DNA of 64,000 nt from an uncultured Ruegeria sp. (GTDB taxonomy: Bacteria; Pseudomonadota; Alphaproteobacteria; Rhodobacterales; Rhodobacteraceae), in the NCBI RefSeq assembly GCF_947504215.1, contig NZ_CANNGO010000001.1, positions 62,001 to 126,000 on the forward strand. Direction: 5' to 3'. Both the position numbers and the translations under genes were made by a program. The notes under the pieces are model-generated. The model searched no databases. It had not been told where the DNA came from and worked only from the letters and a program-made list of their open reading frames with translations. Every line of letters starts with the position of its first letter. Position 1 is the first letter of the stretch. Positions 1-64,000 of this stretch are shown in pieces.

Positions 1-40
1 GTACCCATGCCGGAACGGCTAAAGCCACGTTGTTTTCCAT
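1..40 (-). CDS. start of an unidentified gene, truncated by the window edge
   Basis: On the minus strand an ATG at position 40 opens a frame (MENNVALAVPAWV) that runs off the left edge. A GAGGG purine stretch at 50-54 lies nine bases upstream, a good ribosome-binding distance. A second in-frame ATG at 46 is too close to that site. Only 13 codons are visible, so no family can be named. The gene would be divergent from the DUF6477 gene, with a shared regulatory region of about 240 bases. The call rests only on the start codon, its ribosome-binding site and the divergent layout. Confidence 0.4.
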   Translation of the reverse strand, partial: MENNVALAVPAWV

Positions 41-125
41 AATCATTTACCCTCGTCGACAAAACAGACTGCCACTTTTCGCCCTCAGAGTTTGAGTTAA
101 CCAAATCTAACTAGAGATTCTTTCG

Positions 126-140
126 TTACTCGTTCGTTAA
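126..140 (+). promoter_or_regulatory. candidate CtrA-type box (TTAC-N7-TTAA)
   Basis: The sequence TTAC-TCGTTCG-TTAA fits the TTAA-N7-TTAA consensus bound by the alphaproteobacterial regulator CtrA, with one variant base in the left half. A weaker partial copy (TTAA-N7-TAAC) lies at about 97-111. The box sits between two divergent genes, 155 bases upstream of the DUF6477 start. A match this short can arise by chance in AT-rich DNA, so this is a suggestion only. Confidence 0.25.
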
Positions 141-280
141 CCCCGATGAGCGGGAACCAGATTTGATTCAAAAAGATAAACAGTCGTGAAACCATCGTTC
201 GGAGTGAGTTCAATCAAGGCAACGCCCGCTAAAGTTGTGTGACAAGCAAGGCGTCAAAACTTGAACAAGGGACACACGAC

Positions 281-580
281 ATGCAGGACCTGATGACCAT
301 GATCGCAACTCTCCACCGCCCGCGCCTTTTGGCCCGGGCCGCGAAATTTGGGGCGCTGGATTATAATCGGGATCGGCATTTGCAACGCATTCTGGGCTAT
401 GGCTCACTCCCGGGAACAGGGTCGGCCCTTATGCGGTTGATGGAAATGGAGAAAGAAGTGAATGAGCAGCGAAAAGAAGAGGATGCAGCCTATTCTCTGG
501 TCCGACATCTGGATCTTTTGATCGCGCTATTGGGCGAGGCGCAGCTGTATCAGGCCAGCCGCGCCTCGCACCTGAATTGA
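281..580 (+). CDS. DUF6477 family protein
   Basis: A 99-residue soluble protein. It matches my recollection of DUF6477, a small family restricted to Rhodobacterales with no known function. The family-like core is MQDLMTMIATLHRPRLLARAA followed by the YNRDRHL and AYSLVRHLDLLIALLGEA stretches, which predict mostly helix. I chose the ATG at 281 over an upstream GTG at 239 because an AAGGGA site lies directly before it. Its TGA stop and that of the facing MttB-family gene share one TGATCA palindrome, so the two genes meet tail to tail with no spacer. A role cannot be assigned from sequence. Confidence 0.75.
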   Translation: MQDLMTMIATLHRPRLLARAAKFGALDYNRDRHLQRILGYGSLPGTGSALMRLMEMEKEVNEQRKEEDAAYSLVRHLDLLIALLGEAQLYQASRASHLN

Positions 581-2125
581 TCAGGTGAAGGCATCCGGCA
601 TAGAGGCTTTCTTCTCAGCAACATAAGCCTCCAGCGCGGCATTTACGTCCGGATCGATTTGCGGCTGTTGATAGTTGGCCAACAAATGCTCGACCCGCGC
701 AGTGGCGAGTTGACGAGTGTCACGGGACCCTTCTTCTTGCCAGGTCTCAAATGGCTTGTAGTCCAGCATTTCAGACTTCCAGAAGGCTTCCTTGAAGTTG
801 GCCTGCGTGTGATCACACCCAAGATAGTGGCCACCCGGACCAACCTCGCGGATAGCGTCCATGGCTTGAGCGTTTTCGTCATACGTCACGCCCTTGGCCA
901 ACCCATGCAATACGCCCAGTTGATCGGCATCCATGACGAATTTTTCGAAATCCGCAACAAGACCACCTTCCAACCAACCGCAGGAATGCAGCATGAAGTT
1001 CACACCAGACAACAGACCCATATTCAGTGAGTTCGCCGTCTCATAGGCCGCCTGCGCGTCCGGCAGTTTCGATCCGCAGAATGACCCGGCTGACCTGTAG
1101 GGCAAGTTCAAACGCCGCGCCAACTGGCCCGCGCCGTACGTAATATGTGACGCCTCAGGCGTTCCAAATGTCGGCGCGCCCGAGTTCATGTCAATGGACG
1201 TCACCATGGCGCCAAAGATCGCCGGAGCGCCCGGACGGATGATCTGGCTATAGGCGACACCGGCCAGAACCTCGGCCAGCACCTGTGTCAGTGTACCTGC
1301 CACGGAAACCGGGGCCATCGCTCCGCCCACGATGAATGGCGAGATGATGCAGGCTTGGTTATTGCGCGCATAGACCTCAAGCGAGCCCATCATCACATCG
1401 TCGAAAGTCATCGGCGAGTTGATGTTGGTCAGTGAGGTCATCACTGTGTTTTCCCGAACGAATTCCTTGCCGAAGAGGATTTCGCACATTTCAACCGAAT
1501 CCTGCGCGCGGCTTGGGTCGGTCACCGACCCCATGAAAGGCTTGTCCGATAGCGTCATATGCGCTTTCAGCATGTCCAGATGCCGCTTGTTCACCGGGAC
1601 GTCGGTGGGTTCGCACACTGTACCGCCCGAGTGGTGCAGCCACTTGGACATATAGGCCAGTTTCACAAACTTGTTGAAATCGTCCATGGTCGCATAGCGA
1701 CGTCCGCCTTCGGCATCACGCACAAAGGGCGGGCCATAGACAGGTGCCAAGACCAAAGTGCGCCCGCCGATCTCAACCGATTTCTCAGGATTGCGAGCGT
1801 GCTGTGTAAATTGACTGGGGGCCGTCTTGATTAGCTCACGCGCCAGACCACGCGGGATGCGCACACGTTCACCGTCGATGTCTGCACCTGCATCGCGCCA
1901 CCGGTCCAGAGCGTCGGGGTTGTCAACAAAGTTGACACCGATCTCTTCCAGTACGGTCTCTGCATTGGTTTCGATGATCTCCAACGCTTCTTCGTTGAGA
2001 ACTTCGAAATTGGGAATGTTGCGTTCGATGTATTTCGCTGTTTCGATCCGAACCGCGGTACGCTCCGCCCTGCGGGCGGCTCCGCCTCCACCGCGACCCC
2101 GGCGACGTGCTGCTGCTTCAGCCAT
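581..2125 (-). CDS. trimethylamine methyltransferase (MttB) family protein, non-pyrrolysine
   Basis: The 514-residue product matches the MttB/COG5598 superfamily, which moves a methyl group from a quaternary or tertiary amine to a corrinoid protein. The archaeal enzyme needs a UAG-encoded pyrrolysine. This frame has no internal stop, so it belongs to the large non-Pyl branch, whose characterised member MtgB acts on glycine betaine. The first 20 residues are unusually Arg/Gly-rich (RRRGRGGGGAARR); the core begins near residue 30. No corrinoid protein or MtgA-type methyltransferase lies next to it, so the substrate and acceptor are unknown. GGGG in the leader serves as the ribosome-binding site. 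Confidence 0.85.
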   Translation of the reverse strand: MAEAAARRRGRGGGGAARRAERTAVRIETAKYIERNIPNFEVLNEEALEIIETNAETVLEEIGVNFVDNPDALDRWRDAGADIDGERVRIPRGLARELIKTAPSQFTQHARNPEKSVEIGGRTLVLAPVYGPPFVRDAEGGRRYATMDDFNKFVKLAYMSKWLHHSGGTVCEPTDVPVNKRHLDMLKAHMTLSDKPFMGSVTDPSRAQDSVEMCEILFGKEFVRENTVMTSLTNINSPMTFDDVMMGSLEVYARNNQACIISPFIVGGAMAPVSVAGTLTQVLAEVLAGVAYSQIIRPGAPAIFGAMVTSIDMNSGAPTFGTPEASHITYGAGQLARRLNLPYRSAGSFCGSKLPDAQAAYETANSLNMGLLSGVNFMLHSCGWLEGGLVADFEKFVMDADQLGVLHGLAKGVTYDENAQAMDAIREVGPGGHYLGCDHTQANFKEAFWKSEMLDYKPFETWQEEGSRDTRQLATARVEHLLANYQQPQIDPDVNAALEAYVAEKKASMPDAFT

Positions 2126-2270
2126 GTTTTTTCCCCATGATCAGGATGTCTTGATTGAGCTCCTGTCTATCCCGCGGTCGATGACAACCGTTGGAAGATA
2201 ACGGCGATTGGAACATAAAAGCGACATGCCAGCCGCTTTACCGCCAAACGCGACGCCTAGAATTTAAGCA

Positions 2271-2969
2271 TCAAGTCTCGGGAACCATCTCCCAGTCGAC
2301 ACTGAGAATACCAGGTTCAAGGATAAGAGGCGCCGCAATCTTATGTTGAATATCTTCCAACTGTTCCTCACTGGACACCAGAATCTCGAGGGTTTGAATA
2401 CCGTCGTGGTCTTCCGCCCCTTTTTCGAATCCAACAATTCGCACGCCATTTTGCGCCAGAGCTTGCAAAGCTGATGCTCGTGTTTGAGTCTGATCACTGG
2501 CAGCACACCGCACCAAAATGCGGAATTCCTGTGTAAGCGGCACACCGGCACGCGTTGTGCGCTTGAGCCATTTCACTAACGGCCTCAGTCCCAGGTTCAC
2601 GAAGATAACGAACCCGGTCATCATCAGCGCAAAGATCCAGGCACCGCTGCCAGCCATCATTCCCACCGCTGCAGAACACCACAATGTCGCGGCCGTGTTC
2701 AGACCATGAATTGTGAAACCGTGCCGGAAGATGATACCAGCGCCTAGAAAACCGATCCCCGACACAACTTGGGCGGCCACCCGGGTCGGGCTGACTTCGT
2801 CCGGATAGAGCGCTGAAAACACCACAAAAGCAGCAGCGCTCAACGCCACCAAGGCATTCGTGCGCAGGCCTGCCATCCGTTGCCGAACCTGACGTTCCGA
2901 CCCGATCAACGCACCGCAAAACAGTGCGAGGGCCAGATTCAGAGCGGCAATTTCAATAGCAATTGGCAC
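2271..2969 (-). CDS. MgtC/SapB family membrane protein
   Basis: The product is an inner-membrane protein with an N-terminal hydrophobic domain of about four or five helices (roughly residues 5-140). It carries the family hallmarks CGALIGSERQ and GIGFLGAGIIFR. A soluble C-terminal domain of about 80 residues resembles the ACT-like domain of YhiD/SapB proteins. I place the start at the GTG at 2969, behind a strong GGGAGG five bases upstream. This gives 232 residues, the usual family length; an ATG at 3023 would add 18 residues with no good ribosome-binding site. MgtC homologues are linked to low-magnesium survival and ATP synthase control in Salmonella. The role here is unproven. Confidence 0.85.
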   Translation of the reverse strand: MPIAIEIAALNLALALFCGALIGSERQVRQRMAGLRTNALVALSAAAFVVFSALYPDEVSPTRVAAQVVSGIGFLGAGIIFRHGFTIHGLNTAATLWCSAAVGMMAGSGAWIFALMMTGFVIFVNLGLRPLVKWLKRTTRAGVPLTQEFRILVRCAASDQTQTRASALQALAQNGVRIVGFEKGAEDHDGIQTLEILVSSEEQLEDIQHKIAAPLILEPGILSVDWEMVPET

Positions 2970-3142
2970 GCGCACCTCCCAATTCGTTTTCGCCAACTCT
3001 CCCGGTTGGCCGAAGATCGTCATATTTCTGTTACAAATTATTTACAATAGGCCAGTCATTACTGTGCGCCCTATACCATCTGTGGTAGCTGGAAGATGAC
3101 CTTGCTCTTGCGAAATCACCGTGCTTGGCCTATGGCGCGAAC

Positions 3143-4702
<1,560 letters not shown>

Positions 4703-4757
4703 CCAAACAGATTCACGAACGCGTTGATCACGTTGCGCTCGGTGAAGTGCACCGCGT

Positions 4758-4910
4758 TCAGATCTGATAGAGCAGCCACCCTGCCCCAAGCTGATGCTGC
4801 ACCACAGTTGCGAAGGCAGTCGCGAACAAATCAGGCACCGTTGGGCTATTAGCCGCCTTGTGACTCAAACTGGTCACAACGACGTTTGACTTGCATTCCG
4901 CATCCCGATC
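4758..4910 (-). pseudogene. possible C-terminal gene remnant in the guaA downstream gap
   Basis: The 307 bases between guaA and the SGNH-like gene hold no intact gene. On the minus strand a 50-codon open stretch ends in a TGA at 4758. Its last half (VPDLFATAFATVVQHQLGAG, then WLLYQI) has ordinary protein composition and codon choice, but there is no ATG start and no ribosome-binding site. It looks like the tail of a gene whose 5' part is gone. I do not recognise the family. Chance coding-like sequence is the alternative. Confidence 0.25.
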
Positions 4911-5009
4911 TCACAGCATGTTTTGCTAGAAGACCTCGAAGACAATACCGGACCTTTTTCAAATAGCAGTATCGCACCAAATTGTAACAAGTAGCGCCCA
5001 AGGTATTTT

Positions 5010-6071
5010 ATGGCACTGATCAAGAACATTTTTTTCGTTTGTCTGTTAACTTTAACGATGTTGGTCGCGCTCGAAGTCATCCTGTTTGCCGCATTTTCAG
5101 TTCGGGACCTGGCAAGTGACGGCGGGACTTCAAAAAAGACCGGCAATCCGAACCAAAACGAAGAAACGTTTCAATTTCAAAACGACACCGAAAGCTTTCA
5201 AGGTTACCCCTACAAAGCCTTCGTTGGCTGGGAATCCCCCATGATTTCGAGCAAAACCCTGAACATCGACGAAGACCTGAGGCGCGTTACCACGAACCCT
5301 GAACCAGAAAGTGCGACGAAAGTTCACTTTTTCGGCGGGTCCACTATGTGGGGCCACAGCGTTTCTGACAAAAATACAATCCCCTCACAGTTTGCGGAAT
5401 TGTCCGGGAAAACGTCTATCAACTACGGTGAGCAGGCATACAATTCACGACAAAGCCTCAACCGGCTTCTCAACAATCTGTCAGACATTCAAAGCGGAGA
5501 CACTGTGGTGTTCTTCGACGGCGTGAATGACGTTTACCACAACTGCCTTGGCTTAAACTCCGCTAACGGCCATCCCCGCGAAGGCTTCATAAAGGCGGCT
5601 TTGGAAAACAAGTCACAATCTACCTCGGCGCTTTGGAGCATAATTCAATCCTCATCCATCAATCGCTTTGCCAGAGGCATCGGGCAGAAGTTGGATTCCA
5701 ACTCAAACGACAAAAACTTCTCAGAGCTCAACCGTTGTGACGAAGAGGAATACGCGGAAGACGTCGCCAGTTTCCTTGTAGACAGTTGGGCCGCGACCGA
5801 AGCTATCGTCCGATCCAAAGGCGCGCGGTTTGTATGTGTACTTCAACCGAACCCTTACACGTTGAGCTCGGAACCCTTCAGCCATAACGCCAATTACGAA
5901 ACTCAAATCCATCAAGTATACCCGAAGATACGGGCAAAAGCGCAAAGCCTTGGATGTTTCACAGACTATTCGGCACTTTTTCAAGAAGACCACTACATCG
6001 ATCATTGCTGCCATGTGAACGCCAAGGGGAACCTGGAAATAGCCCGGCAATTCGCAAAAGACTTGAACTAG
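5010..6071 (+). CDS. SGNH/GDSL hydrolase-like protein with N-terminal membrane anchor
   Basis: The 353-residue product begins with a hydrophobic segment at residues 7-30, either an uncleaved anchor or a signal sequence, so the rest is probably periplasmic. The SGNH serine-esterase pattern is present: Ser111 in GGSTMWG (block I), GVND at 171-174 (block III), and an Asp/His block near 331-335 followed by VNAKGN (block V). Such enzymes deacylate or acylate polysaccharides or lipids; the substrate cannot be read here. The gene is visibly richer in A+T and Asn/Lys codons than its neighbours and follows guaA, so acquisition by transfer is plausible. Confidence 0.7.
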   Translation: MALIKNIFFVCLLTLTMLVALEVILFAAFSVRDLASDGGTSKKTGNPNQNEETFQFQNDTESFQGYPYKAFVGWESPMISSKTLNIDEDLRRVTTNPEPESATKVHFFGGSTMWGHSVSDKNTIPSQFAELSGKTSINYGEQAYNSRQSLNRLLNNLSDIQSGDTVVFFDGVNDVYHNCLGLNSANGHPREGFIKAALENKSQSTSALWSIIQSSSINRFARGIGQKLDSNSNDKNFSELNRCDEEEYAEDVASFLVDSWAATEAIVRSKGARFVCVLQPNPYTLSSEPFSHNANYETQIHQVYPKIRAKAQSLGCFTDYSALFQEDHYIDHCCHVNAKGNLEIARQFAKDLN

Positions 6072-6201
6072 CGTTCTGAGCGCGCTGGTCTTTCTTCGAA
6101 AGGTCATCAACCCTGGAAAATACTGATTTTGGGTGACTTTCCGGTAAATCCAAGTCAGACAAACCTCTGACAGGCAAGATAACGCATACGGAGGCGTCAG
6201 G

Positions 6202-7107
6202 GTGGAAAGTTCGTCACCTCAGGTCGGTAAAGCGGCTGCTTGGATGATCGGGGCCATCGCGTCTTTCTCGTCAATGGCGGTCGCCGGGCGCGAGCTAAGT
6301 CTCTATCACGATACATTCGAAATTATGATGTACCGCAGTTTTGTGGGCTTTGTCGTCGTCGCGCTGGTCCTGACTGCAACTGGCAAATGGTATCAGGTCA
6401 AAACCAAACGTCTGGGCCTGCACGCTGTAAGAAACACACTGCATTTCACCGGGCAAAACCTTTGGTTCTATGCGGTCGGCGTAGCTCCTCTGGCGCAGGT
6501 GTTCGCGCTTGAGTTCACACAACCCATTTGGGTCATCCTGCTATCACCGCTTTTGCTAAAAGAACGCCTGACACTACTGAAAATGACGGCCGCTTTGATT
6601 GGGTTCGCAGGAATATTGGTTGTGACCCGACCTGGGGCCGCACCGCTAAGCCCCGGCATCTTGATGGCCGCCGCGTCAGCCATATTCTTCGCGTTTACAA
6701 CCATCACGACCAAAAAGCTCACGAGATTTGCCAGTATCGGATGTATCGTGTTCTGGTTAACGGCCATGCAGGCGGTGCTGGGCACCGCGGCAGCTGGGTT
6801 TGACGGGCAGATCACCATTCCCAATGCACAAACGGCTCCGTTTTTGCTGCTTGTAGGACTGGCGGGGTTGTTGGCGCATTTTTGCATCACAAACGCTCTG
6901 GCCATCGCGCCGGCGACTGTCGTGATCCCTTTTGACTTCGCACGCCTGCCCACCATCGCTGTGGTCGGCATGATACTATATCGCGAGCCGATCGATCACT
7001 GGACGCTTTTGGGTGCGGCAATAATTTTTGGCGGTATCTTTTTGAACGTGTGGTCAGAGAATCGTAACAGTTTGGCAACAGTTCGTAACGTAACAACTCC
7101 CAAGTAA
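6202..7107 (+). CDS. EamA/DMT family transporter
   Basis: A 301-residue hydrophobic protein with about ten transmembrane helices in two EamA repeats, as in 10-TM drug/metabolite exporters. The second-repeat region includes a WTLLGAAIIFGGIFLN helix typical of the family. The start is a GTG at 6202, behind GGAGG at 6190-6194. Substrates of such carriers (amino acids, nucleosides, cofactors, drugs) cannot be predicted from sequence. A second EamA gene lies about 1.4 kb downstream, after a FadL-type porin. Confidence 0.9.
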   Translation: MESSSPQVGKAAAWMIGAIASFSSMAVAGRELSLYHDTFEIMMYRSFVGFVVVALVLTATGKWYQVKTKRLGLHAVRNTLHFTGQNLWFYAVGVAPLAQVFALEFTQPIWVILLSPLLLKERLTLLKMTAALIGFAGILVVTRPGAAPLSPGILMAAASAIFFAFTTITTKKLTRFASIGCIVFWLTAMQAVLGTAAAGFDGQITIPNAQTAPFLLLVGLAGLLAHFCITNALAIAPATVVIPFDFARLPTIAVVGMILYREPIDHWTLLGAAIIFGGIFLNVWSENRNSLATVRNVTTPK

Positions 7108-7233
7108 CGCATGGTCACCAGTTGACGTTAAAATGGGTCACGAGTGAGTATCGGGCACCACAAATAATGGGCCCGGCGATGCACACTCTGGCACTGCCAA
7201 TAAGGCCCACGAGAGACAGTATGGGAGGAATAA

Positions 7234-8358
7234 ATGAAAAAGGCGCTTCTACAAGCTTGCGCCCTATGCGTAGGGGCAACGACAGTGCAGGCGGGTGGCT
7301 TGGATCGCAGTGGTCAGGGCATCAATCTTATTTTTGAAGAGGGCGCGGCCGTTCAGTTTCGACTTGGCTACACCAATCCTACAGTGTCAGGCACGCTAGG
7401 CGGAGTAGATTCTGGAAATATCGCGAAGGACTTCTTCACACCCCACCTGGGCTACAAAACTTCGCTGACCGAACAGCTCGATTTCGCGCTCGTGTATGAT
7501 CAGCCCTTTGGCGCTGATGTGGCCTACGGTTCGAATTATCCATTGTCGCAGAACCCTACGTCAGTGGCAGGTGGCCGTACCGACGTTTTGCGTGCCTCAG
7601 CCGATACAGATGCGGTTACCGCATTGTTTCGGTACAAGTTTGACGGCGGCTTTAGCGCAATAGGTGGCTTACGCGCGCAGCGCCTGACAGGCAACGTGGC
7701 TGTTCCCGCTGCAGCGGGTTATGAAGTCGACATCGATCCGGAAATCGATTTTGGATACGTGGTCGGTGTAGCATGGGAAAAACCAGAAATTGCCGCCCGG
7801 GTCGCCCTAACGTACAACTCCAAAATCACGCACAACCTGTCGCAAACAGAATCTAACAATGTGGTGCCTCCAATTCCTGCGGGTCTTTCTGTCAACAACA
7901 CAGAAACGGAAGTGGTAACACCGCAGTCGGTGAACCTCGACTTCCAGACGGGTGTGGCACCGAAGACGCTTTTGTTTGGATCAATACGTTGGGTTGATTG
8001 GCCGCAATCTATCTACGCCCCGCCTGTGTATGTTGGCATAACCGGAAACAACCTACTTGACTACGACGATGCTACGTTCACTTACACACTTGGCTTGGGC
8101 TATCAGTTCTCAGAGGAGTTTTCCGGAGCAGTTACAGTTGGGTATGAGACTTCTACCGGCTCCACTGTTTCAGACTTGGGTCCGACAGATGGTTTCTGGA
8201 GCGTCGGTTTGGGCGGCACTTATTCGATCGAGCAAGCGAAGATTTCCGGTGGAATTCGCTATACCGATATTGGGGATGCTACGACAAACCAAGGAGCGCG
8301 GTTCACTGGAAACAGCGCCTGGAGTGTCGGTGTTCAGGTCACCTACGCCCTAAACTAA
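7234..8358 (+). CDS. FadL/OmpP1/TodX-type outer membrane transport protein
   Basis: The 374-residue product has a clear Sec signal peptide (MKKALLQACALCVGATTVQA, cleavage after residue 20). The rest is a Gly/Ser/Thr- and aromatic-rich beta-barrel pattern of alternating strands that ends in VQVTYALN, close to the usual aromatic C-terminus of outer membrane proteins. FadL proteins let hydrophobic compounds such as long-chain fatty acids or aromatics cross the outer membrane. It has a good GGGAGGAA ribosome-binding site and is followed directly by a strong terminator, so it ends its own transcript. The ligand is not evident. Confidence 0.88.
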   Translation: MKKALLQACALCVGATTVQAGGLDRSGQGINLIFEEGAAVQFRLGYTNPTVSGTLGGVDSGNIAKDFFTPHLGYKTSLTEQLDFALVYDQPFGADVAYGSNYPLSQNPTSVAGGRTDVLRASADTDAVTALFRYKFDGGFSAIGGLRAQRLTGNVAVPAAAGYEVDIDPEIDFGYVVGVAWEKPEIAARVALTYNSKITHNLSQTESNNVVPPIPAGLSVNNTETEVVTPQSVNLDFQTGVAPKTLLFGSIRWVDWPQSIYAPPVYVGITGNNLLDYDDATFTYTLGLGYQFSEEFSGAVTVGYETSTGSTVSDLGPTDGFWSVGLGGTYSIEQAKISGGIRYTDIGDATTNQGARFTGNSAWSVGVQVTYALN

Positions 8359-8381
8359 TCAGCGTTAGGTCATGGATGAAA

Positions 8382-8410
8382 AGCCCCGCTGTTAAGCGGG
8401 GCTTTTTTTT
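8382..8410 (+). terminator. rho-independent terminator after the FadL-type gene
   Basis: A perfect nine-pair stem, AGCCCCGCT / AGCGGGGCT, with a GTTA loop is followed by a run of eight T. It starts 23 bases after the porin stop codon. This is the clearest intrinsic terminator in the window. Confidence 0.95.
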
Positions 8411-8458
8411 CGCAAGTTTCGGGTCGCTTCAGTAGTACCCAAATGAAAGAGTGGTGCC

Positions 8459-9355
8459 ATGGAAACTCAGAAACACCTCTCTCCTCGCGCTTGGTCTGAA
8501 CTTTTGTTGCTGGGCTTGATTTGGGGCGCGTCCTTTTTATCGATCCGGATCGCTTTGGATACAATTCCGGTAATGACATCGGTTTTGCACCGCACTTTCT
8601 GGGCTATGTTGGTGCTGTGGCTTGTCGTTCTAATTCAACGTCAGAATATACCAGAAAGCCCCAAGGTCTGGCTGGCTTTTCTGGTCATGGGCCTTCTGAA
8701 CAACGCTATTCCCTTTACATTGATGGCATGGGGCCAGCTGTATATCGGCACTGGTCTGACGGCGATCCTGAACGCGGCCACGGCGGTTTTTGGCGTCTTG
8801 ATCGCAGCCATGTTCTTCAAAGATGAGCGTCTGACAAAAGCCCGCCTAACAGGCGCCGGGCTAGGATTTCTGGGCGTGTCGATCGCGATCGGAATACAGA
8901 ACTTCTCAAATTTCAGCCTACAAAGCACAGCCCAACTCGCGATAGTTGCCGGAACCATCTCATATGCGTTGGCTGCTGCATGGGCCCGCAAGTCATTGTC
9001 TGGCCTTTCGCCTATCGTCGCAGCAGCTGGGATGCTGACCGGATCGACGCTGCTGATCCTACCGGTCGCATTGATGGTCGACGGCATGCCCACCTTGACC
9101 CTGCCTTTTGTGACATGGGTTGCCATCGGCTACTACGCCATCATAGCGACCGCTGGCGCGTACCTGTTATACTACCGCGTGCTTGCCATGGCTGGCAGCG
9201 GCAATCTGATGCTGGTCACCCTGGTTATCCCGCCCGTTGCCATTGTTCTGGGCGCTGCGGTGCGGGACGAGGCCCTTGAACCGAGGGCTTTCGTCGGGTT
9301 CGCAGTCCTTGCGTTGGGCCTGTTGATCTTAAATCGTTCTGGTTCTCGCAATTGA
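8459..9355 (+). CDS. EamA/DMT family transporter
   Basis: A 298-residue membrane protein with about ten hydrophobic helices in two EamA repeats, opening with WSELLLLGLIWGASFLSIRIA, a typical first helix with its WG-SF motif. It is a likely inner-membrane metabolite exporter of unknown substrate. It starts at ATG 8459 with a weak GAAAGAG site, downstream of the porin terminator, so it should have its own promoter. It is not closely similar by eye to the EamA gene at 6202, so this is probably not a recent tandem duplication. Confidence 0.9.
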   Translation: METQKHLSPRAWSELLLLGLIWGASFLSIRIALDTIPVMTSVLHRTFWAMLVLWLVVLIQRQNIPESPKVWLAFLVMGLLNNAIPFTLMAWGQLYIGTGLTAILNAATAVFGVLIAAMFFKDERLTKARLTGAGLGFLGVSIAIGIQNFSNFSLQSTAQLAIVAGTISYALAAAWARKSLSGLSPIVAAAGMLTGSTLLILPVALMVDGMPTLTLPFVTWVAIGYYAIIATAGAYLLYYRVLAMAGSGNLMLVTLVIPPVAIVLGAAVRDEALEPRAFVGFAVLALGLLILNRSGSRN

Positions 9356-9403
9356 CGCCGCCTCCTGCCCGATTTAGCAAAGGCTAAAAAGGGACAGTGG
9401 CAA

Positions 9404-10276
9404 ATGATCTACGGCTCGGCAAAAGACTGGCGCAACGCGCCGCGAAAAAAAGTGTTATTTTTCGGCATGTCGGGTCTGGGCAAAACCTATGTGTCAAACA
9501 TCCTGAGGGATTCCGGCGGTTGGTTTCACTACTCGATCGACTACCGTATTGGCACCCGCTACATGGGCGAGTACATCACCGACAACGCCAAGGCCGAGGC
9601 GATGAAGGTCCCGTTTCTGCGCGATCTGTTGCTTTCGGATTCGATCTATATCGGCTCGAACATATCATTTGAGAACCTGACCCCGGTGGCGGCCTATCTG
9701 GGCAAGCCAGGGAACCCAGATCTCGGCGGGCTTGAAATGTCAGAATACCGCCGCCGGCAAGAGCAGTTCCGCCTGGCTGAAATTCACGCCCTGCTGGACA
9801 CTGAGTATTTCATCGACCGTGCGCAGCGGTTGTACCAATACCCCCATTTCATCTGTGATACTGGCGGATCCATCTGCGAATGGGCAGACCCGGGCGACCC
9901 AGGCGATCAGTTGTTGACTGAATTGTCCCGACACACCCTTATGATATGGCTGAAGGGTGACGAAGATCATACCGCCGAGTTGATAAAACGCTTCGACAAA
10001 GCCCCTAAGCCGATGTCTTATCAGGGCGAATTTCTTACCCGCGTCTGGCAAGAATACTTGGACCAACACGGCTGCGCCGAGTCTGATGTTGATCCCGATG
10101 ACTTCATCCGCTGGACCTATGCTCAAGCTCTCGCTCATCGTCAACCCAGATACGAAGCCATGGCGAAGAACTGGGGTGTCGCAGTCACTGCAGGCGATAT
10201 CAGCAAGGTACGCGATGCCCCTGATTTCGATGAGTTGATCGAACGCACCCTTGAGACCAGGCGCAATTGCGCCTAA
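9404..10276 (+). CDS. P-loop ATPase-like protein upstream of metA
   Basis: The 290-residue soluble protein has a Walker A motif at residues 21-28 (GMSGLGKT) directly after a hydrophobic beta strand (KVLFF). No other named domain is evident. The layout resembles small-molecule or nucleoside kinases of the adenylate/shikimate-kinase fold, with a possible Walker-B-like ICDTGGS. My recollection is that annotators usually call it simply ATPase in Rhodobacterales. It stops 38 bases before metA on the same strand, which suggests co-transcription. What it phosphorylates, if anything, is unknown. Confidence 0.7.
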   Translation: MIYGSAKDWRNAPRKKVLFFGMSGLGKTYVSNILRDSGGWFHYSIDYRIGTRYMGEYITDNAKAEAMKVPFLRDLLLSDSIYIGSNISFENLTPVAAYLGKPGNPDLGGLEMSEYRRRQEQFRLAEIHALLDTEYFIDRAQRLYQYPHFICDTGGSICEWADPGDPGDQLLTELSRHTLMIWLKGDEDHTAELIKRFDKAPKPMSYQGEFLTRVWQEYLDQHGCAESDVDPDDFIRWTYAQALAHRQPRYEAMAKNWGVAVTAGDISKVRDAPDFDELIERTLETRRNCA

Positions 10277-10314
10277 CTACCAGCTTTCTATGACCTCTTT
10301 AAAAGCCTGAGCAT

Positions 10315-11232
10315 ATGCCCATAAAGATCCCTTCAGACCTGCCCGCTTATGACGTCCTGACCAAAGAGGGCGTTATGGTCATGGACGAAGATCAGGCAAT
10401 GCGTCAGGATATTCGCCCCTTGCGGATCGGGTTGCTTAACCTGATGCCCAAGAAGATCCAGACCGAAAACCAGTTTGCCCGATTGATCGGCGCGACCCCT
10501 TTGCAGATCGATCTGTCACTAATCCGTATGACCGAGCACAGGACCAAGAATACCGCAGCGGTTCATATGGCTGAGTTTTATCGCCCCTTTCAGGAGGTGA
10601 AGGATCAGAAATTTGATGGTCTCGTCATAACCGGCGCGCCTATCGAGCATTTGGATTTTGTCGATGTGACTTACTGGGATGAAATCAGCGAAGTCTTCGA
10701 TTGGACCCAAACCAACGTTCATTCGACATTTGGCGTCTGCTGGGGTGGGATGGCGATGATCAACCACTTTCATGGTGTAAAAAAACACATGCTGGACGCC
10801 AAGGCCTTTGGGTGTTTCAGGCATCGAAACCTGAACCAAGCCTCTCCGTTTTTGCGCGGGTTTTCCGACGATTGCGTTATTCCAGTCAGTCGCTGGACTG
10901 AAATGAAGCAGGCCGAGATTGATGGTGCACCCGGTTTGACCACGTTGCTGGGCAGCGATGATGTTGGCCCTTGTCTGGTCGAGGACAGATCGCATCGGGC
11001 GCTCTATATCTTCAACCACTTCGAATACGATAGTGATACGTTGAAACAGGAATATGACCGTGATGTGACCAATGGCACGCCGATCAACGTGCCGATCAAC
11101 TATTACCCAGACGACGATCCGGCCCAGACTCCGCAGAACCGGTGGCGCAGTCATGCGCATCTTTTATATGGGAACTGGATCAATGAAATTTACCAGAGCA
11201 CCCCTTTCGATATGAATGACATTGGCCGTTAA
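10315..11232 (+). CDS. metA: homoserine O-acyltransferase, predicted acetyl-CoA specific
   Basis: MetA acylates L-homoserine, the first committed step of methionine synthesis. The 305-residue protein has the catalytic triad at canonical positions: Cys142 in GVCWGGMA, His235 and Glu237 in FNHFEY. Residue 111 is Glu (TGAPIE), where the Escherichia coli succinyltransferase has Gly. Glu111 is known to favour acetyl-CoA, so this is likely a MetA-type homoserine O-acetyltransferase. It starts at ATG 10315 with a poor ribosome-binding site, perhaps coupled to the P-loop gene upstream. No SAM riboswitch is recognisable in the short leader. Its last 17 bases overlap the hydrolase gene. Confidence 0.95.
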
Positions 11233-12175
11233 ACTCCTGATATCTTTTGGCCTTGCAGTGTTGGGCCTGGCGCTATTCACCATCTGGCGCGCGACGCAGC
11301 AAGAAGCGCTGGCCGAAGCCGCCTTTCCGCCAGAAGGTGAAATGCTGGATATCGACGGTGTCGCGATTCATGCTGTTGTGATGGGCAAAGGCCCGGATGT
11401 CGTGTTGATCCACGGGTCCAGCGGAAACACCCGTGACATGACCTTCGCCCTCGCCCCGATCCTGGCCGAGCACTACCGTGTTATCGTTTTTGACCGGCCC
11501 GGTCTTGGCTATTCCGCCAGTTTCAACCCGGATGGTGAAACCATCATCGAACAGGCGGATGTATTACAGCGCGCTGCTGCACTGCTTGGGGCCGACAAAC
11601 CGATCGTGGCCGGGCAAAGCTATGGTGGGTCAGTTTCGTTGGCCTGGGCCATCACGCGCCCTGACAACATCTCGGCACTGGTCCTGATGGCTCCGGCTGC
11701 GATACCGTGGGAAACACCTCTGGATGGGTTCAACCAGCTCGCCTCAACTTCGGCAGGGAGTTCACTCGCCCTGCCCTTCATTACGTCATATGTTCCTGAT
11801 TGGTACGTAACGCAGGCTCTGGACACTGTCTTTGCCCCACAAAAAGCTCCTGATGGCTATGCCGAACATTTCGGACCTCAATTGACTGTTCGCCGCGCCT
11901 CAATGCACGCGAATGCCAAACAGCGCGCAAACCTTCTGCATGAGATCACCCAGTTACAACCCAGATATGGCGAGATTTCTGTTCCGACCGAAATCGTGCA
12001 CGGCACGGCAGATGATACTGTCGGGCTGGATTGGCACTCCGAACGTCTGATCGAACAAATCCCGGGGGCGGAACTGATCGCACTGCAGGGCATTGGACAT
12101 ATGCCGCAGGTTGTCGCCGCACCCGAAGTTGCTGAAGCAATCGACCGCGCCGCCCGACGCGCAGGTTTGCGTTAA
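11216..12175 (+). CDS. alpha/beta-fold hydrolase with N-terminal membrane anchor
   Basis: The 319-residue protein has one hydrophobic segment (residues 4-23) and then an alpha/beta hydrolase fold. HGSSGN forms the oxyanion region, Ser sits in the nucleophile elbow GQSYGGS, Asp in HGTADDTV and His in GIGHMPQ. It is likely a membrane-tethered esterase or lipase-like enzyme facing the periplasm; the substrate is unknown. Its start codon lies inside the end of metA (17-base overlap, different frame), which points to translational coupling, although no link to methionine metabolism is evident. Confidence 0.85.
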
Positions 12176-12224
12176 GACGACGCCTAATCCATAGTAAGAT
12201 ATGGATTTTATTGCGAGGTAGCAC

Positions 12225-13094
12225 ATGGCCCGGTCGGAAAAAGGCTCTATCGAAAAGTATTACCGCAAAGGCGCGCCCAAAAGCGTGCGCGAAGAAATTA
12301 AAAAGGCCAGCAAGGGCGATATTCTGAACCCCACCTATCCCTACGCCGAAAAAATGAAATCCAGCGACTACCAAGAACAGATGGACACGCTGCAGATCGA
12401 GTTGGTCAAGATGCAGTCTTGGGTAAAGGAGACCGGTCAGAGGGTTGCCATTATCTTTGAAGGCCGTGACGCGGCGGGCAAAGGCGGAACCATTAAACGC
12501 TTTCGCGAAAACCTGAACCCACGCGGTGCCCGTAACGTCGCATTGTCCAAACCGTCGGACACAGAACGCAGCCAATGGTACTTTCAACGTTATATCCCGC
12601 ATTTGCCTGCGGCGGGGGAAATCGTGTTTTTTGATCGCAGTTGGTACAACAGAGGCGTTGTTGAAAACGTCTTTGGTTTTTGCACACCCAAAGAAAGAGA
12701 GCGGTTTTTCCGACAGGTTCTGCCGTTGGAGACAGGTTTGGCTAACGACGGCATTCATCTGTTCAAGTTTTGGCTGAACGTCGGGCGGGCCGAACAGTTG
12801 AACCGTTTTCTGGCACGCGAGACAGATCCGTTGAAACAATGGAAGTTGAGCCCGATTGATGTCGCGGGTCTGGACAAATGGGACGCGTATACGCAGTCCA
12901 TTTCTGAAACGCTGACACGATCTCATACCGACAGCTGTCCATGGACGATCATACGATCTGATGACAAGAAACGCGCCCGGCTTGCGGCGATCCGAACCGT
13001 ACTTCATACGCTTGATTACGAAGAGAAAAAGACCAAAGATCTCGGCGCAATTGATCCGAAAATCTGCGGCGGGCCGGAAATCTGGGACGCATAG
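12225..13094 (+). CDS. ppk2: polyphosphate kinase 2
   Basis: PPK2 enzymes move phosphate between polyphosphate and nucleotides (ADP or GDP to the triphosphate in the class-I type). The 289-residue single-domain protein shows Walker A in [10 protein letters not shown] (near residues 80-89), Walker B in FFDRSWYNR, and a downstream arginine-rich lid region before HLFKFWLN. Length and single domain fit class I, but class and nucleotide preference need assay. GAGGTAG lies before ATG 12225. It follows the hydrolase gene by 49 bases. It is relevant to the CHAD/CYTH operon at 52.8-55.6 kb, which I infer also deals with polyphosphate. Confidence 0.95.
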
Positions 13095-13224
13095 ACTTGC
13101 AGTCCTTAGCTAAAGCAGTTTCTCGCATGAAATGACACATCGCTGCCGCATTTCTGCCGCCGAGAAGCCGTCGACATGCATCAAAGTTCCTACTTAAAAA
13201 GCGAGATACAGACAGGTGCTCTCG

Positions 13225-14256
13225 ATGGTTGAGGAAGTATTCGCCGCGCTGCGGCATCCCTTTGAGTTGTTCTTTGATCCGACAAACCGCTTGTCCTTGC
13301 TTCATTTGGGGACAGCGCTGGCGGCGGCCATTTTCGTTTTCTATCGAACCAGAAAGGCGCGGCAGGGCAAAACCTTCAAAGATCTGCTCAATTGGTTGCT
13401 TCCTTGGGATGTGCTGACTCATAAGTCAGCAAAAGCTGATTACGTCATGTTTTTCTTGAATAAATCCATCATTGGCGCAATCTATGCGTCGATCTTGTTG
13501 CAGGTTCCGTTCTGGTACAATGTCGTCGAGAAAATCTTGGGACCTGCAACCGAAGGACCATATGATTCCTCGCTCGCTGTGTCAGTATTCTATACAGCGG
13601 TGGCTGTCCTCGTATTCGATGGGGCTCTTTGGTTCGGGCACTACATTTTTCACAAAATCCCTTTCTTGTGGGAGTTCCACAAAGTCCATCACTCTGCCGA
13701 GGTCATGACACCGCTGACCGCGTCTCGTATGCATCCGGTCGAGGAGATCATTTCTTCACTCCTAAGTGGATTTTTTGTTGGGGTCGCGATCGCCTTGCTT
13801 GACCAGTACTTCGGAAGCAATGCACGGGCGTTTACACTGTTCGGCTTGAACATCATCGTCTTCGTATTTTTCATAGCTGCCTTCAACTTGCGTCACAGCC
13901 ATGTCTGGCTGCAATATCCTGACTGGGTGCAGCATGTCTTCGTGAGCCCTGCACAGCATCAAATTCATCATTCCAAGGCCCGTAAGCATTGGGATAAGAA
14001 CATGGGCTTTATCTTTGCGATATGGGACTGGAGTGCCGGAACACTTTACTCACCGAAATCGAAGGAAAATATTGAATACGGTTTGGGAAATGGCGAAGAC
14101 GGAACATGGAACGATCCCGTCGTTTTATATCTGCGCCCGTTCCGAAACGCTTTTGCTCTCTTAAAAAAGGATCCCAGAGTTGCTCTTACAGGATCCAACG
14201 CCGAAGCCCGGTCGGAACAAGAAGCCACACATGCGAGCTCCGCCGAGAGCAACTAG
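13225..14256 (+). CDS. sterol desaturase / fatty acid hydroxylase family protein
   Basis: An integral membrane di-iron enzyme of the fatty acid hydroxylase superfamily, 343 residues from ATG 13225. I prefer that start to GTG 13216 because an AGG sits eight bases upstream. Several hydrophobic helices frame the histidine clusters HYIFH, HKVHH, HSH and HQIHH, the metal ligands of the family. The reaction (hydroxylation or desaturation of a lipid tail) is inferred from the family only; the lipid is unknown. A TetR-type regulator follows by about 115 bases on the same strand and may control it. Confidence 0.88.
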   Translation: MVEEVFAALRHPFELFFDPTNRLSLLHLGTALAAAIFVFYRTRKARQGKTFKDLLNWLLPWDVLTHKSAKADYVMFFLNKSIIGAIYASILLQVPFWYNVVEKILGPATEGPYDSSLAVSVFYTAVAVLVFDGALWFGHYIFHKIPFLWEFHKVHHSAEVMTPLTASRMHPVEEIISSLLSGFFVGVAIALLDQYFGSNARAFTLFGLNIIVFVFFIAAFNLRHSHVWLQYPDWVQHVFVSPAQHQIHHSKARKHWDKNMGFIFAIWDWSAGTLYSPKSKENIEYGLGNGEDGTWNDPVVLYLRPFRNAFALLKKDPRVALTGSNAEARSEQEATHASSAESN

Positions 14257-14370
14257 TCCTCATGTTGTGAAATAATGGGTCTGCGACCTCTCAAGCGTTG
14301 GACGAACCTATCCTGATACACTATCTCTTTGGTCTCAATTGTCTTTAGCACAAAGGTGCCTGAGCCCGGG

Positions 14371-14985
14371 ATGACGAAACGCGGTTATCACCATGGAAAC
14401 CTGAAACAAGCCCTGATCGAGGCTGCTTTGTCTCTGATTGAAGAAAAGGGTCCAACGGGTTTCACACTTTCTGAGGCGGCCAAAACTGCGGGCGTGACAC
14501 CAGCGGCTGTATATCGTCACTTTCAAGGCCGCGAAGATCTGATTGCGGAAGCGGCGCGGCAAGGCTTTGAGATGTTCGCCGATCTGATGCAATATGCCTA
14601 TGACAAGGGGCAGCCATCAGCCCTGGCGGCCTTCGAAGCCACCGGCCGCGCCTATCTGGCTTTTGCGCGAAAACATCCCGGCCATTATATCTCGATGTTC
14701 GAAAGTGGGATTTCCCTGAACCGAACCCCGGAATTGTCGCTGGCGGCGAACCGTGCAAAAAGCGTGCTTGAAAAAGCTGCTGACGATTTGTCCCAGCATA
14801 TTCCACCGCAAAAGCGCCCTCCTGCTGCGATGTTCAGCGCACATATCTGGGCAATGAGCCATGGCGTTGTTGAACTCTATGCCCGCAACACGGGTGCGAC
14901 GTCCCCTTTTCCACCTGAAGACCTACTTGAAAGCGGTATTGGTATTTACCTCAGGGGATTGGGTTTGGTTCCTCAGGACAAGTGA
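14371..14985 (+). CDS. TetR/AcrR family transcriptional regulator
   Basis: A 204-residue regulator from ATG 14371. The upstream extension to 14329 lacks a ribosome-binding site, while CCCGGG precedes this ATG. The N-terminal helix-turn-helix lies at residues 5-52, with the YHHGNLKQALIEAAL opening and GVTPAAVYRHF recognition helix typical of TetR. The C-terminal ligand domain includes IWAMSHGVVEL, resembling the WHG-type TetR C-terminal domain. It lies downstream of the fatty-acid hydroxylase gene, so a lipid-responsive role is possible but not shown. No clear operator palindrome was found in the 114 bases upstream. Confidence 0.9.
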   Translation: MTKRGYHHGNLKQALIEAALSLIEEKGPTGFTLSEAAKTAGVTPAAVYRHFQGREDLIAEAARQGFEMFADLMQYAYDKGQPSALAAFEATGRAYLAFARKHPGHYISMFESGISLNRTPELSLAANRAKSVLEKAADDLSQHIPPQKRPPAAMFSAHIWAMSHGVVELYARNTGATSPFPPEDLLESGIGIYLRGLGLVPQDK

Positions 14986-15289
14986 TCCTAAATCCAGGCC
15001 GGACCGAACCCAACGTGGATGCATTTCGGAAGGCCGACGACCGATCCCACGATGGATCGTGTCCCTAGATGCGATGAACTGCCTCGATCCGGTCATCGCT
15101 TAATGAGATCGGCTAGTCGTTTAGAAGCCACCGTATTTTTCATAAAGCGTCTGCTCCGCGCGACCACCCTGGCTTTACCCCACAGAGAACATCACGGCTT
15201 TATGTCAAAACGCTTATTTTGTTAGCTTTATTGATGTTTTTGGGACTACCGACTAGGAGTTCAGGCAGACGCTCGCGTTACTACCTTAG
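14986..15289. other. intergenic gap without a recognisable gene
   Basis: These 304 bases lie between two convergent genes. They hold a short inverted repeat (CGATCC-CACGAT-GGATCG, about 15042-15059) and no T-tailed terminator or start with a ribosome-binding site. Short open frames here do not look like proteins. Decayed sequence is possible; I can name nothing in it. Confidence 0.5.
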
Positions 15290-16171
15290 CTAGACCTTTG
15301 AATCATCTGCCTTGCCATGGGTTCGGTCGTAGGAAGATACCTTGGGCTGTTGATGCGCCGCGCGAACATCTTCTCCGGGATCATACACCTCAATCAGCAA
15401 CGGATAGCAGGATGCAGCGTCGGACGAATGCTCGGATGAACAATCGCCGCCAGGACATGCTGAGATGCCAACCACAAGGTCAATTTCCGCGTGAAATTCT
15501 AGATAATCACCGGGGCGCACTGGGCTTGCTTTCATGAAGTACTGACCAGTATCGCGGGTAAAACCGGTGCACATGAAAACATTCAAAACGTCATGCACGT
15601 ACACCTCCGCTTCGTGCAAGGGTAAATCACAATGACTTGCTAATGCGCGCGTCAGGTTGGAATGGCAGCAATGGTGATAGTCGTTGCCCGACAGCAACCG
15701 CCCGGTGTAGGGATCGCAACGCGTACCAATGACGTCATGCACTGATCCCCCAAACTCGTCAAAGCCATACCAGTCAAGGGTGTCTTCGACGATGGTCGCC
15801 ATTGGGCGCATAGTTGGAAAACTTGACCACATTCGGTCGCCGGTCGACAGATGCGTGCCATGCAGTGCCCGTGTTTTTCCCGAGTAGAACCGCTCGGTCA
15901 GGTCATGTTTGTTCCAAAGGTTCAAATCACCAACCTGCGCGCCGTCGACCGAAACGATGCGAAAGAACGCTCCGGCAGGTACGTCTATGCAAGCCGCATC
16001 TCGTGGCAGCGCCGTAGTTTCTGCAGATTTCTTAGCCTTTTGCCTCAGGTCACTCAGCCCCTTCAAATCAGGTTGGTCGAGGCTGTCCGGCGGGTAACAG
16101 ATCACCGGCTGAATACCCTTGCGGACATTCGCGTCCTGAGGCGGCGTGAAGCTTGGGTTTTCTGATTTCAC
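15290..16171 (-). CDS. DUF1989 / urea carboxylase-associated family protein
   Basis: The roughly 293-residue protein matches the DUF1989 family often annotated as urea carboxylase-associated. Hallmarks are IDVPAGAFFRI, the C-rich CPGGDCSSEH motif and the DVLNVFMCTGF stretch. Family members are usually encoded beside urea carboxylase or amino acid permeases and are thought to help degrade urea-derived compounds; no such gene is present here. I prefer the GTG at 16171, which has GGAAG six bases upstream, over a TTG at 16198. No ATG precedes the conserved core. The exact reaction is unknown. Confidence 0.8.
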   Translation of the reverse strand: MKSENPSFTPPQDANVRKGIQPVICYPPDSLDQPDLKGLSDLRQKAKKSAETTALPRDAACIDVPAGAFFRIVSVDGAQVGDLNLWNKHDLTERFYSGKTRALHGTHLSTGDRMWSSFPTMRPMATIVEDTLDWYGFDEFGGSVHDVIGTRCDPYTGRLLSGNDYHHCCHSNLTRALASHCDLPLHEAEVYVHDVLNVFMCTGFTRDTGQYFMKASPVRPGDYLEFHAEIDLVVGISACPGGDCSSEHSSDAASCYPLLIEVYDPGEDVRAAHQQPKVSSYDRTHGKADDSKV

Positions 16172-16544
16172 GAGAGACTTCCAACTGTTTTGTGACAAGC
16201 GCTTAACGTCACCAGAGATAGGACAACTTCATACGAGATGCCATCCGGGTTGACAGATTCAAAATCGGCTCATCGCAATGCCTTGCCGCCGAACCATTTG
16301 GCCAGCCATCTCAGCAGCGCCATGCGTTGCGATCTGTGCCAATTGTGAGGACCAGCAATGAGCAGTCCTATTTGTGCACAAGAGCATTGAAAACCGTCAT
16401 AGTGATTTATCCGACGTATTCACCCACCAGCAGCGTCGGTTTGCAATTCAAACAATCGCAGCTGCACCCATGCCTGTTTCATCCATCGCGGATACAAAAG
16501 CGCTATTTCGAGTTTGGAAAGACCACCAATGACCGTCAAGTAGA
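16172..16544. other. intergenic gap upstream of the DUF1989 gene
   Basis: About 370 bases separate the DUF1989 start from the tRNA-Ser 3' end. The segment near 16172-16230 should carry the DUF1989 promoter, but I see no convincing -35/-10 pair. I find no further gene, terminator or repeat here. Confidence 0.5.
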
Positions 16545-16634
16545 TGGCGGAGAGACAGGGATTCGAACCCTGGAGACGGTCTCCCGCCTACACACTTTCC
16601 AGGCGTGCGCCTTCGACCACTCGGCCACCTCTCC
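16545..16634 (-). tRNA. tRNA-Ser (anticodon GGA)
   Basis: On the minus strand the sequence folds as a class II tRNA: 5' acceptor GGAGAGG pairs with the 3' TCTCTCC arm, then discriminator G and an encoded CCA. The D-arm begins TGGCCGAGTGG, the anticodon loop is CTGGAAA with GGA, a long variable arm follows, and the T-loop is GTTCGAATC. The long variable arm and G discriminator are typical of serine tRNA, which reads UCC and UCU. The gene is 90 bases with CCA. No integrase or island is seen next to it. Confidence 0.97.
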
Positions 16635-16792
16635 GTAAAGGCGATATGTGAACCAACACAATCGGATTTGCAAGGCCCCAAATCGGGGAATTTGGTGCCG
16701 CCTGAGTAAATAAATCACGCAAATGAGTCAGCGGGTCACACAGAGAAAACAACCTCACTTTGTGATCGAGCGGATCGTCGTTGGACTACGGA

Positions 16793-19231
16793 TCAGAACT
16801 CCTCACCACCATCGGGATCCAGATCCGACTCTTTCATTTCTATTGGGCTGGTCGAGTCTCTTCGGGATTGCACTTGCGCGCTGTCCGGCGTAGTTTCAGG
16901 TGCATTATCAGAAGATTGCAGAACCTCTGGGTTCCGTAGCCACAAATCGCGCTGGGCAAATGGAATCTCGATCCCAGCCTCGACGAAGCGGCGGTTAATC
17001 TCGTGGTTCATGTCGGATTTCACCGACAAAACCCAGTTCACGTCCCGCAAGATCGCCCGTATCTCGAAATCCAGAGAGTCGGCCCCGAAGCCCTGGAACA
17101 CCACACTGGGCGCCGGGTTGGCCAGAACCATCGGGTGAGTGTTAGCAACCTCTCCCAATATCTCCTCGACCTGTTTTGTATCGGTCCCATAGGCCACGCC
17201 AACCGGCACGATCACCCGGCCAATCGTGTTCCCCCGCGTGTAGTTTGTCACCACTCCGCTGATCAGGTCCGAATTCGGGACAATCACATCCGTTCTGTCA
17301 AACGTCTCGATCCGGGTCGACCGCACCGAGATGTCGCGCACATAGCCCATCATCCCGTTAACGTCGATCCAGTCGCCCTTGGAAATCGGACGTTCGACCA
17401 AGAGGATAATGCCAGACACGAAATTCGAAACGATAGTTTGCAGACCAAAACCGATGCCCACGGACAACGCACCGGCAACGATGGCAAGCGACGACAGGTC
17501 AAAACCCGCCACCATGATGGCGACCAAAGCGGCCAGAAAGACGCCGACATATCCTGACCCGGAAACGATCGCATTCTGGCCCCCCGGGTCGATACTGGTT
17601 TTTGGCAGCAGTGAGTTTCGCAGCCCGCTTTGCAAAAGTCGCGTTAAGGCATAGCCAATCGCAAATACTGCAACAAATGTCAGAAAGTTGGTCGGTGAGA
17701 TCGTCACGCCGCCGATATCGAAACCCTGCAACAGCCGAGACCACGCTTCGAGCAGATCCGCCTCGCGGGCTCCCCAATAGACTGCAAGGATCGGTAGCGC
17801 GATGATCGTCAGGGCGAATCCAATCAGCACCGCAAAAAGCGAATCTCCGGCACCTTCGCCCTGCCCGCTTACCCAACCATAGATTTGGCAGAAGAAACGC
17901 TGGAAGATGATTAATGCGGCAATCAAAACCAGTGTTTTGACGGCTGGAAAGACAATGGCTTCTGCAGCATTTGTATAGCCCAGAAGTGCTAGAAAGGGTG
18001 CGGCCATGCCCAGCATGAACAGCGCGCGGCGCAAAAACTCGACCAGTTGGCTGAAACCCGCTGCCCGGGACGAGGTGTTTTGTTCAGACCCCTCCTTCTG
18101 AACGTCATTTGTTCGTATGTGACGTGCACGCAGCAGCAACAGTGCAGTTGCCACAATAATTGGAAAACTGACCACGGCCCGTGTCGCATCCGAGATGTTT
18201 TCAATCTTCTCGAACAACTTTACCAACTCGTGCAGGATCAGCATGATCGCCAGCAAATCCAGGTAGATACGAAGCTCCGTGATTTTTCTGACCGAAAGGC
18301 GTTTGAAGTTGTTCGCCGCACCCATCAGATAAATTTGGCGACCGATCCAGTCGTAAGACAGCACAATTGCTGCCCAGTAGGGGATTTCATCAACCAACAG
18401 CGATCCGCGCAGGCCCAAAACATCGGTGAGGTAGAGCGCCACGACCACTGCCAACACACCGATCCATGGCAAGATAATCCGAAGCAGCGAAATGACAAAG
18501 GTCCAAACGCCACTGCCAGAACCGCCAAACTGCCGCAGATACTCACCACCCTTCTCTGACCAGTATTTGCCAAAGACCAGCAAGACCGTAGCGATGCCCA
18601 GCAATATGAAAATCACCAATCCACGTTCGCGAATTTGCTCGCGAACAATGTCGGTCTTCATATTCTTGACCGTCTCGTTGATCAGGCTGCGGGCCGCACT
18701 TTCGACATCCAACCATGCCGGGGCCCAATACGCCGGGTTTATTGGCGACGGGCCCTTCTCCAAAAGCTCCTTGGTTTGTCGATCACGGATAATCTGGTCG
18801 ATTTCGCTGATCAGACCGTTGGCGCGGCTATACGCTTCTTCCGAGATGATGCGCGGAACGCGCAAGCTGTTCAGCTGGTTTTCAAGGTGCTGGCGCAGCT
18901 TGGCAATGTCTTCTGGTTCAGTTGCATCCCCTTCGGGCTTAGGCCCCAGGGCTTTAAGCTGCCCTTCCAGTGTCTCAATCCGCTCGGTATTTTCTCCGCG
19001 AGATTTGTTAAAGGTATCTCGATAACCGTTTATTTCTGAACGCAAATTTTCCAACGCCGCGCTCGACGCCCTGTTGACGTCGATCACGGCCTCGGCCCGA
19101 TCCGCTGTTCTTATCCATGTCTGATAGTATTCGCTTTGCCGATCTGACAGCTGCGCATCTGCAATACTACCAAACCCGACAAGCGACAGGATAACGAGAG
19201 CAAGAAACAGGCGGACCTGTCGCAGCATCAT
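16793..19231 (-). CDS. DUF3772 / MscS-type mechanosensitive channel
   Basis: The 812-residue protein has a Sec signal peptide (cleavage near residue 26, SIADA). A periplasmic coiled-coil DUF3772-like region follows to about residue 170, then some ten transmembrane helices and a C-terminal MscS domain near 560-770. The pore region around SLAIVAGALSVGIGFGLQTI and the beta domain with ERPISKGDWI are classic MscS. It probably releases solutes on hypo-osmotic shock. Its start overlaps the cysK stop by four bases (ATGA), so it is translated from the trgA-trgB-cysK transcript. The C-terminal DGGEEF is only a tail, not a GGDEF domain. Confidence 0.93.
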   Translation of the reverse strand: MMLRQVRLFLALVILSLVGFGSIADAQLSDRQSEYYQTWIRTADRAEAVIDVNRASSAALENLRSEINGYRDTFNKSRGENTERIETLEGQLKALGPKPEGDATEPEDIAKLRQHLENQLNSLRVPRIISEEAYSRANGLISEIDQIIRDRQTKELLEKGPSPINPAYWAPAWLDVESAARSLINETVKNMKTDIVREQIRERGLVIFILLGIATVLLVFGKYWSEKGGEYLRQFGGSGSGVWTFVISLLRIILPWIGVLAVVVALYLTDVLGLRGSLLVDEIPYWAAIVLSYDWIGRQIYLMGAANNFKRLSVRKITELRIYLDLLAIMLILHELVKLFEKIENISDATRAVVSFPIIVATALLLLRARHIRTNDVQKEGSEQNTSSRAAGFSQLVEFLRRALFMLGMAAPFLALLGYTNAAEAIVFPAVKTLVLIAALIIFQRFFCQIYGWVSGQGEGAGDSLFAVLIGFALTIIALPILAVYWGAREADLLEAWSRLLQGFDIGGVTISPTNFLTFVAVFAIGYALTRLLQSGLRNSLLPKTSIDPGGQNAIVSGSGYVGVFLAALVAIMVAGFDLSSLAIVAGALSVGIGFGLQTIVSNFVSGIILLVERPISKGDWIDVNGMMGYVRDISVRSTRIETFDRTDVIVPNSDLISGVVTNYTRGNTIGRVIVPVGVAYGTDTKQVEEILGEVANTHPMVLANPAPSVVFQGFGADSLDFEIRAILRDVNWVLSVKSDMNHEINRRFVEAGIEIPFAQRDLWLRNPEVLQSSDNAPETTPDSAQVQSRRDSTSPIEMKESDLDPDGGEEF

Positions 19232-20262
19232 ACGTCCTCGAATACGCCCGGAATGCTACGCGGCGCTTCGGTCATCCAGTCAGGTACGGGCAACTCCTTT
19301 TCACGGAGGAATTCCGGGTTGAACAGCTTGGACTGATAGCGCGTGCCGTAATCACACAGAATGGTCACAATGGTATGGCCCGGTCCCATTTCCTTAGCCA
19401 AACGCACTGCGCCCGCCATGTTGATCGCAGTTGATCCGCCCATAACAAGGCCTTCTTCGCGCAAGAGGTTAAAGATGTAGGGCACCGCTTCATTGTCGGT
19501 GATTTGATAAGAATGGTCCGGTGTGAACCCTTCAAGGTTTTTGGTCACGCGGACCTGCCCGATGCCCTCGGCGATCGAGCTGCCTTCCATCGCGATCTCG
19601 CCGGTTGTGTAGTAGGAAAAGAGTCCTGCCCCCATCGGATCGGCGAGGCCAATTTTGACGCCTTTGGGCTGCAGGGCATCGGCCACGCCTGCCAACGTGC
19701 CGCCAGATCCGACGGCGCAGATGAACCCATCAACCTTGCCACCTGTCTGTTCCCAGATTTCCGGGCCGGTGGTTTCCACATGGGCTTGCCGGTTGGCGAC
19801 ATTGTCAAACTGATTGGCCCAGATTGCGCCATTTGGTTCGGTCTGCGCCAGTTCCTCGGCCAGACGGCGAGAGTAATGCACGAAGTTGTTCGGGTTGCGA
19901 TAAGGTGCCGCTGGCACCTGCACAAGCTGCGCCCCCGCCAGGCGCAGCATGTCTTTTTTCTCTTCGGACTGAGTTTCCGGGATCACGATCACAGTCTTGA
20001 ACCCCATCGAAGCACCCACAAGCGCGAGCCCGATGCCAGTGTTCCCCGCAGTGCCTTCGACAATCGTGCCTCTGGGCTTCAGATCGCCGCGGGCGATGGC
20101 ATCGCGAATAATATAAAGCGCGGCACGGTCTTTAACGGACTGGCCCGGGTTCATGAACTCGGCCTTGCCGAGGATTTCGCACCCGGTTTCGTCACTGATG
20201 CGGCGCAGCCGGATCAACGGTGTTTTTCCTACTGCGTCAGCAAGATCTCGTGCAATGCGCAT
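19228..20262 (-). CDS. cysK: cysteine synthase A (O-acetylserine sulfhydrylase)
   Basis: CysK makes L-cysteine from O-acetyl-L-serine and sulfide with pyridoxal phosphate. The 344-residue protein carries the PLP lysine in NPGQSVKDRAA, the phosphate-binding GTAGNTGIG loop, and the C-terminal GGSTAINM region. It is slightly longer than the 310-320 residues of many CysK proteins, with a tail ending PGVFEDV. It lies 68 bases downstream of trgB. In Rhodobacter sphaeroides a trgAB-cysK cluster contributes to tellurite resistance, probably through thiol supply, and the same order is seen here. The stop overlaps the start of the mechanosensitive channel gene. Confidence 0.93.
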   Translation of the reverse strand: MRIARDLADAVGKTPLIRLRRISDETGCEILGKAEFMNPGQSVKDRAALYIIRDAIARGDLKPRGTIVEGTAGNTGIGLALVGASMGFKTVIVIPETQSEEKKDMLRLAGAQLVQVPAAPYRNPNNFVHYSRRLAEELAQTEPNGAIWANQFDNVANRQAHVETTGPEIWEQTGGKVDGFICAVGSGGTLAGVADALQPKGVKIGLADPMGAGLFSYYTTGEIAMEGSSIAEGIGQVRVTKNLEGFTPDHSYQITDNEAVPYIFNLLREEGLVMGGSTAINMAGAVRLAKEMGPGHTIVTILCDYGTRYQSKLFNPEFLREKELPVPDWMTEAPRSIPGVFEDV

Positions 20263-20330
20263 GGCACCCTCATGTCATTATGTCTCAACGAAGATTTACA
20301 GATGCAGTGTTCCAACCACAAGCGTCATAG

Positions 20331-21446
20331 TCATGCGCGCAGGCGGTCCCTGTGACGTGCCAACCAATGGGCGAGCGTCAACAAGGGCAAATCCTTGAAA
20401 ACACTCTGATCAACAAGGTTCATGAATTCTTCGAACGGCAGAATCTGCGTGCGGATATCCTCACCCTCAGTTTCCACACCGCCTACCTCGGTGGTTTCAG
20501 TCAATTCGCCCACTCCAACGTAGAGATAGACATACTCAGTCGACGATCCGCTTGATGAATAAGCGCCGCCCGCATATTCAAGCTTTTCCAAGGTGATTTT
20601 CGCCTCTTCTGTCGCCTCGCGATACGCGGTTTGCTCGGGCGTTTCTCCGGGATCGATCATTCCGGCGACGGGTTCCCACATCCAGGGCTCAGGGTCATCG
20701 ATCAAAAACAACGGCGTTCTGAACTGCTCGACCAACAGGACCGTGTCGCGCACCGGGTCATAAGGCAACACAACTACGGCACTGCCTTGCAACAGTGCAT
20801 TGCGGCTTAGCACAGGACCCATCGAGCCGTCGTGCTGGCGATGCTGCAGTTCGATTTCTTCCAATCCGAGGTAATCAACATAGGCCCGGGTATGACGATG
20901 CACGACGACATCTTCGGCCACATTGCGTGGATCACCGGTTTTGCGTTGTCGCGCAAACAGCTTGGCCCATGCCCGTGTCTGGATCGCAGGCATGCTGCGC
21001 GACATCGCGCGGGCGTCGACCTTGCCGAAATAGGCCATTTCTTCTTCAGCGGCGAGCGTAGTTACCTCGCCCAGCCGATCGACCCAATTCTGCAAAGACC
21101 AGGGATCGCTAGGTATCCACGCACCAGGAGCTGGATAAAACACCTGCGCGGAAGCTTCGCTATCATCCTGCAGAACAACAGTGACCGGTTCTAGATCATA
21201 GTCGAAGCCGCCTTCGTAAAACGCCAGTCTCGCCAAATCCTCAGCCGTCAGTCCACGCACAAGGATACCTTGGGCATTTGCCCGGGCTTCCTGCAGGATC
21301 ATTGGAAAGTCCTGCCCCTGAACTGCGTAAACCATATGGTCAGGAAGGATTGCAGCATACATGGACAGCGCGTTGGCGTCGCGCCCCAAAACACGGTGCA
21401 GCAAGGGCTCGTGCCGCAACGTGCCATATAAGAAAAGATCAGACAC
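20331..21446 (-). CDS. trgB: TrgB: gamma-glutamylcyclotransferase-like plus Nudix fusion
   Basis: The 371-residue protein has two domains. Residues 1-125 resemble AIG2/gamma-glutamylcyclotransferase-like proteins (LFLYGTLRHEPLL, then the acidic FYEGGFDYDLEPV). Residues about 180-360 form an ADP-ribose-pyrophosphatase-like Nudix hydrolase, with the Nudix box GMIDPGETPEQ... REATEEAK. Size, architecture and place between trgA and cysK match the TrgB tellurite-resistance protein of Rhodobacter sphaeroides. The likely reaction is hydrolysis of ADP-ribose or another nucleoside diphosphate derivative. The start is a GTG at 21446 with a modest purine-rich site. Trg-type annotation is by synteny and family memory. 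Confidence 0.87.
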   Translation of the reverse strand: MSDLFLYGTLRHEPLLHRVLGRDANALSMYAAILPDHMVYAVQGQDFPMILQEARANAQGILVRGLTAEDLARLAFYEGGFDYDLEPVTVVLQDDSEASAQVFYPAPGAWIPSDPWSLQNWVDRLGEVTTLAAEEEMAYFGKVDARAMSRSMPAIQTRAWAKLFARQRKTGDPRNVAEDVVVHRHTRAYVDYLGLEEIELQHRQHDGSMGPVLSRNALLQGSAVVVLPYDPVRDTVLLVEQFRTPLFLIDDPEPWMWEPVAGMIDPGETPEQTAYREATEEAKITLEKLEYAGGAYSSSGSSTEYVYLYVGVGELTETTEVGGVETEGEDIRTQILPFEEFMNLVDQSVFKDLPLLTLAHWLARHRDRLRA

Positions 21447-21475
21447 AATTCAGACTTTCACGCCGGACAAAGATA

Positions 21476-21916
21476 TCAGCGCCAACGGCGACTTGCTTCT
21501 TCAGTTGCCAATCCAGCAACCACAGCACCAACGCCCAATGTCACTAGGATTTCGGGAACCAGCAACAGCTGACCATAGTCGAGCCCGATCTTGAAGATGG
21601 CCAATAATGCCTCGAAGGGGCCGTCGTAGCGGTGACGCATTGCCAGACGGAACATCTCGTAGCAGCCTTGTACAAACAGTGCCCAGAAGACCAACGAGGC
21701 AACACCCGTCAGGCCATTGTTTACCCCCGCTGTCCAGCCACGGCCTGCGCGCTTGCCCATGACCTTCCATCCACAGATCCAGCCCAACGCGATGTTTACA
21801 ATGGTGAAATAGCCATAATCTTTGCCTTCTTCACCATTTTCTATGATCATGCTCGACACCAAGAAGGCTATTACCACCAGACAAATGGCGGCAACTAGAC
21901 GTGAGGCACTGGGCAT
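21476..21916 (-). CDS. trgA: TrgA family membrane protein (tellurite resistance)
   Basis: A 146-residue protein with about four hydrophobic segments (roughly residues 5-25, 35-50, 65-90 and 110-135), ending in a basic tail EEASRRWR. Size, topology and position directly before trgB match TrgA, whose loss together with trgB lowers tellurite resistance in Rhodobacter sphaeroides; how it works is unknown. AAGGAACGG precedes ATG 21916. The gene starts 15 bases after the cfa stop and ends 29 bases before trgB, so cfa-trgA-trgB-cysK-mscS may be one long transcript. Confidence 0.85.
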   Translation of the reverse strand: MPSASRLVAAICLVVIAFLVSSMIIENGEEGKDYGYFTIVNIALGWICGWKVMGKRAGRGWTAGVNNGLTGVASLVFWALFVQGCYEMFRLAMRHRYDGPFEALLAIFKIGLDYGQLLLVPEILVTLGVGAVVAGLATEEASRRWR

Positions 21917-21931
21917 TCTGAATTCCGTTCC

Positions 21932-23140
21932 TTAACTGGGCTTTGCTACGGTGATCTGTGTCACATCACAATTGCCTGTGTCAAAGGCCGCTCCGCATGC
22001 GGTCAAATAATAATTCCACATGCGGCGAAAACGCTCATCAAAACCCAATTCTGATACCTGATCCCATTTGGCATTGAACGTCTCGTACCAACGCCGCAAG
22101 GTCAGGTCGTAGCTTTTACCAAATTCTTTGGATCGCACTAGTTTCAACCCCGCCTGATCAATTTGTTCACGCAAAACCGTCGGCGATGGCAGCATCCCAC
22201 CCGGAAAGATGTATTTCTGAATGAAATCAACACCGTTCTTGTAGAATTCCCAGCGGTGGTCTCCGACGGTGATGATCTGAAAAGTGGCTTGCGCCCCGGG
22301 TTTCAGCCTTTCGCGAACCGTGTCAAAGTAAACCGGCCAGTATTTCTGGCCCACCGCTTCGAACATCTCGATCGAGGCAATCCCGTCATAGTGCCCACGC
22401 TCATCTCGGTAGTCTTGCAGCTTGAAATCGACAAGATCAGAAAGTCCTGCCTTTTCTATACGTTGAGAGGCGAATTTCAACTGTTCTTCACTGATCGTCA
22501 AACCTGTTACGCGAAGGCCACGCTCTTTCGCGGCATATTCGGCGAACCCACCCCAACCGCAACCAATCTCAAGGATGTGGTCACCGGGCTTTGCACCCAT
22601 TTCGTCAACCAAGCTTTCGTATTTCGCGGCTTGCGCTTTTTCCAAGCTTTCCTGCCCTGTTTCAAACAGAGCGCTGGAATAGGTCATCGTGTCGTCCAGC
22701 CATAGACCGTAGAAGTCATTGCCCAGATCATAGTGGTAAGAAATGTTCTTTTTGGCCTGCGTCCGGTTGTTACGGTGCAGCCAGAAGCGCAACCGCTCGT
22801 AGGCCTGAACCAGAAACTTACCCGTGAAACCATCATACACTGTTTCAGTTCCCAGATGGACCAGATCCATAAAGGATCGCAAATCAGGCGTGCTCCAATG
22901 TCCGTCCAGGTACGCGTCGGAAAACCCCAGCTCTCCCTCGCGGATTAGTCGGGCAAAAACATCCGGGTCGTGGATATCTACCTGAGCAACGGGACCTGGT
23001 TTGGCGCCCTCAGTGCGAAACGTACGGCCATCTGGCAAGGTGATATCCAGACGGCCAGACTCCATCTTGCCCAGCATCTTGAAAACCTGCGCGAAATATC
23101 TAGGCAGTTTTTTTTGCCCCTCAGTCGTCATAAAGATCAT
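21932..23140 (-). CDS. cfa: cyclopropane-fatty-acyl-phospholipid synthase family protein
   Basis: This enzyme class adds a methylene bridge from S-adenosylmethionine to unsaturated phospholipid acyl chains in the membrane. The SAM-binding motif is EIGCGWGGFAEYAA. NISYHYDLGNDFYGLWLD, with TMTYSSALF after it, is the family signature, and the C-terminal MLPSPTV region is also typical. I chose ATG 23140 (402 residues), behind GGGAGAG, over a TTG at 23197. In R. sphaeroides a cfa gene sits beside a photolyase in the singlet-oxygen (RpoE-ChrR) regulon; the same pairing occurs here, 69 bases after phr. Confidence 0.92.
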   Translation of the reverse strand: MIFMTTEGQKKLPRYFAQVFKMLGKMESGRLDITLPDGRTFRTEGAKPGPVAQVDIHDPDVFARLIREGELGFSDAYLDGHWSTPDLRSFMDLVHLGTETVYDGFTGKFLVQAYERLRFWLHRNNRTQAKKNISYHYDLGNDFYGLWLDDTMTYSSALFETGQESLEKAQAAKYESLVDEMGAKPGDHILEIGCGWGGFAEYAAKERGLRVTGLTISEEQLKFASQRIEKAGLSDLVDFKLQDYRDERGHYDGIASIEMFEAVGQKYWPVYFDTVRERLKPGAQATFQIITVGDHRWEFYKNGVDFIQKYIFPGGMLPSPTVLREQIDQAGLKLVRSKEFGKSYDLTLRRWYETFNAKWDQVSELGFDERFRRMWNYYLTACGAAFDTGNCDVTQITVAKPS

Positions 23141-23209
23141 CCGCTCTCCCCTTTGCGGTGCCTCTAGAAGGCTAGGCCGCGATTCTGTTTCTGGCAAGTT
23201 TTCAGTTCC

Positions 23210-24634
23210 TTACTGGCTTTTTCGGCATTCATACGCGGCCAGCGCACGGCGTCGCCCATCCGGCAATGCGACGACAGGTTTTGGGTAATCTGTGTCGGGC
23301 CGGATGTTCCACGATCTCGGAACGGCATCGAAATAGGCAAGTGCGGTATCGCTTGGATCGGCCTGACCCTCTGCAATCCACCGCCGTATGTAAGCGCCAT
23401 CGGGATCAAACCGCTCCTGTTGTGTCTGTGGATTGAATATCCGGAAAAACGGCGACGCGTCGGGGCCTGATCCGGCCACCCATTGCCACCCCATTGCGTT
23501 AGCAGCCGGATCCCAATCGATCAGGCAGTCCGCGAACCAATCCATGCCAATCTTCCAGTGAGTCATGAGATGTTTGGTCAGGTAGCTGCCGACAATCATT
23601 CGCGCGCGGTTGTGCATACGCCCGGTGACATACATCTGCCGCAAACCCGCATCGACGACCGGAATGCCTGTTCTGGCCTGCTGCCAAGCCACCACATCAG
23701 GATGGTTTGGATCGATATTCCAGGGAAACCCATCCCATTCCGGTTTCCAATTGCCGGTCAAAAGGCGTGGCGTGTGATACATCAGGTGGTACGCAAACTC
23801 ACGCCAAACAAGCTGGCGCAAGTACGCCTCAGTCCCGGACACGCCCATCATGGCGGCGCGCTGCACCCTGTGCCACGCGGTACGTGGCCCGATTTCACCT
23901 AATGAGAGGTACTCTGACAGGTTCGATGTCCCGTCCCGGTCTAACCTGTCCCGATGGTTGGAATACCCGCTGACGCGGTCCAGAAAACCGTCCAGATGAT
24001 CAAGCGCCGCCTTTTCACCCGGCTGAACATACGGGCTGACGACAAAAAGCCCGCGGTTCATAGCCGTTCCTAACTTCCATGAAGCCAGATCATCAGAAGC
24101 AGGCCATTGCTTCGGCGCTGGCAGCCGCGTCGGCGCCGCATCTGGAACAGAAACCTCTCGCGACTGAACCGCCCGCCACATTGGCGTGAAAACACGAAAC
24201 GGCTGTCCCGCTTTGGTTGCAACGGTCCAGGGTTCGAACAGAAGATGACCGGCAAACGACTTTGCCTGCACGCTTTGAGCGCTCAAAGTCGATTTGATCA
24301 TTGTATCGCGTTCGATCGCTTCTGGATCGTAAGCACGAGACCAGTAAACGGACTTGGCCCCGGTTTCGGAGATCAAATGCTGCAATTGATCCAAGGCATT
24401 GCCGCGACGCAGGATCAGTCGACTCCCAATTTGCCTTAGCGACTGGTCAAACTCTTCCAACCCCAGCCCAAGGCGCCACTTTGGTGCTGCACCCAAATGC
24501 TGGGCCAGATCGTCCAATATGAAGACTGGGATGATGGGGCGGCCTGTTTCCACAGCCGCCGTAAGTGCCGGATGATCCGACAGGCGCAAATCCCGTCGGA
24601 ACCACAAAATAATCGGAGACTGCCCCTGTGACAT
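23210..24634 (-). CDS. phrB: deoxyribodipyrimidine photolyase
   Basis: This is a class-I-type CPD photolyase that uses light and FADH- to split UV-made pyrimidine dimers. The 474-residue protein has the N-terminal antenna Rossmann domain (IILWFRRDLRLSDHPAL at residues 8-24) and the C-terminal FAD domain with RQLVWREFAYHL, TGRMHNRARM and DWDPAANAMGWQWVAG. Length is normal for the family. The start at ATG 24634 lies 48 bases from the upstream gene, and a sigma-E-like promoter sits in that gap. With cfa directly downstream it forms a repair and membrane-protection pair. Confidence 0.95.
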   Translation of the reverse strand: MSQGQSPIILWFRRDLRLSDHPALTAAVETGRPIIPVFILDDLAQHLGAAPKWRLGLGLEEFDQSLRQIGSRLILRRGNALDQLQHLISETGAKSVYWSRAYDPEAIERDTMIKSTLSAQSVQAKSFAGHLLFEPWTVATKAGQPFRVFTPMWRAVQSREVSVPDAAPTRLPAPKQWPASDDLASWKLGTAMNRGLFVVSPYVQPGEKAALDHLDGFLDRVSGYSNHRDRLDRDGTSNLSEYLSLGEIGPRTAWHRVQRAAMMGVSGTEAYLRQLVWREFAYHLMYHTPRLLTGNWKPEWDGFPWNIDPNHPDVVAWQQARTGIPVVDAGLRQMYVTGRMHNRARMIVGSYLTKHLMTHWKIGMDWFADCLIDWDPAANAMGWQWVAGSGPDASPFFRIFNPQTQQERFDPDGAYIRRWIAEGQADPSDTALAYFDAVPRSWNIRPDTDYPKPVVALPDGRRRALAAYECRKSQ

Positions 24635-24655
24635 ACATGTCCTGATGTTTTCTTC

Positions 24656-24685
24656 GTTATACGAGGCCGAGCAAAATTTGGATCA
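24656..24685 (-). promoter_or_regulatory. candidate RpoE/ChrR-type promoter for phrB-cfa
   Basis: Read on the minus strand, TGATCC (24685-24680) is followed by an 18-base spacer and TATAAC (24661-24656), 22 bases before the photolyase ATG. The R. sphaeroides sigma-E that answers singlet oxygen uses TGATCC with 18-base spacing and a TAAGA-like -10, so the -35 and the spacing match exactly and the -10 partly. The -35 overlaps the stop codon of the upstream cysteine-desulfurase-like gene. Neither rpoE nor chrR is in this window. Confidence 0.55.
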
Positions 24686-25909
24686 CAAAACGCGTTCAAG
24701 TGCCCCTAAAAGTTGATCAATTTCATTTTTCGCGGTGTAATGCGTGAAACTGATCCGAAGAACGCCCTGCGCTGGATCGACACCCATAGCTTGCAACGGT
24801 CGCGACGCATAAAAGTCTCCGCCGCCAGCCATGATACCATGCTGCGCAAGTTCCGCCGCAACTGGTTCTGCTGGGCGATTCAACGACAACGCGACCGTCG
24901 GCGCCCGCATAGACGCATCTGACGGGCCAATCAAACGGACGGCATTTCGATCTTTCACAGCGTCCAGCACCGGTTGCAGCAAAGCAACCTCGAACGACCG
25001 CATCAGATCATGAACAAAGGCTCCTTGCTCGGCTGCGCCTGTCTTTGGCCCACTGTGATGGCCACACAGCTGTTCCACATAATCCGCCATCCCGGCGCTT
25101 GCTGCAATCTGAGCATGATCCGGGCCGGCCGGAGTGAATCGTTTGTACAAAACATCGCCGTTAAAATAATGCGCCTGGTTGGGCAGCAGCTCTCCAAGTG
25201 TACGGCGAATGACCATGCAGCCTTGATGCGGCCCATAGGTCTTGTAGGCAGAAAACAGGTAGATGTCCGGGCCTAAATCGCCGACATTCGGGAACCCATG
25301 CGGCGCGTATGATACGCCGTCCACGCATACAAACGCACCTGCAGCATGGGCGATTGCAGTGATCTCGGTAACCGGATTGATCTCACCCACCACGTTCGAA
25401 CAATGGGGAAAGCAGACAAGACGCACTTTTTCATCCAGCAGGTTTTCCAGATCTTGTGGGTTCAGCGACCCGGTATCAGGATCGATCTGCCATTCCCGCA
25501 CCTCGATTCCAGCGTCTGCCAGACGCCGCCACGGGCCGGAATTGGCCTCATGGTCCTGATCAGTCACAATTATGGCCTCGCCTGGTTTCATCCACTGCCG
25601 GAACGCCTGCGCCAGAACATACGTGTTTTGCGTGGTCGAAGGGCCAAAGCTCAACTCATCCGTATCTACGCCCAGAATGGCGGCCATCCGGCTGCGTGCC
25701 TCATCCATCTCTTGCCCGGCAAGCCGGCTGGCCTCGTACGCGGCGTAGGGTTGAACCTTGCGCTGAGTATAAAACCGCGTCAGCCGGTCAATAACCGGCT
25801 TGCAAGTATATGATCCGCCTGCATTTTCGAAAAACGCTTGCCCTGCCAGGCTGGGTTCGGAAAAAGCGGGAAACTGTGCCCGAACGAAATCGATATCCAG
25901 AGAGCTCAT
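24683..25909 (-). CDS. cysteine desulfurase-like PLP aminotransferase-class-V protein
   Basis: The 408-residue fold type I PLP enzyme resembles the VC1184-like cysteine desulfurase subfamily. The opening FFENAGGSYTCKPVI and HEANSGPWRRLADAG match that group; the PLP lysine is in LFSAYKTYGPHQG, and Asp/His of CVDGVSYAPH contact the cofactor. The family is named for resemblance to NifS/SufS, but cysteine desulfurase activity is unproven, and no SUF or ISC genes are nearby. It has its own start at ATG 25909 after a 259-base gap. Its 3' end carries the -35 of the phr-cfa promoter. Confidence 0.85.
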   Translation of the reverse strand: MSSLDIDFVRAQFPAFSEPSLAGQAFFENAGGSYTCKPVIDRLTRFYTQRKVQPYAAYEASRLAGQEMDEARSRMAAILGVDTDELSFGPSTTQNTYVLAQAFRQWMKPGEAIIVTDQDHEANSGPWRRLADAGIEVREWQIDPDTGSLNPQDLENLLDEKVRLVCFPHCSNVVGEINPVTEITAIAHAAGAFVCVDGVSYAPHGFPNVGDLGPDIYLFSAYKTYGPHQGCMVIRRTLGELLPNQAHYFNGDVLYKRFTPAGPDHAQIAASAGMADYVEQLCGHHSGPKTGAAEQGAFVHDLMRSFEVALLQPVLDAVKDRNAVRLIGPSDASMRAPTVALSLNRPAEPVAAELAQHGIMAGGGDFYASRPLQAMGVDPAQGVLRISFTHYTAKNEIDQLLGALERVL

Positions 25910-26114
25910 CGCATCTCACTCCTCAGTCATGCTGCACATCAAAGAGGAGCCGGCGCATGTTTCCGGACACCTCAGAAATCATGGCAGGTCTTCCAGCCTC
26001 GCCGAAACCTTGGTCACCACCACATGGCATCGGCAGTTCTATGGATTGAATGCGAACCCTAGGAACGAGGTTACGTTGCCGGTGGACCCTGCGCAGGTCA
26101 AGCGCGGCATTCAA

Positions 26115-26143
26115 ACAAAAAGGCCGGCCCCTTGGATCCGGCC
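26115..26143 (-). terminator. rho-independent terminator after pyrH
   Basis: On the minus strand GGCCGG pairs with CCGGCC across a ten-base loop and is followed by TTTTTTG, starting 26 bases after the pyrH stop. This separates pyrH from the cysteine-desulfurase-like gene downstream. The 200 bases beyond, to 25910, hold no supported gene. Confidence 0.88.
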
Positions 26144-26168
26144 AATTGCAGATCTCTGGTCGAAATCG

Positions 26169-26921
26169 TCAGCCTTGAACCTTTGTATAGGTCCCCTCGC
26201 CCGCCAGAATGCCGCGGAACCCGCCGGGTTCATCCAAGCCGAATACGATCAAGGGTAGGTTGTTGTCCCGCGCCAATGCAATGGCCGAGGCGTCCATGAC
26301 CCGCAGGCGTTTGGCCAGAACATCGTCATAGGTCACTGTGTCATAGCGCACCGCATCCGCATGTTCCTTAGGGTCCTTATCGTAAACACCGTCAACGCCA
26401 TTCTTGCCCATAAAAATAGCCTCGCACGCCATTTCGTTGGCGCGCAGCGTGGCAGCGGTGTCCGTGGTGAAATACGGGTTGCCTGTTCCCGCGGCGAAAA
26501 TGCAGACCCGCTTCTTTTCAAGGTGACGCACCGCGCGGCGGCGAATATAGGGCTCACACACTTCATCCATGCGAATGGCCGAGATTACACGGGTGAACAC
26601 CCCAACCTCTTCCAATGCAGATTGCATCCCCAGCGCATTCATGACGGTGGCCAGCATCCCCATGTAATCCGCTGTCGTCCGTTCCATCCCCTGGGCCGAG
26701 CCGCTGAGGCCACGGAAAATGTTGCCACCGCCGATAACCATGCAAATCTCGACGCCCATATCATGCACTGATTTGACCTCTTGCGCGATGCGCTGGACCG
26801 TTGGCGGGTGCAAACCGAATCCCTGATCCCCCATCAAAGCCTCACCCGAAATCTTCAACATCACGCGTTTATACGTTGTTTTAGTGGCTTCTTCGGTGTC
26901 GATGGATGGGGAAAGGCTCAT
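26169..26921 (-). CDS. pyrH: UMP kinase
   Basis: PyrH phosphorylates UMP to UDP with ATP in pyrimidine synthesis. The 250-residue protein has the amino-acid-kinase fold: [14 protein letters not shown] near residues 23-36, GGGNIFRG for nucleotide and UMP binding, [16 protein letters not shown], and the [12 protein letters not shown] loop. The usual partner frr (ribosome recycling factor) is not downstream; a terminator follows instead. An N-terminal stretch of about 15 residues precedes the conserved core. It is divergent from miaA. Confidence 0.96.
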
Positions 26922-27018
26922 ATTGCGCTCCGGGCTGGCACGGGTTTATTTTCCGGCGCAAAATGAAGCAAAAGCGCCGCAGGTTCAATGCGGTTGGTAA
27001 GGAATGAGGCAACCCCGA

Positions 27019-27912
27019 ATGACCGGCCATTCAGCATCACAAATCCTAGACCGCCTGCCCCCGATCCCAGAGGGTAAACCGGTGCTGATCGCAGGCCCCA
27101 CTGCGTCGGGAAAATCAGCGCTGGCCTTGCAGATTGCCGAGACCTTCGGCGGCGTCATCGTGAACGCCGATGCCAGTCAGGTCTATGATTGCTGGCGGGT
27201 CATCTCTGCCCGCCCGTCCGCCGAAGAAGAAGCCCGCGCCCCACACAAGCTTTATGGCCACATCCCCTTTGATCAGGAATATTCGACCGGGCACTGGCTG
27301 CGCGAGGTTGTTCCATTGCTGACAGGCGGTCAACGCCCGATAATCGTAGGCGGCACTGGCCTGTACTTTACCGCGTTGACCGAAGGCATGGCGGAAATTC
27401 CAACCACACCCGCGGATGTGAGGTCATTGGCCGACCAGATGTCGCTGACCGAACTAATGGCAGGCGTTGACGATCTGACACTTGAACGGCTGGACACCAA
27501 CAATCGTGTCCGTGTTCAACGCGCCTGGGAGGTGCAGCAGGCGACCGGGCGCAGCCTGCTATCTTGGCAGTCTGAAACACCCGCCCCGGATCTGACTTTG
27601 TCGAATGCCGTTCCCATCGTCTTTGATGTCGACAAGGCCTGGCTGCTGGGTCGGATCACCCGGCGCTTTGATCAGATGCTGGAAATGGGCGCCTTGGACG
27701 AAGTAAAGGCCATGCGCGATCGATATGACCCGTCACTACCGGCTTATAAGGCGATAGGTGTTCCCGAACTGACCGCGTATCTTGACGGAGAGATGACGCT
27801 GGATCAGGCCCGAGAAAAAGCCACAATCTCGACCCGGCAATTTGCAAAGCGACAACGGACTTGGCTTCGCGCCCGGATGAAAGAATGGTATCATATTGAT
27901 TTCTCAAGGTGA
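27019..27912 (+). CDS. miaA: tRNA dimethylallyltransferase
   Basis: MiaA adds a dimethylallyl group to A37 of tRNAs reading UNN codons. The Walker A motif GPTASGKS lies near residue 25 and DASQVYDCW follows; [12 protein letters not shown] and the YKAIGVPEL region are family signatures. I prefer ATG 27019 (297 residues), with GAGG nine bases upstream; ATG 27004 directly abuts AAGGA, which is too close. It is divergent from pyrH. No miaB partner lies here. Confidence 0.94.
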
Positions 27913-28259
27913 TACTTTGGTAAGGCGTATTCTTTCCTGCGAGCCGCTCCGTGATCGTCGATGTTCGATAGTGGGAAGGATAACCCACGCTTGCTTATCT
28001 AGTGTCTCACTTTGATAAGTGGGCGAATCCCCATCGGATTGTTCTGGCATAGCCCTTTAAACTCGTATCAACGATGTCGTTTTTTTGCCATCTATGACGA
28101 TTTCGAACATTGACCTGATGCAAATTCTGGTGCCGAATGCGCCCATGGGGATGCTGAGAATCCAAAAAAGAAAACCCATCGACCTACCTTGCGGCGCCTG
28201 CTGCGCCGGGTAGCTCTGATCTTCACAATAAAAAAACTGTGTCACAGGGAGATGCATTT
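27913..28259 (+). other. leader region of the ABC importer operon
   Basis: These 347 bases hold no gene. An interrupted inverted repeat lies at 27984-28023: CCCAC plus CTTATC on the left, GATAAGTGGG on the right, a possible operator. A perfect six-pair hairpin, CGGCGC-CTGCT-GCGCCG, is at 28192-28208, ahead of the GGGAG ribosome-binding site. The promoter of the ABC operon should be here; I could not fix -35/-10 boxes with confidence. Confidence 0.4.
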
Positions 28260-29930
28260 ATGACAAATCAAACAACCACCGGAGCACCGGTACACTGGGC
28301 GGCTGAGATGCACGCCCAGGAGTATCGGGACGGTAAGTTAAATCGCCGCGAGTTCCTAACTCGCACCACAGGGCTGGGCCTGACGGCCGCCGCAGCCTAT
28401 GGGATGATCGGATTGGCTGCACCTGCCCGCGCGGAAGGTGAAGACGCTAAGCAGGAAGGCGGTACAATCCGCGTTCAGCAGGAAGTACGCGCTTTGAAAG
28501 ACCCGCGTACCTATGACTGGTCTCAGATCGCAAACGTAACCCGTGGCACTATGGAATATCTGGTCGAGTATAACTCGGACGGTACATTCCGCGGCATGCT
28601 GCTGGAAGGCTGGGAAGTCAACGACGATGCGACCGTTTACACATTGAAAGTCCGTCCGGGCGTCAAATGGAACAACGGAGACGATTTCACCGCCGACGAC
28701 GTTGCCCGCAATATCGCGCGCTGGTGTGACAAGAGCTCGGAAACCAACTCGATGGCGGGTCGTTTTGCGACCTTGATTGACGCTGACTCAGGTCAGGCAA
28801 TTGACGGCGCGATCGAAGTTGTGGACGCAAATACGGTTAACCTTAACCTGCCCAACTCTGACATCTCGCTGATCGCAGGTATGGCCGACTATCCGGCCGC
28901 TATCGTGCACAGCTCGTTCAGCGAAACCGATCTGCTCAACAATGTAGGCACCGGTGCCTACCTGATTGAAGAGCTGGAAGTTGGTGTGAAAGCATCGCTG
29001 GTCCGCAACGAAGACCACACCTGGTGGGGCGAAGAAGTCTTTGGCCGTCCGGCGCTGGACCGCATCGAGTACATCGACTACGGCACCGATCCTTCCGCTT
29101 GGCTGGCTGCTTTAGAATCCGACGAAGTCGACATGCTGTACGAGTCGGTCGGTGAATTCATCGATGTGATGGACAGCCTCGGCTATGTGAAATCGGAAGT
29201 TGTCACGATGAACACCATCGTTGTTCGACCGAACCAGCTGGCCGAAATCGACGGCAAAAAGCCCTATGCGGACAAGCGTGTGCGCCAGGCTCTGCAGATG
29301 GCCGTGGACAACGCGGTTTGTCTCGAACTCGGATATGGTGGCCGTGGGTCGCCTGCTGAAAATCACCATGTTGGCCCGATTCACCCGGATTACTTCGAAC
29401 TGCCTCCACAGAAAGTCGACCCGGAAGGGGCTCGCGCTCTGATGGAAGAAGCCGGAATGGCCGATTTCGAGCATGAGTTGATGTCAATCGATGATGACTG
29501 GCGCCGCAACACTACTGACGCCGTGGCCGCGCAGCTGCGTGACGCGGGCATCAAGGTCAAGCGGACGGTTCTGCCAGGCAACACCTTCTGGAACGACTGG
29601 GCCAAGTACCCATACAGCTCGACCAACTGGAACCACCGTCCTCTGGGTGTTCAAATCTGGGCGCTGGCCTATCGTTCGGGCGAGGCCTGGAACGAATTCG
29701 GCTGGGCCAACCCTGATTTCGATAACTTGCTGACCGAGGCACTGGCCATTGCCGACGCTGATAAGCGTCGCGAAGTTGTCGCCAAAGGCGAAGCGATGAT
29801 CCAGGAAGAAGGCGTGACCGTTCAGCCGTACTGGCGGTCGCTCTATCGTCACATGAAGGATGGCCTGGTGGGCACCGACATGCATGTGTCGTTCGAACAC
29901 CATCACTACAAGTGGGGTTGGGCTGCGTAA
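28260..29930 (+). CDS. ABC transporter substrate-binding protein (SBP_bac_5, peptide/nickel type), Tat-exported
   Basis: This is the periplasmic receptor of a peptide-type importer. The 556-residue protein starts at ATG 28260 behind GGGAG. It has a twin-arginine signal ([19 protein letters not shown], ending APARA near residue 60), so it is probably exported folded. SBP family 5 follows, with [20 protein letters not shown], the canonical domain-I motif. Relatives bind di- or oligopeptides, opines, glutathione or nickel; the ligand here is unknown. A stable hairpin after the gene may raise its mRNA level over that of the permeases. Confidence 0.92.
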
Positions 29931-29950
29931 AACCCGCCTGCTCACCCTCC

Positions 29951-29975
29951 GGGGGCGCCTGACTTAGGCGCCCCC
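29951..29975 (+). terminator. strong hairpin between the binding protein and permease genes
   Basis: A perfect ten-pair stem, GGGGGCGCCT / AGGCGCCCCC, with a GACTT loop lies 20 bases after the binding-protein stop. No T-run follows, so it is more likely an mRNA-stabilising or partly terminating structure than a full terminator. This arrangement is common after binding-protein genes in ABC operons. Confidence 0.65.
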
Positions 29976-30067
29976 TTACAGCCGCAGACTTTCCGACACG
30001 GGATCGGACGTCCGAGGCCAGAAAATGGTCCACTGATCTGCGGAACACCCGAATAACAGGGGCCAAC

Positions 30068-31114
30068 ATGGGACTATTCATCCTCCGACGGTTCGGCGTC
30101 ATGCTGTTAACAGCACTGTGCTTGACGTTCGTGGTTTTCTTTCTGACCAACCTCTATCCAAACCTTGAAAAACTCGCCAAGACGCAGGGAAACCAGCGTA
30201 TGTCCGACGAACAGGTCGAGACATGGCTTGAAAACAGAGGATATCTGCAGCCGACCCTTATCAAGTATGGCCAGTGGCTGGGCGTAATGCCGGGTTACCA
30301 AAAGGTTCAGGAGGATGGGCAGGTTTTGGGCACCTGCACGCGCCCCGGGTCAACGGCTGACAACACCCCGAGGTTCTGCGGTGTTCTGCAAGGGGATTGG
30401 GGATACTCCAGTGTGTTTAAGGACGAGGTTGGCAGCATCGTCGCCAAACGTCTGGGCAACACCGGCTTTCTGATGCTCTGTGTTCTGGTGCTGATGGTTC
30501 CATCTGCCCTTATCGTCGGAGTACTGGCCGGGATGCGTGAGGGATCAGCGCTAGACCGGTCCTTGTCCACTTTCTCGATCATCACAACGGCAACACCGGA
30601 ATATGTGTCGGGCGTGATTTTCATCGCGATCTTCACCTCATCCACTGTGGGCCTGAAATGGTTCAAGGGGACAGCGACGCAGGCGATGGACAATCCGACC
30701 TTCGAAAACTTCTTCCTGCCGGTTCTGACCATTGCACTTTATGGGATGGGGTACATCGCCCGAATGACCCGAGCGTCGATGACCGAAGTGATGACGGCCC
30801 AGTACATCCGAACCGCGCGCCTAAAAGGCGTGTCCTTCCCAAACATCGTGATGAAACACGCATTGCGCAATGCGTTGATCGCACCTTTCACCGTCATCAT
30901 GCTGCAGTTCCCATGGCTGCTGAATGGTGTTGTGATCGTTGAGACCTTGTTCAACTACAAGGGCTTTGGCTGGGCGCTGGTTCAGGCTGCAGGGAACAAT
31001 GACATTCAACTGCTGTTGGCGATTTCGGTCGTGTCGGTCTTTGTGGTTCTGGTGACGCAGCTGATCTCCGATATCGGCTATGTCTACCTCAACCCACGCA
31101 TCCGTATTTCGTAA
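30068..31114 (+). CDS. ABC transporter permease, DppB-like
   Basis: The 348-residue inner-membrane permease has a first helix at residues 9-28 and a periplasmic segment with a Cys pair (LGTCTRPG ... RFCGVLQGDWG). Several helices and the EAA-type cytoplasmic loop (YIRTARLKGVSFPNIVMKHALR) that docks to the ATPase follow. The LLNGVVIVETLFNYKGFGW and SDIGYVYLNPRI ends are typical of DppB-type BPD permeases. It is the second gene of the operon, 137 bases after the binding protein and 12 bases before the next permease. It pairs with the permease at 31127 to form the translocation pore. Confidence 0.93.
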   Translation: MGLFILRRFGVMLLTALCLTFVVFFLTNLYPNLEKLAKTQGNQRMSDEQVETWLENRGYLQPTLIKYGQWLGVMPGYQKVQEDGQVLGTCTRPGSTADNTPRFCGVLQGDWGYSSVFKDEVGSIVAKRLGNTGFLMLCVLVLMVPSALIVGVLAGMREGSALDRSLSTFSIITTATPEYVSGVIFIAIFTSSTVGLKWFKGTATQAMDNPTFENFFLPVLTIALYGMGYIARMTRASMTEVMTAQYIRTARLKGVSFPNIVMKHALRNALIAPFTVIMLQFPWLLNGVVIVETLFNYKGFGWALVQAAGNNDIQLLLAISVVSVFVVLVTQLISDIGYVYLNPRIRIS

Positions 31115-31126
31115 GGGAGATAGAAC

Positions 31127-32590
31127 ATGGAACCTCTTACCTGGACCGGCTCTATCGCCTTTCTAAACCCGCTTTTGATGGTTGCCCTTGCTGCATTGAT
31201 CCTGTCGATTGTGATCTGGATTGTCGGAAGCATTGTCCTGCCGGAAGAACAAGTTACCGTAAACCCGGATGGAACGATAACATCCAGCAGCGGTGTACGA
31301 AACCTGACAAATCTGGCCTTGCGGTACAGCTTTTTAGCCTGTGTGGCATTGGCAGTTGGTTACTTGGTGCTGGGCATCCTCATGGGCACAAGCGCCGGCA
31401 TTGTCGGGGCAATATCCCAACAATTCCTGCCCGTCTGGATGGCGCTGATCATCATGTTTGCCATGTCTATCGCCTATAAACGACGGTTGGGTCTTTATGG
31501 CAAACTGTATGACAGCCCAATCGGTATGATCGGGTTTGGCCTTGTGATGTTCTGGGTGTTCACCGGGATTTTTGGTGCACTCGACCTGATCGTGACGCAG
31601 GACCCTCTGGCACAGGTCTCGGGCATGAAGAACAAGGTCCCCGGGACGCCGTTGCCGAGCCCTGAAGATGGACAATACGCCTGGTATCTTCTGGGCGGCG
31701 ACAACCTTGCCCGCGACGTCTTTAGCCGAATGGTCAAAGGGGCCTGGATTGTGGTGCAGATCGCACCTCTGGCAACCATGTTTGCCTTCATGGTCGGTAT
31801 TACCCTTGGACTTCCGGCAGGGTATTATGGTGGTCGCCTCGACACGTTCCTGTCCTTCCTGGCCAACCTGATCCTGGCTTTCCCGGTCATCCTGCTGTTC
31901 TATCTTCTGGTCACACCGGAAATCGTGGCGACCGGCGTGCCGAACTATATGGCGGCCGTGTTGTTCGTGTTCCCGATCCTGTTTCTGACCGTTCTGCTGA
32001 ATTCACGCTATTACACGAGACCAAGTTTCCGCACGCCTCTGTTGATCGGAGTGCTGGGGGTAACGGTCTGGCTGTACTTATCGCTGATTTCTACAAATGG
32101 GTACGTGATCAACACGGATGATTACAGCATCTGGGGCCTGCCGACCTATCTGGATCTTTTCGACGTTCCAGGCGGCATTCTGGTGGTGTTCGTTTCGGTG
32201 GTCTTCGTGAACTCACCCACCGTGTTTCGCATTGTCCGAGGTTTGGCATTGGACATCAAAACCCGCGACTATGTTGCTGCGGCACAGACCCGCGGCGAAG
32301 GCCCTTGGTACATCATGCTGTGGGAAATCCTGCCAAACGCGCGTGGGCCGCTGATTGTCGATTTCTGTCTGCGCATTGGCTACACCACCATCCTGCTGGG
32401 AACCTTGGGGTTCTTCGGATTGGGGCTGCCCCCGGAAAGCCCGGACTGGGGTTCTACGATCAACGAGGGGCGCAAGCTGCTGTCGATCTATCTGCACCCT
32501 GCCCTGCCGCCTGCCTTTGCGCTATTGTCTCTGGTTCTTGGATTGAACCTGCTGGCGGATGGCCTGCGTGAGGAAAGCCTGAAGGACTGA
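31127..32590 (+). CDS. ABC transporter permease, DppC-like with long N-terminal extension
   Basis: This second pore subunit is 487 residues, against about 300 for common DppC proteins. An N-terminal extension with roughly three or four extra hydrophobic segments (residues 10-160) precedes the BPD core. A further hydrophobic insert of 60-90 residues lies within the core, before IWGLPTYLDLFDVPGG. The coupling loop is DYVAAAQTRGEGPWYIMLWEILP, and the GLGLPPESPDWGSTINEG and LNLLADGLREE tails are standard. GGGAGA precedes ATG 31127. The extra membrane segments are unusual; their role is unknown. Confidence 0.9.
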   Translation: MEPLTWTGSIAFLNPLLMVALAALILSIVIWIVGSIVLPEEQVTVNPDGTITSSSGVRNLTNLALRYSFLACVALAVGYLVLGILMGTSAGIVGAISQQFLPVWMALIIMFAMSIAYKRRLGLYGKLYDSPIGMIGFGLVMFWVFTGIFGALDLIVTQDPLAQVSGMKNKVPGTPLPSPEDGQYAWYLLGGDNLARDVFSRMVKGAWIVVQIAPLATMFAFMVGITLGLPAGYYGGRLDTFLSFLANLILAFPVILLFYLLVTPEIVATGVPNYMAAVLFVFPILFLTVLLNSRYYTRPSFRTPLLIGVLGVTVWLYLSLISTNGYVINTDDYSIWGLPTYLDLFDVPGGILVVFVSVVFVNSPTVFRIVRGLALDIKTRDYVAAAQTRGEGPWYIMLWEILPNARGPLIVDFCLRIGYTTILLGTLGFFGLGLPPESPDWGSTINEGRKLLSIYLHPALPPAFALLSLVLGLNLLADGLREESLKD

Positions 32591-32600
32591 TGTGATATCG

Positions 32601-32649
32601 GCCGGGGGCTTTGCCCCCGGACCCCCAGGATATTTTTAGCCAGATGAAG
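32601..32649 (+). repeat. dispersed intergenic hairpin repeat of Rhodobacterales type
   Basis: A perfect eight-pair hairpin, CCGGGGGC-TTT-GCCCCCGG (32602-32620), is followed by ACCCCCAGGATATTTTTAG and CCAGATGAAG. I recall nearly identical strings (GGGGGC... GCCCCCGGACCCCC, ATTTTT, AGATGAAG) scattered between genes in many roseobacter genomes. This is the only copy I found here, in the gap between the second permease and ATPase genes. It may act as a weak terminator, processing site or REP-like element. Confidence 0.6.
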
Positions 32650-32682
32650 GGGTTCCCCCGGACTCTCGCGAGGAGATACTAG

Positions 32683-34770
32683 ATGAGCAAAATGGCGGAA
32701 TATGACGGCCCGATCCTTGAGATTGACAAGCTGTCGATCTCATTTTTCACACGTCTTCGGGAAATTCCCGCCGTGATGGATTTCTCGGTCAGCGTTCAAC
32801 CCGGTGAGGCTGTTGGGCTGGTAGGGGAATCCGGGTGCGGTAAGTCTACTGTGGCACTTGGCGTAATGCAGGATCTCGGCAAAAACGGTCGGGTCGTGGG
32901 AGGCACGATCAAGTTCAAGGGCCGCGATCTGGCCGAGATGAGTTCGGAAGAACTACGCGACATCCGCGGCAATGAGATCGCCATGATCTATCAGGAACCG
33001 ATGGCGTCGCTGAACCCGGCGATGAAAATCGGCAGACAGCTGATGGAAGTGCCGATGATCCACGAGGGTGTGGGCCAGGATGAGGCTTATGCCCGCGCGC
33101 TGGAAGTGGTCACCGATGTACGTCTGCCCGACCCCGAGCGGATGTTGAATTCTTTCCCGCATCAGCTGTCGGGCGGTCAGCAGCAACGTATCGTGATCGC
33201 GATGGCGCTGATGTCAAAGCCTGCGCTGTTGATCCTGGACGAGCCAACGACCGCGCTGGACGTGACAGTCGAGGCCGCCGTAGTCGAGCTGGTTAAGGAT
33301 CTGGGCAAGAAATACGGCACCTCAATGCTATTTATTTCGCACAACCTGGGTCTGGTTTTGGAAACCTGCGACAGGCTTTGTGTGATGTATTCCGGTGAGG
33401 CGGTTGAACGCGGATCGATCAAAGACGTGTTTGACGAAATGCAGCACCCGTATACGCAAGCGTTGTTCCGGTCGATCCCTTTGCCGGGCGCCGACAAGAA
33501 TTCTCGGCCACTGGTGGCCATTCCCGGCAACTTTCCCCTGCCCCACGAACGTCCGTCGGGATGCAACTTTGGCCCGCGATGTGACTATTTCGAAGAAGGG
33601 CGCTGCGATTCACAGAATATTCTGATGGAGGCTGTTCCGGGCAATGATCGGCATCACACGCGGTGTCTGAAATTCCAGGAAATCGACTGGAACGCCCCGA
33701 TCACATTGGCCGAGCAGAAGGAAAAGGGTGAAATTGGCCGGACCGTCCTGAAAATGGACAACCTCAAGAAATACTATGAGGTGGCAGCAAATGCCCTTTT
33801 TGGAGGCGGTACAACGAAAGTTGTGAAAGCCAATGAAACCCTGAGTTTCGAAGCACATGAGTCCGAGACGCTGGCAATTGTGGGCGAATCCGGTTGCGGA
33901 AAATCCACGTTTGCCAAGGTTTTAATGGGTCTTGAAACCGCAACGGATGGTCAGATCCTTCTGGACAATCGCAATATCGAAGACGTGCCAATCGAAGACC
34001 GGGACGCCAAGACCGTGGGCGAGGTTCAGATGGTGTTCCAGAATCCGTTCGACACCCTGAACCCTTCGATGACGGTGGGCCGCCAGATCATCAGAGCGCT
34101 GGAGATCTTTGGGGTTGGCAATACCGAGGCTGAGCGCAAAAAGCGAATGCTCGAGTTGTTGGATCTGGTGAAACTGCCCCGCGCCTTCGCCGAGAGGATG
34201 CCAAGGCAATTGTCCGGCGGCCAGAAACAGCGCGTTGGTATCGCGCGGGCCTTTGCCGGGGATGCACGTATCGTTGTGGCAGATGAACCTGTCTCGGCGC
34301 TTGACGTGTCTGTTCAGGCCGCGGTGACCGATCTGTTGATGGAAATTCAGCGCGAGCACAAAACGACCCTGCTGTTCATCAGTCATGATTTGTCCATTGT
34401 GCGCTATCTCAGCGACCGGGTTATGGTGATGTATCTGGGTCATGTGGTCGAACTGGGGACAACGGATCAGGTCTTTTCACCGCCCTATCACCCATACACC
34501 GAGGCCTTGCTGAGCGCGGTTCCTATTGCCGATACGTCAATTGAGAAGGAACATATCGTTCTGGAAGGCGATATTCCATCCGCGATGGACCCTCCTCCGG
34601 GGTGTCCGTTCCAAACGCGGTGCCGCTGGAAATCCGAAGTGCCGGATGGTCGATGCGAGTCGGATGTGCCGCCAGTGAAAACACTGGCAGACGGGCACCA
34701 GGTCAAATGCCACCTGGCAGACGACGTGCTGGCCCGAATGCAGCCGGTCATAAAGATCGCCGCCGAGTGA
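32683..34770 (+). CDS. dual ABC ATPase of a peptide-type importer (DppD-DppF fusion)
   Basis: The 695-residue protein holds two complete ABC domains. Domain 1 (about 10-260) has Walker A GESGCGKST, signature LSGGQQQR and Walker B LLILDEPTTALDV. Domain 2 (about 350-610) has GESGCGKST, LSGGQKQR and VVADEPVSALDV. Each is followed by an oligopeptide-transporter C-terminal region with Cys residues (CNFGPRCDYFEEGRC and CPFQTRCRWKSEV) of the kind that can hold an iron-sulfur cluster in DppD-type proteins. One polypeptide thus powers both permeases. GAGGAG lies before ATG 32683. It is the last gene of the operon, with a terminator after it. Confidence 0.95.
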   Translation: MSKMAEYDGPILEIDKLSISFFTRLREIPAVMDFSVSVQPGEAVGLVGESGCGKSTVALGVMQDLGKNGRVVGGTIKFKGRDLAEMSSEELRDIRGNEIAMIYQEPMASLNPAMKIGRQLMEVPMIHEGVGQDEAYARALEVVTDVRLPDPERMLNSFPHQLSGGQQQRIVIAMALMSKPALLILDEPTTALDVTVEAAVVELVKDLGKKYGTSMLFISHNLGLVLETCDRLCVMYSGEAVERGSIKDVFDEMQHPYTQALFRSIPLPGADKNSRPLVAIPGNFPLPHERPSGCNFGPRCDYFEEGRCDSQNILMEAVPGNDRHHTRCLKFQEIDWNAPITLAEQKEKGEIGRTVLKMDNLKKYYEVAANALFGGGTTKVVKANETLSFEAHESETLAIVGESGCGKSTFAKVLMGLETATDGQILLDNRNIEDVPIEDRDAKTVGEVQMVFQNPFDTLNPSMTVGRQIIRALEIFGVGNTEAERKKRMLELLDLVKLPRAFAERMPRQLSGGQKQRVGIARAFAGDARIVVADEPVSALDVSVQAAVTDLLMEIQREHKTTLLFISHDLSIVRYLSDRVMVMYLGHVVELGTTDQVFSPPYHPYTEALLSAVPIADTSIEKEHIVLEGDIPSAMDPPPGCPFQTRCRWKSEVPDGRCESDVPPVKTLADGHQVKCHLADDVLARMQPVIKIAAE

Positions 34771-34787
34771 ATGAATTAAATTGACCC

Positions 34788-34820
34788 AAAAGGGCCGGTC
34801 AGTGACCGGCCCTTTCCTAT
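34788..34820 (+). terminator. terminator hairpin after the ABC importer operon
   Basis: The stem AGGGCCGGTC / GACCGGCCCT closes on an AGT loop, flanked by AAA on the left and TTCCTATTT on the right. It ends the importer transcript 20 bases past the stop and may also serve the metallo-hydrolase on the other strand. Confidence 0.8.
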
Positions 34821-34891
34821 TTCGCCCCATTTTCATCTTGGAAAGACGCATATGAGGCAGGTCGTGAGTGGTAATCCCGAGAGCTTGGTCT

Positions 34892-35878
34892 TTACCCTGT
34901 CTGCACGTTATTTCCGAAGTACATGAACTCCTGATTCATTCCCTTCACGTCACCAGCTTCCAGCTGCAAGCTGGCATTGTCCAGCATCTTGTAACTCGGC
35001 TGAACCTTGACCCATTCATCAGCAGATTGCAGCGTTGTCAGCGTGTAGGAAGTGACGTCGTTCAGGTAATGCGTCGGAATGATGATTTTTGGCTTTAGCT
35101 TGGCCACGATGTCGTTGCCTTGATCAAAGCTGAGGATATGCTCGGACCCGTCTACCGGCAAGGTCAGGACATCAACTTCACCAATCAAGTCCCAAAACTC
35201 CTGCGGCGGATTGTGGCGATTATCCCCCCAGATCAACGTGCGAATGCCGCCGGTTTCAACCAGATAGACGACCATATCCATGTGGCCAACATTGTTGGGC
35301 GGGCAAGCCTCGGCGCCAAACTCGGCCAACGCATTTGTCCAGTCATACCAACCCGGAGCGACGCAGGCATGCTTGTCGGCAAATCCGGTAATCTTCAGAT
35401 CTGCAAATTCGAAATTGCCCGCCATTCGGTCCAACACCATGGTGGAACTTGGGCGCTCAATCGCATCGTGGTCGAAATGGGCATGGGTGGACATCGTAAT
35501 ATCAACCGGAATCTGCGGAAATTCGTTCCTGAACCACAATCCCCACGCGCCAGACGGATCATCCCGCCAGGGATCAAACAGAACTGTGGCCCCATTTGGG
35601 GATGTAATCTTGATGGCACAATGACCGTAGTAATCGATCCCAACGGTTCCCGTGCTGGCCTGACCCGTAGCGCCCTGCAGATCAATCACGTGGTTGTTGT
35701 TGCCAGGTTGCAGCCAAGCTTGAGATTGGGCTTGGGCAGGCTTTGCCTCAATCAGCGATGCCCCTGCACCAATACCGGCTGCACCGGCTGCCATGAAAAA
35801 CGACCGCCGCGACAACCCGGGCGCAAGCGCATCCCTGTTCCCTTTCACAATCGTGGGCTTCAGATCTTTGCGATCCAT
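34892..35878 (-). CDS. Tat-exported metallo-beta-lactamase-fold hydrolase
   Basis: The 328-residue protein starts at ATG 35878 behind AGAGAGG. A twin-arginine signal (LSRRSFFMAAGAAGIG, cleavage after KPAQA) directs it folded to the periplasm. The core resembles UlaG/Lactamase_B_3 hydrolases, with the metal motif STHAHFDHDAIE, a later His of DNRHNP, and IIPTHYLNDV. The substrate is unknown; relatives act on lactones, phosphodiesters or N-acyl compounds. It is convergent with the ABC importer operon, which also uses a Tat-exported component. Shared substrate handling is possible but rests only on position. Confidence 0.85.
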   Translation of the reverse strand: MDRKDLKPTIVKGNRDALAPGLSRRSFFMAAGAAGIGAGASLIEAKPAQAQSQAWLQPGNNNHVIDLQGATGQASTGTVGIDYYGHCAIKITSPNGATVLFDPWRDDPSGAWGLWFRNEFPQIPVDITMSTHAHFDHDAIERPSSTMVLDRMAGNFEFADLKITGFADKHACVAPGWYDWTNALAEFGAEACPPNNVGHMDMVVYLVETGGIRTLIWGDNRHNPPQEFWDLIGEVDVLTLPVDGSEHILSFDQGNDIVAKLKPKIIIPTHYLNDVTSYTLTTLQSADEWVKVQPSYKMLDNASLQLEAGDVKGMNQEFMYFGNNVQTG

Positions 35879-36007
35879 GTTTGATCCTCTCTGCTGGGTT
35901 GGCGCGGCGTGTCCCGCGCTCTGCCAAAGAGGGTAACAAGTCATCTAACCTTGGCTCAGACCGGAAAAATCTGGGGGGAATATGGGGCCAATCCCCATAT
36001 TTCCTGA

Positions 36008-36970
36008 TCACGAAATCGCGAGCAGATGGCTCCGCAGGTTTTGCGACCGCCCATCAAGGCCAAGCTTGCGACGGATGTTATTGCGATGAAAATCAATGGT
36101 CGACGTTTCGCGCGACAGCGCTTTTGCGATGTCTTTTGTCGTCTTTCCAAACATGACCATTTGCGCAACTTCAATCTCAGTCGGCGTCATGACCGCAAAA
36201 GCGTCTGTCAGCTTATCCGACATTGATGAGGTAATTTCATTAAGATTGTTTTCCGCCAATTCCAGATACACATGCTGGGCTTCATCTCGCCCCAGATGGC
36301 TGCGAACCTTGTCGAGATAGGGCAAGACCCTGTTTCGAACTTGATCGACGATCTCATGGTCTCGGCTTTTGCGGTCATCATCCAAACTGGACAGCAAAAC
36401 CCGCAACGCCGTGTTGGTTTCCTGCAATTCGCGCGTGCGCTCTGCAACGCGGTTTTCAAGCTGAGTCAGCGTTTCGTTAAGCTTTTCCTCCAACGCACGG
36501 CGCAGGTAAACCTCTTGCAACAAAGCCAAATCCGATTCGACGATGCGAGCGAATTGGCCCAAACCTTCCCGAAACAAAAGCGCCTGACGATTGCGTTTCC
36601 GATCCAAGACACAAATGGTGCCAAACACCGTTCCATCGGGCCACTTCAGCGGCAGACCGATATAGAATGACATCCCGTGTTCTAAATCGTCATTATCGGC
36701 CCAAGCCGGATCACAGCTCGCATCTTCGACGACAAGCTCTCCGTCGCGCTCAAAGACCCCCTGGCAATACAGCTTAGGGTTCAACCGGAAACTTAGCCCG
36801 ACCGGATAGGGATTGTCTGGATGATCGGAGGTTATGAGAACCGCGTGTTCCGGCGCATCTGTTTTCATAATCAGGCTGGCAGGCACATCCGCCAGCTGCG
36901 CGACCAGATCGACTAGCTGCTGCCAGTTGACCAAAGTATCCTTGGGAATTTTCGGGCGATCACGTGGCAT
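36008..36970 (-). CDS. GAF-domain LuxR-type transcriptional regulator
   Basis: The 320-residue regulator starts at ATG 36970 behind GGGGAGG. Residues about 15-155 look like a GAF sensor (SFYIGLPLKWPDGTVFGTIC). A coiled coil (about 165-215, LTQLENRVAERTRELQETN) and a linker follow. The C-terminal LuxR/GerE helix-turn-helix (about 260-315) contains MTPTEIEVAQMVMFGKTTKDI and TIDFHRNNIRRKLGL. It stops 129 bases before the metallo-hydrolase start on the same strand, so it may regulate that gene or the importer. The ligand is not predictable; there is no kinase or phospho-acceptor domain. Confidence 0.87.
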   Translation of the reverse strand: MPRDRPKIPKDTLVNWQQLVDLVAQLADVPASLIMKTDAPEHAVLITSDHPDNPYPVGLSFRLNPKLYCQGVFERDGELVVEDASCDPAWADNDDLEHGMSFYIGLPLKWPDGTVFGTICVLDRKRNRQALLFREGLGQFARIVESDLALLQEVYLRRALEEKLNETLTQLENRVAERTRELQETNTALRVLLSSLDDDRKSRDHEIVDQVRNRVLPYLDKVRSHLGRDEAQHVYLELAENNLNEITSSMSDKLTDAFAVMTPTEIEVAQMVMFGKTTKDIAKALSRETSTIDFHRNNIRRKLGLDGRSQNLRSHLLAIS

Positions 36971-37068
36971 CCAGAGCCTCCCCTTTGCCGGGCAGTTCTC
37001 TTTCAGACTAGATTGCCAACCGGGCAGCAATCAAGAAACGGGCGCTCTGCACTGCGGCATGGCGGCGC

Positions 37069-37647
37069 TCAGCCACCCCAGATCACTTTCACGTAGTTCT
37101 GGGTTTCTTTGTAGGGTGGGATTCCACCATGTTTTTCAACCGCCTTCGGACCGGCATTGTAGGCGGCCAGCGCAAGGCGCCAGGACTTGAACTTACGATA
37201 CTGCCACGACAGATACCGTGCGCCGCCTTCAAGGTTTTGCTTGGGGTCATGTGGGTTCACGCCCAACAGCTCTGCGGTCTGCGGCATAAGCTGCGCCAGC
37301 CCGAGCGCGCCCTTGTGAGACTTGGCGTGTGGGTTCCAGCCACTTTCCTGCTGCACAAGACGCAAAAAAAGCTCTTCCGGAATACTGTGCAGCCGGGCCG
37401 CGTCGCGGGCCATTGACAGGTATTGGTCGCGATAGTTGCCGGTGTAGCGTTTGTTGAATGTCCCTTGCGCCGCTTTGGGCTTCAAACGCTCGGACCCGCG
37501 GTACTGTGTCGCCGCACGGGAATCCAACACTTTGGCCTGCTTCAGAAAAATGTCCTTACGGCTTTTAGAGGACAGCGTCTGCGCTTCCAAAGAACCTGAA
37601 ACCAAAGCAAGGCACAGGGCACACAAACCAACAACCAGAGAACGCAT
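37069..37647 (-). CDS. lytic transglycosylase (SLT domain)
   Basis: A 192-residue secreted murein hydrolase. It has a Sec signal peptide (about residues 1-22, SGSLEAQ), a short linker, and the SLT lysozyme-like domain from residue 75. The catalytic Glu101 is in VQQESGWNP, with the signature [14 protein letters not shown] and the AYNAGP motif near the end. It cleaves peptidoglycan glycan strands to 1,6-anhydro products. It is single-domain and monocistronic, divergent from ssb, with about 200 bases between them. Confidence 0.92.
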
Positions 37648-37852
37648 AAAAGCCTATCCCGCTCGTTCCAAAATCAGTCGGAGTATATGTATTCCAGTCA
37701 AAAATGAAAGCTTGGTAAATGGTGTCGAAAGAATTCTTGCCGACTGTTGTCGTGATCAACTGTGTTTTAACCATGATGCAGGCCGTATAGGGTCGCACAG
37801 ACACGCAGCGCCAGATTCGGCGCATCTAAGTTAGAACAGAACGGGGAGTTTC

Positions 37853-38350
37853 ATGGCGGGTTCAGTCAATAAGGTCATTTTGGTCGGCAATCTTGGCCGC
37901 GATCCCGAGGTCCGGTCATTCCAGAACGGCGGAAAAGTATGCAATCTGCGCATCGCCACATCAGAGAACTGGAAAGACCGCAATACTGGCGAACGGCGGG
38001 AACGTACGGAATGGCACTCGGTCGCCATTTTCTCGGAACCCTTGGCCCGTATTGCCGAGCAATATCTGCGCAAAGGCAGCAAGGTCTATATCGAAGGTCA
38101 GCTGGAAACGCGCAAATGGCAGGATCAGTCTGGTCAAGACCGGTATTCAACCGAGGTTGTTTTGCGCCCCTATCGCGGCGAGCTGACCCTGCTGGACAGC
38201 CGTGGTGGTGACAGCGGTGGCGGTCAATCTGGCGGTTATGGTGGCGGCCAGGCCGGTGGAGGCTATGGCGGCGGAGACCCATATGGGTCCCCATCCAGCG
38301 CACCTGCCCCGGCATCCGGCGGAATCGACGACGACGAGATTCCGTTCTAA
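37853..38350 (+). CDS. ssb: single-stranded DNA-binding protein
   Basis: SSB coats single-stranded DNA in replication and repair and recruits partners through its C-terminal tip. The 165-residue protein has the OB fold at residues 1-110 ([25 protein letters not shown]), a Gly/Gln-rich flexible linker, and the acidic tip DDDEIPF. The start is ATG 37853 after GGGG. I found no convincing alphaproteobacterial SOS box (GTTC-N7-GTTC) upstream. The site-2 protease gene starts 18 bases after the stop. Confidence 0.97.
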
Positions 38351-38368
38351 GCGAAACGGAGACATCAA

Positions 38369-39439
38369 ATGACATGGTCCTTCTCTCTCGGACGGTTACT
38401 CGGCTCGGAACTGAGGGTCCATGTCACCTTTTTCCTGCTGTTGGCCTGGATCGGATTCGCCGCCTATTCCAGCGGCGGATGGCCCGCAGCAATCGAAAAT
38501 CTGGTTTTTGTGCTCGCTCTGTTTGCATGTGTAGTCGCGCATGAATTTGGTCATGCCCTTATGGCGCGACGCTATGGGATAAAGACCCCCGACATCACTC
38601 TGTTACCCATTGGCGGCCTTGCGCGATTAGAACGGATGCCAGAAAAACCGATGCAAGAGGTCTGGGTGGCGCTTGCCGGGCCTGCTGTCAACGTCGCGAT
38701 CTGGGTCATACTTGTCATACTCGGCGCTGGGATGCCTTACGAGGCTATCACTCAGATCGAGTCCGCCAATGTCGGGCTTCTGGACAGGCTCGCCTACATC
38801 AATCTGCTTTTGGCTGCCTTCAACATGATCCCGGCATTCCCGATGGACGGCGGCCGCGTGTTCCGCGCCCTACTGTGCCTTCGGATGGACCGCGTCAAGG
38901 CTACGCGATTGGCGGCCCTAGGGGGTCAGGTTGTTGCGGTCGGGTTTGGCTTTCTGGGGTTAAGCTCTGGCAACCCAATCCTGATCCTGATCGCCGTCTT
39001 TGTTTTCGTCGCAGCCAACGCTGAAAGCCAGGACGTTGCCCTGAGGTCTGTCGCGCGACGCGTCTTGGCACGCGATGCCATGATTACCGAGTTTCACGCT
39101 CTGTCTCCCACTGACACACTTAGCACTGCGGCGCAGGCCGTTATTCATACCACTCAGCATGAGTTCCCAGTTTTGGATACAGACGGCTCGCTATTGGGGT
39201 TTGTGACCCGGGATCGGTTGTTTGCAGCGCTGGCAGGTGATCATCCCCGGTCGGACTTGGCAACGTCGATCATGGAGACCGACATTCCCCAGATTGGCTT
39301 AACCGCCGGCCTTGAGGCCGTGTTGGAAGAATTGCACAAAGGTGCCCCCGCCATCGCGGTTCTCGGTCGAACCGGGCGTATGATTGGCTACATCACACGC
39401 GAGAACATAGGTGAATTGATGGTGATTCGAGGGCGTTAA
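38369..39439 (+). CDS. site-2-type metalloprotease (M50) with CBS pair
   Basis: A membrane protease of the SREBP-S2P/SpoIVFB group, 356 residues. The zinc motif is HEFGH (His58, Glu59, His62) in a hydrophobic helix, with the third ligand in NMIPAFPMDGG near residue 150. About six membrane segments precede a C-terminal pair of CBS domains (about 235-350), which may sense adenine nucleotides. Such proteases cut membrane-embedded regulators; the substrate is unknown. It closely follows ssb, likely on the same transcript, and is convergent with aroB 12 bases away. Confidence 0.9.
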   Translation: MTWSFSLGRLLGSELRVHVTFFLLLAWIGFAAYSSGGWPAAIENLVFVLALFACVVAHEFGHALMARRYGIKTPDITLLPIGGLARLERMPEKPMQEVWVALAGPAVNVAIWVILVILGAGMPYEAITQIESANVGLLDRLAYINLLLAAFNMIPAFPMDGGRVFRALLCLRMDRVKATRLAALGGQVVAVGFGFLGLSSGNPILILIAVFVFVAANAESQDVALRSVARRVLARDAMITEFHALSPTDTLSTAAQAVIHTTQHEFPVLDTDGSLLGFVTRDRLFAALAGDHPRSDLATSIMETDIPQIGLTAGLEAVLEELHKGAPAIAVLGRTGRMIGYITRENIGELMVIRGR

Positions 39440-39451
39440 AGCTATTTCTTA

Positions 39452-40564
39452 TCAAGCCGTTTGAAGCGCATCTTCAAGTACAGAAAAAACCGCCTCGCGC
39501 GGCACATCAGCGGTGACAAAGGCCTGCCCGATACCCCTGGCCAGAATAAACCGCAACTGCCCATCCACGACTTTCTTGTCCTGTGCCATCAATTCCACCA
39601 AAGGCGCGGCACCAGGCAATTCACCAGGAATGTCGGTCAGATCGGTCTTCATCCCCATAGCCCGCAAATGTGCCCGCACCCGGCTTGGATCTTCCTGTGA
39701 GCACAAGCCCAGACGCGACGACAGCTCAAAGGCCAAAGCGCAGCCAATGGCAACCCCTTCGCCATGAAGCAGCCTGTCAGAATAGCCGGTCGCAGCTTCC
39801 AGCGCATGGCAGAAAGTATGGCCCAAGTTTAGCAGCGCGCGGTCGCCTTGTTCCGTTTCGTCGCGGGCCACAATGTCTGCTTTCATCTGAACCGAACGAG
39901 TCACCGCGCGAACCCGAGACGCCATATCACCCGACGAAACTGCAGACCCGTTTGCTTCAAGCCACTCAAAGAAATCCGCATCGCCCAGCAGGCCATACTT
40001 CACAACTTCTCCATACCCAGACAGAAAATCCCTTTCTGTCATTGTGCCCAGCACCGATGTATCAGCCAGCACCAGCGACGGCTGGTGGAATGCCCCAATC
40101 AGGTTCTTACCTTGTGGTGCATTGATCCCCGTTTTCCCGCCGACGGAACTATCCACCTGCGCCAACAGAGAGGTGGGAATTTGCACAAAGCGGACGCCCC
40201 GTCGCAACACGGCAGCAGCAAAACCCACAAGATCGCCAATCACACCGCCGCCCAAGGCCACGACCACGTCCCGGCGCTCGACTTTTTCGGCCAGCAGCCA
40301 TTCGACAGTGCGTTCAAAATGCGGCCAGCTTTTGGTGGCCTCCCCAGCTGGCAAGGCAAGTGCAGACATCTCGACACCCGCAGCGTTCAGCCCCTCGCGC
40401 AACGCGTCCAGATGCAGCGCTGCTACGTTCTCATCCGTGACAACCGCAACCTTTGGGCGTTGCAGCAGAGGTGAAATCCGCGCACCGGACTGGGCCAAAA
40501 GGTCAGGTCCGATCTCGACATTATACGAACGCTCGCCCAGCTCTACATTTACGGTCTGATGCAT
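39452..40564 (-). CDS. aroB: 3-dehydroquinate synthase
   Basis: AroB turns 3-deoxy-D-arabino-heptulosonate 7-phosphate into 3-dehydroquinate, the second step of the shikimate pathway, with NAD and a divalent metal. The 370-residue protein carries the NAD-binding ALGGGVIGDLVGFAAA and the metal ligands in YGEVVKYGLL, LNLGHTFCHALE and LLHGEGVAIG. Its ATG abuts the aroK stop with no spacer (TAAATG), so the two are translationally coupled. This aroKB pairing is standard in Proteobacteria. Confidence 0.96.
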   Translation of the reverse strand: MHQTVNVELGERSYNVEIGPDLLAQSGARISPLLQRPKVAVVTDENVAALHLDALREGLNAAGVEMSALALPAGEATKSWPHFERTVEWLLAEKVERRDVVVALGGGVIGDLVGFAAAVLRRGVRFVQIPTSLLAQVDSSVGGKTGINAPQGKNLIGAFHQPSLVLADTSVLGTMTERDFLSGYGEVVKYGLLGDADFFEWLEANGSAVSSGDMASRVRAVTRSVQMKADIVARDETEQGDRALLNLGHTFCHALEAATGYSDRLLHGEGVAIGCALAFELSSRLGLCSQEDPSRVRAHLRAMGMKTDLTDIPGELPGAAPLVELMAQDKKVVDGQLRFILARGIGQAFVTADVPREAVFSVLEDALQTA

Positions 40565-41152
40565 TTACTTCCGTTCCAAAACATCGGGACGCGTCATCAA
40601 AGCGACAATCACCCGATCCACCATTTTGTCGATTGAGACCTCACCGTCTGAGGTCACTGTCAGATCAGCCTCGGCATAAACCGGTACACGCGCCTCATAC
40701 AAGGTTTTCAAGGTCGCATGCGGGTTCTTGGTGCGCAGCAATGGTCGCGTGTCTTTGTGACGAACCCGGTTCCACAACACATTCAAATCTGCCCGCAGCC
40801 AAACAGACGCCCCCTGTCGCGTGATCATTTCACGGTTTTCCTGAGACAGAAAAGCACCGCCACCAGTTGACAGGATGCCCTTTTCCTTGTCCAGCAAACG
40901 GCCGATGACCTGACTTTCCTTGGCGCGGAAAAACGGCTCTCCATCCCGTTCAAAAATTTCTGGAATGGTCATATTCGCTGCCGATTCGATCTCAGCATCG
41001 CTGTCGAGGAACGGAACGCCCAACCTGGCTGCCAGAGCGCGACCAACCGCGGTCTTCCCAGCACCCATCATCCCAACAAGGACCACAGTTTTGTGCAGAT
41101 AAAAGTGCTGCCCTGTGTCCGCCGAGTGAGTGTTATGCTTTATTTCGCTCAT
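40565..41152 (-). CDS. aroK: shikimate kinase
   Basis: AroK phosphorylates shikimate at the 3-OH with ATP. The 195-residue protein has Walker A GMMGAGKTAVG (near residues 27-37), DSDAEIE for substrate and magnesium, FRAKESQ, and GILSTGGGAFL. A 20-residue His-rich N-terminal tail precedes the fold. The lid includes RPLLRTKNP. First gene of aroKB, divergent from the small membrane protein gene at 41232, with a shared promoter region of about 80 bases. Confidence 0.96.
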   Translation of the reverse strand: MSEIKHNTHSADTGQHFYLHKTVVLVGMMGAGKTAVGRALAARLGVPFLDSDAEIESAANMTIPEIFERDGEPFFRAKESQVIGRLLDKEKGILSTGGGAFLSQENREMITRQGASVWLRADLNVLWNRVRHKDTRPLLRTKNPHATLKTLYEARVPVYAEADLTVTSDGEVSIDKMVDRVIVALMTRPDVLERK

Positions 41153-41231
41153 TCTTCCGTGAATGACGTGATCTTGGAAAGAATGCCAGTTATAACTTGG
41201 CCAAAATCAAAATTTGAGGCAGCGTGACGCC

Positions 41232-41381
41232 ATGAGCCGTGTGATCAAGTTCCTGATATATTTAGTTTGCCTGGGGTTCATCGGGCTGGTGGCCTATGCC
41301 TATATCGGCCCGTATTTTGGCGCGGATTTTTCGGCCCCGCAAAGTGAAATCCGAGAGCCGGTCGTCCTGGATGTCGACTAA
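41232..41381 (+). CDS. small single-pass membrane protein
   Basis: A 49-residue frame from ATG 41232 to TAA 41381. Residues 5-26 form one hydrophobic helix (FLIYLVCLGFIGLVAYAYI), followed by an acidic tail that ends EPVVLDVD. It overlaps the next gene by 11 bases in another frame, a sign of translational coupling, and begins a set that runs to xerD. I know no function. The overlap and clean start support it as a real gene despite its size. Confidence 0.65.
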   Translation: MSRVIKFLIYLVCLGFIGLVAYAYIGPYFGADFSAPQSEIREPVVLDVD

Positions 41382-42891
41382 GAAAACGTTTCTGGCATTG
41401 GTATTGGCGGGTTCTGTGCAGGCGCAAGAGCCGCTGTCAGTCATTGAATGGCTGACCGAACCACCAGAAAACCTGCCTGGCACCGTATTGCTTGAACCAC
41501 CCGTGGCACAGAACGGAATTCAACCGAATATCGAAGTGACACCGCTTGAGGCATTGTCCCAGCCCTTGGGGCTTGTATCCTCGTCCGTGACCGGCCTGCC
41601 GGTCGATCTATGGCAAGGCAGCAATCCCGAGCGGTTGGCGGAGTTGATTTCGCGCGTTCCCGTCAAATACAACCCTTCAATGCAGCGCCTGCTGTTCACA
41701 TTGCTGCTGTCCGAAGCCCGGGCCCCCGCTGGTCCCAGCGCGGAAGAAACCCTGTTACTCGCACGGCTGGACAGGCTGGTTCAGCTTGGCGCGGCGGATC
41801 CCGCGCAATCATTGGTGCAACTCGCTGGCCCAACGAACACGCGAATGCGGTTCCAACGCTGGTTTGACGCGACGCTGTTGACCGGAGATGAAGACCGCAG
41901 CTGCACGGCCTTGATTGCGCAACCGCATCTGTCGCAGAACTATGCCGCGCAGGTGTTCTGCAAGGCACGACGGGGCGATTGGGCTTCGGCGGCTCTAACG
42001 CTTGAGGCAGCCCATGCGTTGGAAATCCTGCCGCCCGAAGAGCTGGCGGTTCTGGATCGGTTCCTAAGCCCTGAATTGTTCGAAGGCGCAGCCTATCTTC
42101 CCCAACCGGACGACCCAGATCCGCTTAGTTTCCGTTTGTTCGAAGCGATTGGAGAGCGCTTGCCATCAGCTCCGCTGCCTCGGGCGTTTGCAAATGCGGA
42201 CTTGCGCGATGTGGCCGGGTGGAAAGCACAGATCGAAGCAGCCGAACGTCTGACACGAATCGGGGCTTTGACGCCAAATCAGTTGCTGGGTCTTTATACC
42301 GAGCGTGATCCGGCGGCGTCTGGTGCGGTTTGGGATCGGGTTGCAGCGATTCAACGCTTTGAAAGCGCGCTGGAGAGCGGAAGTGCCGAAGCAATCGGCA
42401 AAACACTACCCCAAGTTTGGAAACAGATGCGCAGTGTTGGGCTCGAAGTTTCTTTTGCCGAGCTGTTCGCCGACCGTCTGGCAAGTTTCGCTTTGCCCGT
42501 GCCCGCGACAGAGAGCTTGCGCTGGCGCATTCTGATGTTGTCCGAGCTCTATGAAGAGGCTGCATTGGCAGCACCCGATCGCTCAACTGATACCCAGTTC
42601 CTGGTTGCTCTGGCTCAGGGTGATCCGGGACGTGCGGTTTCGCCATCCCCGCTGGCCGATGCTGTGTCACAGGGTTTCGAGTGGGCCGCGCCTGTTCCAT
42701 CTGACATTGATGCTTTGTTGGCCAATGGTCAGCTGGGTGAGGCTATTCTGGAGGCCATGCATCTGTTTGCTCATGGCGCGCGCGGTAACTTAGTGGATCT
42801 GACTGCCGCGATCGCCGCCTTTCGACGCGTAGGCCTGGAAGACACGGCCCGACGCGCGGCCCTTAATCTACTGATCCTGCAAGATCGTTGA
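41371..42891 (+). CDS. secreted protein of unknown function upstream of xerD
   Basis: The 506-residue product starts at ATG 41371. It has a Sec signal (KTFLALVLAGSVQAQ, cleavage near residue 17), so it is probably periplasmic or lipid-free secreted. The rest is Ala/Leu-rich and helical, with repeated helix pairs reminiscent of TPR-like or solenoid scaffolds; I recognise no catalytic motif. It overlaps the small membrane protein at its start and ends two bases before the xerD ATG, so the three genes form one unit. It may be a Rhodobacterales-specific envelope protein. Confidence 0.75.
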   Translation: MSTKKTFLALVLAGSVQAQEPLSVIEWLTEPPENLPGTVLLEPPVAQNGIQPNIEVTPLEALSQPLGLVSSSVTGLPVDLWQGSNPERLAELISRVPVKYNPSMQRLLFTLLLSEARAPAGPSAEETLLLARLDRLVQLGAADPAQSLVQLAGPTNTRMRFQRWFDATLLTGDEDRSCTALIAQPHLSQNYAAQVFCKARRGDWASAALTLEAAHALEILPPEELAVLDRFLSPELFEGAAYLPQPDDPDPLSFRLFEAIGERLPSAPLPRAFANADLRDVAGWKAQIEAAERLTRIGALTPNQLLGLYTERDPAASGAVWDRVAAIQRFESALESGSAEAIGKTLPQVWKQMRSVGLEVSFAELFADRLASFALPVPATESLRWRILMLSELYEEAALAAPDRSTDTQFLVALAQGDPGRAVSPSPLADAVSQGFEWAAPVPSDIDALLANGQLGEAILEAMHLFAHGARGNLVDLTAAIAAFRRVGLEDTARRAALNLLILQDR

Positions 42892-42893
42892 CG

Positions 42894-43850
42894 ATGGGCG
42901 CCCCGGCTTCACAGAATCTGTGGATTTCCACGTTTCTGCAGGCTCAGGCCGCCGAATTGGGCGCTGCTACGAATACATTGCTGGCCTATGGGCGAGACTT
43001 GAAAGACTTTGCAGCTTGGCTCGACCATCGGAAAGTGGGGTTCGATCAAGCGGATCGTGATCAAATCGAAGCTTATCTGATCGATTGTGATGCGCAGGGT
43101 CTGTCGCGATCCACCCGCGCCCGGCGGCTGTCGGCAATCAAGCAGCTATTTCGCTTTGCGTTCGAAGAAGGCTGGCGCGACGCGAATCCCGCCATTCAGA
43201 TCAAGGGTCCGGGTCGGCAGAAACGCCTGCCAAAAACACTGGATGTACCCGAGGTGGATCGCCTGCTTGAGGCCGCAAGAACGACCGGACGCGGCAAGGC
43301 GGACCGGGTGCGCAATACCTGTATGATGGAAGTACTCTATGCCACGGGCATGCGTGTGACCGAGCTCGTGTCGCTGCCCGTCTCGTCGGCGCGCGGTGAT
43401 CCCCGGATGCTATTGGTTCTGGGCAAGGGGGGAAAAGAACGCATGGTGCCCCTGTCGCCACCTGCCCGCGATGCACTTGCGGCATGGTTGAGCGTGCGCG
43501 ATCAAGCTGAAGATCAGACTGTAGCAGATGGTGGTCAACAGTCTCGTTTCCTGTTTCCGTCACGTGGCAAATCCGGGCACCTGACACGGCATCGGTTTTT
43601 TCTGCTGGTCAAAGAATTGGCGGTTCAAGGCGGCGTTTCGCCGGAAAAAGTCACCCCTCACACCCTGCGGCACGCCTTTGCGACACACCTGCTGGCCAAC
43701 GGCGCGGATTTGCGTTCAATCCAAACGCTTCTTGGCCATGCTGACGTTGCCACGACCGAGATTTACACCCATGTTCTGGATGAACGTCTGGCTGAACTGG
43801 TGTTGCAGCATCACCCGCTGACGAAAGACCCCGACGCTGAAAAGGGCTAA
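42894..43850 (+). CDS. xerD: tyrosine recombinase XerD
   Basis: XerD works with XerC at the chromosomal dif site to resolve dimers. The 318-residue protein has the N-terminal SAM-like DNA-binding domain (about 10-95) and the catalytic domain with Arg in YATGMRVTELVSL, HTLRHAFATHLL, the second His in LLGHADVATTEIYTH and the nucleophile Tyr in that last motif. I prefer ATG 42894 to a TTG at 42888. It could be a XerC-type paralogue, but overall it fits XerD. No integron or phage genes surround it, so a housekeeping role is likely. Confidence 0.9.
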   Translation: MGAPASQNLWISTFLQAQAAELGAATNTLLAYGRDLKDFAAWLDHRKVGFDQADRDQIEAYLIDCDAQGLSRSTRARRLSAIKQLFRFAFEEGWRDANPAIQIKGPGRQKRLPKTLDVPEVDRLLEAARTTGRGKADRVRNTCMMEVLYATGMRVTELVSLPVSSARGDPRMLLVLGKGGKERMVPLSPPARDALAAWLSVRDQAEDQTVADGGQQSRFLFPSRGKSGHLTRHRFFLLVKELAVQGGVSPEKVTPHTLRHAFATHLLANGADLRSIQTLLGHADVATTEIYTHVLDERLAELVLQHHPLTKDPDAEKG

Positions 43851-43913
43851 CCCCTTGATCGGACGGGGCAGCATCCCCATAACGAATGCAGCAACACGAA
43901 CAAACAAGGACCG

Positions 43914-45221
43914 ATGGAACCTGATTCTTCCCTGATCGACAGCGCCTTTTGGGTAACCTCAGGCGCTATTGTGCTTTTGCTTTTCCTGTCGGGCTTTTTC
44001 TCGGGATCTGAAACCGCATTGACCGCGTCTTCACGCGGGAAACTGCGTGCGCAGGCCGACAAAGGCTCGCGTGGCGCACAAAAGGCTCTGAAACTGACCG
44101 ACGACAATGAACGCCTGATCGGGTCGGTTCTGCTGGGCAACAACCTTGTCAACATTCTGGCGGCATCACTGGCCACTGCCCTGTTCACGCGACTTTTCGG
44201 TGAAAGCGGCGTGGCGCTGGCGACACTGGTCATGACCCTATTGGTTCTGATCTTTGCCGAAGTTTTGCCGAAGACCTATGCCATCACGAACTCGGAAAAA
44301 GCGGCCTCCGCTGTCGCACCAATTATCAGTGTCGTTGTGACCGTCTTCTCACCCATTGTGGCGGCGGTGCGTCTTTTGGTACGCGGTGTATTGCGCCTGT
44401 TTGGTGTGCAGATCGATCCCGACAGCAACATTCTTGCGGTGCGCGAGGAAATCGCAGGCGCGTTGCAACTGGGCCATTCAGAAGGCGTCGTTGAAAAAGA
44501 AGATCGGGACCGCATTCTGGGTGCGCTAGATCTGGGTGAGAGAGCTGTTGAAGAGATCATGTTGCACCGCTCGAATATCGAAATGATCGATGCGGACGCG
44601 GCACCCGAGGCGATCCTGAGACAATGCCTGGAAAGCCCGCACACGCGTTTGCCTGTGTTTCGGGACGAACCTGAGAACATCGTGGGGGTCGTCCATGCAA
44701 AAGACCTGTTTCGTGCGATGTATGCGCAAGCCGGGGGCACAGATGGAGACCCTAGCCGACTTAAATCGTTCGACATCTCCAAAGTGGCGAATGACCCGTA
44801 CTTCGTCCCGGAAACAACAACGCTGGACGACCAGATGCGGGAATTCCTGCGCATGCACAGCCACTTTGCACTGGTCGTTGATGAGTATGGATCGCTTCGT
44901 GGCCTGATCACTTTGGAAGATATTCTTGAAGAGATCGTTGGTGAAATCGCTGATGAGTTTGACATCGATGAAGAAGTTCCTGTGACACGCACAGATGACG
45001 GCCAATTCCTTGTCGAAGGCGCCATGACAATCCGCGATGTCAACCGCGCGCTGGATTGGTCTCTGCCCGATGAAGAGGCCAATACACTGGCCGGGCTAGT
45101 CATTCACGAGGCGCAGATGATTCCGGTTGTGGGTCAGGTCTTCTCATTCCACGGGTTCCGGTTCGAAGTGACCGCGCGCGAAGGAAATCGCGTAACCGGC
45201 CTCAAGATCCGCCCTTTGTGA
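43914..45221 (+). CDS. CNNM/CorC (HlyC) family membrane protein with CBS pair
   Basis: The 435-residue protein has an N-terminal CNNM/DUF21 membrane domain (about 8-195; LFLSGFFSGSETALTASSRG), a CBS pair (about 210-340) and a C-terminal CorC_HlyC domain (about 350-435). Such proteins are linked to magnesium and cobalt export or resistance; the hemolysin label is historical. AAGGA precedes ATG 43914. It follows xerD by 63 bases and has its own terminator. Confidence 0.92.
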   Translation: MEPDSSLIDSAFWVTSGAIVLLLFLSGFFSGSETALTASSRGKLRAQADKGSRGAQKALKLTDDNERLIGSVLLGNNLVNILAASLATALFTRLFGESGVALATLVMTLLVLIFAEVLPKTYAITNSEKAASAVAPIISVVVTVFSPIVAAVRLLVRGVLRLFGVQIDPDSNILAVREEIAGALQLGHSEGVVEKEDRDRILGALDLGERAVEEIMLHRSNIEMIDADAAPEAILRQCLESPHTRLPVFRDEPENIVGVVHAKDLFRAMYAQAGGTDGDPSRLKSFDISKVANDPYFVPETTTLDDQMREFLRMHSHFALVVDEYGSLRGLITLEDILEEIVGEIADEFDIDEEVPVTRTDDGQFLVEGAMTIRDVNRALDWSLPDEEANTLAGLVIHEAQMIPVVGQVFSFHGFRFEVTAREGNRVTGLKIRPL

Positions 45222-45243
45222 TACTTTTACAGACAATCAGGAT

Positions 45244-45268
45244 CGGCACGTAATTTAGTGCCGGTTTT
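45244..45268 (+). terminator. rho-independent terminator after the CNNM/CorC gene
   Basis: A six-pair stem, CGGCAC / GTGCCG, with an eight-base loop is followed by GTTTT, 22 bases past the stop. The T-run is short but the layout is right for an intrinsic terminator. Confidence 0.7.
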
Positions 45269-45367
45269 GGCTTTGGCGTAATCTCCCTAAGCGACAGGTT
45301 TTGTCGTATTTGATATTGCGTCCTCGCCCCCTCCGATCAGACTGACAAAAATAGTTCGGAGAATTCC

Positions 45368-47785
45368 ATGAAACTCGAAACCCGTGTGGCAGTCATAGGC
45401 GGCGGTGTCGTCGGTTGTTCTGTTCTGTATCACCTGACCAAACTGGGGTGGTCCGACGTGATGCTGTTGGAACGATCCGAGCTGACCTCAGGCTCGACCT
45501 GGCACGCGGCGGGTGGATTTCACACGCTGAACGGCGACACCAATATGGCGGCGCTGCAGGGCTACACAATCAGGCTGTATAAGGAGCTGGAGGAGATCAC
45601 CGGCATGTCCTGCGGGCTTCACCATGTTGGTGGCGTAACGCTGGCCGACAACCAGGACCGGTTCGATATGCTTTTGGCGGAGCGGGCCAAGCACCGGTTC
45701 ATGGGGCTTGAGACGGAAATAGTCGGCCCCGATGAAATCAAGAAGATCGCCCCAATCACCAATACGGACGGCATCATCGGCGCGCTTTACGATCCGCTGG
45801 ACGGCCATCTTGACCCGTCCGGCACAACCCACGCCTATGCCAAAGCCGCGCGTATGGGCGGAGCCACGATTGAAACCCACTGTATGGTGCAAGAAACCAA
45901 CCAGCGTCCTGATGGGACGTGGGATGTGGTCACCGACAAGGGCACGATCCACGCGGAACACGTCGTCAATGCAGGCGGACTGTGGGCCCGCGAGGTCGGT
46001 GCAATGGCCGGAGTCTACTTCCCGCTGCACCCGATGGAGCATCAGTATCTGGTCACTGATGCGATCCCACAAATCGAAACCATCATCGATGCCGGAGGTG
46101 AACACCCTCATGTGATGGATCCTGCTGGCGAGAGCTATTTGCGTCAGGAAGGCCGGGGCCTGTGTATCGGGTTCTACGAGCAACCCTGTAAACCGTGGGC
46201 GGTCGATGGCACACCGTGGGATTTCGGCCATGAGCTCCTGCCCGATAACTATGACAAGATCACCGACAGTATCGAATTTGCCTACAAGCGCTTTCCGGTG
46301 CTGGCCGAGGCGGGTGTCAAATCAGTGATCCACGGCCCGTTTACCTTTGCCCCTGACGGCAACCCTCTGGTCGGCCCGGTCCCCGGGACGCGAAACTATT
46401 GGTCGGCTTGTGGTGTGATGGCCGGATTCAGTCAGGGCGGTGGCGTTGGACTGACATTGGCACAGTGGATGATCGAGGGCGAACCAGAACGCGACGTCTT
46501 TGCCATGGATGTGGCCCGTTTTGGCGATTGGATCAGCCCGGGTTACACCCGCCCCAAGGTGATCGAAAACTATCAAAAACGGTTCAGCGTCGCCTACCCG
46601 AACGAGGAACTCCCCGCCGCACGCCCCAACCGCACCACGCCGATGTATGACATCTTCAGCGATCTGGGCGCCGTATGGGGTCAGCAATACGGGCTGGAGG
46701 TTCCAAACTACTTTGCCCAAGACGATGAGCCCGGGTACGAAACCCCATCCTTCCGCCGGTCAGACGCGTTCAAGGCAATAGGCCGCGAAGTGCTCGCGGT
46801 GCGTGAAGGCGTCGGGATCAACGAAGTCCACAATTTTGGCAAATACCGCATCAACGGACCTTCCGCGCGAAACTGGCTCGATCGGGTCATGGCCGGGCGT
46901 ATCCCCCAGCCAGGCCGCGTATCCCTGACACCGATGCTGTCGCCCAAGGGCAAGTTGATTGGCGATTTCACGGTCTCTTGTCTGGATGAGGTCACGTTCC
47001 AACTGACCGCCTCTTATGGAAGTCAGGCTTTTCACATGCGCTGGTTCCAGCAGCATCAAGAGAACGGTGTCACAATTGAAAACATCAGCGATCGGTTGAA
47101 CGGCTTTCAGATTGCCGGGCCAAAAGCCAATCGGGTTTTGGAAAGCTGTACGCGTGACGACGTGTCAGACCTCACATTTCTGGATGTGCGCCCGATGACC
47201 ATCGGCATGACGGATTGCATCGTTCAAAGGGTCAGCTACACAGGTGATCTCGGTTATGAAATCTACTGTGACCCGATAGCTCAGCGGCAGCTGTGGTGGA
47301 CGTTGTGGCAGGCGGGCGAACCGCATGGCATGGTGCCGTTTGGCATGCGTGCGATGATGTCCCTGCGTTTGGACAAGTTCTTTGGGTCATGGATGCGAGA
47401 GTTCTCACCCGACTACACAGCTGCGGAAACCGGTTTGGACCGGTTCATCTCGTTTTCCAAAAACACAGATTTCATTGGTCGCGCGGCGGCAGAAGCCGAA
47501 AAATCCACGGGTAGTGCACGCAAGTTGGTGGCATTTCAGGTTGATGCAGACGATGCCGACGTCAATGCGTATGAGCCGATTTGGCTGGATGGAACAGTTG
47601 TTGGGTTCTGCACATCGGGGGGATATTCCCATTTCGCGCAAACATCCGTCGCGCTGGGCTTTTTGCCAACAGAGCGCGCCACTGATGGGTTGGAAGTCGA
47701 AATTGAGATCCTGGGCAAGATGAGAAAAGCCCGTGTTATCTCAAGACCACTGTTTGATCCGGATGGTCGCCGCATGAGGGGATGA
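45368..47785 (+). CDS. FAD-dependent oxidoreductase with GcvT domain (dimethylglycine/sarcosine dehydrogenase-like)
   Basis: The 805-residue two-domain enzyme resembles dimethylglycine and sarcosine dehydrogenases. Residues about 5-370 are a DAO-type FAD domain with the dinucleotide motif GGGVVGCSVLYHLTKLG and STWHAAGG, the region that carries covalent FAD in some relatives. About 430-800 is a GcvT-like folate-binding domain that would take the freed C1 unit. Roseobacters carry many paralogues, and the substrate (dimethylglycine, sarcosine, another methylated amine) cannot be fixed. A glycine betaine link with the MttB-family gene at 0.6-2.1 kb is only conceptual. GGAGAA precedes ATG 45368. 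Confidence 0.9.
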   Translation: MKLETRVAVIGGGVVGCSVLYHLTKLGWSDVMLLERSELTSGSTWHAAGGFHTLNGDTNMAALQGYTIRLYKELEEITGMSCGLHHVGGVTLADNQDRFDMLLAERAKHRFMGLETEIVGPDEIKKIAPITNTDGIIGALYDPLDGHLDPSGTTHAYAKAARMGGATIETHCMVQETNQRPDGTWDVVTDKGTIHAEHVVNAGGLWAREVGAMAGVYFPLHPMEHQYLVTDAIPQIETIIDAGGEHPHVMDPAGESYLRQEGRGLCIGFYEQPCKPWAVDGTPWDFGHELLPDNYDKITDSIEFAYKRFPVLAEAGVKSVIHGPFTFAPDGNPLVGPVPGTRNYWSACGVMAGFSQGGGVGLTLAQWMIEGEPERDVFAMDVARFGDWISPGYTRPKVIENYQKRFSVAYPNEELPAARPNRTTPMYDIFSDLGAVWGQQYGLEVPNYFAQDDEPGYETPSFRRSDAFKAIGREVLAVREGVGINEVHNFGKYRINGPSARNWLDRVMAGRIPQPGRVSLTPMLSPKGKLIGDFTVSCLDEVTFQLTASYGSQAFHMRWFQQHQENGVTIENISDRLNGFQIAGPKANRVLESCTRDDVSDLTFLDVRPMTIGMTDCIVQRVSYTGDLGYEIYCDPIAQRQLWWTLWQAGEPHGMVPFGMRAMMSLRLDKFFGSWMREFSPDYTAAETGLDRFISFSKNTDFIGRAAAEAEKSTGSARKLVAFQVDADDADVNAYEPIWLDGTVVGFCTSGGYSHFAQTSVALGFLPTERATDGLEVEIEILGKMRKARVISRPLFDPDGRRMRG

Positions 47786-47816
47786 CTTGTCGATCTACCA
47801 AAGGCATGGTGACGGG

Positions 47817-48416
47817 ATGAACGACATTCCCGTCATACTGCTGGCCGCAGGACAATCCCGTCGCATGGGCGGTGCCGACAAGCTGATGAAAGAGGTCGAT
47901 GGCGTACCATTGGTGCGACGATCGACCGAGATAGCAATGACTGCTGGTCCTGTCATTGTCGCCCTGCCTCCGCGCCCTCATCCTCGGTTTGATATTTTGG
48001 CAGATCTTGAAATCCTGCGCGTTCCAATCGCTGACGCGGCAGAGGGCATGAATGCCAGCCTGCGCGGGGCCTTGCGGCATGTAACCACTCAAGCCCTAGC
48101 CGTTTTGGTGATGTTGGCAGATCTACCTGAATTGACCGCTGTGGATTTGGCCACTGTGATCGGCGCGCGCAAAGCCCAGCCAGACTATCTGATCTGGCGC
48201 GGCGCGACTGACAAGGGCAAGCCCGGCCATCCCGTCCTGTTCGACCGCAGCCTGTTCACTCAACTCGGCAAACTGCAAGGAGACGAGGGAGCGCAATCAG
48301 TCGTGCAAGCACACAAAGGCAAAGTACATCTGGTGAGCTTGCCCGGACAGCACGCATTGCGAGATGTGGATACCGAGGAAGACTGGGACGCCTGGCAGGC
48401 AAACCGGACCCTTTAA
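47817..48416 (+). CDS. MobA-like nucleotidyltransferase family protein
   Basis: The 199-residue protein has the NTP-transferase opening LLAAGQSRRMGGADKL and the metal-binding VLVMLADLPE. This fits MobA/MocA-type enzymes that link CMP or GMP to molybdopterin. No other molybdenum-cofactor gene or molybdoenzyme is adjacent, so annotation stays at family level. I use ATG 47817; a TTG at 47787 would add ten residues. It follows the FAD/GcvT gene by 31 bases and could share its transcript. Confidence 0.82.
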   Translation: MNDIPVILLAAGQSRRMGGADKLMKEVDGVPLVRRSTEIAMTAGPVIVALPPRPHPRFDILADLEILRVPIADAAEGMNASLRGALRHVTTQALAVLVMLADLPELTAVDLATVIGARKAQPDYLIWRGATDKGKPGHPVLFDRSLFTQLGKLQGDEGAQSVVQAHKGKVHLVSLPGQHALRDVDTEEDWDAWQANRTL

Positions 48417-48423
48417 ATGAGCG

Positions 48424-48449
48424 CGGCCCGGTCATTTAAGACCGGGCCG
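48424..48449 (+). terminator. hairpin after the MobA-like gene
   Basis: A perfect ten-pair stem, CGGCCCGGTC / GACCGGGCCG, encloses an ATTTAA loop seven bases after the stop codon. No T-run follows, so it may stabilise the mRNA end or act with Rho rather than as a plain intrinsic terminator. Confidence 0.6.
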
Positions 48450-49164
48450 GCTACCCAAATTAGGACTACCACTTTTCACCAATCAAATAAGCGCGACCAA
48501 CTTGCCTTTGAAGACACATTGGTATGGAGCCGCAAAACCTAAACAAGACCCCCTCGTTAACATGCTGCTAGCGCTCATAAATGATCGAGCTAGCCTTCGG
48601 CACCCCCTAGCGCCTCAGGCCCTCCGTAATTGGGCAAGTTCATATTTGCCGATCCGATGCCTCGAAACAACGTAAAATTGGAAGAAACGGTTAATTTTGG
48701 CCAAACGCGGTTGGCTTTTGCGCAACATCTCGCCTGAGGCGATTCAGCTTTAAGTTGACTGCGTTTTCCGCCTCTGAGTGCAAACCCAATTAAGCATTAA
48801 CGTATTGCTCATTATGCTAACTCTTCAGGTTATTTACTGGAAAAATTGACGGGTTTCGATCAATCCCTACAACCTTAAGTCGATGACCTATGATCAAGCA
48901 AAAACGACGTTTCAACTGTAAGCGAAACATAACCAATTCAACTTGTTTGAAAGTTTGACAGCTGTTTCGGCAACAATCCTCTGATTCGCGCAGCCTAAAA
49001 CAGACGGATTTTTCGAATCCTCTGCCATCTTCGCCGGAAGTAGACACCGGATTTATGGCAAAATTAAGTTTTCTTAATTGATCGGTCAGGAACGGCAAAG
49101 GTTGGTCATCCATGTCTTGTTTCAACGCGCGGCCGACATCGTGCGCATCAAACAGGAGACCAAA
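48450..49164. other. AT-rich non-coding region upstream of degP
   Basis: About 715 bases with no credible gene, clearly richer in A+T than the surroundings. Just 5' of degP, at 49062-49079, is a perfect inverted repeat AATTAAG-TTTT-CTTAATT, whose TTAA-N6-TTAA core is close to, but one base short of, a CtrA box. A second repeat pair, GCTAGC ... GCTAGC, spans about 48568-48593. A 102-codon minus-strand frame at 48817-49125 has no protein-like character. The degP promoter and its control should be here, possibly with a small RNA. Confidence 0.5.
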
Positions 49165-50601
49165 ATGAGCACCCGCAAATCCTCGCTTCTTTTACCGCGT
49201 GCATCCAACTGGATGGGCGTCAGCGCCCTGAGCGCCGCAATGCTTGCTACCACCGCCCTGCCCTCGTTGGCGGACGAAGCATTGGCCGATCTGGTCGAGG
49301 CTGTATCGCCATCGGTTGTGACAATCATTGCTGAACAAGACGCCACAACAACACCAACGCAGAGCCAGGACTTCGATTTAGAGGGCCACCCGTTCGGAGA
49401 GTTCTTCAAACGCTTCGGCGGACCCGAAGGGTTCAACACACCTGAACGCGGACCGTCACAGGGTTTGGGATCAGGTTTTGTCCTGGATGAGGAAGGTTAC
49501 ATTGTGACCAATCATCATGTCGTAGACAACGCGTCCACCGTCACCGTAAGGCTGAGCGACGATCGTGAATTTGAAGCCGAAGTGGTGGGAACAGACCCAC
49601 TGACCGATCTTGCCGTACTTAAGATCGATGCGGGCGAAAGCCTTCAGGCCGTAGACCTGGGCGACAGCGATGTCATCCGCGTCGGTGAAGATGTCGTAGC
49701 GATTGGCAACCCCTTCGGGCTGAGCTCGACCGTCACTACGGGCATTGTTTCCGCAAAGGGTCGCAGCATCTCACAAGGACCTTATGCCGAGTTCATCCAA
49801 ACGGACGCGGCCATCAACAAAGGCAACTCAGGCGGGCCCCTGTTCAACATGGAAGGCGAAGTGGTTGGCGTGAATTCGGCCATCTATTCGCCCAGCGGCG
49901 GCTCGGTCGGTCTTGGTTTTGCTGTCACGTCCAACATCGTCGACCATATCACAACCGATCTGCGTGACGATGGTGAGATCAGCCGCGGCTGGCTGGGCGT
50001 ATCGATCCAGAATGTAAGCCCAGAGCTTGCCGCTGCCCTTGGTATTGAGGCGTCAAGCGGTGCGTTGGTTTCCGATGTTGTCTCTGGCAGCCCGGCGGAT
50101 GGTGTATTGCTGCAAGGCGACGTGATTTTATCGTTCAATGACGACGCCGTTGATTCAAGCCGCGATCTGCCCATTCTGGTTGGAACCACCAAAGTCGGCA
50201 CCAACAGTGTTCTGACCGTCCTGCGCGACGGCAAACAGGAACAGTTGGAACTGACAATCGGCCAATACCAGACTGCCGAGGCAGACGTGGACAGCACATT
50301 TGACACCAATGTGTCAGGCACCGCGTTAGGCGTAACCGTTGCACCGTTGACGGAAGCAGCCCGGGCTGAAATGGGCGTTGGAGACACCGTGGATGGTGTG
50401 GTTGTCACCGACCTGAAGCCCGATAGCCCGGCGGCCAAAGCGGGTCTGCAACGTGGCGATGTGATCGTAAAACTCGGGTCTCAAGACACCGCGACACCGG
50501 ACGCGTTGAAGGCTGCGTTAGACAGCGAAAAAACCGACCCGGCGTTGGTGCTGATCAATCGGGGCGGCAGCCAAATCTTTGTCGCCGTCGAGATCGCCTG
50601 A
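49165..50601 (+). CDS. degP: periplasmic Do-type serine protease
   Basis: A DegP/HtrA-type protease and chaperone of the periplasm, 478 residues from ATG 49165 (behind CAGGAG). A signal-like segment ends near residue 37 (TTALPSLA). The trypsin-like domain has His118 in TNHHVVDN, Asp148 in LTDLAVLKID and Ser222 in GNSGGPLF. Two PDZ domains follow (about 275-370 and 385-475; ISRGWLGVSIQ and DGVVVTDLKPDSPAAKAGL). It removes misfolded envelope proteins. A two-component system starts 178 bases downstream on the same strand; such pairings suggest control by envelope stress. Confidence 0.96.
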   Translation: MSTRKSSLLLPRASNWMGVSALSAAMLATTALPSLADEALADLVEAVSPSVVTIIAEQDATTTPTQSQDFDLEGHPFGEFFKRFGGPEGFNTPERGPSQGLGSGFVLDEEGYIVTNHHVVDNASTVTVRLSDDREFEAEVVGTDPLTDLAVLKIDAGESLQAVDLGDSDVIRVGEDVVAIGNPFGLSSTVTTGIVSAKGRSISQGPYAEFIQTDAAINKGNSGGPLFNMEGEVVGVNSAIYSPSGGSVGLGFAVTSNIVDHITTDLRDDGEISRGWLGVSIQNVSPELAAALGIEASSGALVSDVVSGSPADGVLLQGDVILSFNDDAVDSSRDLPILVGTTKVGTNSVLTVLRDGKQEQLELTIGQYQTAEADVDSTFDTNVSGTALGVTVAPLTEAARAEMGVGDTVDGVVVTDLKPDSPAAKAGLQRGDVIVKLGSQDTATPDALKAALDSEKTDPALVLINRGGSQIFVAVEIA

Positions 50602-50611
50602 CCCGAGAGCC

Positions 50612-50646
50612 GCGCGCGCCACATGATGGGGAAATCTGGCGCGCGC
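50612..50646 (+). terminator. hairpin after degP
   Basis: A perfect ten-pair GC-rich stem, GCGCGCGCCA / TGGCGCGCGC, with a 15-base loop starts 10 bases past the degP stop. It lacks a T-run and may attenuate read-through into the regulator genes or stabilise degP mRNA. Confidence 0.6.
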
Positions 50647-50685
50647 CTCACCCCGGCGGATTTGATTTGTCCGCGATCCGTCGGG

Positions 50686-50718
50686 CTTGCCGGATGTGCA
50701 CAGGGCGCATCCGGCAAG
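50686..50718 (+). repeat. second long inverted repeat in the degP-regulator gap
   Basis: CTTGCCGGATG at 50686-50696 is perfectly mirrored by CATCCGGCAAG at 50708-50718 around an 11-base loop. It lies between the degP hairpin and the response-regulator start. It could be an RNA stem or a dimeric operator site; the perfect eleven-base arms are unlikely by chance. Confidence 0.6.
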
Positions 50719-50779
50719 ACCAAACCATGTGCTTTGTTCAAAAATTGTGTTTAAATCCCGATAGAAAGGATCCCCGATC

Positions 50780-51460
50780 ATGAGCCGTCGCCTGCTAATT
50801 GTCGAAGACGATGAAGATACCCGTGAGTTTATCGCCAAAGGGTTTGGCGAAGAAGGGTATGTGGTCGAAGCTGCCGCCGACGGCCGCGAAGGATTGTATC
50901 ACGCCACAGATGGTGGCTTTGATGCGGTCGTTCTGGACCGGATGTTGCCCGGGTTGGATGGGCTGTCCCTGATCAAATCCATGCGTGCGGCCGGTCTTAA
51001 GACGCCGGTTCTGATGCTGACCGCCATGAGCGCGGTGGACGAACGCGTCAAAGGGTTACGGTCCGGCGCAGATGACTATCTTGTCAAACCCTTCTCCTTT
51101 CAGGAGTTGCACGCCCGAATCGAAGCATTGTTGCGCCGCCCGCAAGAGGCCGAGGAGACGCCTACCCTCACCTGCAAAGACCTTGAGATGGATCTGCTGA
51201 CCCGTAAGGTTACCCGCAACGGATATGAAATCACTCTGACCCCGCGCGAGTTCCAGATTCTTGAGTTTTTCCTACGCCGCAAAAACCGTGTGGTGTCACG
51301 CACCATGCTTCTGGAAGGGGTTTGGGATTATCATTTTGACCCCAACACCAATGTGGTCGACGTTCATATCTCTAAGCTTAGGCGTCAGCTTGACGAAGGC
51401 GGAGACATACCGTTGATTGAAACCGTCCGCGGAGCGGGTTACATGATGTCTGATGGCTAA
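50780..51460 (+). CDS. OmpR-type response regulator
   Basis: The 226-residue regulator has a receiver domain (1-118) with acidic pocket EDDED, phospho-acceptor Asp53 (VVLDRMLPG) and Lys in LVKPFSF. The C-terminal winged helix (about 128-222) has the LTPREFQILEFFLRRKNRVVS and YHFDPNTNVVDVHISKLRRQ stretches of the OmpR/PhoB class. AAAGGA precedes ATG 50780. It overlaps the kinase gene by eight bases. Target genes are unknown; the neighbouring degP is the first candidate. Confidence 0.95.
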   Translation: MSRRLLIVEDDEDTREFIAKGFGEEGYVVEAAADGREGLYHATDGGFDAVVLDRMLPGLDGLSLIKSMRAAGLKTPVLMLTAMSAVDERVKGLRSGADDYLVKPFSFQELHARIEALLRRPQEAEETPTLTCKDLEMDLLTRKVTRNGYEITLTPREFQILEFFLRRKNRVVSRTMLLEGVWDYHFDPNTNVVDVHISKLRRQLDEGGDIPLIETVRGAGYMMSDG

Positions 51461-52823
51461 CCTACGGCTTTCCCTTAATAATTCGCGGACTCGTCTTGTT
51501 GCCGCCAGTATGGTTCTCAGCACCATTCTGACGGCAACAGTATTGGCTTTGGTCTATGTAACAGCCAATCGCAGCATTGAATCCGAAACACGATCGGTCG
51601 TGTCCGCAGAACTAACCGGGTTGGCTGATGAATACGAAAGGCGCGGGCTGATCGGCCTGATATCAGCCATCGAGCGGCGCTTGCCGAGCGCCTCGGAACG
51701 GGATGCATTGTATCTTTTGACGGACCGAAACGGCGTCAAACTTGTCGGAAACCTGAAGTACTGGCCCGCGGACATCACAGCTGGGAGTGGCTGGGTTGAT
51801 CTGGAACTGCGCCGCGCTGACAACGATCAACTGGTGCCTGTCTCTGCAGCCTCCATTCGGTTACCTGGTCGCGAGCGTTTACTTGTCGGGCGGGACGCCG
51901 TTGCGCGCCAGCAATTCGACCGGGTCTTGTTGCGCTCAGTTGTTTTGGCCCTGGGAATTGCGCTGGTTCTGAGTGTTTTGACAGGCTGGCTTTTTACCCG
52001 TCTGGTGTTCTCTCGGCTGTCCGACATCGCCAATACGGCCGACAATATCGTTTCGGGCGATCTATCCAGACGCATGCCGCTGCGCGGAACCGGAGATGAG
52101 TTCGATCAAGTCGCCGGGACACTGAACAACATGCTCGACCGGATCGAAGAGCTGGTCAGCAACCTGCGCACAACGTCCAACTCGATTGCCCATGATCTGC
52201 GGTCCCCGTTGTCCCGACTGCGGCAGAGGGTCGAGGCCTTGGCAGACCCCAGCAAAAGCGATCAGGAACGAGAGATCGATATCGCCCGTGCAACCGGCGA
52301 AATTGACCATGTTCTGAGGGTGTTGGGACAATTGACCGAAATATCGCGCGCCGAGGCTGGTCTGGGCCGAGAGCAGTTCGAAGAGGTGGATCTGCAACAG
52401 TTGGTCAGCGACGTGGTCGAACTTTATGAGCCCGTCGCGGCAGATCAGGGCATCCGGCTAGAAATCACCGGTCAGGCCGCCCCTATTCAGGGACATCGCC
52501 CACTGTTGTCACAGGCTTTGTCCAACCTGCTTGAAAACGCTATGCGTTATGCCCCGGAAGAAACAGTCGTCGCGATCTCGATTGCAGAGGATGGTGGTTT
52601 CACACGTCTGAGTGTCCGCGACCGAGGACCCGGTGTTCCGGCGGAAGATCTACCCCGGCTACAATTGCCTTTTGTGACGCTTGATCCGGCACGCACCGAA
52701 CGCAACGCGGGCCTGGGGCTGGCCCTGGTGGCGGCCATTTCTCACATGCATGGTGGTGGGTTCGTGGCGCGCAACTGTGAGCCCGGTCTTGAAACAACAC
52801 TCAATCTGGCGCATCGACCCTAG
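51453..52823 (+). CDS. HAMP-domain sensor histidine kinase
   Basis: The 456-residue kinase has two transmembrane helices (about 14-36 and 163-186) around a periplasmic sensor of some 125 residues, a HAMP linker, and the HisKA H-box SIAHDLRSPLSRLRQ. The HATPase domain has LSNLLENAMRYAP, DRGPGVP and NAGLGLALVAAI. Its eight-base overlap with the response regulator makes a coupled pair. The signal is unknown. Its stop overlaps the stop of the convergent CYTH gene by four bases. Confidence 0.95.
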   Translation: MANLRLSLNNSRTRLVAASMVLSTILTATVLALVYVTANRSIESETRSVVSAELTGLADEYERRGLIGLISAIERRLPSASERDALYLLTDRNGVKLVGNLKYWPADITAGSGWVDLELRRADNDQLVPVSAASIRLPGRERLLVGRDAVARQQFDRVLLRSVVLALGIALVLSVLTGWLFTRLVFSRLSDIANTADNIVSGDLSRRMPLRGTGDEFDQVAGTLNNMLDRIEELVSNLRTTSNSIAHDLRSPLSRLRQRVEALADPSKSDQEREIDIARATGEIDHVLRVLGQLTEISRAEAGLGREQFEEVDLQQLVSDVVELYEPVAADQGIRLEITGQAAPIQGHRPLLSQALSNLLENAMRYAPEETVVAISIAEDGGFTRLSVRDRGPGVPAEDLPRLQLPFVTLDPARTERNAGLGLALVAAISHMHGGGFVARNCEPGLETTLNLAHRP

Positions 52824-53287
52824 GTCGGCACACCCTCAATTGCCATAGTCTTGTTTTTGTAGCGTTTGTCTTCTGTCACATCCGCACCGAACCAGGTTGG
52901 TGGGATATATGACAGCGCCTCGGCTTCTGTGGCAAACTCAACTTCGACCAATCGCAAAGGTGCCAGATCGCCGGAAAACACGTCCAGTTCAAAAATGTGG
53001 CCGTCAGGCAAGTGTCCGGTATAGCGCTCTTTTTCGACCCGCCGCCCTTTGGTTTCAGGCCAGAATGTCTCGAATTGCTCGGCCGAGATTTCGGCTTCAC
53101 GCTCAACCCGCGCCAGGCTACCTCCGCCTTTGAGCGTCAGGAAATAGCTTTCATTTTTCTGGCGCAATCGCAGCTCGGTTGAATCGTCCGGTGACGTCAA
53201 ATACCCCTGACGCACCACTGCTTTTTGCGTCCCGCTCAGATCTGGCAGCTCTCCGACAAGAAACTTGCGTTCGATTTCCATACTCAT
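52820..53287 (-). CDS. CYTH-domain triphosphatase-like protein
   Basis: A 155-residue stand-alone CYTH tunnel protein. It keeps the ExExK signature MEIERKFLV (Glu4, Glu6, Lys8), the basic ELRLRQ strand, YFLTLKG and RVEREAEIS. These residues bind a triphosphate and metal in the inorganic triphosphatase/thiamine-triphosphatase group, so it is probably catalytic on tripolyphosphate or a similar substrate. It is the last gene of a three-gene operon; its ATG overlaps the ParA stop (ATGA). Its neighbours, a ParA ATPase and a CHAD protein, point to polyphosphate metabolism. cAMP formation is less likely. Confidence 0.9.
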   Translation of the reverse strand: MSMEIERKFLVGELPDLSGTQKAVVRQGYLTSPDDSTELRLRQKNESYFLTLKGGGSLARVEREAEISAEQFETFWPETKGRRVEKERYTGHLPDGHIFELDVFSGDLAPLRLVEVEFATEAEALSYIPPTWFGADVTEDKRYKNKTMAIEGVPT

Positions 53288-54039
53288 TTGGATGACACCA
53301 CTCCGTTTTCCAACTCGTCATACAACGCTTGATACGCAGCACTGGCCGGGCTGCGCCCGGCATAGGTACTGACCGGTGCGCGATGCTGCCCCATTTTTTC
53401 GATGTCTGCCGCGAATGGTACAGAGTTCTGCAGGAACCGCTTACTATACGCCGTGCGCATATTCTCCATTGTCTCGTGGTGCAGAGTCTTGCGCAGTTGC
53501 ACCATGGAAAAGAACGCTCGCAGCTTTTTCTTTCTCAGTTTGTTTTCGTCAAAAAAGCGTATCAGCTGATCGAATGTCCGCTCTGACAATGTCGTTGGGA
53601 TAACGGGCACAATGATCTCATCTGCCGCCTTGAAGATGTTCTCGGACAGGGTCGAAAAATTCGGAGGGCAGTCCAACACAATCACGTCATAGTCGCTGCC
53701 AGCCGACGTCAGGGCCTTTTTCAGGCGCGAGCGTTTGTTCCGCATTCGAGACAAAAACACATCGAAGTCGCGAAAGGTCAGGTTGGCGGGCAGCACGTCC
53801 AACCCTTCGAAGTCGCTGGCCCTAATGGCGTTCGTGAACCGTTTGACGTCTTCGAAAAAACGGGCTTCGGTCAGTTTTTTCGAGGGTTTGACCCTAAAAT
53901 AGAAGCTTGAGGCACCTTGCGGATCAAGATCGCACAGCAAGACCTGTTTGCCTGCCTGCGCATAGGCATGGGCCAAATTCACCGACGTCGCGGTTTTGCC
54001 GACGCCCCCTTTGTTGCTGTAGCAGGCAATGATCTTCAT
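53284..54039 (-). CDS. orphan ParA-type ATPase between CHAD and CYTH genes
   Basis: The 251-residue protein belongs to the ParA/MinD group. The deviant Walker A is SNKGGVGKT (signature Lys10, P-loop Lys15), the switch region is LCDLDPQGASSFYF, and Walker B is IVLDCPPNF. It has no N-terminal helix-turn-helix, and no parB or centromere-like repeats are near, so it is not a standard plasmid or chromosome partition ParA. It sits three bases after the CHAD gene and overlaps the CYTH gene. Orphan ParA proteins of this type position cytoplasmic cargo on the nucleoid, and the cargo here is inferred to be CHAD-bound polyphosphate. Confidence 0.9.
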   Translation of the reverse strand: MKIIACYSNKGGVGKTATSVNLAHAYAQAGKQVLLCDLDPQGASSFYFRVKPSKKLTEARFFEDVKRFTNAIRASDFEGLDVLPANLTFRDFDVFLSRMRNKRSRLKKALTSAGSDYDVIVLDCPPNFSTLSENIFKAADEIIVPVIPTTLSERTFDQLIRFFDENKLRKKKLRAFFSMVQLRKTLHHETMENMRTAYSKRFLQNSVPFAADIEKMGQHRAPVSTYAGRSPASAAYQALYDELENGVVSSK

Positions 54040-54042
54040 TCC

Positions 54043-55563
54043 TCACTCCTCTGTCTGATGAAACAAGCTGCGAAACAGATGTCGAATGTCCGGCCCATCG
54101 AATTGCTGAAAGCTAGACATAACCCGATCCCGCTCGGCTCGTTGGCGTTGATTCATCATGGCGATAAGGCCACCCACGGCCAGTCCGATCTGCGCATCAA
54201 CGCGACCTTGTGTCGTACTGTAACGGGAAACAAAACTCAGCAAAGCCGCTTGCTGTACTGAGAAGTCGTTAAACAGGCCAAGGTTATCCTGCAGCCTTTT
54301 CAATGGCTTGATGATGGTTTTGAAGTCTTTGGCGTGGAACAGTGGCGCAAAGAACTCCATCAGATATCGCAATTTCTTGCAGTCGATCCGAAGATCATGC
54401 ACCAGATCATCCGGTGTGTTTTCGCTGATGCTGCGCGCCAGTTTGCAGACCTTGCGATAGCGTTTCCAGATCAACGCGCAGGCGTATTCATAAGCCCCGC
54501 GCTGTGCATTTTTGCCCGGTTCCAATTGACTGGGGCCGTCAAATACTGCGTTCAGATCCTTCATTGTCTTGTCGTATGCGGCGCTTCGCAACCGCCGCTT
54601 CAAGCGAGTAAATTCCTGCCCGCGCTCTTCCTGAAATTGTTCAAACATTGCTTGCAATCCTGCATGAAGATTAGGCGGGATCAGTTTGAAATACATGTCT
54701 TTTTCTAAAAGATAGACATCGAGATCGCGCATGCGTCCCGTCGATGCCATGAGCTCTGAAAAGAGCTGCTTTAGTTCAACGGTCTGACTTTCAGAAAACA
54801 CCCCTTTGAACAGACTAATGACCGAGCGGATTTTCCGTAGCGAGACGCGGTAGTCATGCAGGAATTCGGTATCGGTGTCCGCGATCACGCCTTCTTCGTT
54901 TTGCCGTGCGACCGCCAAGTATGTACGGATGATATCGGCAGCGACCTCGATTGAGGGTTCGTTTTTGCCAAGATGAATATCGGGCTTGGCATGATAGGGG
55001 CGCATATCGGGAAAAAGCCCCTGATACACCGCTTCGAACCGTTTACCTTGTGCCACTTTCTCCGCCAGAACTGCACAGACCTTGGCAAACACCCGTTCGT
55101 ATCCGCGCAACTTTTCGATCCCGACAACGGTCACTTGGCCAACATCCGTCGACATCGACCAAACAGAACCGCGTACTTGTGTCTTTTGCAGATCATCCAG
55201 AATGGCCAACGAGTTGGTTTGGATTTCGCCCTGCCCAACTGCGATCAACGCCCGCAGAACCGGGAATCCTTTCAATGCACTGCTTACAGGACCAGCTGGC
55301 AGATCCTGGGCAAACTGGTCTTTAGCTTCGCAGTGTTGGATGAATGACTGCCCATCGCTTCGCAAAAGCTGCAACATCCCATCGCTCTGGATCAAAAACC
55401 GACCCTTGGCCCTTAGCGATTGATCATGACAGTCTAACAACGTGAAAGATCTTGGTGCGGAATTGGGTTCGATTTTGACCGAAAGATGTTCAGGCATCTG
55501 GTCGAGTGTTGTTTCATTAAACAGGAATGGCAGTACGAAAAACCCTGCATTTTTCATCTTCAT
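54043..55563 (-). CDS. CHAD-domain protein, first gene of the CHAD-ParA-CYTH operon
   Basis: The 506-residue protein carries a CHAD domain over about residues 205-490, a helical bundle rich in conserved His, Arg and Lys: FLHDYRVSLRKIRSVI and DLVHDLRIDCKKLRYLMEFF. CHAD domains bind polyphosphate, and some decorate polyphosphate granules. Residues about 25-195 look like a degenerate CYTH barrel (SLAILDDLQKTQVRGSVW, LRGYERVFAKV) with no ExExK motif. So this may be a CYTH-CHAD fusion whose catalytic half was lost and is supplied by the stand-alone CYTH gene downstream. GGAGAGG precedes ATG 55563. Confidence 0.88.
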   Translation of the reverse strand: MKMKNAGFFVLPFLFNETTLDQMPEHLSVKIEPNSAPRSFTLLDCHDQSLRAKGRFLIQSDGMLQLLRSDGQSFIQHCEAKDQFAQDLPAGPVSSALKGFPVLRALIAVGQGEIQTNSLAILDDLQKTQVRGSVWSMSTDVGQVTVVGIEKLRGYERVFAKVCAVLAEKVAQGKRFEAVYQGLFPDMRPYHAKPDIHLGKNEPSIEVAADIIRTYLAVARQNEEGVIADTDTEFLHDYRVSLRKIRSVISLFKGVFSESQTVELKQLFSELMASTGRMRDLDVYLLEKDMYFKLIPPNLHAGLQAMFEQFQEERGQEFTRLKRRLRSAAYDKTMKDLNAVFDGPSQLEPGKNAQRGAYEYACALIWKRYRKVCKLARSISENTPDDLVHDLRIDCKKLRYLMEFFAPLFHAKDFKTIIKPLKRLQDNLGLFNDFSVQQAALLSFVSRYSTTQGRVDAQIGLAVGGLIAMMNQRQRAERDRVMSSFQQFDGPDIRHLFRSLFHQTEE

Positions 55564-55709
55564 GAATTGCCTCTCCGAGGTCTGCCATGATGCGTACTGA
55601 CCTCAATGAAAGCATGAGAACGCAGTTCAATCTGCCTATCAACAATAATCTGGACTGAACTCATCAATACGCGGGTGACAGCTAAAGGCTGCGAGGCTAA
55701 GACAAGGAA

Positions 55710-56057
55710 ATGACTGATCCTGTCTCAACCATTCGAAATCTTGGTCCGGCTTTTGAACAGGCCTGCGCAGAGGCTGGAATTCATTCAGCAGATGAATTGC
55801 GAGAGCTGGGCGCGGATGAGGCCTATAGCCGATTGCTGCAGTCTGGTACCAAGGCCCATTTCATTGGGTACTATGTGCTGGTCATGGGGTTGCAGGGTCG
55901 CCCTTGGAACGATTGCAAAGGTGACGAGAAAAAAGCCCTGCGGCAGAGGTTCGACGCGATCAAGGCCAGTGCGCGTCCAGGACCAGAAAACCAGATGATC
56001 TCAGAACTGGATGCGATCGGCGTCCGTGTTGCGGCCAACGATCTCAAGCTGGATTGA
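55710..56057 (+). CDS. TfoX/Sxy C-terminal domain protein
   Basis: The 115-residue protein matches the TfoX C-terminal helical domain alone: IRNLGPAFEQACAEAGI, HSADELRELGADEAYSRLL and YYVLVMGLQGRPWND. The full-length Sxy/TfoX competence regulators also have an N-terminal domain, which is absent here. Short C-terminal-only members are common, and competence is not implied. AAGGA directly precedes ATG 55710. It is divergent from the CHAD operon, with a 146-base shared gap, and convergent with ndk. Confidence 0.8.
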   Translation: MTDPVSTIRNLGPAFEQACAEAGIHSADELRELGADEAYSRLLQSGTKAHFIGYYVLVMGLQGRPWNDCKGDEKKALRQRFDAIKASARPGPENQMISELDAIGVRVAANDLKLD

Positions 56058-56063
56058 TTGGCC

Positions 56064-56099
56064 ACAAAAAAGGCCGCACCCAACAACGGATACGGCCCT
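56064..56099 (-). terminator. rho-independent terminator after ndk
   Basis: On the minus strand GGCCG (56097-56093) pairs with CGGCC (56076-56072) and is followed by TTTTTTT. It lies 22 bases past the ndk stop, in the gap with the convergent TfoX-type gene. Confidence 0.85.
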
Positions 56100-56121
56100 C
56101 AAATTCTTTTAGAATGGCGGA

Positions 56122-56544
56122 TTAGCCAACCAGTTCGATGCCCGAAAAGAAATAGGCGATCTCGACGGCCGCTGTTTCCGGTGCGTCCGACCCGTGAACC
56201 GAGTTTTCGCCAACAGATTCAGCGAATTCAGCGCGGATGGTGCCGGGCGCTGCGTCTGCGGGATTGGTTGCGCCCATGACTTCGCGGTTCTTTGCAATGG
56301 CGCCTTCGCCTTCCAGAACCTGAACAATGACCGGCTCGGACGACATGAATTCGCACAGTTCGTCGTAGAACGGACGCTCGGCATGCACGTCATAGAACTT
56401 GCCAGCCTGGGCTTTGGTCATGTGGATACGCTTTTGCGCGACGATGCGCAGACCTGCGTCTTCGAATTTGGCGTTGATCTTGCCTGTCAGGTTGCGGCGG
56501 GTTGCATCAGGTTTGATGATCGAAAATGTGCGTTCCAGTGCCAT
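56122..56544 (-). CDS. ndk: nucleoside diphosphate kinase
   Basis: Ndk balances nucleoside triphosphates by phospho-transfer through a histidine. The 140-residue protein has the opening [15 protein letters not shown] and the active-site His117 in [12 protein letters not shown]. Length is standard. AAGGAGAGG precedes the ATG. Monocistronic, with its own terminator. Confidence 0.97.
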
Positions 56545-56659
56545 GTCGGCCTCTCCTTACGTGATGGCGCGGGGTTCGCGCCGAAATCCATCGCGCGCCG
56601 CGTAACATGGTATTGGCTTCGTGAAAAGTGGAATGATGGGCCGCCCAATTGATTGACCG

Positions 56660-57862
56660 TTAGATTGTATCCGGCAACGGGTCGCGAAGGTCGACCCAGC
56701 ACACATAGAGCACCGCCAATAAACCAGCGAAGCTGCTGGCACACATCATTCCCAACACCAGAAACGGTCCGTTTTCTGCGCTGACCAGCGCGCCGGTTAG
56801 GGTCGTCAGCACAGCCCCCAACGCCACGATCATTGCGCCAGACAGGCCTGCTGCACTGCCCGCAAGCTTAGGGCGGACAGACATCAACCCGGCCGAGGCG
56901 TTGGCGTTTGTCAGGCCATTGCCGAAGCCCACAAAGATGGCCGAGCCGAAGAAAACCCAGACCGAACCAAGACCCGACAGAAAAAGCAGCAATCCGCAGA
57001 ACGGCCCAACAGACGCAATCACCCGCCCAATCAAGATCATTGTTGTCAGTCTCGTCCTCGCCGCAATACGCCCGGTGATGAAGTTACCGACCATGAAACC
57101 TCCGGTGATGATTCCGATCCCCAATCCTAGCATCGCAGGGCTAAGATCGAACCACGCCGCCGCCACCAATGGCGCACCGGTGATGAAACTGTAAAATCCA
57201 CCGATCGAAAACGCTGCACACAAGGCGTAGCCCCAAAACCTGCGTGCCCGGAACAGATGCGGATATTCACGAAGTTGCGCAGCAAAGGTTGATGATCGAT
57301 CTGTATTGGTTTCTCCCATATCCGACCAAAGCAGCACCAGCATCCCTGCCCCCAGTGTCGAATACAGAACAAACCCGGCGCGCCATCCAAAGAGCGAATC
57401 CAACGCGCCGCCGAGCATTGGCCCAAGCATGGGTGCCAGTGCCATCGCCATTGCCACATAGCCCAGCTTGCTGGCGGCCTCGTTTGGGGGGTACATGTCG
57501 CGGATGGAGGCGCTGGATAACACAGGTCCAGCAACGACCGCAGCCTGCAGTAAACGAAACCCCAGGAATACCCAGATCGACTCGGCCATTACGCATCCGA
57601 CGGACGCGCACGCAAATATCGCCATGCAGATCAACAACACAGGCCGCCGCCCATATCGGTCTGACAAAGGCCCCATGATCAGTTGCAGTACGGCGGATAC
57701 CGCCAGATACCCTGCGATCGACAGATTCACCACGGCATAGTCGACCTGAAAATCTTCTCCCATCCGTGCGAGTGACGGCAGGAACATGTTCAGTGACAAC
57801 ACCGATAGGGCTGTTGCAAAGACCAGTGTGACCAGAGATGGGGGCGATTGAGCCGGGCGCAT
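56660..57862 (-). CDS. Bcr/CflA-type multidrug efflux MFS transporter
   Basis: The 400-residue protein has twelve predicted membrane helices of the DHA1 drug/proton antiporter group. The motif A-like loop MGPLSDRYGRRPVLL lies after helix 2, and the RLLQAAVVAGPVLSSASIRDM helix is typical of Bcr/CflA. It probably expels drugs or sulfonamide-like compounds by proton antiport; substrates are unknown. It lies 115 bases upstream of ndk on the same strand and is divergent from the ABC-F gene. Confidence 0.92.
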   Translation of the reverse strand: MRPAQSPPSLVTLVFATALSVLSLNMFLPSLARMGEDFQVDYAVVNLSIAGYLAVSAVLQLIMGPLSDRYGRRPVLLICMAIFACASVGCVMAESIWVFLGFRLLQAAVVAGPVLSSASIRDMYPPNEAASKLGYVAMAMALAPMLGPMLGGALDSLFGWRAGFVLYSTLGAGMLVLLWSDMGETNTDRSSTFAAQLREYPHLFRARRFWGYALCAAFSIGGFYSFITGAPLVAAAWFDLSPAMLGLGIGIITGGFMVGNFITGRIAARTRLTTMILIGRVIASVGPFCGLLLFLSGLGSVWVFFGSAIFVGFGNGLTNANASAGLMSVRPKLAGSAAGLSGAMIVALGAVLTTLTGALVSAENGPFLVLGMMCASSFAGLLAVLYVCWVDLRDPLPDTI

Positions 57863-57969
57863 GACGAAAACCGTTGTAAAATGCCAACCGGAACAGCGCT
57901 AACACATCCCTTGCACCTTGAACATGGCAGGCTCTGGCGGCGCCATCAACGCTCTGTTAAGAGCGCCCT

Positions 57970-59823
57970 ATGTTACGGATCGAAAATATCACTTATGCCG
58001 TCGAAGGCCGCCCCCTTATTGACGGGGCCAGTGCCACCATTCCTGATGGCCACAAGGTAGGTCTTGTGGGGCGTAACGGCACCGGGAAAACCACCTTGTT
58101 CCGGCTGATCCGGGGCGAATTGGCACTGGAATCGGGCGATATCGCGCTTCCAAAACGGGCGCGGATTGGCGGCGTGGCGCAAGAGGTTCCCTCCTCCGAT
58201 GTCTCGCTGATCAACACGGTCCTGGCCGCGGATACCGAGCGCAGCGCTTTGATGGTCGAAGCGGACAGCGCGACTGACCCCAATCGCATCGCCGAAATCC
58301 AGACCCGGCTGGTGGATATCGACGCCTGGTCCGCCGAGGCGCGCGCGGCGTCGATCCTCAAGGGCCTCGGCTTTGATGACGAGGATCAACTGAAACCCTG
58401 CTCGGACTTTTCGGGCGGCTGGCGGATGCGTGTTGCATTGGCGGCGGTGCTGTTTTCGCAGCCAGATCTTTTGCTGCTGGACGAACCGACCAACTATCTG
58501 GATCTTGAAGGCGCGCTGTGGCTGGAAAGCTATCTGGCCAAGTATCCGCACACTGTCATCATCATCAGCCACGACCGCGGGTTGCTGAACCGCGCAGTTG
58601 GATCGATTCTGCATCTAGAAGACCGCAAGCTCACTTATTACGCGGTACCCTATGATAAGTTTGCGGAACGCCGTGCCGAACGGCTGGCGCAGGCGGAATC
58701 CGAGAATGCAAAGTCCAAGGCGCGTATCGCCCATTTGCAAAGCTTTGTGGATCGGTTTCGATATAAAGCCTCCAAAGCGGTACAGGCCCAATCGCGGCTG
58801 AAGATGATTGAACGCATTCAATTGGTCTCTACCCCGCAAGAAGCCGCGCTGCGCGCCTTTTCCTTCCCGGAGCCTGAGGAGCTTTCTCCGCCGATCATCC
58901 AATTGGAGAGCGGTGTAACCGGGTATGGCGACACCCAAGTGCTGCGCCATTTGAACCTGCGTATCGATCAAGATGACCGCATCGCCTTGCTGGGCAAAAA
59001 CGGACAAGGCAAATCGACCCTGTCAAAACTGCTATCGGATCGCCTGCCCCTGATGGCGGGCAAAATGACCCGCAGCAGTAAGCTGCGCATCGGCTATTTC
59101 GCGCAGCATCAGGTGGATGAGTTGCATGTGGACGAAACACCGCTGGACCACCTGCGCCGCCTGCGCCCAGACGAAGCCCCCGGTAAGTGGCGCTCACGCC
59201 TGGCCGGGTTCGGCCTGGGGGCCGATCAGGCCATAACCGAGGTCGGTCGCCTGTCGGGTGGCCAAAAGGCGCGCCTGTCGCTGCTGATCGCCACCATCGA
59301 CGCGCCGCATATGCTGATCCTTGATGAGCCGACCAACCATCTGGACATCGAAAGCCGCGAAGCCTTGGTCGAGGCGCTGACGGCCTATTCCGGTGCCGTC
59401 ATTCTGGTCAGCCATGACATGCACTTGCTTGGATTGGTCGCTGATCGCCTTTGGCTAGTGTCGGATGGAACGGTCAATCCGTTCGAAGGTGATCTCGAAG
59501 CCTATCGCTCGCTGCTGCTGGGCCGTGACAAACCAGCCAAAACCAAGCAACCGACGGCAAAACCCAAACGTCAGTCCCGAGAAGCGGTTCTGGCCCTACG
59601 CGCCGATCTTCGCAAATGCGAGGACAGGATTGCGAAACTCGCAGAGATGCAGGACAAACTCTCGGCTAAGCTGGCCGATCCAGCGCTCTACGAAGACGAT
59701 CGCGTCAGCGATCTGGAAGTATGGAACCGGAAGTTTGCCGAAGTCACAGATGCAATGGAAAAGGCCGAAACCCTTTGGGTCGCCGCCGCCGAGCGCTTGG
59801 AACGTGAAGAGGTGACAAGATGA
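57970..59823 (+). CDS. ABC-F family ATPase
   Basis: The 617-residue soluble protein has two ABC domains and no membrane part, the mark of the ABC-F group of ribosome-acting ATPases. Domain 1 (about 1-240) has GRNGTGKTTLFR, FSGGWRMRVALA and LLLLDEPTNYLDL. Domain 2 (about 310-520) has GKNGQGKSTLS, LSGGQKARLSLL and MLILDEPTNHLDIE. A lysine-rich linker lies between, and a C-terminal coiled coil (about 540-610) resembles Uup/YheS. It likely acts in translation quality control or antibiotic protection; I cannot choose between Uup and YheS. The stop overlaps the next start by four bases. Confidence 0.93.
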   Translation: MLRIENITYAVEGRPLIDGASATIPDGHKVGLVGRNGTGKTTLFRLIRGELALESGDIALPKRARIGGVAQEVPSSDVSLINTVLAADTERSALMVEADSATDPNRIAEIQTRLVDIDAWSAEARAASILKGLGFDDEDQLKPCSDFSGGWRMRVALAAVLFSQPDLLLLDEPTNYLDLEGALWLESYLAKYPHTVIIISHDRGLLNRAVGSILHLEDRKLTYYAVPYDKFAERRAERLAQAESENAKSKARIAHLQSFVDRFRYKASKAVQAQSRLKMIERIQLVSTPQEAALRAFSFPEPEELSPPIIQLESGVTGYGDTQVLRHLNLRIDQDDRIALLGKNGQGKSTLSKLLSDRLPLMAGKMTRSSKLRIGYFAQHQVDELHVDETPLDHLRRLRPDEAPGKWRSRLAGFGLGADQAITEVGRLSGGQKARLSLLIATIDAPHMLILDEPTNHLDIESREALVEALTAYSGAVILVSHDMHLLGLVADRLWLVSDGTVNPFEGDLEAYRSLLLGRDKPAKTKQPTAKPKRQSREAVLALRADLRKCEDRIAKLAEMQDKLSAKLADPALYEDDRVSDLEVWNRKFAEVTDAMEKAETLWVAAAERLEREEVTR

Positions 59824-60215
59824 GCCCAATTCCGGTTAAAGAGACGCAGGCGATGATCGCTGGCATGGAGCCAAAACTGCAACCCGGTTTATATGCCTTT
59901 ACTCTATGGCCAGAGGGTAAAAAATGGCCAGTCGAAACTCGGGCCAGCTGTATGGAAGATGAAGGTCTTTCCCTTGTTGTACCGATCAATGCGGCGAACG
60001 GGGATGCAGTCGCAATGCGCTGCATCACTCTTCAGGTCCATTCTTCGCTTGAAGGCGTCGGATTGACGGCTGCAGTTTCCACTGCCCTGGCGCAGGCTGG
60101 CATTCCAGCCAATATGGTTGCAGGATTTCACCATGACCATGTCTACGTTCCGGGCGACTTGGCGACGAAAGCTGTTGATGTCTTGAAAAACCTTCAGAAA
60201 GCTGCCGATACATGA
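59820..60215 (+). CDS. ACT-domain-containing protein
   Basis: The 131-residue protein has an ACT-like fold across about residues 20-128 (PGLYAFTLWPE, ITLQVHSSLEGVGLTAAVS). ACT modules bind amino acids or small ligands. It overlaps the ABC-F stop by four bases (ATGA) and its own stop overlaps marC by four more, so the three are tightly coupled. Its ligand is unknown. Confidence 0.75.
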   Translation: MSPIPVKETQAMIAGMEPKLQPGLYAFTLWPEGKKWPVETRASCMEDEGLSLVVPINAANGDAVAMRCITLQVHSSLEGVGLTAAVSTALAQAGIPANMVAGFHHDHVYVPGDLATKAVDVLKNLQKAADT

Positions 60216-60832
60216 TCGAAACAGCGTTCCTGATTACGTCATTCACCACATTGCTTGTGGTAATAGACCCTCCGGCTCAGACGCCGATCTTTGTGGCGTT
60301 GACGCAGGGCATGGATAAAAGCATGCGGCGAGCCATCGCTGTCCGGGCCTGCCTGACGGCGGCGGGTATTCTGGCCATGTTCGCAGCTTTTGGCGAGGCT
60401 GTGCTGGGCTTTGTCGGCATCTCGATGGAAGCGTTTCGCGTGGCGGGCGGCGTTCTGCTGTTCCTGACCGCGCTGGACATGTTGTTTGAACGTCGCACCA
60501 AACGACGAGAAAACAGCGCCGAAGAAGAAGAACACCCCGACCCGTCGGTCTTTCCGTTGGGTATCCCCCTGATCGCCGGACCCGGAGCCATTGCCACCAT
60601 GATCCTTCTGGCGGGTCAGCAACCAGGCATCGAGGGGCTTGCCGTGGTCATCGGCATGATGATCATTGTCGTTGCCATGGTGTTTGTGACCTATCTTACC
60701 TCGGGCGCCGTGGCGCGACTGTTGGGAAAAACCGGTCTAAATGTCCTGACTCGTCTGCTTGGAATGCTGTTGGCCGCCCTTTCGGTTCAGTTCATTCTGG
60801 ATGGCCTCAAGGCCTTTGGCTTTGCGTCGTGA
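60212..60832 (+). CDS. MarC family integral membrane protein
   Basis: The 206-residue hydrophobic protein has about six membrane helices. The start LITSFTTLLVVIDPPAQTPIF and PLGIPLIAGPGAIATMILL are hallmarks of the MarC (YhgN-like) family, once tied to multiple antibiotic resistance but with no proven role. It is the last gene of the ABC-F/ACT/MarC unit and starts inside the ACT stop. Confidence 0.9.
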   Translation: MIETAFLITSFTTLLVVIDPPAQTPIFVALTQGMDKSMRRAIAVRACLTAAGILAMFAAFGEAVLGFVGISMEAFRVAGGVLLFLTALDMLFERRTKRRENSAEEEEHPDPSVFPLGIPLIAGPGAIATMILLAGQQPGIEGLAVVIGMMIIVVAMVFVTYLTSGAVARLLGKTGLNVLTRLLGMLLAALSVQFILDGLKAFGFAS

Positions 60833-60874
60833 GACCCCATATTAATATGAAGATGACTTATTCCGGGTGACGGT

Positions 60875-61456
60875 ATGGATGGTTATGAAATCGGGCGTTT
60901 GACCTATTTGGTCTTGCTGGGCGCGGCCTTGCTGATGTGGTTCTTCACCCACAACCGACAGTCGCTGGGCAAGACCCTGCAGCAGGTTATGGCCTGGGTG
61001 TTTATTTTCATTGGCGTCGTCGCTTTGGTGGGGCTTTGGGACGATATCCGCTCGACCGTGGGCACCACGCCTCAGATGGCGGTGTCCGGCAACACCATCG
61101 AAGTTCCCCGTGCCTTTGACGGGCATTATTATCTGCCAATGCTGGTGAACGGAGAGCCCATCACCTTTCTGGTCGACACCGGCGCCAGTCAGATCGTCCT
61201 GAACGCGCAGGACGCCAAACGTGTGGGCATTGATCTGGACCAACTGAATTATCTGGGCCGCGCGTCGACCGCGAACGGTGTGGTGCGGACGGCCCCTGTG
61301 CAATTGGACAGTCTCGCGCTGGGACCGATCCTTGACAACGGCGTCTCAGCTTGGATCAACGAAGGCGACTTGGACAAGTCGTTGCTCGGCATGGATTACC
61401 TGCACCGTTTTTCCAACATTCAGTTTGCCGATGGTAAGTTAATCTTGTCGCGCTGA
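60875..61456 (+). CDS. retropepsin-like aspartic protease (TIGR02281 family)
   Basis: The 193-residue protein has two N-terminal hydrophobic segments (about 8-25 and 38-56) and a C-terminal clan AA aspartic-protease domain. The catalytic motif is FLVDTGASQIVLN, followed by the second half-fold (GMDYLHRFSNIQF). It is single-lobed, so it should act as a dimer, as in retropepsins. The substrate is unknown. It follows marC by 42 bases. Confidence 0.85.
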   Translation: MDGYEIGRLTYLVLLGAALLMWFFTHNRQSLGKTLQQVMAWVFIFIGVVALVGLWDDIRSTVGTTPQMAVSGNTIEVPRAFDGHYYLPMLVNGEPITFLVDTGASQIVLNAQDAKRVGIDLDQLNYLGRASTANGVVRTAPVQLDSLALGPILDNGVSAWINEGDLDKSLLGMDYLHRFSNIQFADGKLILSR

Positions 61457-61609
61457 ACGCTCGAATAGCTATGCCATGTGGCTGGCCGATCTGACGCAAA
61501 TGCCGTGACGCGTGGCAGCGGACTGAACCAGAAGAACCCTCGGGTGAAAGCACGAAGATCACGCAACTTGTGACTGGTCAAAACCTGGCCCGCACCCTAG
61601 CGTCGCGGC

Positions 61610-62824
61610 ATGAGCCATCCAATCCATGACAGCCGCTATTCCTGGCTTCGCCTTCTGATCACGCTCGCCATCGCAGCCGTGGCGAATGTCGGGATGTGGG
61701 CGGTGATCGTGGTCATGCCCGCCGTCGAAACACAATTCGGTGCCGGACGGGCCGAGGCGTCGATGCCCTATACGCTCGCCATGATCGGCTTTGCCCTGGG
61801 TAACATGTGGCTGGGGCAGTTGGTGGACCGGTTGGGGGTGACCAAAGCATTGATAGGCGCATCGATCCTGAGCGCCATCAGCTACCTGCTGGCAACACTG
61901 GCACCTAACATAGCCCTGCTGTCCGTCGCGCATTTGCTGCTGGGATTGGGCACTTCGATCGGCTTTGGACCCCTGATCGCCGATATCTCACACTGGTTCA
62001 TGCGCAGACGCGGGATCGCCGTGGCGCTGGTGGCCAGTGGAAACTATCTGTCCGGGGCGATCTGGCCCACCATGCTGTCGGGTATCCTGGCGCGGGATGG
62101 CTGGCAGCAGGTCTATCTGACACTGGCGGTACTGACGCTGGTTGTTGTCATTCCCCTGTCCCTGCTGTTGCGCCGGCAGGTCCCGGCCGAGGCGCACACA
62201 ACCGCCGCTGCCACTGCAAAGATCAATGCGCGCAGTGTCGGAATCTCACCAAGGGCGTTGCAATACATTCTTGGACTGGCAGGCATTGGATGCTGCGTGG
62301 CGATGTCGATGCCGCAGGTTCACATCGTGTCCTACTGCGTAGGTCTCGGCTATGGCCCCGCTGTCGGCGCAGAGATGCTGTCCCTGATGCTGCTGGGCGG
62401 CGTGGTGAGCCGCATCGTTTCCGGCCTGGTGGCTGACCGGTTGGGTGGCGTCCATACACTGCTCATCGGGTCGATCCTGCAATGCATCGCCCTGTTCCTG
62501 TTCTTACCTTATGACGGGATGGTCTCACTTTATGTCGTCAGCATGCTGTTTGGGCTGGCGCAAGGTGGAATCGTACCCAGCTATGCGCTGGTGGTCCGCG
62601 AATACATGCCTCCGCAAGAGGCTGGTGCGCGCGTGGGTTTTGTCATGATGATGACCATTCTGGGCATGGCCTTGGGTGGGTGGATGTCGGGGTGGATCTA
62701 TGACGTCACAGGCAACTACCAATTGGCATTCGTGAACGGGATTTTATGGAACGGTCTTAACATTGCCATCATCGTGATGCTTCTCAAAAGGTCTCGGCCC
62801 CGCAGACAAGAGGCACTCGTATGA
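61610..62824 (+). CDS. OFA-type MFS transporter
   Basis: The 404-residue protein has about twelve membrane helices and motifs of the oxalate/formate antiporter-like MFS family (LGLGTSIGFGPLIADISHWF, GPAVGAEMLSLMLLGGVVSRI). Family members exchange organic acids, but the substrate here cannot be read from sequence. The start is ATG 61610, after a 153-base gap from the protease gene. Its stop overlaps the YceI start by four bases. Confidence 0.85.
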   Translation: MSHPIHDSRYSWLRLLITLAIAAVANVGMWAVIVVMPAVETQFGAGRAEASMPYTLAMIGFALGNMWLGQLVDRLGVTKALIGASILSAISYLLATLAPNIALLSVAHLLLGLGTSIGFGPLIADISHWFMRRRGIAVALVASGNYLSGAIWPTMLSGILARDGWQQVYLTLAVLTLVVVIPLSLLLRRQVPAEAHTTAAATAKINARSVGISPRALQYILGLAGIGCCVAMSMPQVHIVSYCVGLGYGPAVGAEMLSLMLLGGVVSRIVSGLVADRLGGVHTLLIGSILQCIALFLFLPYDGMVSLYVVSMLFGLAQGGIVPSYALVVREYMPPQEAGARVGFVMMMTILGMALGGWMSGWIYDVTGNYQLAFVNGILWNGLNIAIIVMLLKRSRPRRQEALV

Positions 62825-63417
62825 CAACCCTATCGCGTCGCGGCGTTCTCGCAGGGCTCGCTGCCCTGCCCTTCGGCGATCCCGCGCGCGCAGCGCGAAA
62901 GCCTTACGCCCTTTCGCCAGACGGCACCCATGTCAGCTTCATGTTTGACCTCTCGGGGATCGCGCAAACGGGGTCTATGCCGATCCGGTCTGCTGACGTT
63001 CAGATCGACACGCACAATTTACAAAACAGCGAGGTGGATGTGGTCCTGGATGTTGCGAAGGCAAAAACCCGGCTGCCATTTGCCAGAACGCCCATGCTCA
63101 GCCCTGGTGTCCTGAATGCAGAGCAGCATCCAACTATCCGGTTCTCCTCGACAAGTGTACAATTAGGGCCAACTGGGCGGATATCGGACGGCGCCCGCAT
63201 CACAGGAAACCTGACCGTGCGAGGTGTAACTCGGCCTATCACATTGAACGCCAGCCTGTATCGACAGGCGGGTACGGACGAGGATGATCTTGATCGTTTG
63301 TCCATCCGGCTGACAGGTGGGTTGAATCGCCACGACTTTGGGGCGTCCGGATACCCTGACCTGGTTCAGGAAACCGTAGGTCTGGACATTCATGCTGAAA
63401 TCATGCGTGTAACGTGA
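62821..63417 (+). CDS. YceI family lipocalin-like periplasmic protein
   Basis: The 198-residue protein has a twin-arginine-like export signal (SRRGVLAGLAALPFG) and a YceI beta barrel with PYALSPDGTHVSFMFDL near residue 30. GARITGNLTVRGVTRPITL is the family hallmark. YceI proteins hold isoprenoid-type lipids in the periplasm. It is coupled to the OFA-type gene by an ATGA overlap; a functional link is not clear. Confidence 0.88.
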   Translation: MTTLSRRGVLAGLAALPFGDPARAARKPYALSPDGTHVSFMFDLSGIAQTGSMPIRSADVQIDTHNLQNSEVDVVLDVAKAKTRLPFARTPMLSPGVLNAEQHPTIRFSSTSVQLGPTGRISDGARITGNLTVRGVTRPITLNASLYRQAGTDEDDLDRLSIRLTGGLNRHDFGASGYPDLVQETVGLDIHAEIMRVT

Positions 63418-63497
63418 TGCCAAATGGGTAAAAAACGACGCAATTGAGTCGAATAGATGCGCGCATCTTGTGATGGCGTCGCCAATCTGGGACCACT

Positions 63498-64000
63498 ATG
63501 CGCACGATCATTTCTTTTGCCGCCCTTTTTCTTTCCGTCATTCTGCTGCAGCTTTCGACAGGCGGCGTTGGGCCGCTGGATGCAATCTCGGGCATAACAC
63601 TGAACTTCACGACCGAGCAGATAGGTATTCTGGGTTCGGCACATTTCCTAGGGTTTTTTATTGGATGCTGGTGGGCGCCCCGCCTGATGGGCAGTGTTGG
63701 GCATTCGCGCGCCTTTGCAGTCTGTACCGCGCTGGGCGCCATGGGGTTATTGGGCCACACCTTGACCGACAACCCGTATATCTGGGCCGCGCTGAGAATT
63801 GCGTCGGGTACATGTGTGGCCGGGTGTTACACGGTCATCGAGGCCTGGCTGAATGCCAAAGTCACTAATGAGACGCGCGGGCGCGCCATGGGCACCTATC
63901 GCATCGCGGATATGGGCGCGTCTTTGTGCGCACAGTTGATCATCGCTGTTCTGCCACCGGCCTCTTACGTTTCATACAACCTGTTAGCGATCCTGTGCTG
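63498..64000 (+). CDS. MFS transporter, truncated at the window end
   Basis: From ATG 63498 the frame runs open to the right edge, giving about 167 residues. Hydrophobic helices of an MFS carrier (LGFFIGCWWAPRLMGSVGHS, a motif A-like loop; GTCVAGCYTVIEAWLNAKV) resemble YcaD-type carriers. The ribosome-binding site is weak. The rest of the gene lies outside the window. Confidence 0.8.
   Translation, partial: MRTIISFAALFLSVILLQLSTGGVGPLDAISGITLNFTTEQIGILGSAHFLGFFIGCWWAPRLMGSVGHSRAFAVCTALGAMGLLGHTLTDNPYIWAALRIASGTCVAGCYTVIEAWLNAKVTNETRGRAMGTYRIADMGASLCAQLIIAVLPPASYVSYNLLAILC

Follow-up and report, generated by a model that had tools for sequence, protein, structure and literature searches.

The window analysed here is the whole 64,000-nucleotide stretch of DNA from an uncultured Ruegeria sp. 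Three adjacent minus-strand genes and one distant plus-strand gene are considered:

54043..55563, minus strand: CHAD gene, an ORF of 506 aa with an N-terminal TTM/CYTH-like fold without ExExK and a long CHAD domain.
53284..54039, minus strand: ParA-family ATPase, an ORF of 251 aa with the deviant Walker A motif KGGVGKT, a pI of 9.57 and no ParB alongside.
52820..53287, minus strand: predicted CYTH/TTM enzyme, an ORF of 155 aa with an intact ExExK motif; an accessory member.
12225..13094, plus strand: PPK2, an ORF with a PF03976 match; non-adjacent, and a possible polyphosphate source or user.

The CHAD and ParA ORFs are separated by 3 nt and the ParA and CYTH ORFs overlap by 4 nt. The preliminary description of this DNA had proposed such an order, with gaps of +3 and -4, and both the ORFs and the Pfam matches agree with it. 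The DNA upstream of the operon was inspected by eye for a Pho box, and none is claimed. The intact ExExK motif that it ascribed to the CYTH protein is present as EIERK, and the PPK2 that it placed at 12.2 kb is borne out by the ORF and by the PF03976 match (G000:C1:74354-75034, E 7e-94). ParA was likewise correctly described as lacking a parB. No ParB_N match was found on the window's contig and the three in the genome sit on other contigs, so that ParB beside ParA, the criterion for a ParABS system, was not observed. The preliminary description missed that the constant core of the locus is the CHAD-ParA pair, that the CHAD protein carries a further domain at its N-terminus, and that no PPK1 turned up in the host genome.

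The conservation of the pair was assessed by a ParA-led search, which found 132 relatives; 80 loci were examined, 28 of them from Ruegeria, and the other 52 relatives were not among them. In all 80 loci CHAD was the gene immediately upstream of ParA and co-directional with it; the gap was -4 in 34 loci and +3 in 28. Genes flanking the module in Ruegeria recurred in only 0-3 of 51 loci (L040-L090), where other ORF clusters occurred in at most 13 loci each and were scattered or resembled antisense shadows; outside Ruegeria, little besides CHAD-ParA stayed conserved. Because adjacency held in 80/80 loci while the Ruegeria flanks dropped to 0-3 of 51, the pairing of CHAD with ParA exceeds a chance neighbourhood. 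Among its carriers are named isolates of Kiritimatiellota, Desulfobulbales, Alteromonadales, Hyphomicrobiales and many Rhodobacterales, with Alpha- and Gammaproteobacteria among them, and Ruegeria sp. EL01 has a ParA that shares 96% identity with the window ParA. Three loci, L065 and L088 (labelled Alcaligenaceae) and L070 (labelled Enemella), have ParAs that fall within the Rhodobacterales; their taxon labels are therefore doubtful, and they were not counted as separate groups.

The CYTH gene followed ParA in 60 of the 80 loci and was not found by tblastn (E 1e-4) at the other 20, where CHAD-ParA stayed paired; CYTH was thus rejected as an obligate part. The window protein itself matched Pfam CYTH (E 2e-9) and, over 148 aligned columns, shares 61% identity with the Nitrosomonas europaea chain 2fbl. 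The preliminary description would have been undermined by a three-gene order confined to close relatives. Since gene order was conserved far outside them, the proposal survived for the CHAD-ParA part of that order, and it fell short for CYTH, which is not constant.

A CHAD-led search gave a similar picture. An intact ParA adjoined CHAD in 27 of 30 full-type CHAD loci, was missing in two and was broken in one. The A2 profile was built partly from genomes of the draw that it then searched, which makes the score gap in that draw circular in part; the cleaner CHAD-led test is the search with the window protein alone. Linkage did not extend to all related ParAs. In a phylum draw of 398 genomes, 70 bore a ParA at E 1e-40 and a linked CHAD adjoined ParA in only seven, the host included, which rules out that this ParA always accompanies CHAD; 20 of the 70 genomes had no CHAD match at all. 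In a class draw, ParA was found at E 1e-30 in 9/385 genomes, four of which had CHAD alongside. Two draws yielded 68 ParA loci unlinked to CHAD, with some links possibly missed, as several contigs end near ParA. Some CHAD match was present in 43/63 genomes with an unlinked ParA compared with 74/328, a strong co-occurrence that was given little weight because it is confounded by many-member families. A general tendency of CHAD to lie near ParA was also rejected. There were 135 CHAD places other than the linked ones (142 minus 7), and among 60 hand-picked for inspection a ParA match lay within approximately 5 kb at three and was adjacent at one. This adjacent case, L265, has a different type of ParA, for which CHAD was within 1.5 kb in 1/28 loci, namely L265 itself.

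The window CHAD protein matched Pfam CHAD at aa 211-441 (E 1e-60) and comprises a triphosphate-tunnel (TTM/CYTH-like) fold at approximately aa 6-170 and a CHAD domain at approximately aa 204-501. The nearest solved structure was CtCHAD 6qv7 (phmmer E 3e-46). Foldseek matched the AlphaFold2 model (pLDDT 90.5) to CtCHAD with polyphosphate, 6qva, at a TMt of 0.93 and, through the N-terminal fold, to ygiF 5a60 and to CHAD-free class IV cyclases/TTMs. Residues H236, R239, R243, R279, R399 and Y400, retained in 98-100 of the 100 rows aligned (a set that contains near-copies), map by hand to the polyphosphate-binding His253, Arg256, Arg260, Arg296, Arg418 and Tyr419 of CtCHAD. The earlier suggestion that this protein would bind polyphosphate is supported to the extent that these contact residues are retained.

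No ExExK motif was found in the first 80 aa of the 102 linked CHAD ORFs, some of which are near-copies or cut, compared with its presence in 70/72 CYTH ORFs and in 29/39 other long CHAD proteins. The N-terminal TTM fold is probably a binding or docking module. A positively charged, disordered N-terminus is described as a feature of ParA partners (PMC10241942). The CHAD protein does not have it: the first strand of the model begins at residue 6 and only residues 1-3 fall under a pLDDT of 50, and the first 15 aa carried a mean net charge of 0.06 in the linked CHAD ORFs for which anchoring was possible (54 of 102, with start sites assigned by a crude rule).

The window ParA matched Pfam AAA_31 (ParA-type, E 2e-40) and carries KGGVGKT with its signature lysine, DLDPQG (Walker A') and LDCPP (Walker B); K10, K15, D37, D39 and D123 were invariant in 20/20 aligned ParA rows. 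Its nearest solved structures are ParA 8ray, 4pfs and Soj, and BcsQ and FleN are also among its structural neighbours. In the ParA tree a clade of 60 rows (SH-aLRT 97) consisted of CHAD-linked ParAs only, seven rows at deeper positions were also linked, and the link label changed five times along the tree compared with 45 in shuffles. ParA and CHAD distances were correlated across 60 loci (r 0.92) and within the main clade of 52 (r 0.57), and 0/999 permutations were as high; shared species history contributes to this correlation, and the nearest ParA fell among the three nearest CHADs in only 37/60 loci. Position 49 is arginine in 67/67 CHAD-linked ParAs compared with 7/67 unlinked cousins. 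The loop that carries it is weakly predicted, with pLDDT below 50 at residues 49-74 of the ParA model.

The DNA-contact lysines of HpParA were mapped by hand onto the window protein. K199, K227, K230 and K247 correspond to H188, F209, D212 and R229, so that three of the four positions are non-basic. In the main clade the place of K227 is Phe (98%), that of K230 mostly Asp (73%) and that of K199 variable; in the deep linked rows the place of K199 (position 188) is basic in 7/8. The window ParA keeps other conserved basic residues, leaving DNA binding possible.

Taken together, CHAD-ParA is likely a polyphosphate-handling ATPase pair, and we regard as evenly poised the case that the two proteins act on polyphosphate as a single ATP-driven unit; granule positioning by the pair is plausible. 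In the proposed mechanism, the CHAD domain would bind polyphosphate chains or condensates through the conserved contacts, as shown for CtCHAD. ParA, probably an ATP-dependent dimer like related proteins, would recognise the CHAD protein, perhaps via the loop that follows Walker A', in which Tyr47, Arg49 and Lys55 are linked-specific. In the least certain step, ATP cycling by ParA may space, disperse or segregate polyphosphate bodies on the nucleoid, by analogy with McdA/McdB acting on carboxysomes. Where present, the CYTH enzyme may remove tripolyphosphate ends released from polyphosphate, as suggested by its tripolyphosphatase relative.

Alternatively, ParA may position nothing and have a regulatory role comparable to that of BcsQ or FleN: docked on the CHAD/pseudo-TTM protein, it would act as an ATPase switch for polyphosphate turnover by CYTH or PPK2. 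The proximity of BcsQ and FleN in structure, the departures from the usual DNA-contact and partner-tail features, the CYTH gene after ParA in 60/80 loci and a published stimulation of the ygiF triphosphatase by a CHAD domain are consistent with such a role. However, segregation ATPases of the ParA/Soj type are among the solved structures closest in sequence to the window ParA, which is itself basic, no MinD-like C-terminal extension was seen by eye in the alignment, and CHAD-ParA is still paired in the 20/80 loci in which no CYTH was found. We consider regulation somewhat unlikely, the strongest rival nonetheless to a unit that acts on polyphosphate.

The source of that polyphosphate bears on the second alternative. 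PPK1 was not found in the host genome nor in any of 15 sampled genomes of its genus, which would leave PPK2 to make any granules in the host; the host has three PPK2 copies, the window gene included, and all 12 genomes tested had 2-4 copies. Among 48 Rhodobacterales genomes PPK1 was present in 10/28 with the module and 17/20 without it (Fisher p 0.001 when counted by genome, 0.10 when counted by genus, and 0.07 with the host genus excluded). The association had been expected to be positive and came out negative in this order, weakly so once the host genus was dropped. PPK1 neighboured the module in 4/80 loci, divergent beside CHAD in three Desulfobulbales and downstream in Colwellia. The pair might therefore position other phosphate-rich or anionic cargo (e.g. 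short PPK2-made polyphosphate or polyphosphate-nucleoid complexes) and not classical PPK1 granules, a reading favoured by both the 10/28 to 17/20 contrast and the ubiquity of PPK2 in the tested genomes. Yet ten module-bearing genomes do have PPK1, PPK1 adjoins the module in the three Desulfobulbales, and the contrast comes from the host genus, being weak when that genus is omitted; this reading is improbable.

A module copy is present on a Paracoccus plasmid. Five further Paracoccus plasmid ParAs, of 64-67% identity, were seen as sequence matches alone. That ParA is an orphan or a relic of plasmid partition whose proximity to CHAD is functionally meaningless, as this plasmid copy and the loss of ParA at some CHAD-led loci might hint, is unlikely and was given very little credence as the main reading. 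The window's contig had no ParB_N match, and in 80/80 loci across phyla the two genes are adjacent; their divergence is correlated, and the linked ParAs have residues specific to them. A phage origin was also rejected, as a scan of viral_contigs found no relative.

The reading of CHAD-ParA as one unit on polyphosphate draws on the 80/80 adjacency, the ParA tree, the correlated distances, R49, the CHAD contacts and PPK1 beside the module in 4/80 loci, and on the folD-ppk-parA-CHAD cluster of Acidithiobacillus and the presence of CHAD proteins on polyphosphate granules. Counted against it are the lack of PPK1 in the host, the altered HpParA contacts, the CHAD N-terminus that is not basic, the loss or breakage of ParA in 3/30 loci, the 37/60 nearest-pair agreement, the many unlinked ParA cousins and the poorly predicted R49 loop. 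The earlier view that ParA spreads or segregates granules through CHAD is partly supported: it is upheld as to the conserved pair and its CHAD contacts, and weakened by the DNA-contact and partner-tail features and by the missing host PPK1. In its fullest form, the module would be the first ATP-driven system for positioning or segregating polyphosphate bodies, mobile across phyla, serving polyphosphate from both PPK2 and PPK1, and its adaptor, a folded pseudo-enzyme, would contact ParA through a new Arg49-loop interface instead of the usual basic tail; this extended proposal is tentative and more doubtful than the single unit itself.

The spacing and inheritance of polyphosphate granules in bacteria is an open problem. 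A 2025 review lists AlgP as the granule positioner, notes that the proteins responsible in Caulobacter are unidentified, and states that energy expenditure in granule positioning is still to be seen (PMC13052382). A conserved two-gene unit that contains a ParA opens this problem to direct test, and CHAD-ParA is a candidate for a machine that handles or spaces these granules. Were the proposal true, a group of orphan ParAs would gain a cargo, and CHAD proteins a role in the cell.

The preliminary description held that no described system joins the three parts. Indeed, no paper was found that joins CHAD, ParA and CYTH; the claim is limited by the clustering of parA, CHAD and ppk already in print for Acidithiobacillus, where folD-ppk-parA-CHAD is reported as conserved in a study of copper that mentions parA in passing (PMC10892726). 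By its gene names that cluster resembles the present module in joining parA with CHAD and PPK1, and the names given include no separate CYTH gene. AlgP of Pseudomonas aeruginosa, a histone H1-like DNA-binding protein implicated in granule spacing (PMC9239181, PMC13052382), is by description alike in its proposed spacing of granules on the nucleoid, but is no ATPase. The CHAD phosins and CtCHAD share the CHAD fold and the polyphosphate contact residues; CHAD proteins are reported on polyphosphate granules, over-expression is reported to relocate granules, and depletion in Ralstonia to give no apparent phenotype (PMC6537752). The window CHAD for its part is linked to a ParA and carries an N-terminal TTM fold that lacks ExExK. 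NeuTTM, the N. europaea tripolyphosphatase (PMC3440374), is represented by the 2fbl chain and shares ExExK with the window CYTH; the latter sits in a CHAD-ParA operon and its activity is predicted. A parallel in design is McdA/McdB, likewise a two-gene unit of a ParA-type ATPase with intact Walker motifs and a putative cargo-binding partner, and no ParB. CHAD-ParA differs in a ParA without most HpParA-type DNA contacts, in a folded partner, the pseudo-TTM-CHAD protein, that has no basic and disordered N-terminal tail, and in its predicted cargo, polyphosphate.

Three open reading frames on the minus strand of the window encode the proteins considered here.

54043-55563, minus strand, CHAD gene (Pfam CHAD, E 1e-60, residues 211-441)
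53284-54039, minus strand, ParA gene (Pfam AAA_31/ParA-type, E 2e-40)
52820-53287, minus strand, CYTH gene (Pfam CYTH, E 2e-9)

The CHAD and ParA genes are 3 nt apart and the ParA and CYTH genes overlap by 4 nt; the reading frames, spacing and Pfam matches bear out the CHAD-ParA-CYTH operon of the preliminary description. The ParA shares 96% identity with its counterpart in Ruegeria sp. EL01, on which basis the host genus is called Ruegeria here, and met no curated cut-off among the 25 of 36 NCBIfam families listed. The host genome (44 contigs, 99.8% complete) contained one CHAD, three PPK2 and two Ppx-GppA genes. Its three ParB_N matches all lie off the window's contig. A further host contig carries one Ppx-GppA and one PPK2 gene some 5 kb from each other (G000:C6:67258-73808). 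Near the operon, window 56122-56544 presumably encodes a nucleoside diphosphate kinase (Ndk). Of the 13 loci in which its ORF cluster is close to the module, 12 fall within L011-L039.

Scanning of genome contigs with the ParA identified 132 loci with a relative. In the best 80 of these 132, 28 of them Ruegeria by label, CHAD was directly upstream of ParA on the same strand in 80/80, with a spacing between the CHAD stop and the ParA start of -4 in 34 and +3 in 28, and CYTH was downstream on the same strand in 60, with none in the fetched stretch of the other 20. The three-gene order was retained elsewhere for CHAD-ParA and only in part for CYTH. When neighboring ORFs of 51 loci (L040-L090) were clustered, the largest clusters were CHAD, ParA and CYTH, at fixed places; the remaining clusters covered at most 13 loci and were scattered (ABC ATPases, 11) or, by position, resembled antisense shadows. 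The genes flanking the module in Ruegeria (DegP, two-component genes, MFS, Ndk) fell to 0-3 of these 51 loci. Named isolates carrying the module beyond Rhodobacterales included Pontiella sulfatireligans (Kiritimatiellota), Desulfopila sp. IMCC35006, Neiella spp. and Cohaesibacter marisflavi. Paracoccus aestuarii carried CHAD-ParA-CYTH-NUDIX on a 296-kb plasmid, the last part of the CYTH gene overlapping the NUDIX gene (L322:7253-7651).

Of 292 genomes from the order, 31 (host counted) had a match to the window CHAD, and 30 full-type loci were fetched. The adjacent ParA was intact in 27, broken in one (L208) and missing from two Rhodobacterales loci (L211 and L215), which kept CHAD and CYTH with gaps of about 100 and 170 nt; CYTH was present in 24 of the 30.

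L211:2941-3180, interval between CHAD and CYTH lacking ParA
L215:2881-3180, interval between CHAD and CYTH lacking ParA

Among 60 other CHAD loci, hand-picked from 135 places in a draw across the phylum, a ParA match lay within about 5 kb in only three, and PPK1 in three, indicating that the ParA link is a property of one CHAD type and not of CHAD generally. At the exception, L265:4932-7621, an ordinary ExExK-type CYTH-CHAD is directly preceded by a short ParA of a different type and by another gene, which we take to be SixA-like. This locus represents a second kind of ParA-CHAD pairing; ParAs of this short type had CHAD within 1.5 kb in 1 of 28 loci, L265 itself. A CHAD ORF whose score (298 bits) is intermediate between those of the linked type and of the remaining CHADs (L228:4946-6470, genome G571) was followed directly by CYTH with no ParA between, and the ParA of G571 was on another contig.

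The AlphaFold2 model of the window CHAD was confident (pLDDT 90.5). Its C-terminal part is predicted to match the polyphosphate-bound CtCHAD (6qva; TMt 0.93). Mutating six CtCHAD residues reportedly reduced polyphosphate binding; these align with H236, R239, R243, R279, R399 and Y400 of the window CHAD, conserved in 98-100 of 100 CHAD rows. The N-terminal part comprises about 170 residues, modeled chiefly as strands, and probably accounts for the matches to CHAD-free triphosphate-tunnel (TTM) structures (class IV adenylate cyclases, thiamine triphosphatases and TTM enzymes; E ~1e-3 to 1e-2, TMt 0.32-0.53). Full-length ygiF (5a60) aligned over 510 columns (E 3e-8) with poor overall superposition (rmsd 21, TM 0.27-0.31); domains arranged differently in the two proteins would account for this. 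The catalytic ExExK motif was found in the first 80 residues of 0/102 linked CHAD ORFs, near-copies and cut ORFs among them, compared with 70/72 CYTH ORFs and 29/39 other long CHAD proteins. This sequence pattern suggests that the N-terminal domain is a pseudo-TTM that has lost activity.

The Walker motifs of the window ParA are intact and invariant across 20 rows, and its closest solved structures by sequence were ParA 8ray, ParA-like 4pfs and Soj. Its pI is 9.57; unlinked cousins were equally basic (median 9.67 vs 9.61). Its structural model was only moderate (pLDDT 75.9; <50 at residues 49-74). The four DNA-contact lysines described for H. pylori ParA in PMC11229316 align with H188, F209, D212 and R229, so that three of the four contacts are non-basic here; position 188 was basic in 7/8 deep linked rows and mostly basic in unlinked rows. 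By our thresholds, linked and unlinked ParAs differed at A43, Y47, R49, K55, I72, D76, S129, S132, T155 and S178, with R49 being Arg in 67/67 linked and 7/67 unlinked proteins. Several of these positions lie in the loop that follows Walker A', the part of ParA (L23) to which, according to the same paper, the ParB peptide binds in H. pylori, and this loop may contact CHAD. The unlinked cousins had a tRNA pseudouridine synthase gene nearby in 24/68 loci and an RnfH-family gene in 17/68, one member of each cluster being checked with Pfam.

L160:1498-2253 and L137:4316-4678, others similar: loci for unlinked cousins near a tRNA pseudouridine synthase or RnfH-family gene

Another unlinked cousin, 37% identical, lies near the polyhydroxybutyrate synthesis gene phbB on Marinobacter plasmid pMAQU02 (L324:673-5747).

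In a tree of 134 ParA rows (67 CHAD-linked, 67 unlinked; Ruegeria hand-thinned), one 60-row clade was wholly linked (SH-aLRT 97), and seven more linked rows fell on deep branches amid unlinked rows, placements made unsure by the quick method and long branches. The linkage label required 5 changes, versus a mean of 45 in shuffles. The linkage might go back to the ancestor, with ParA and CHAD separating later, or it may have had more than one origin. ParA and CHAD distances correlated (r 0.92 in 60 loci, 0.57 in 52 main-clade loci; 0/999 permutations as high), as expected of genes travelling together and with a contribution from shared species history; the nearest ParA was among the three nearest CHADs at only 37/60 loci.

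PPK1 was near the module in 4 of the best 80 of 132 loci, one of the four assignments being checked with Pfam: divergent beside CHAD in three Desulfobulbales loci (L078, L086, L089) and downstream of the module in Colwellia (L071). In 48 genomes of the order, PPK1 was rarer with the module (10/28; 27 with intact ParA plus G744 with broken ParA) than without it (17/20, the first 20 of 261 listed without a CHAD match). This contrast in sampled Rhodobacterales (p 0.001 by genome, 0.07 minus the host genus, 0.10 by genus) is mainly due to the host genus, in which 15/15 tested genomes, the host included, gave no PPK1 match. PPK2 was present in 2-4 copies in each of 12 genomes tested. The granule model therefore requires PPK2 as the polyphosphate source here. 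Corynebacterium glutamicum forms polyphosphate with PPK2. R. pomeroyi is reported to have three PPK genes.

The gene pairing, its conservation, the predicted folds and the residues demonstrated here lend partial support to the proposal that the operon positions and processes polyphosphate granules; the lack of a PPK1 match in the host counts against it. In such a mechanism, CHAD would bind polyphosphate, ParA would contact CHAD, ATP would drive spacing, and CYTH would clear tripolyphosphate. The chances that CHAD-ParA positions or disperses polyphosphate appear about even. That ParA is a regulatory ATPase resembling BcsQ is less likely; that the pair acts on another anionic cargo is less likely still. 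No proposal of ParA acting with CHAD was found among the matches listed in the literature searched, mostly non-subscription papers. PMC10892726 reports high conservation of folD, ppk, parA and CHAD in Acidithiobacillus, PMC13052382 treats polyphosphate granule positioning as a question still open, and the main text of a ParA/MinD cargo survey (PMC10241942) contains neither 'polyphosphate' nor 'CHAD'. CHAD-ParA is best viewed as a variant within the known kind of ParA cargo systems, with polyphosphate positioning as an attractive candidate function.
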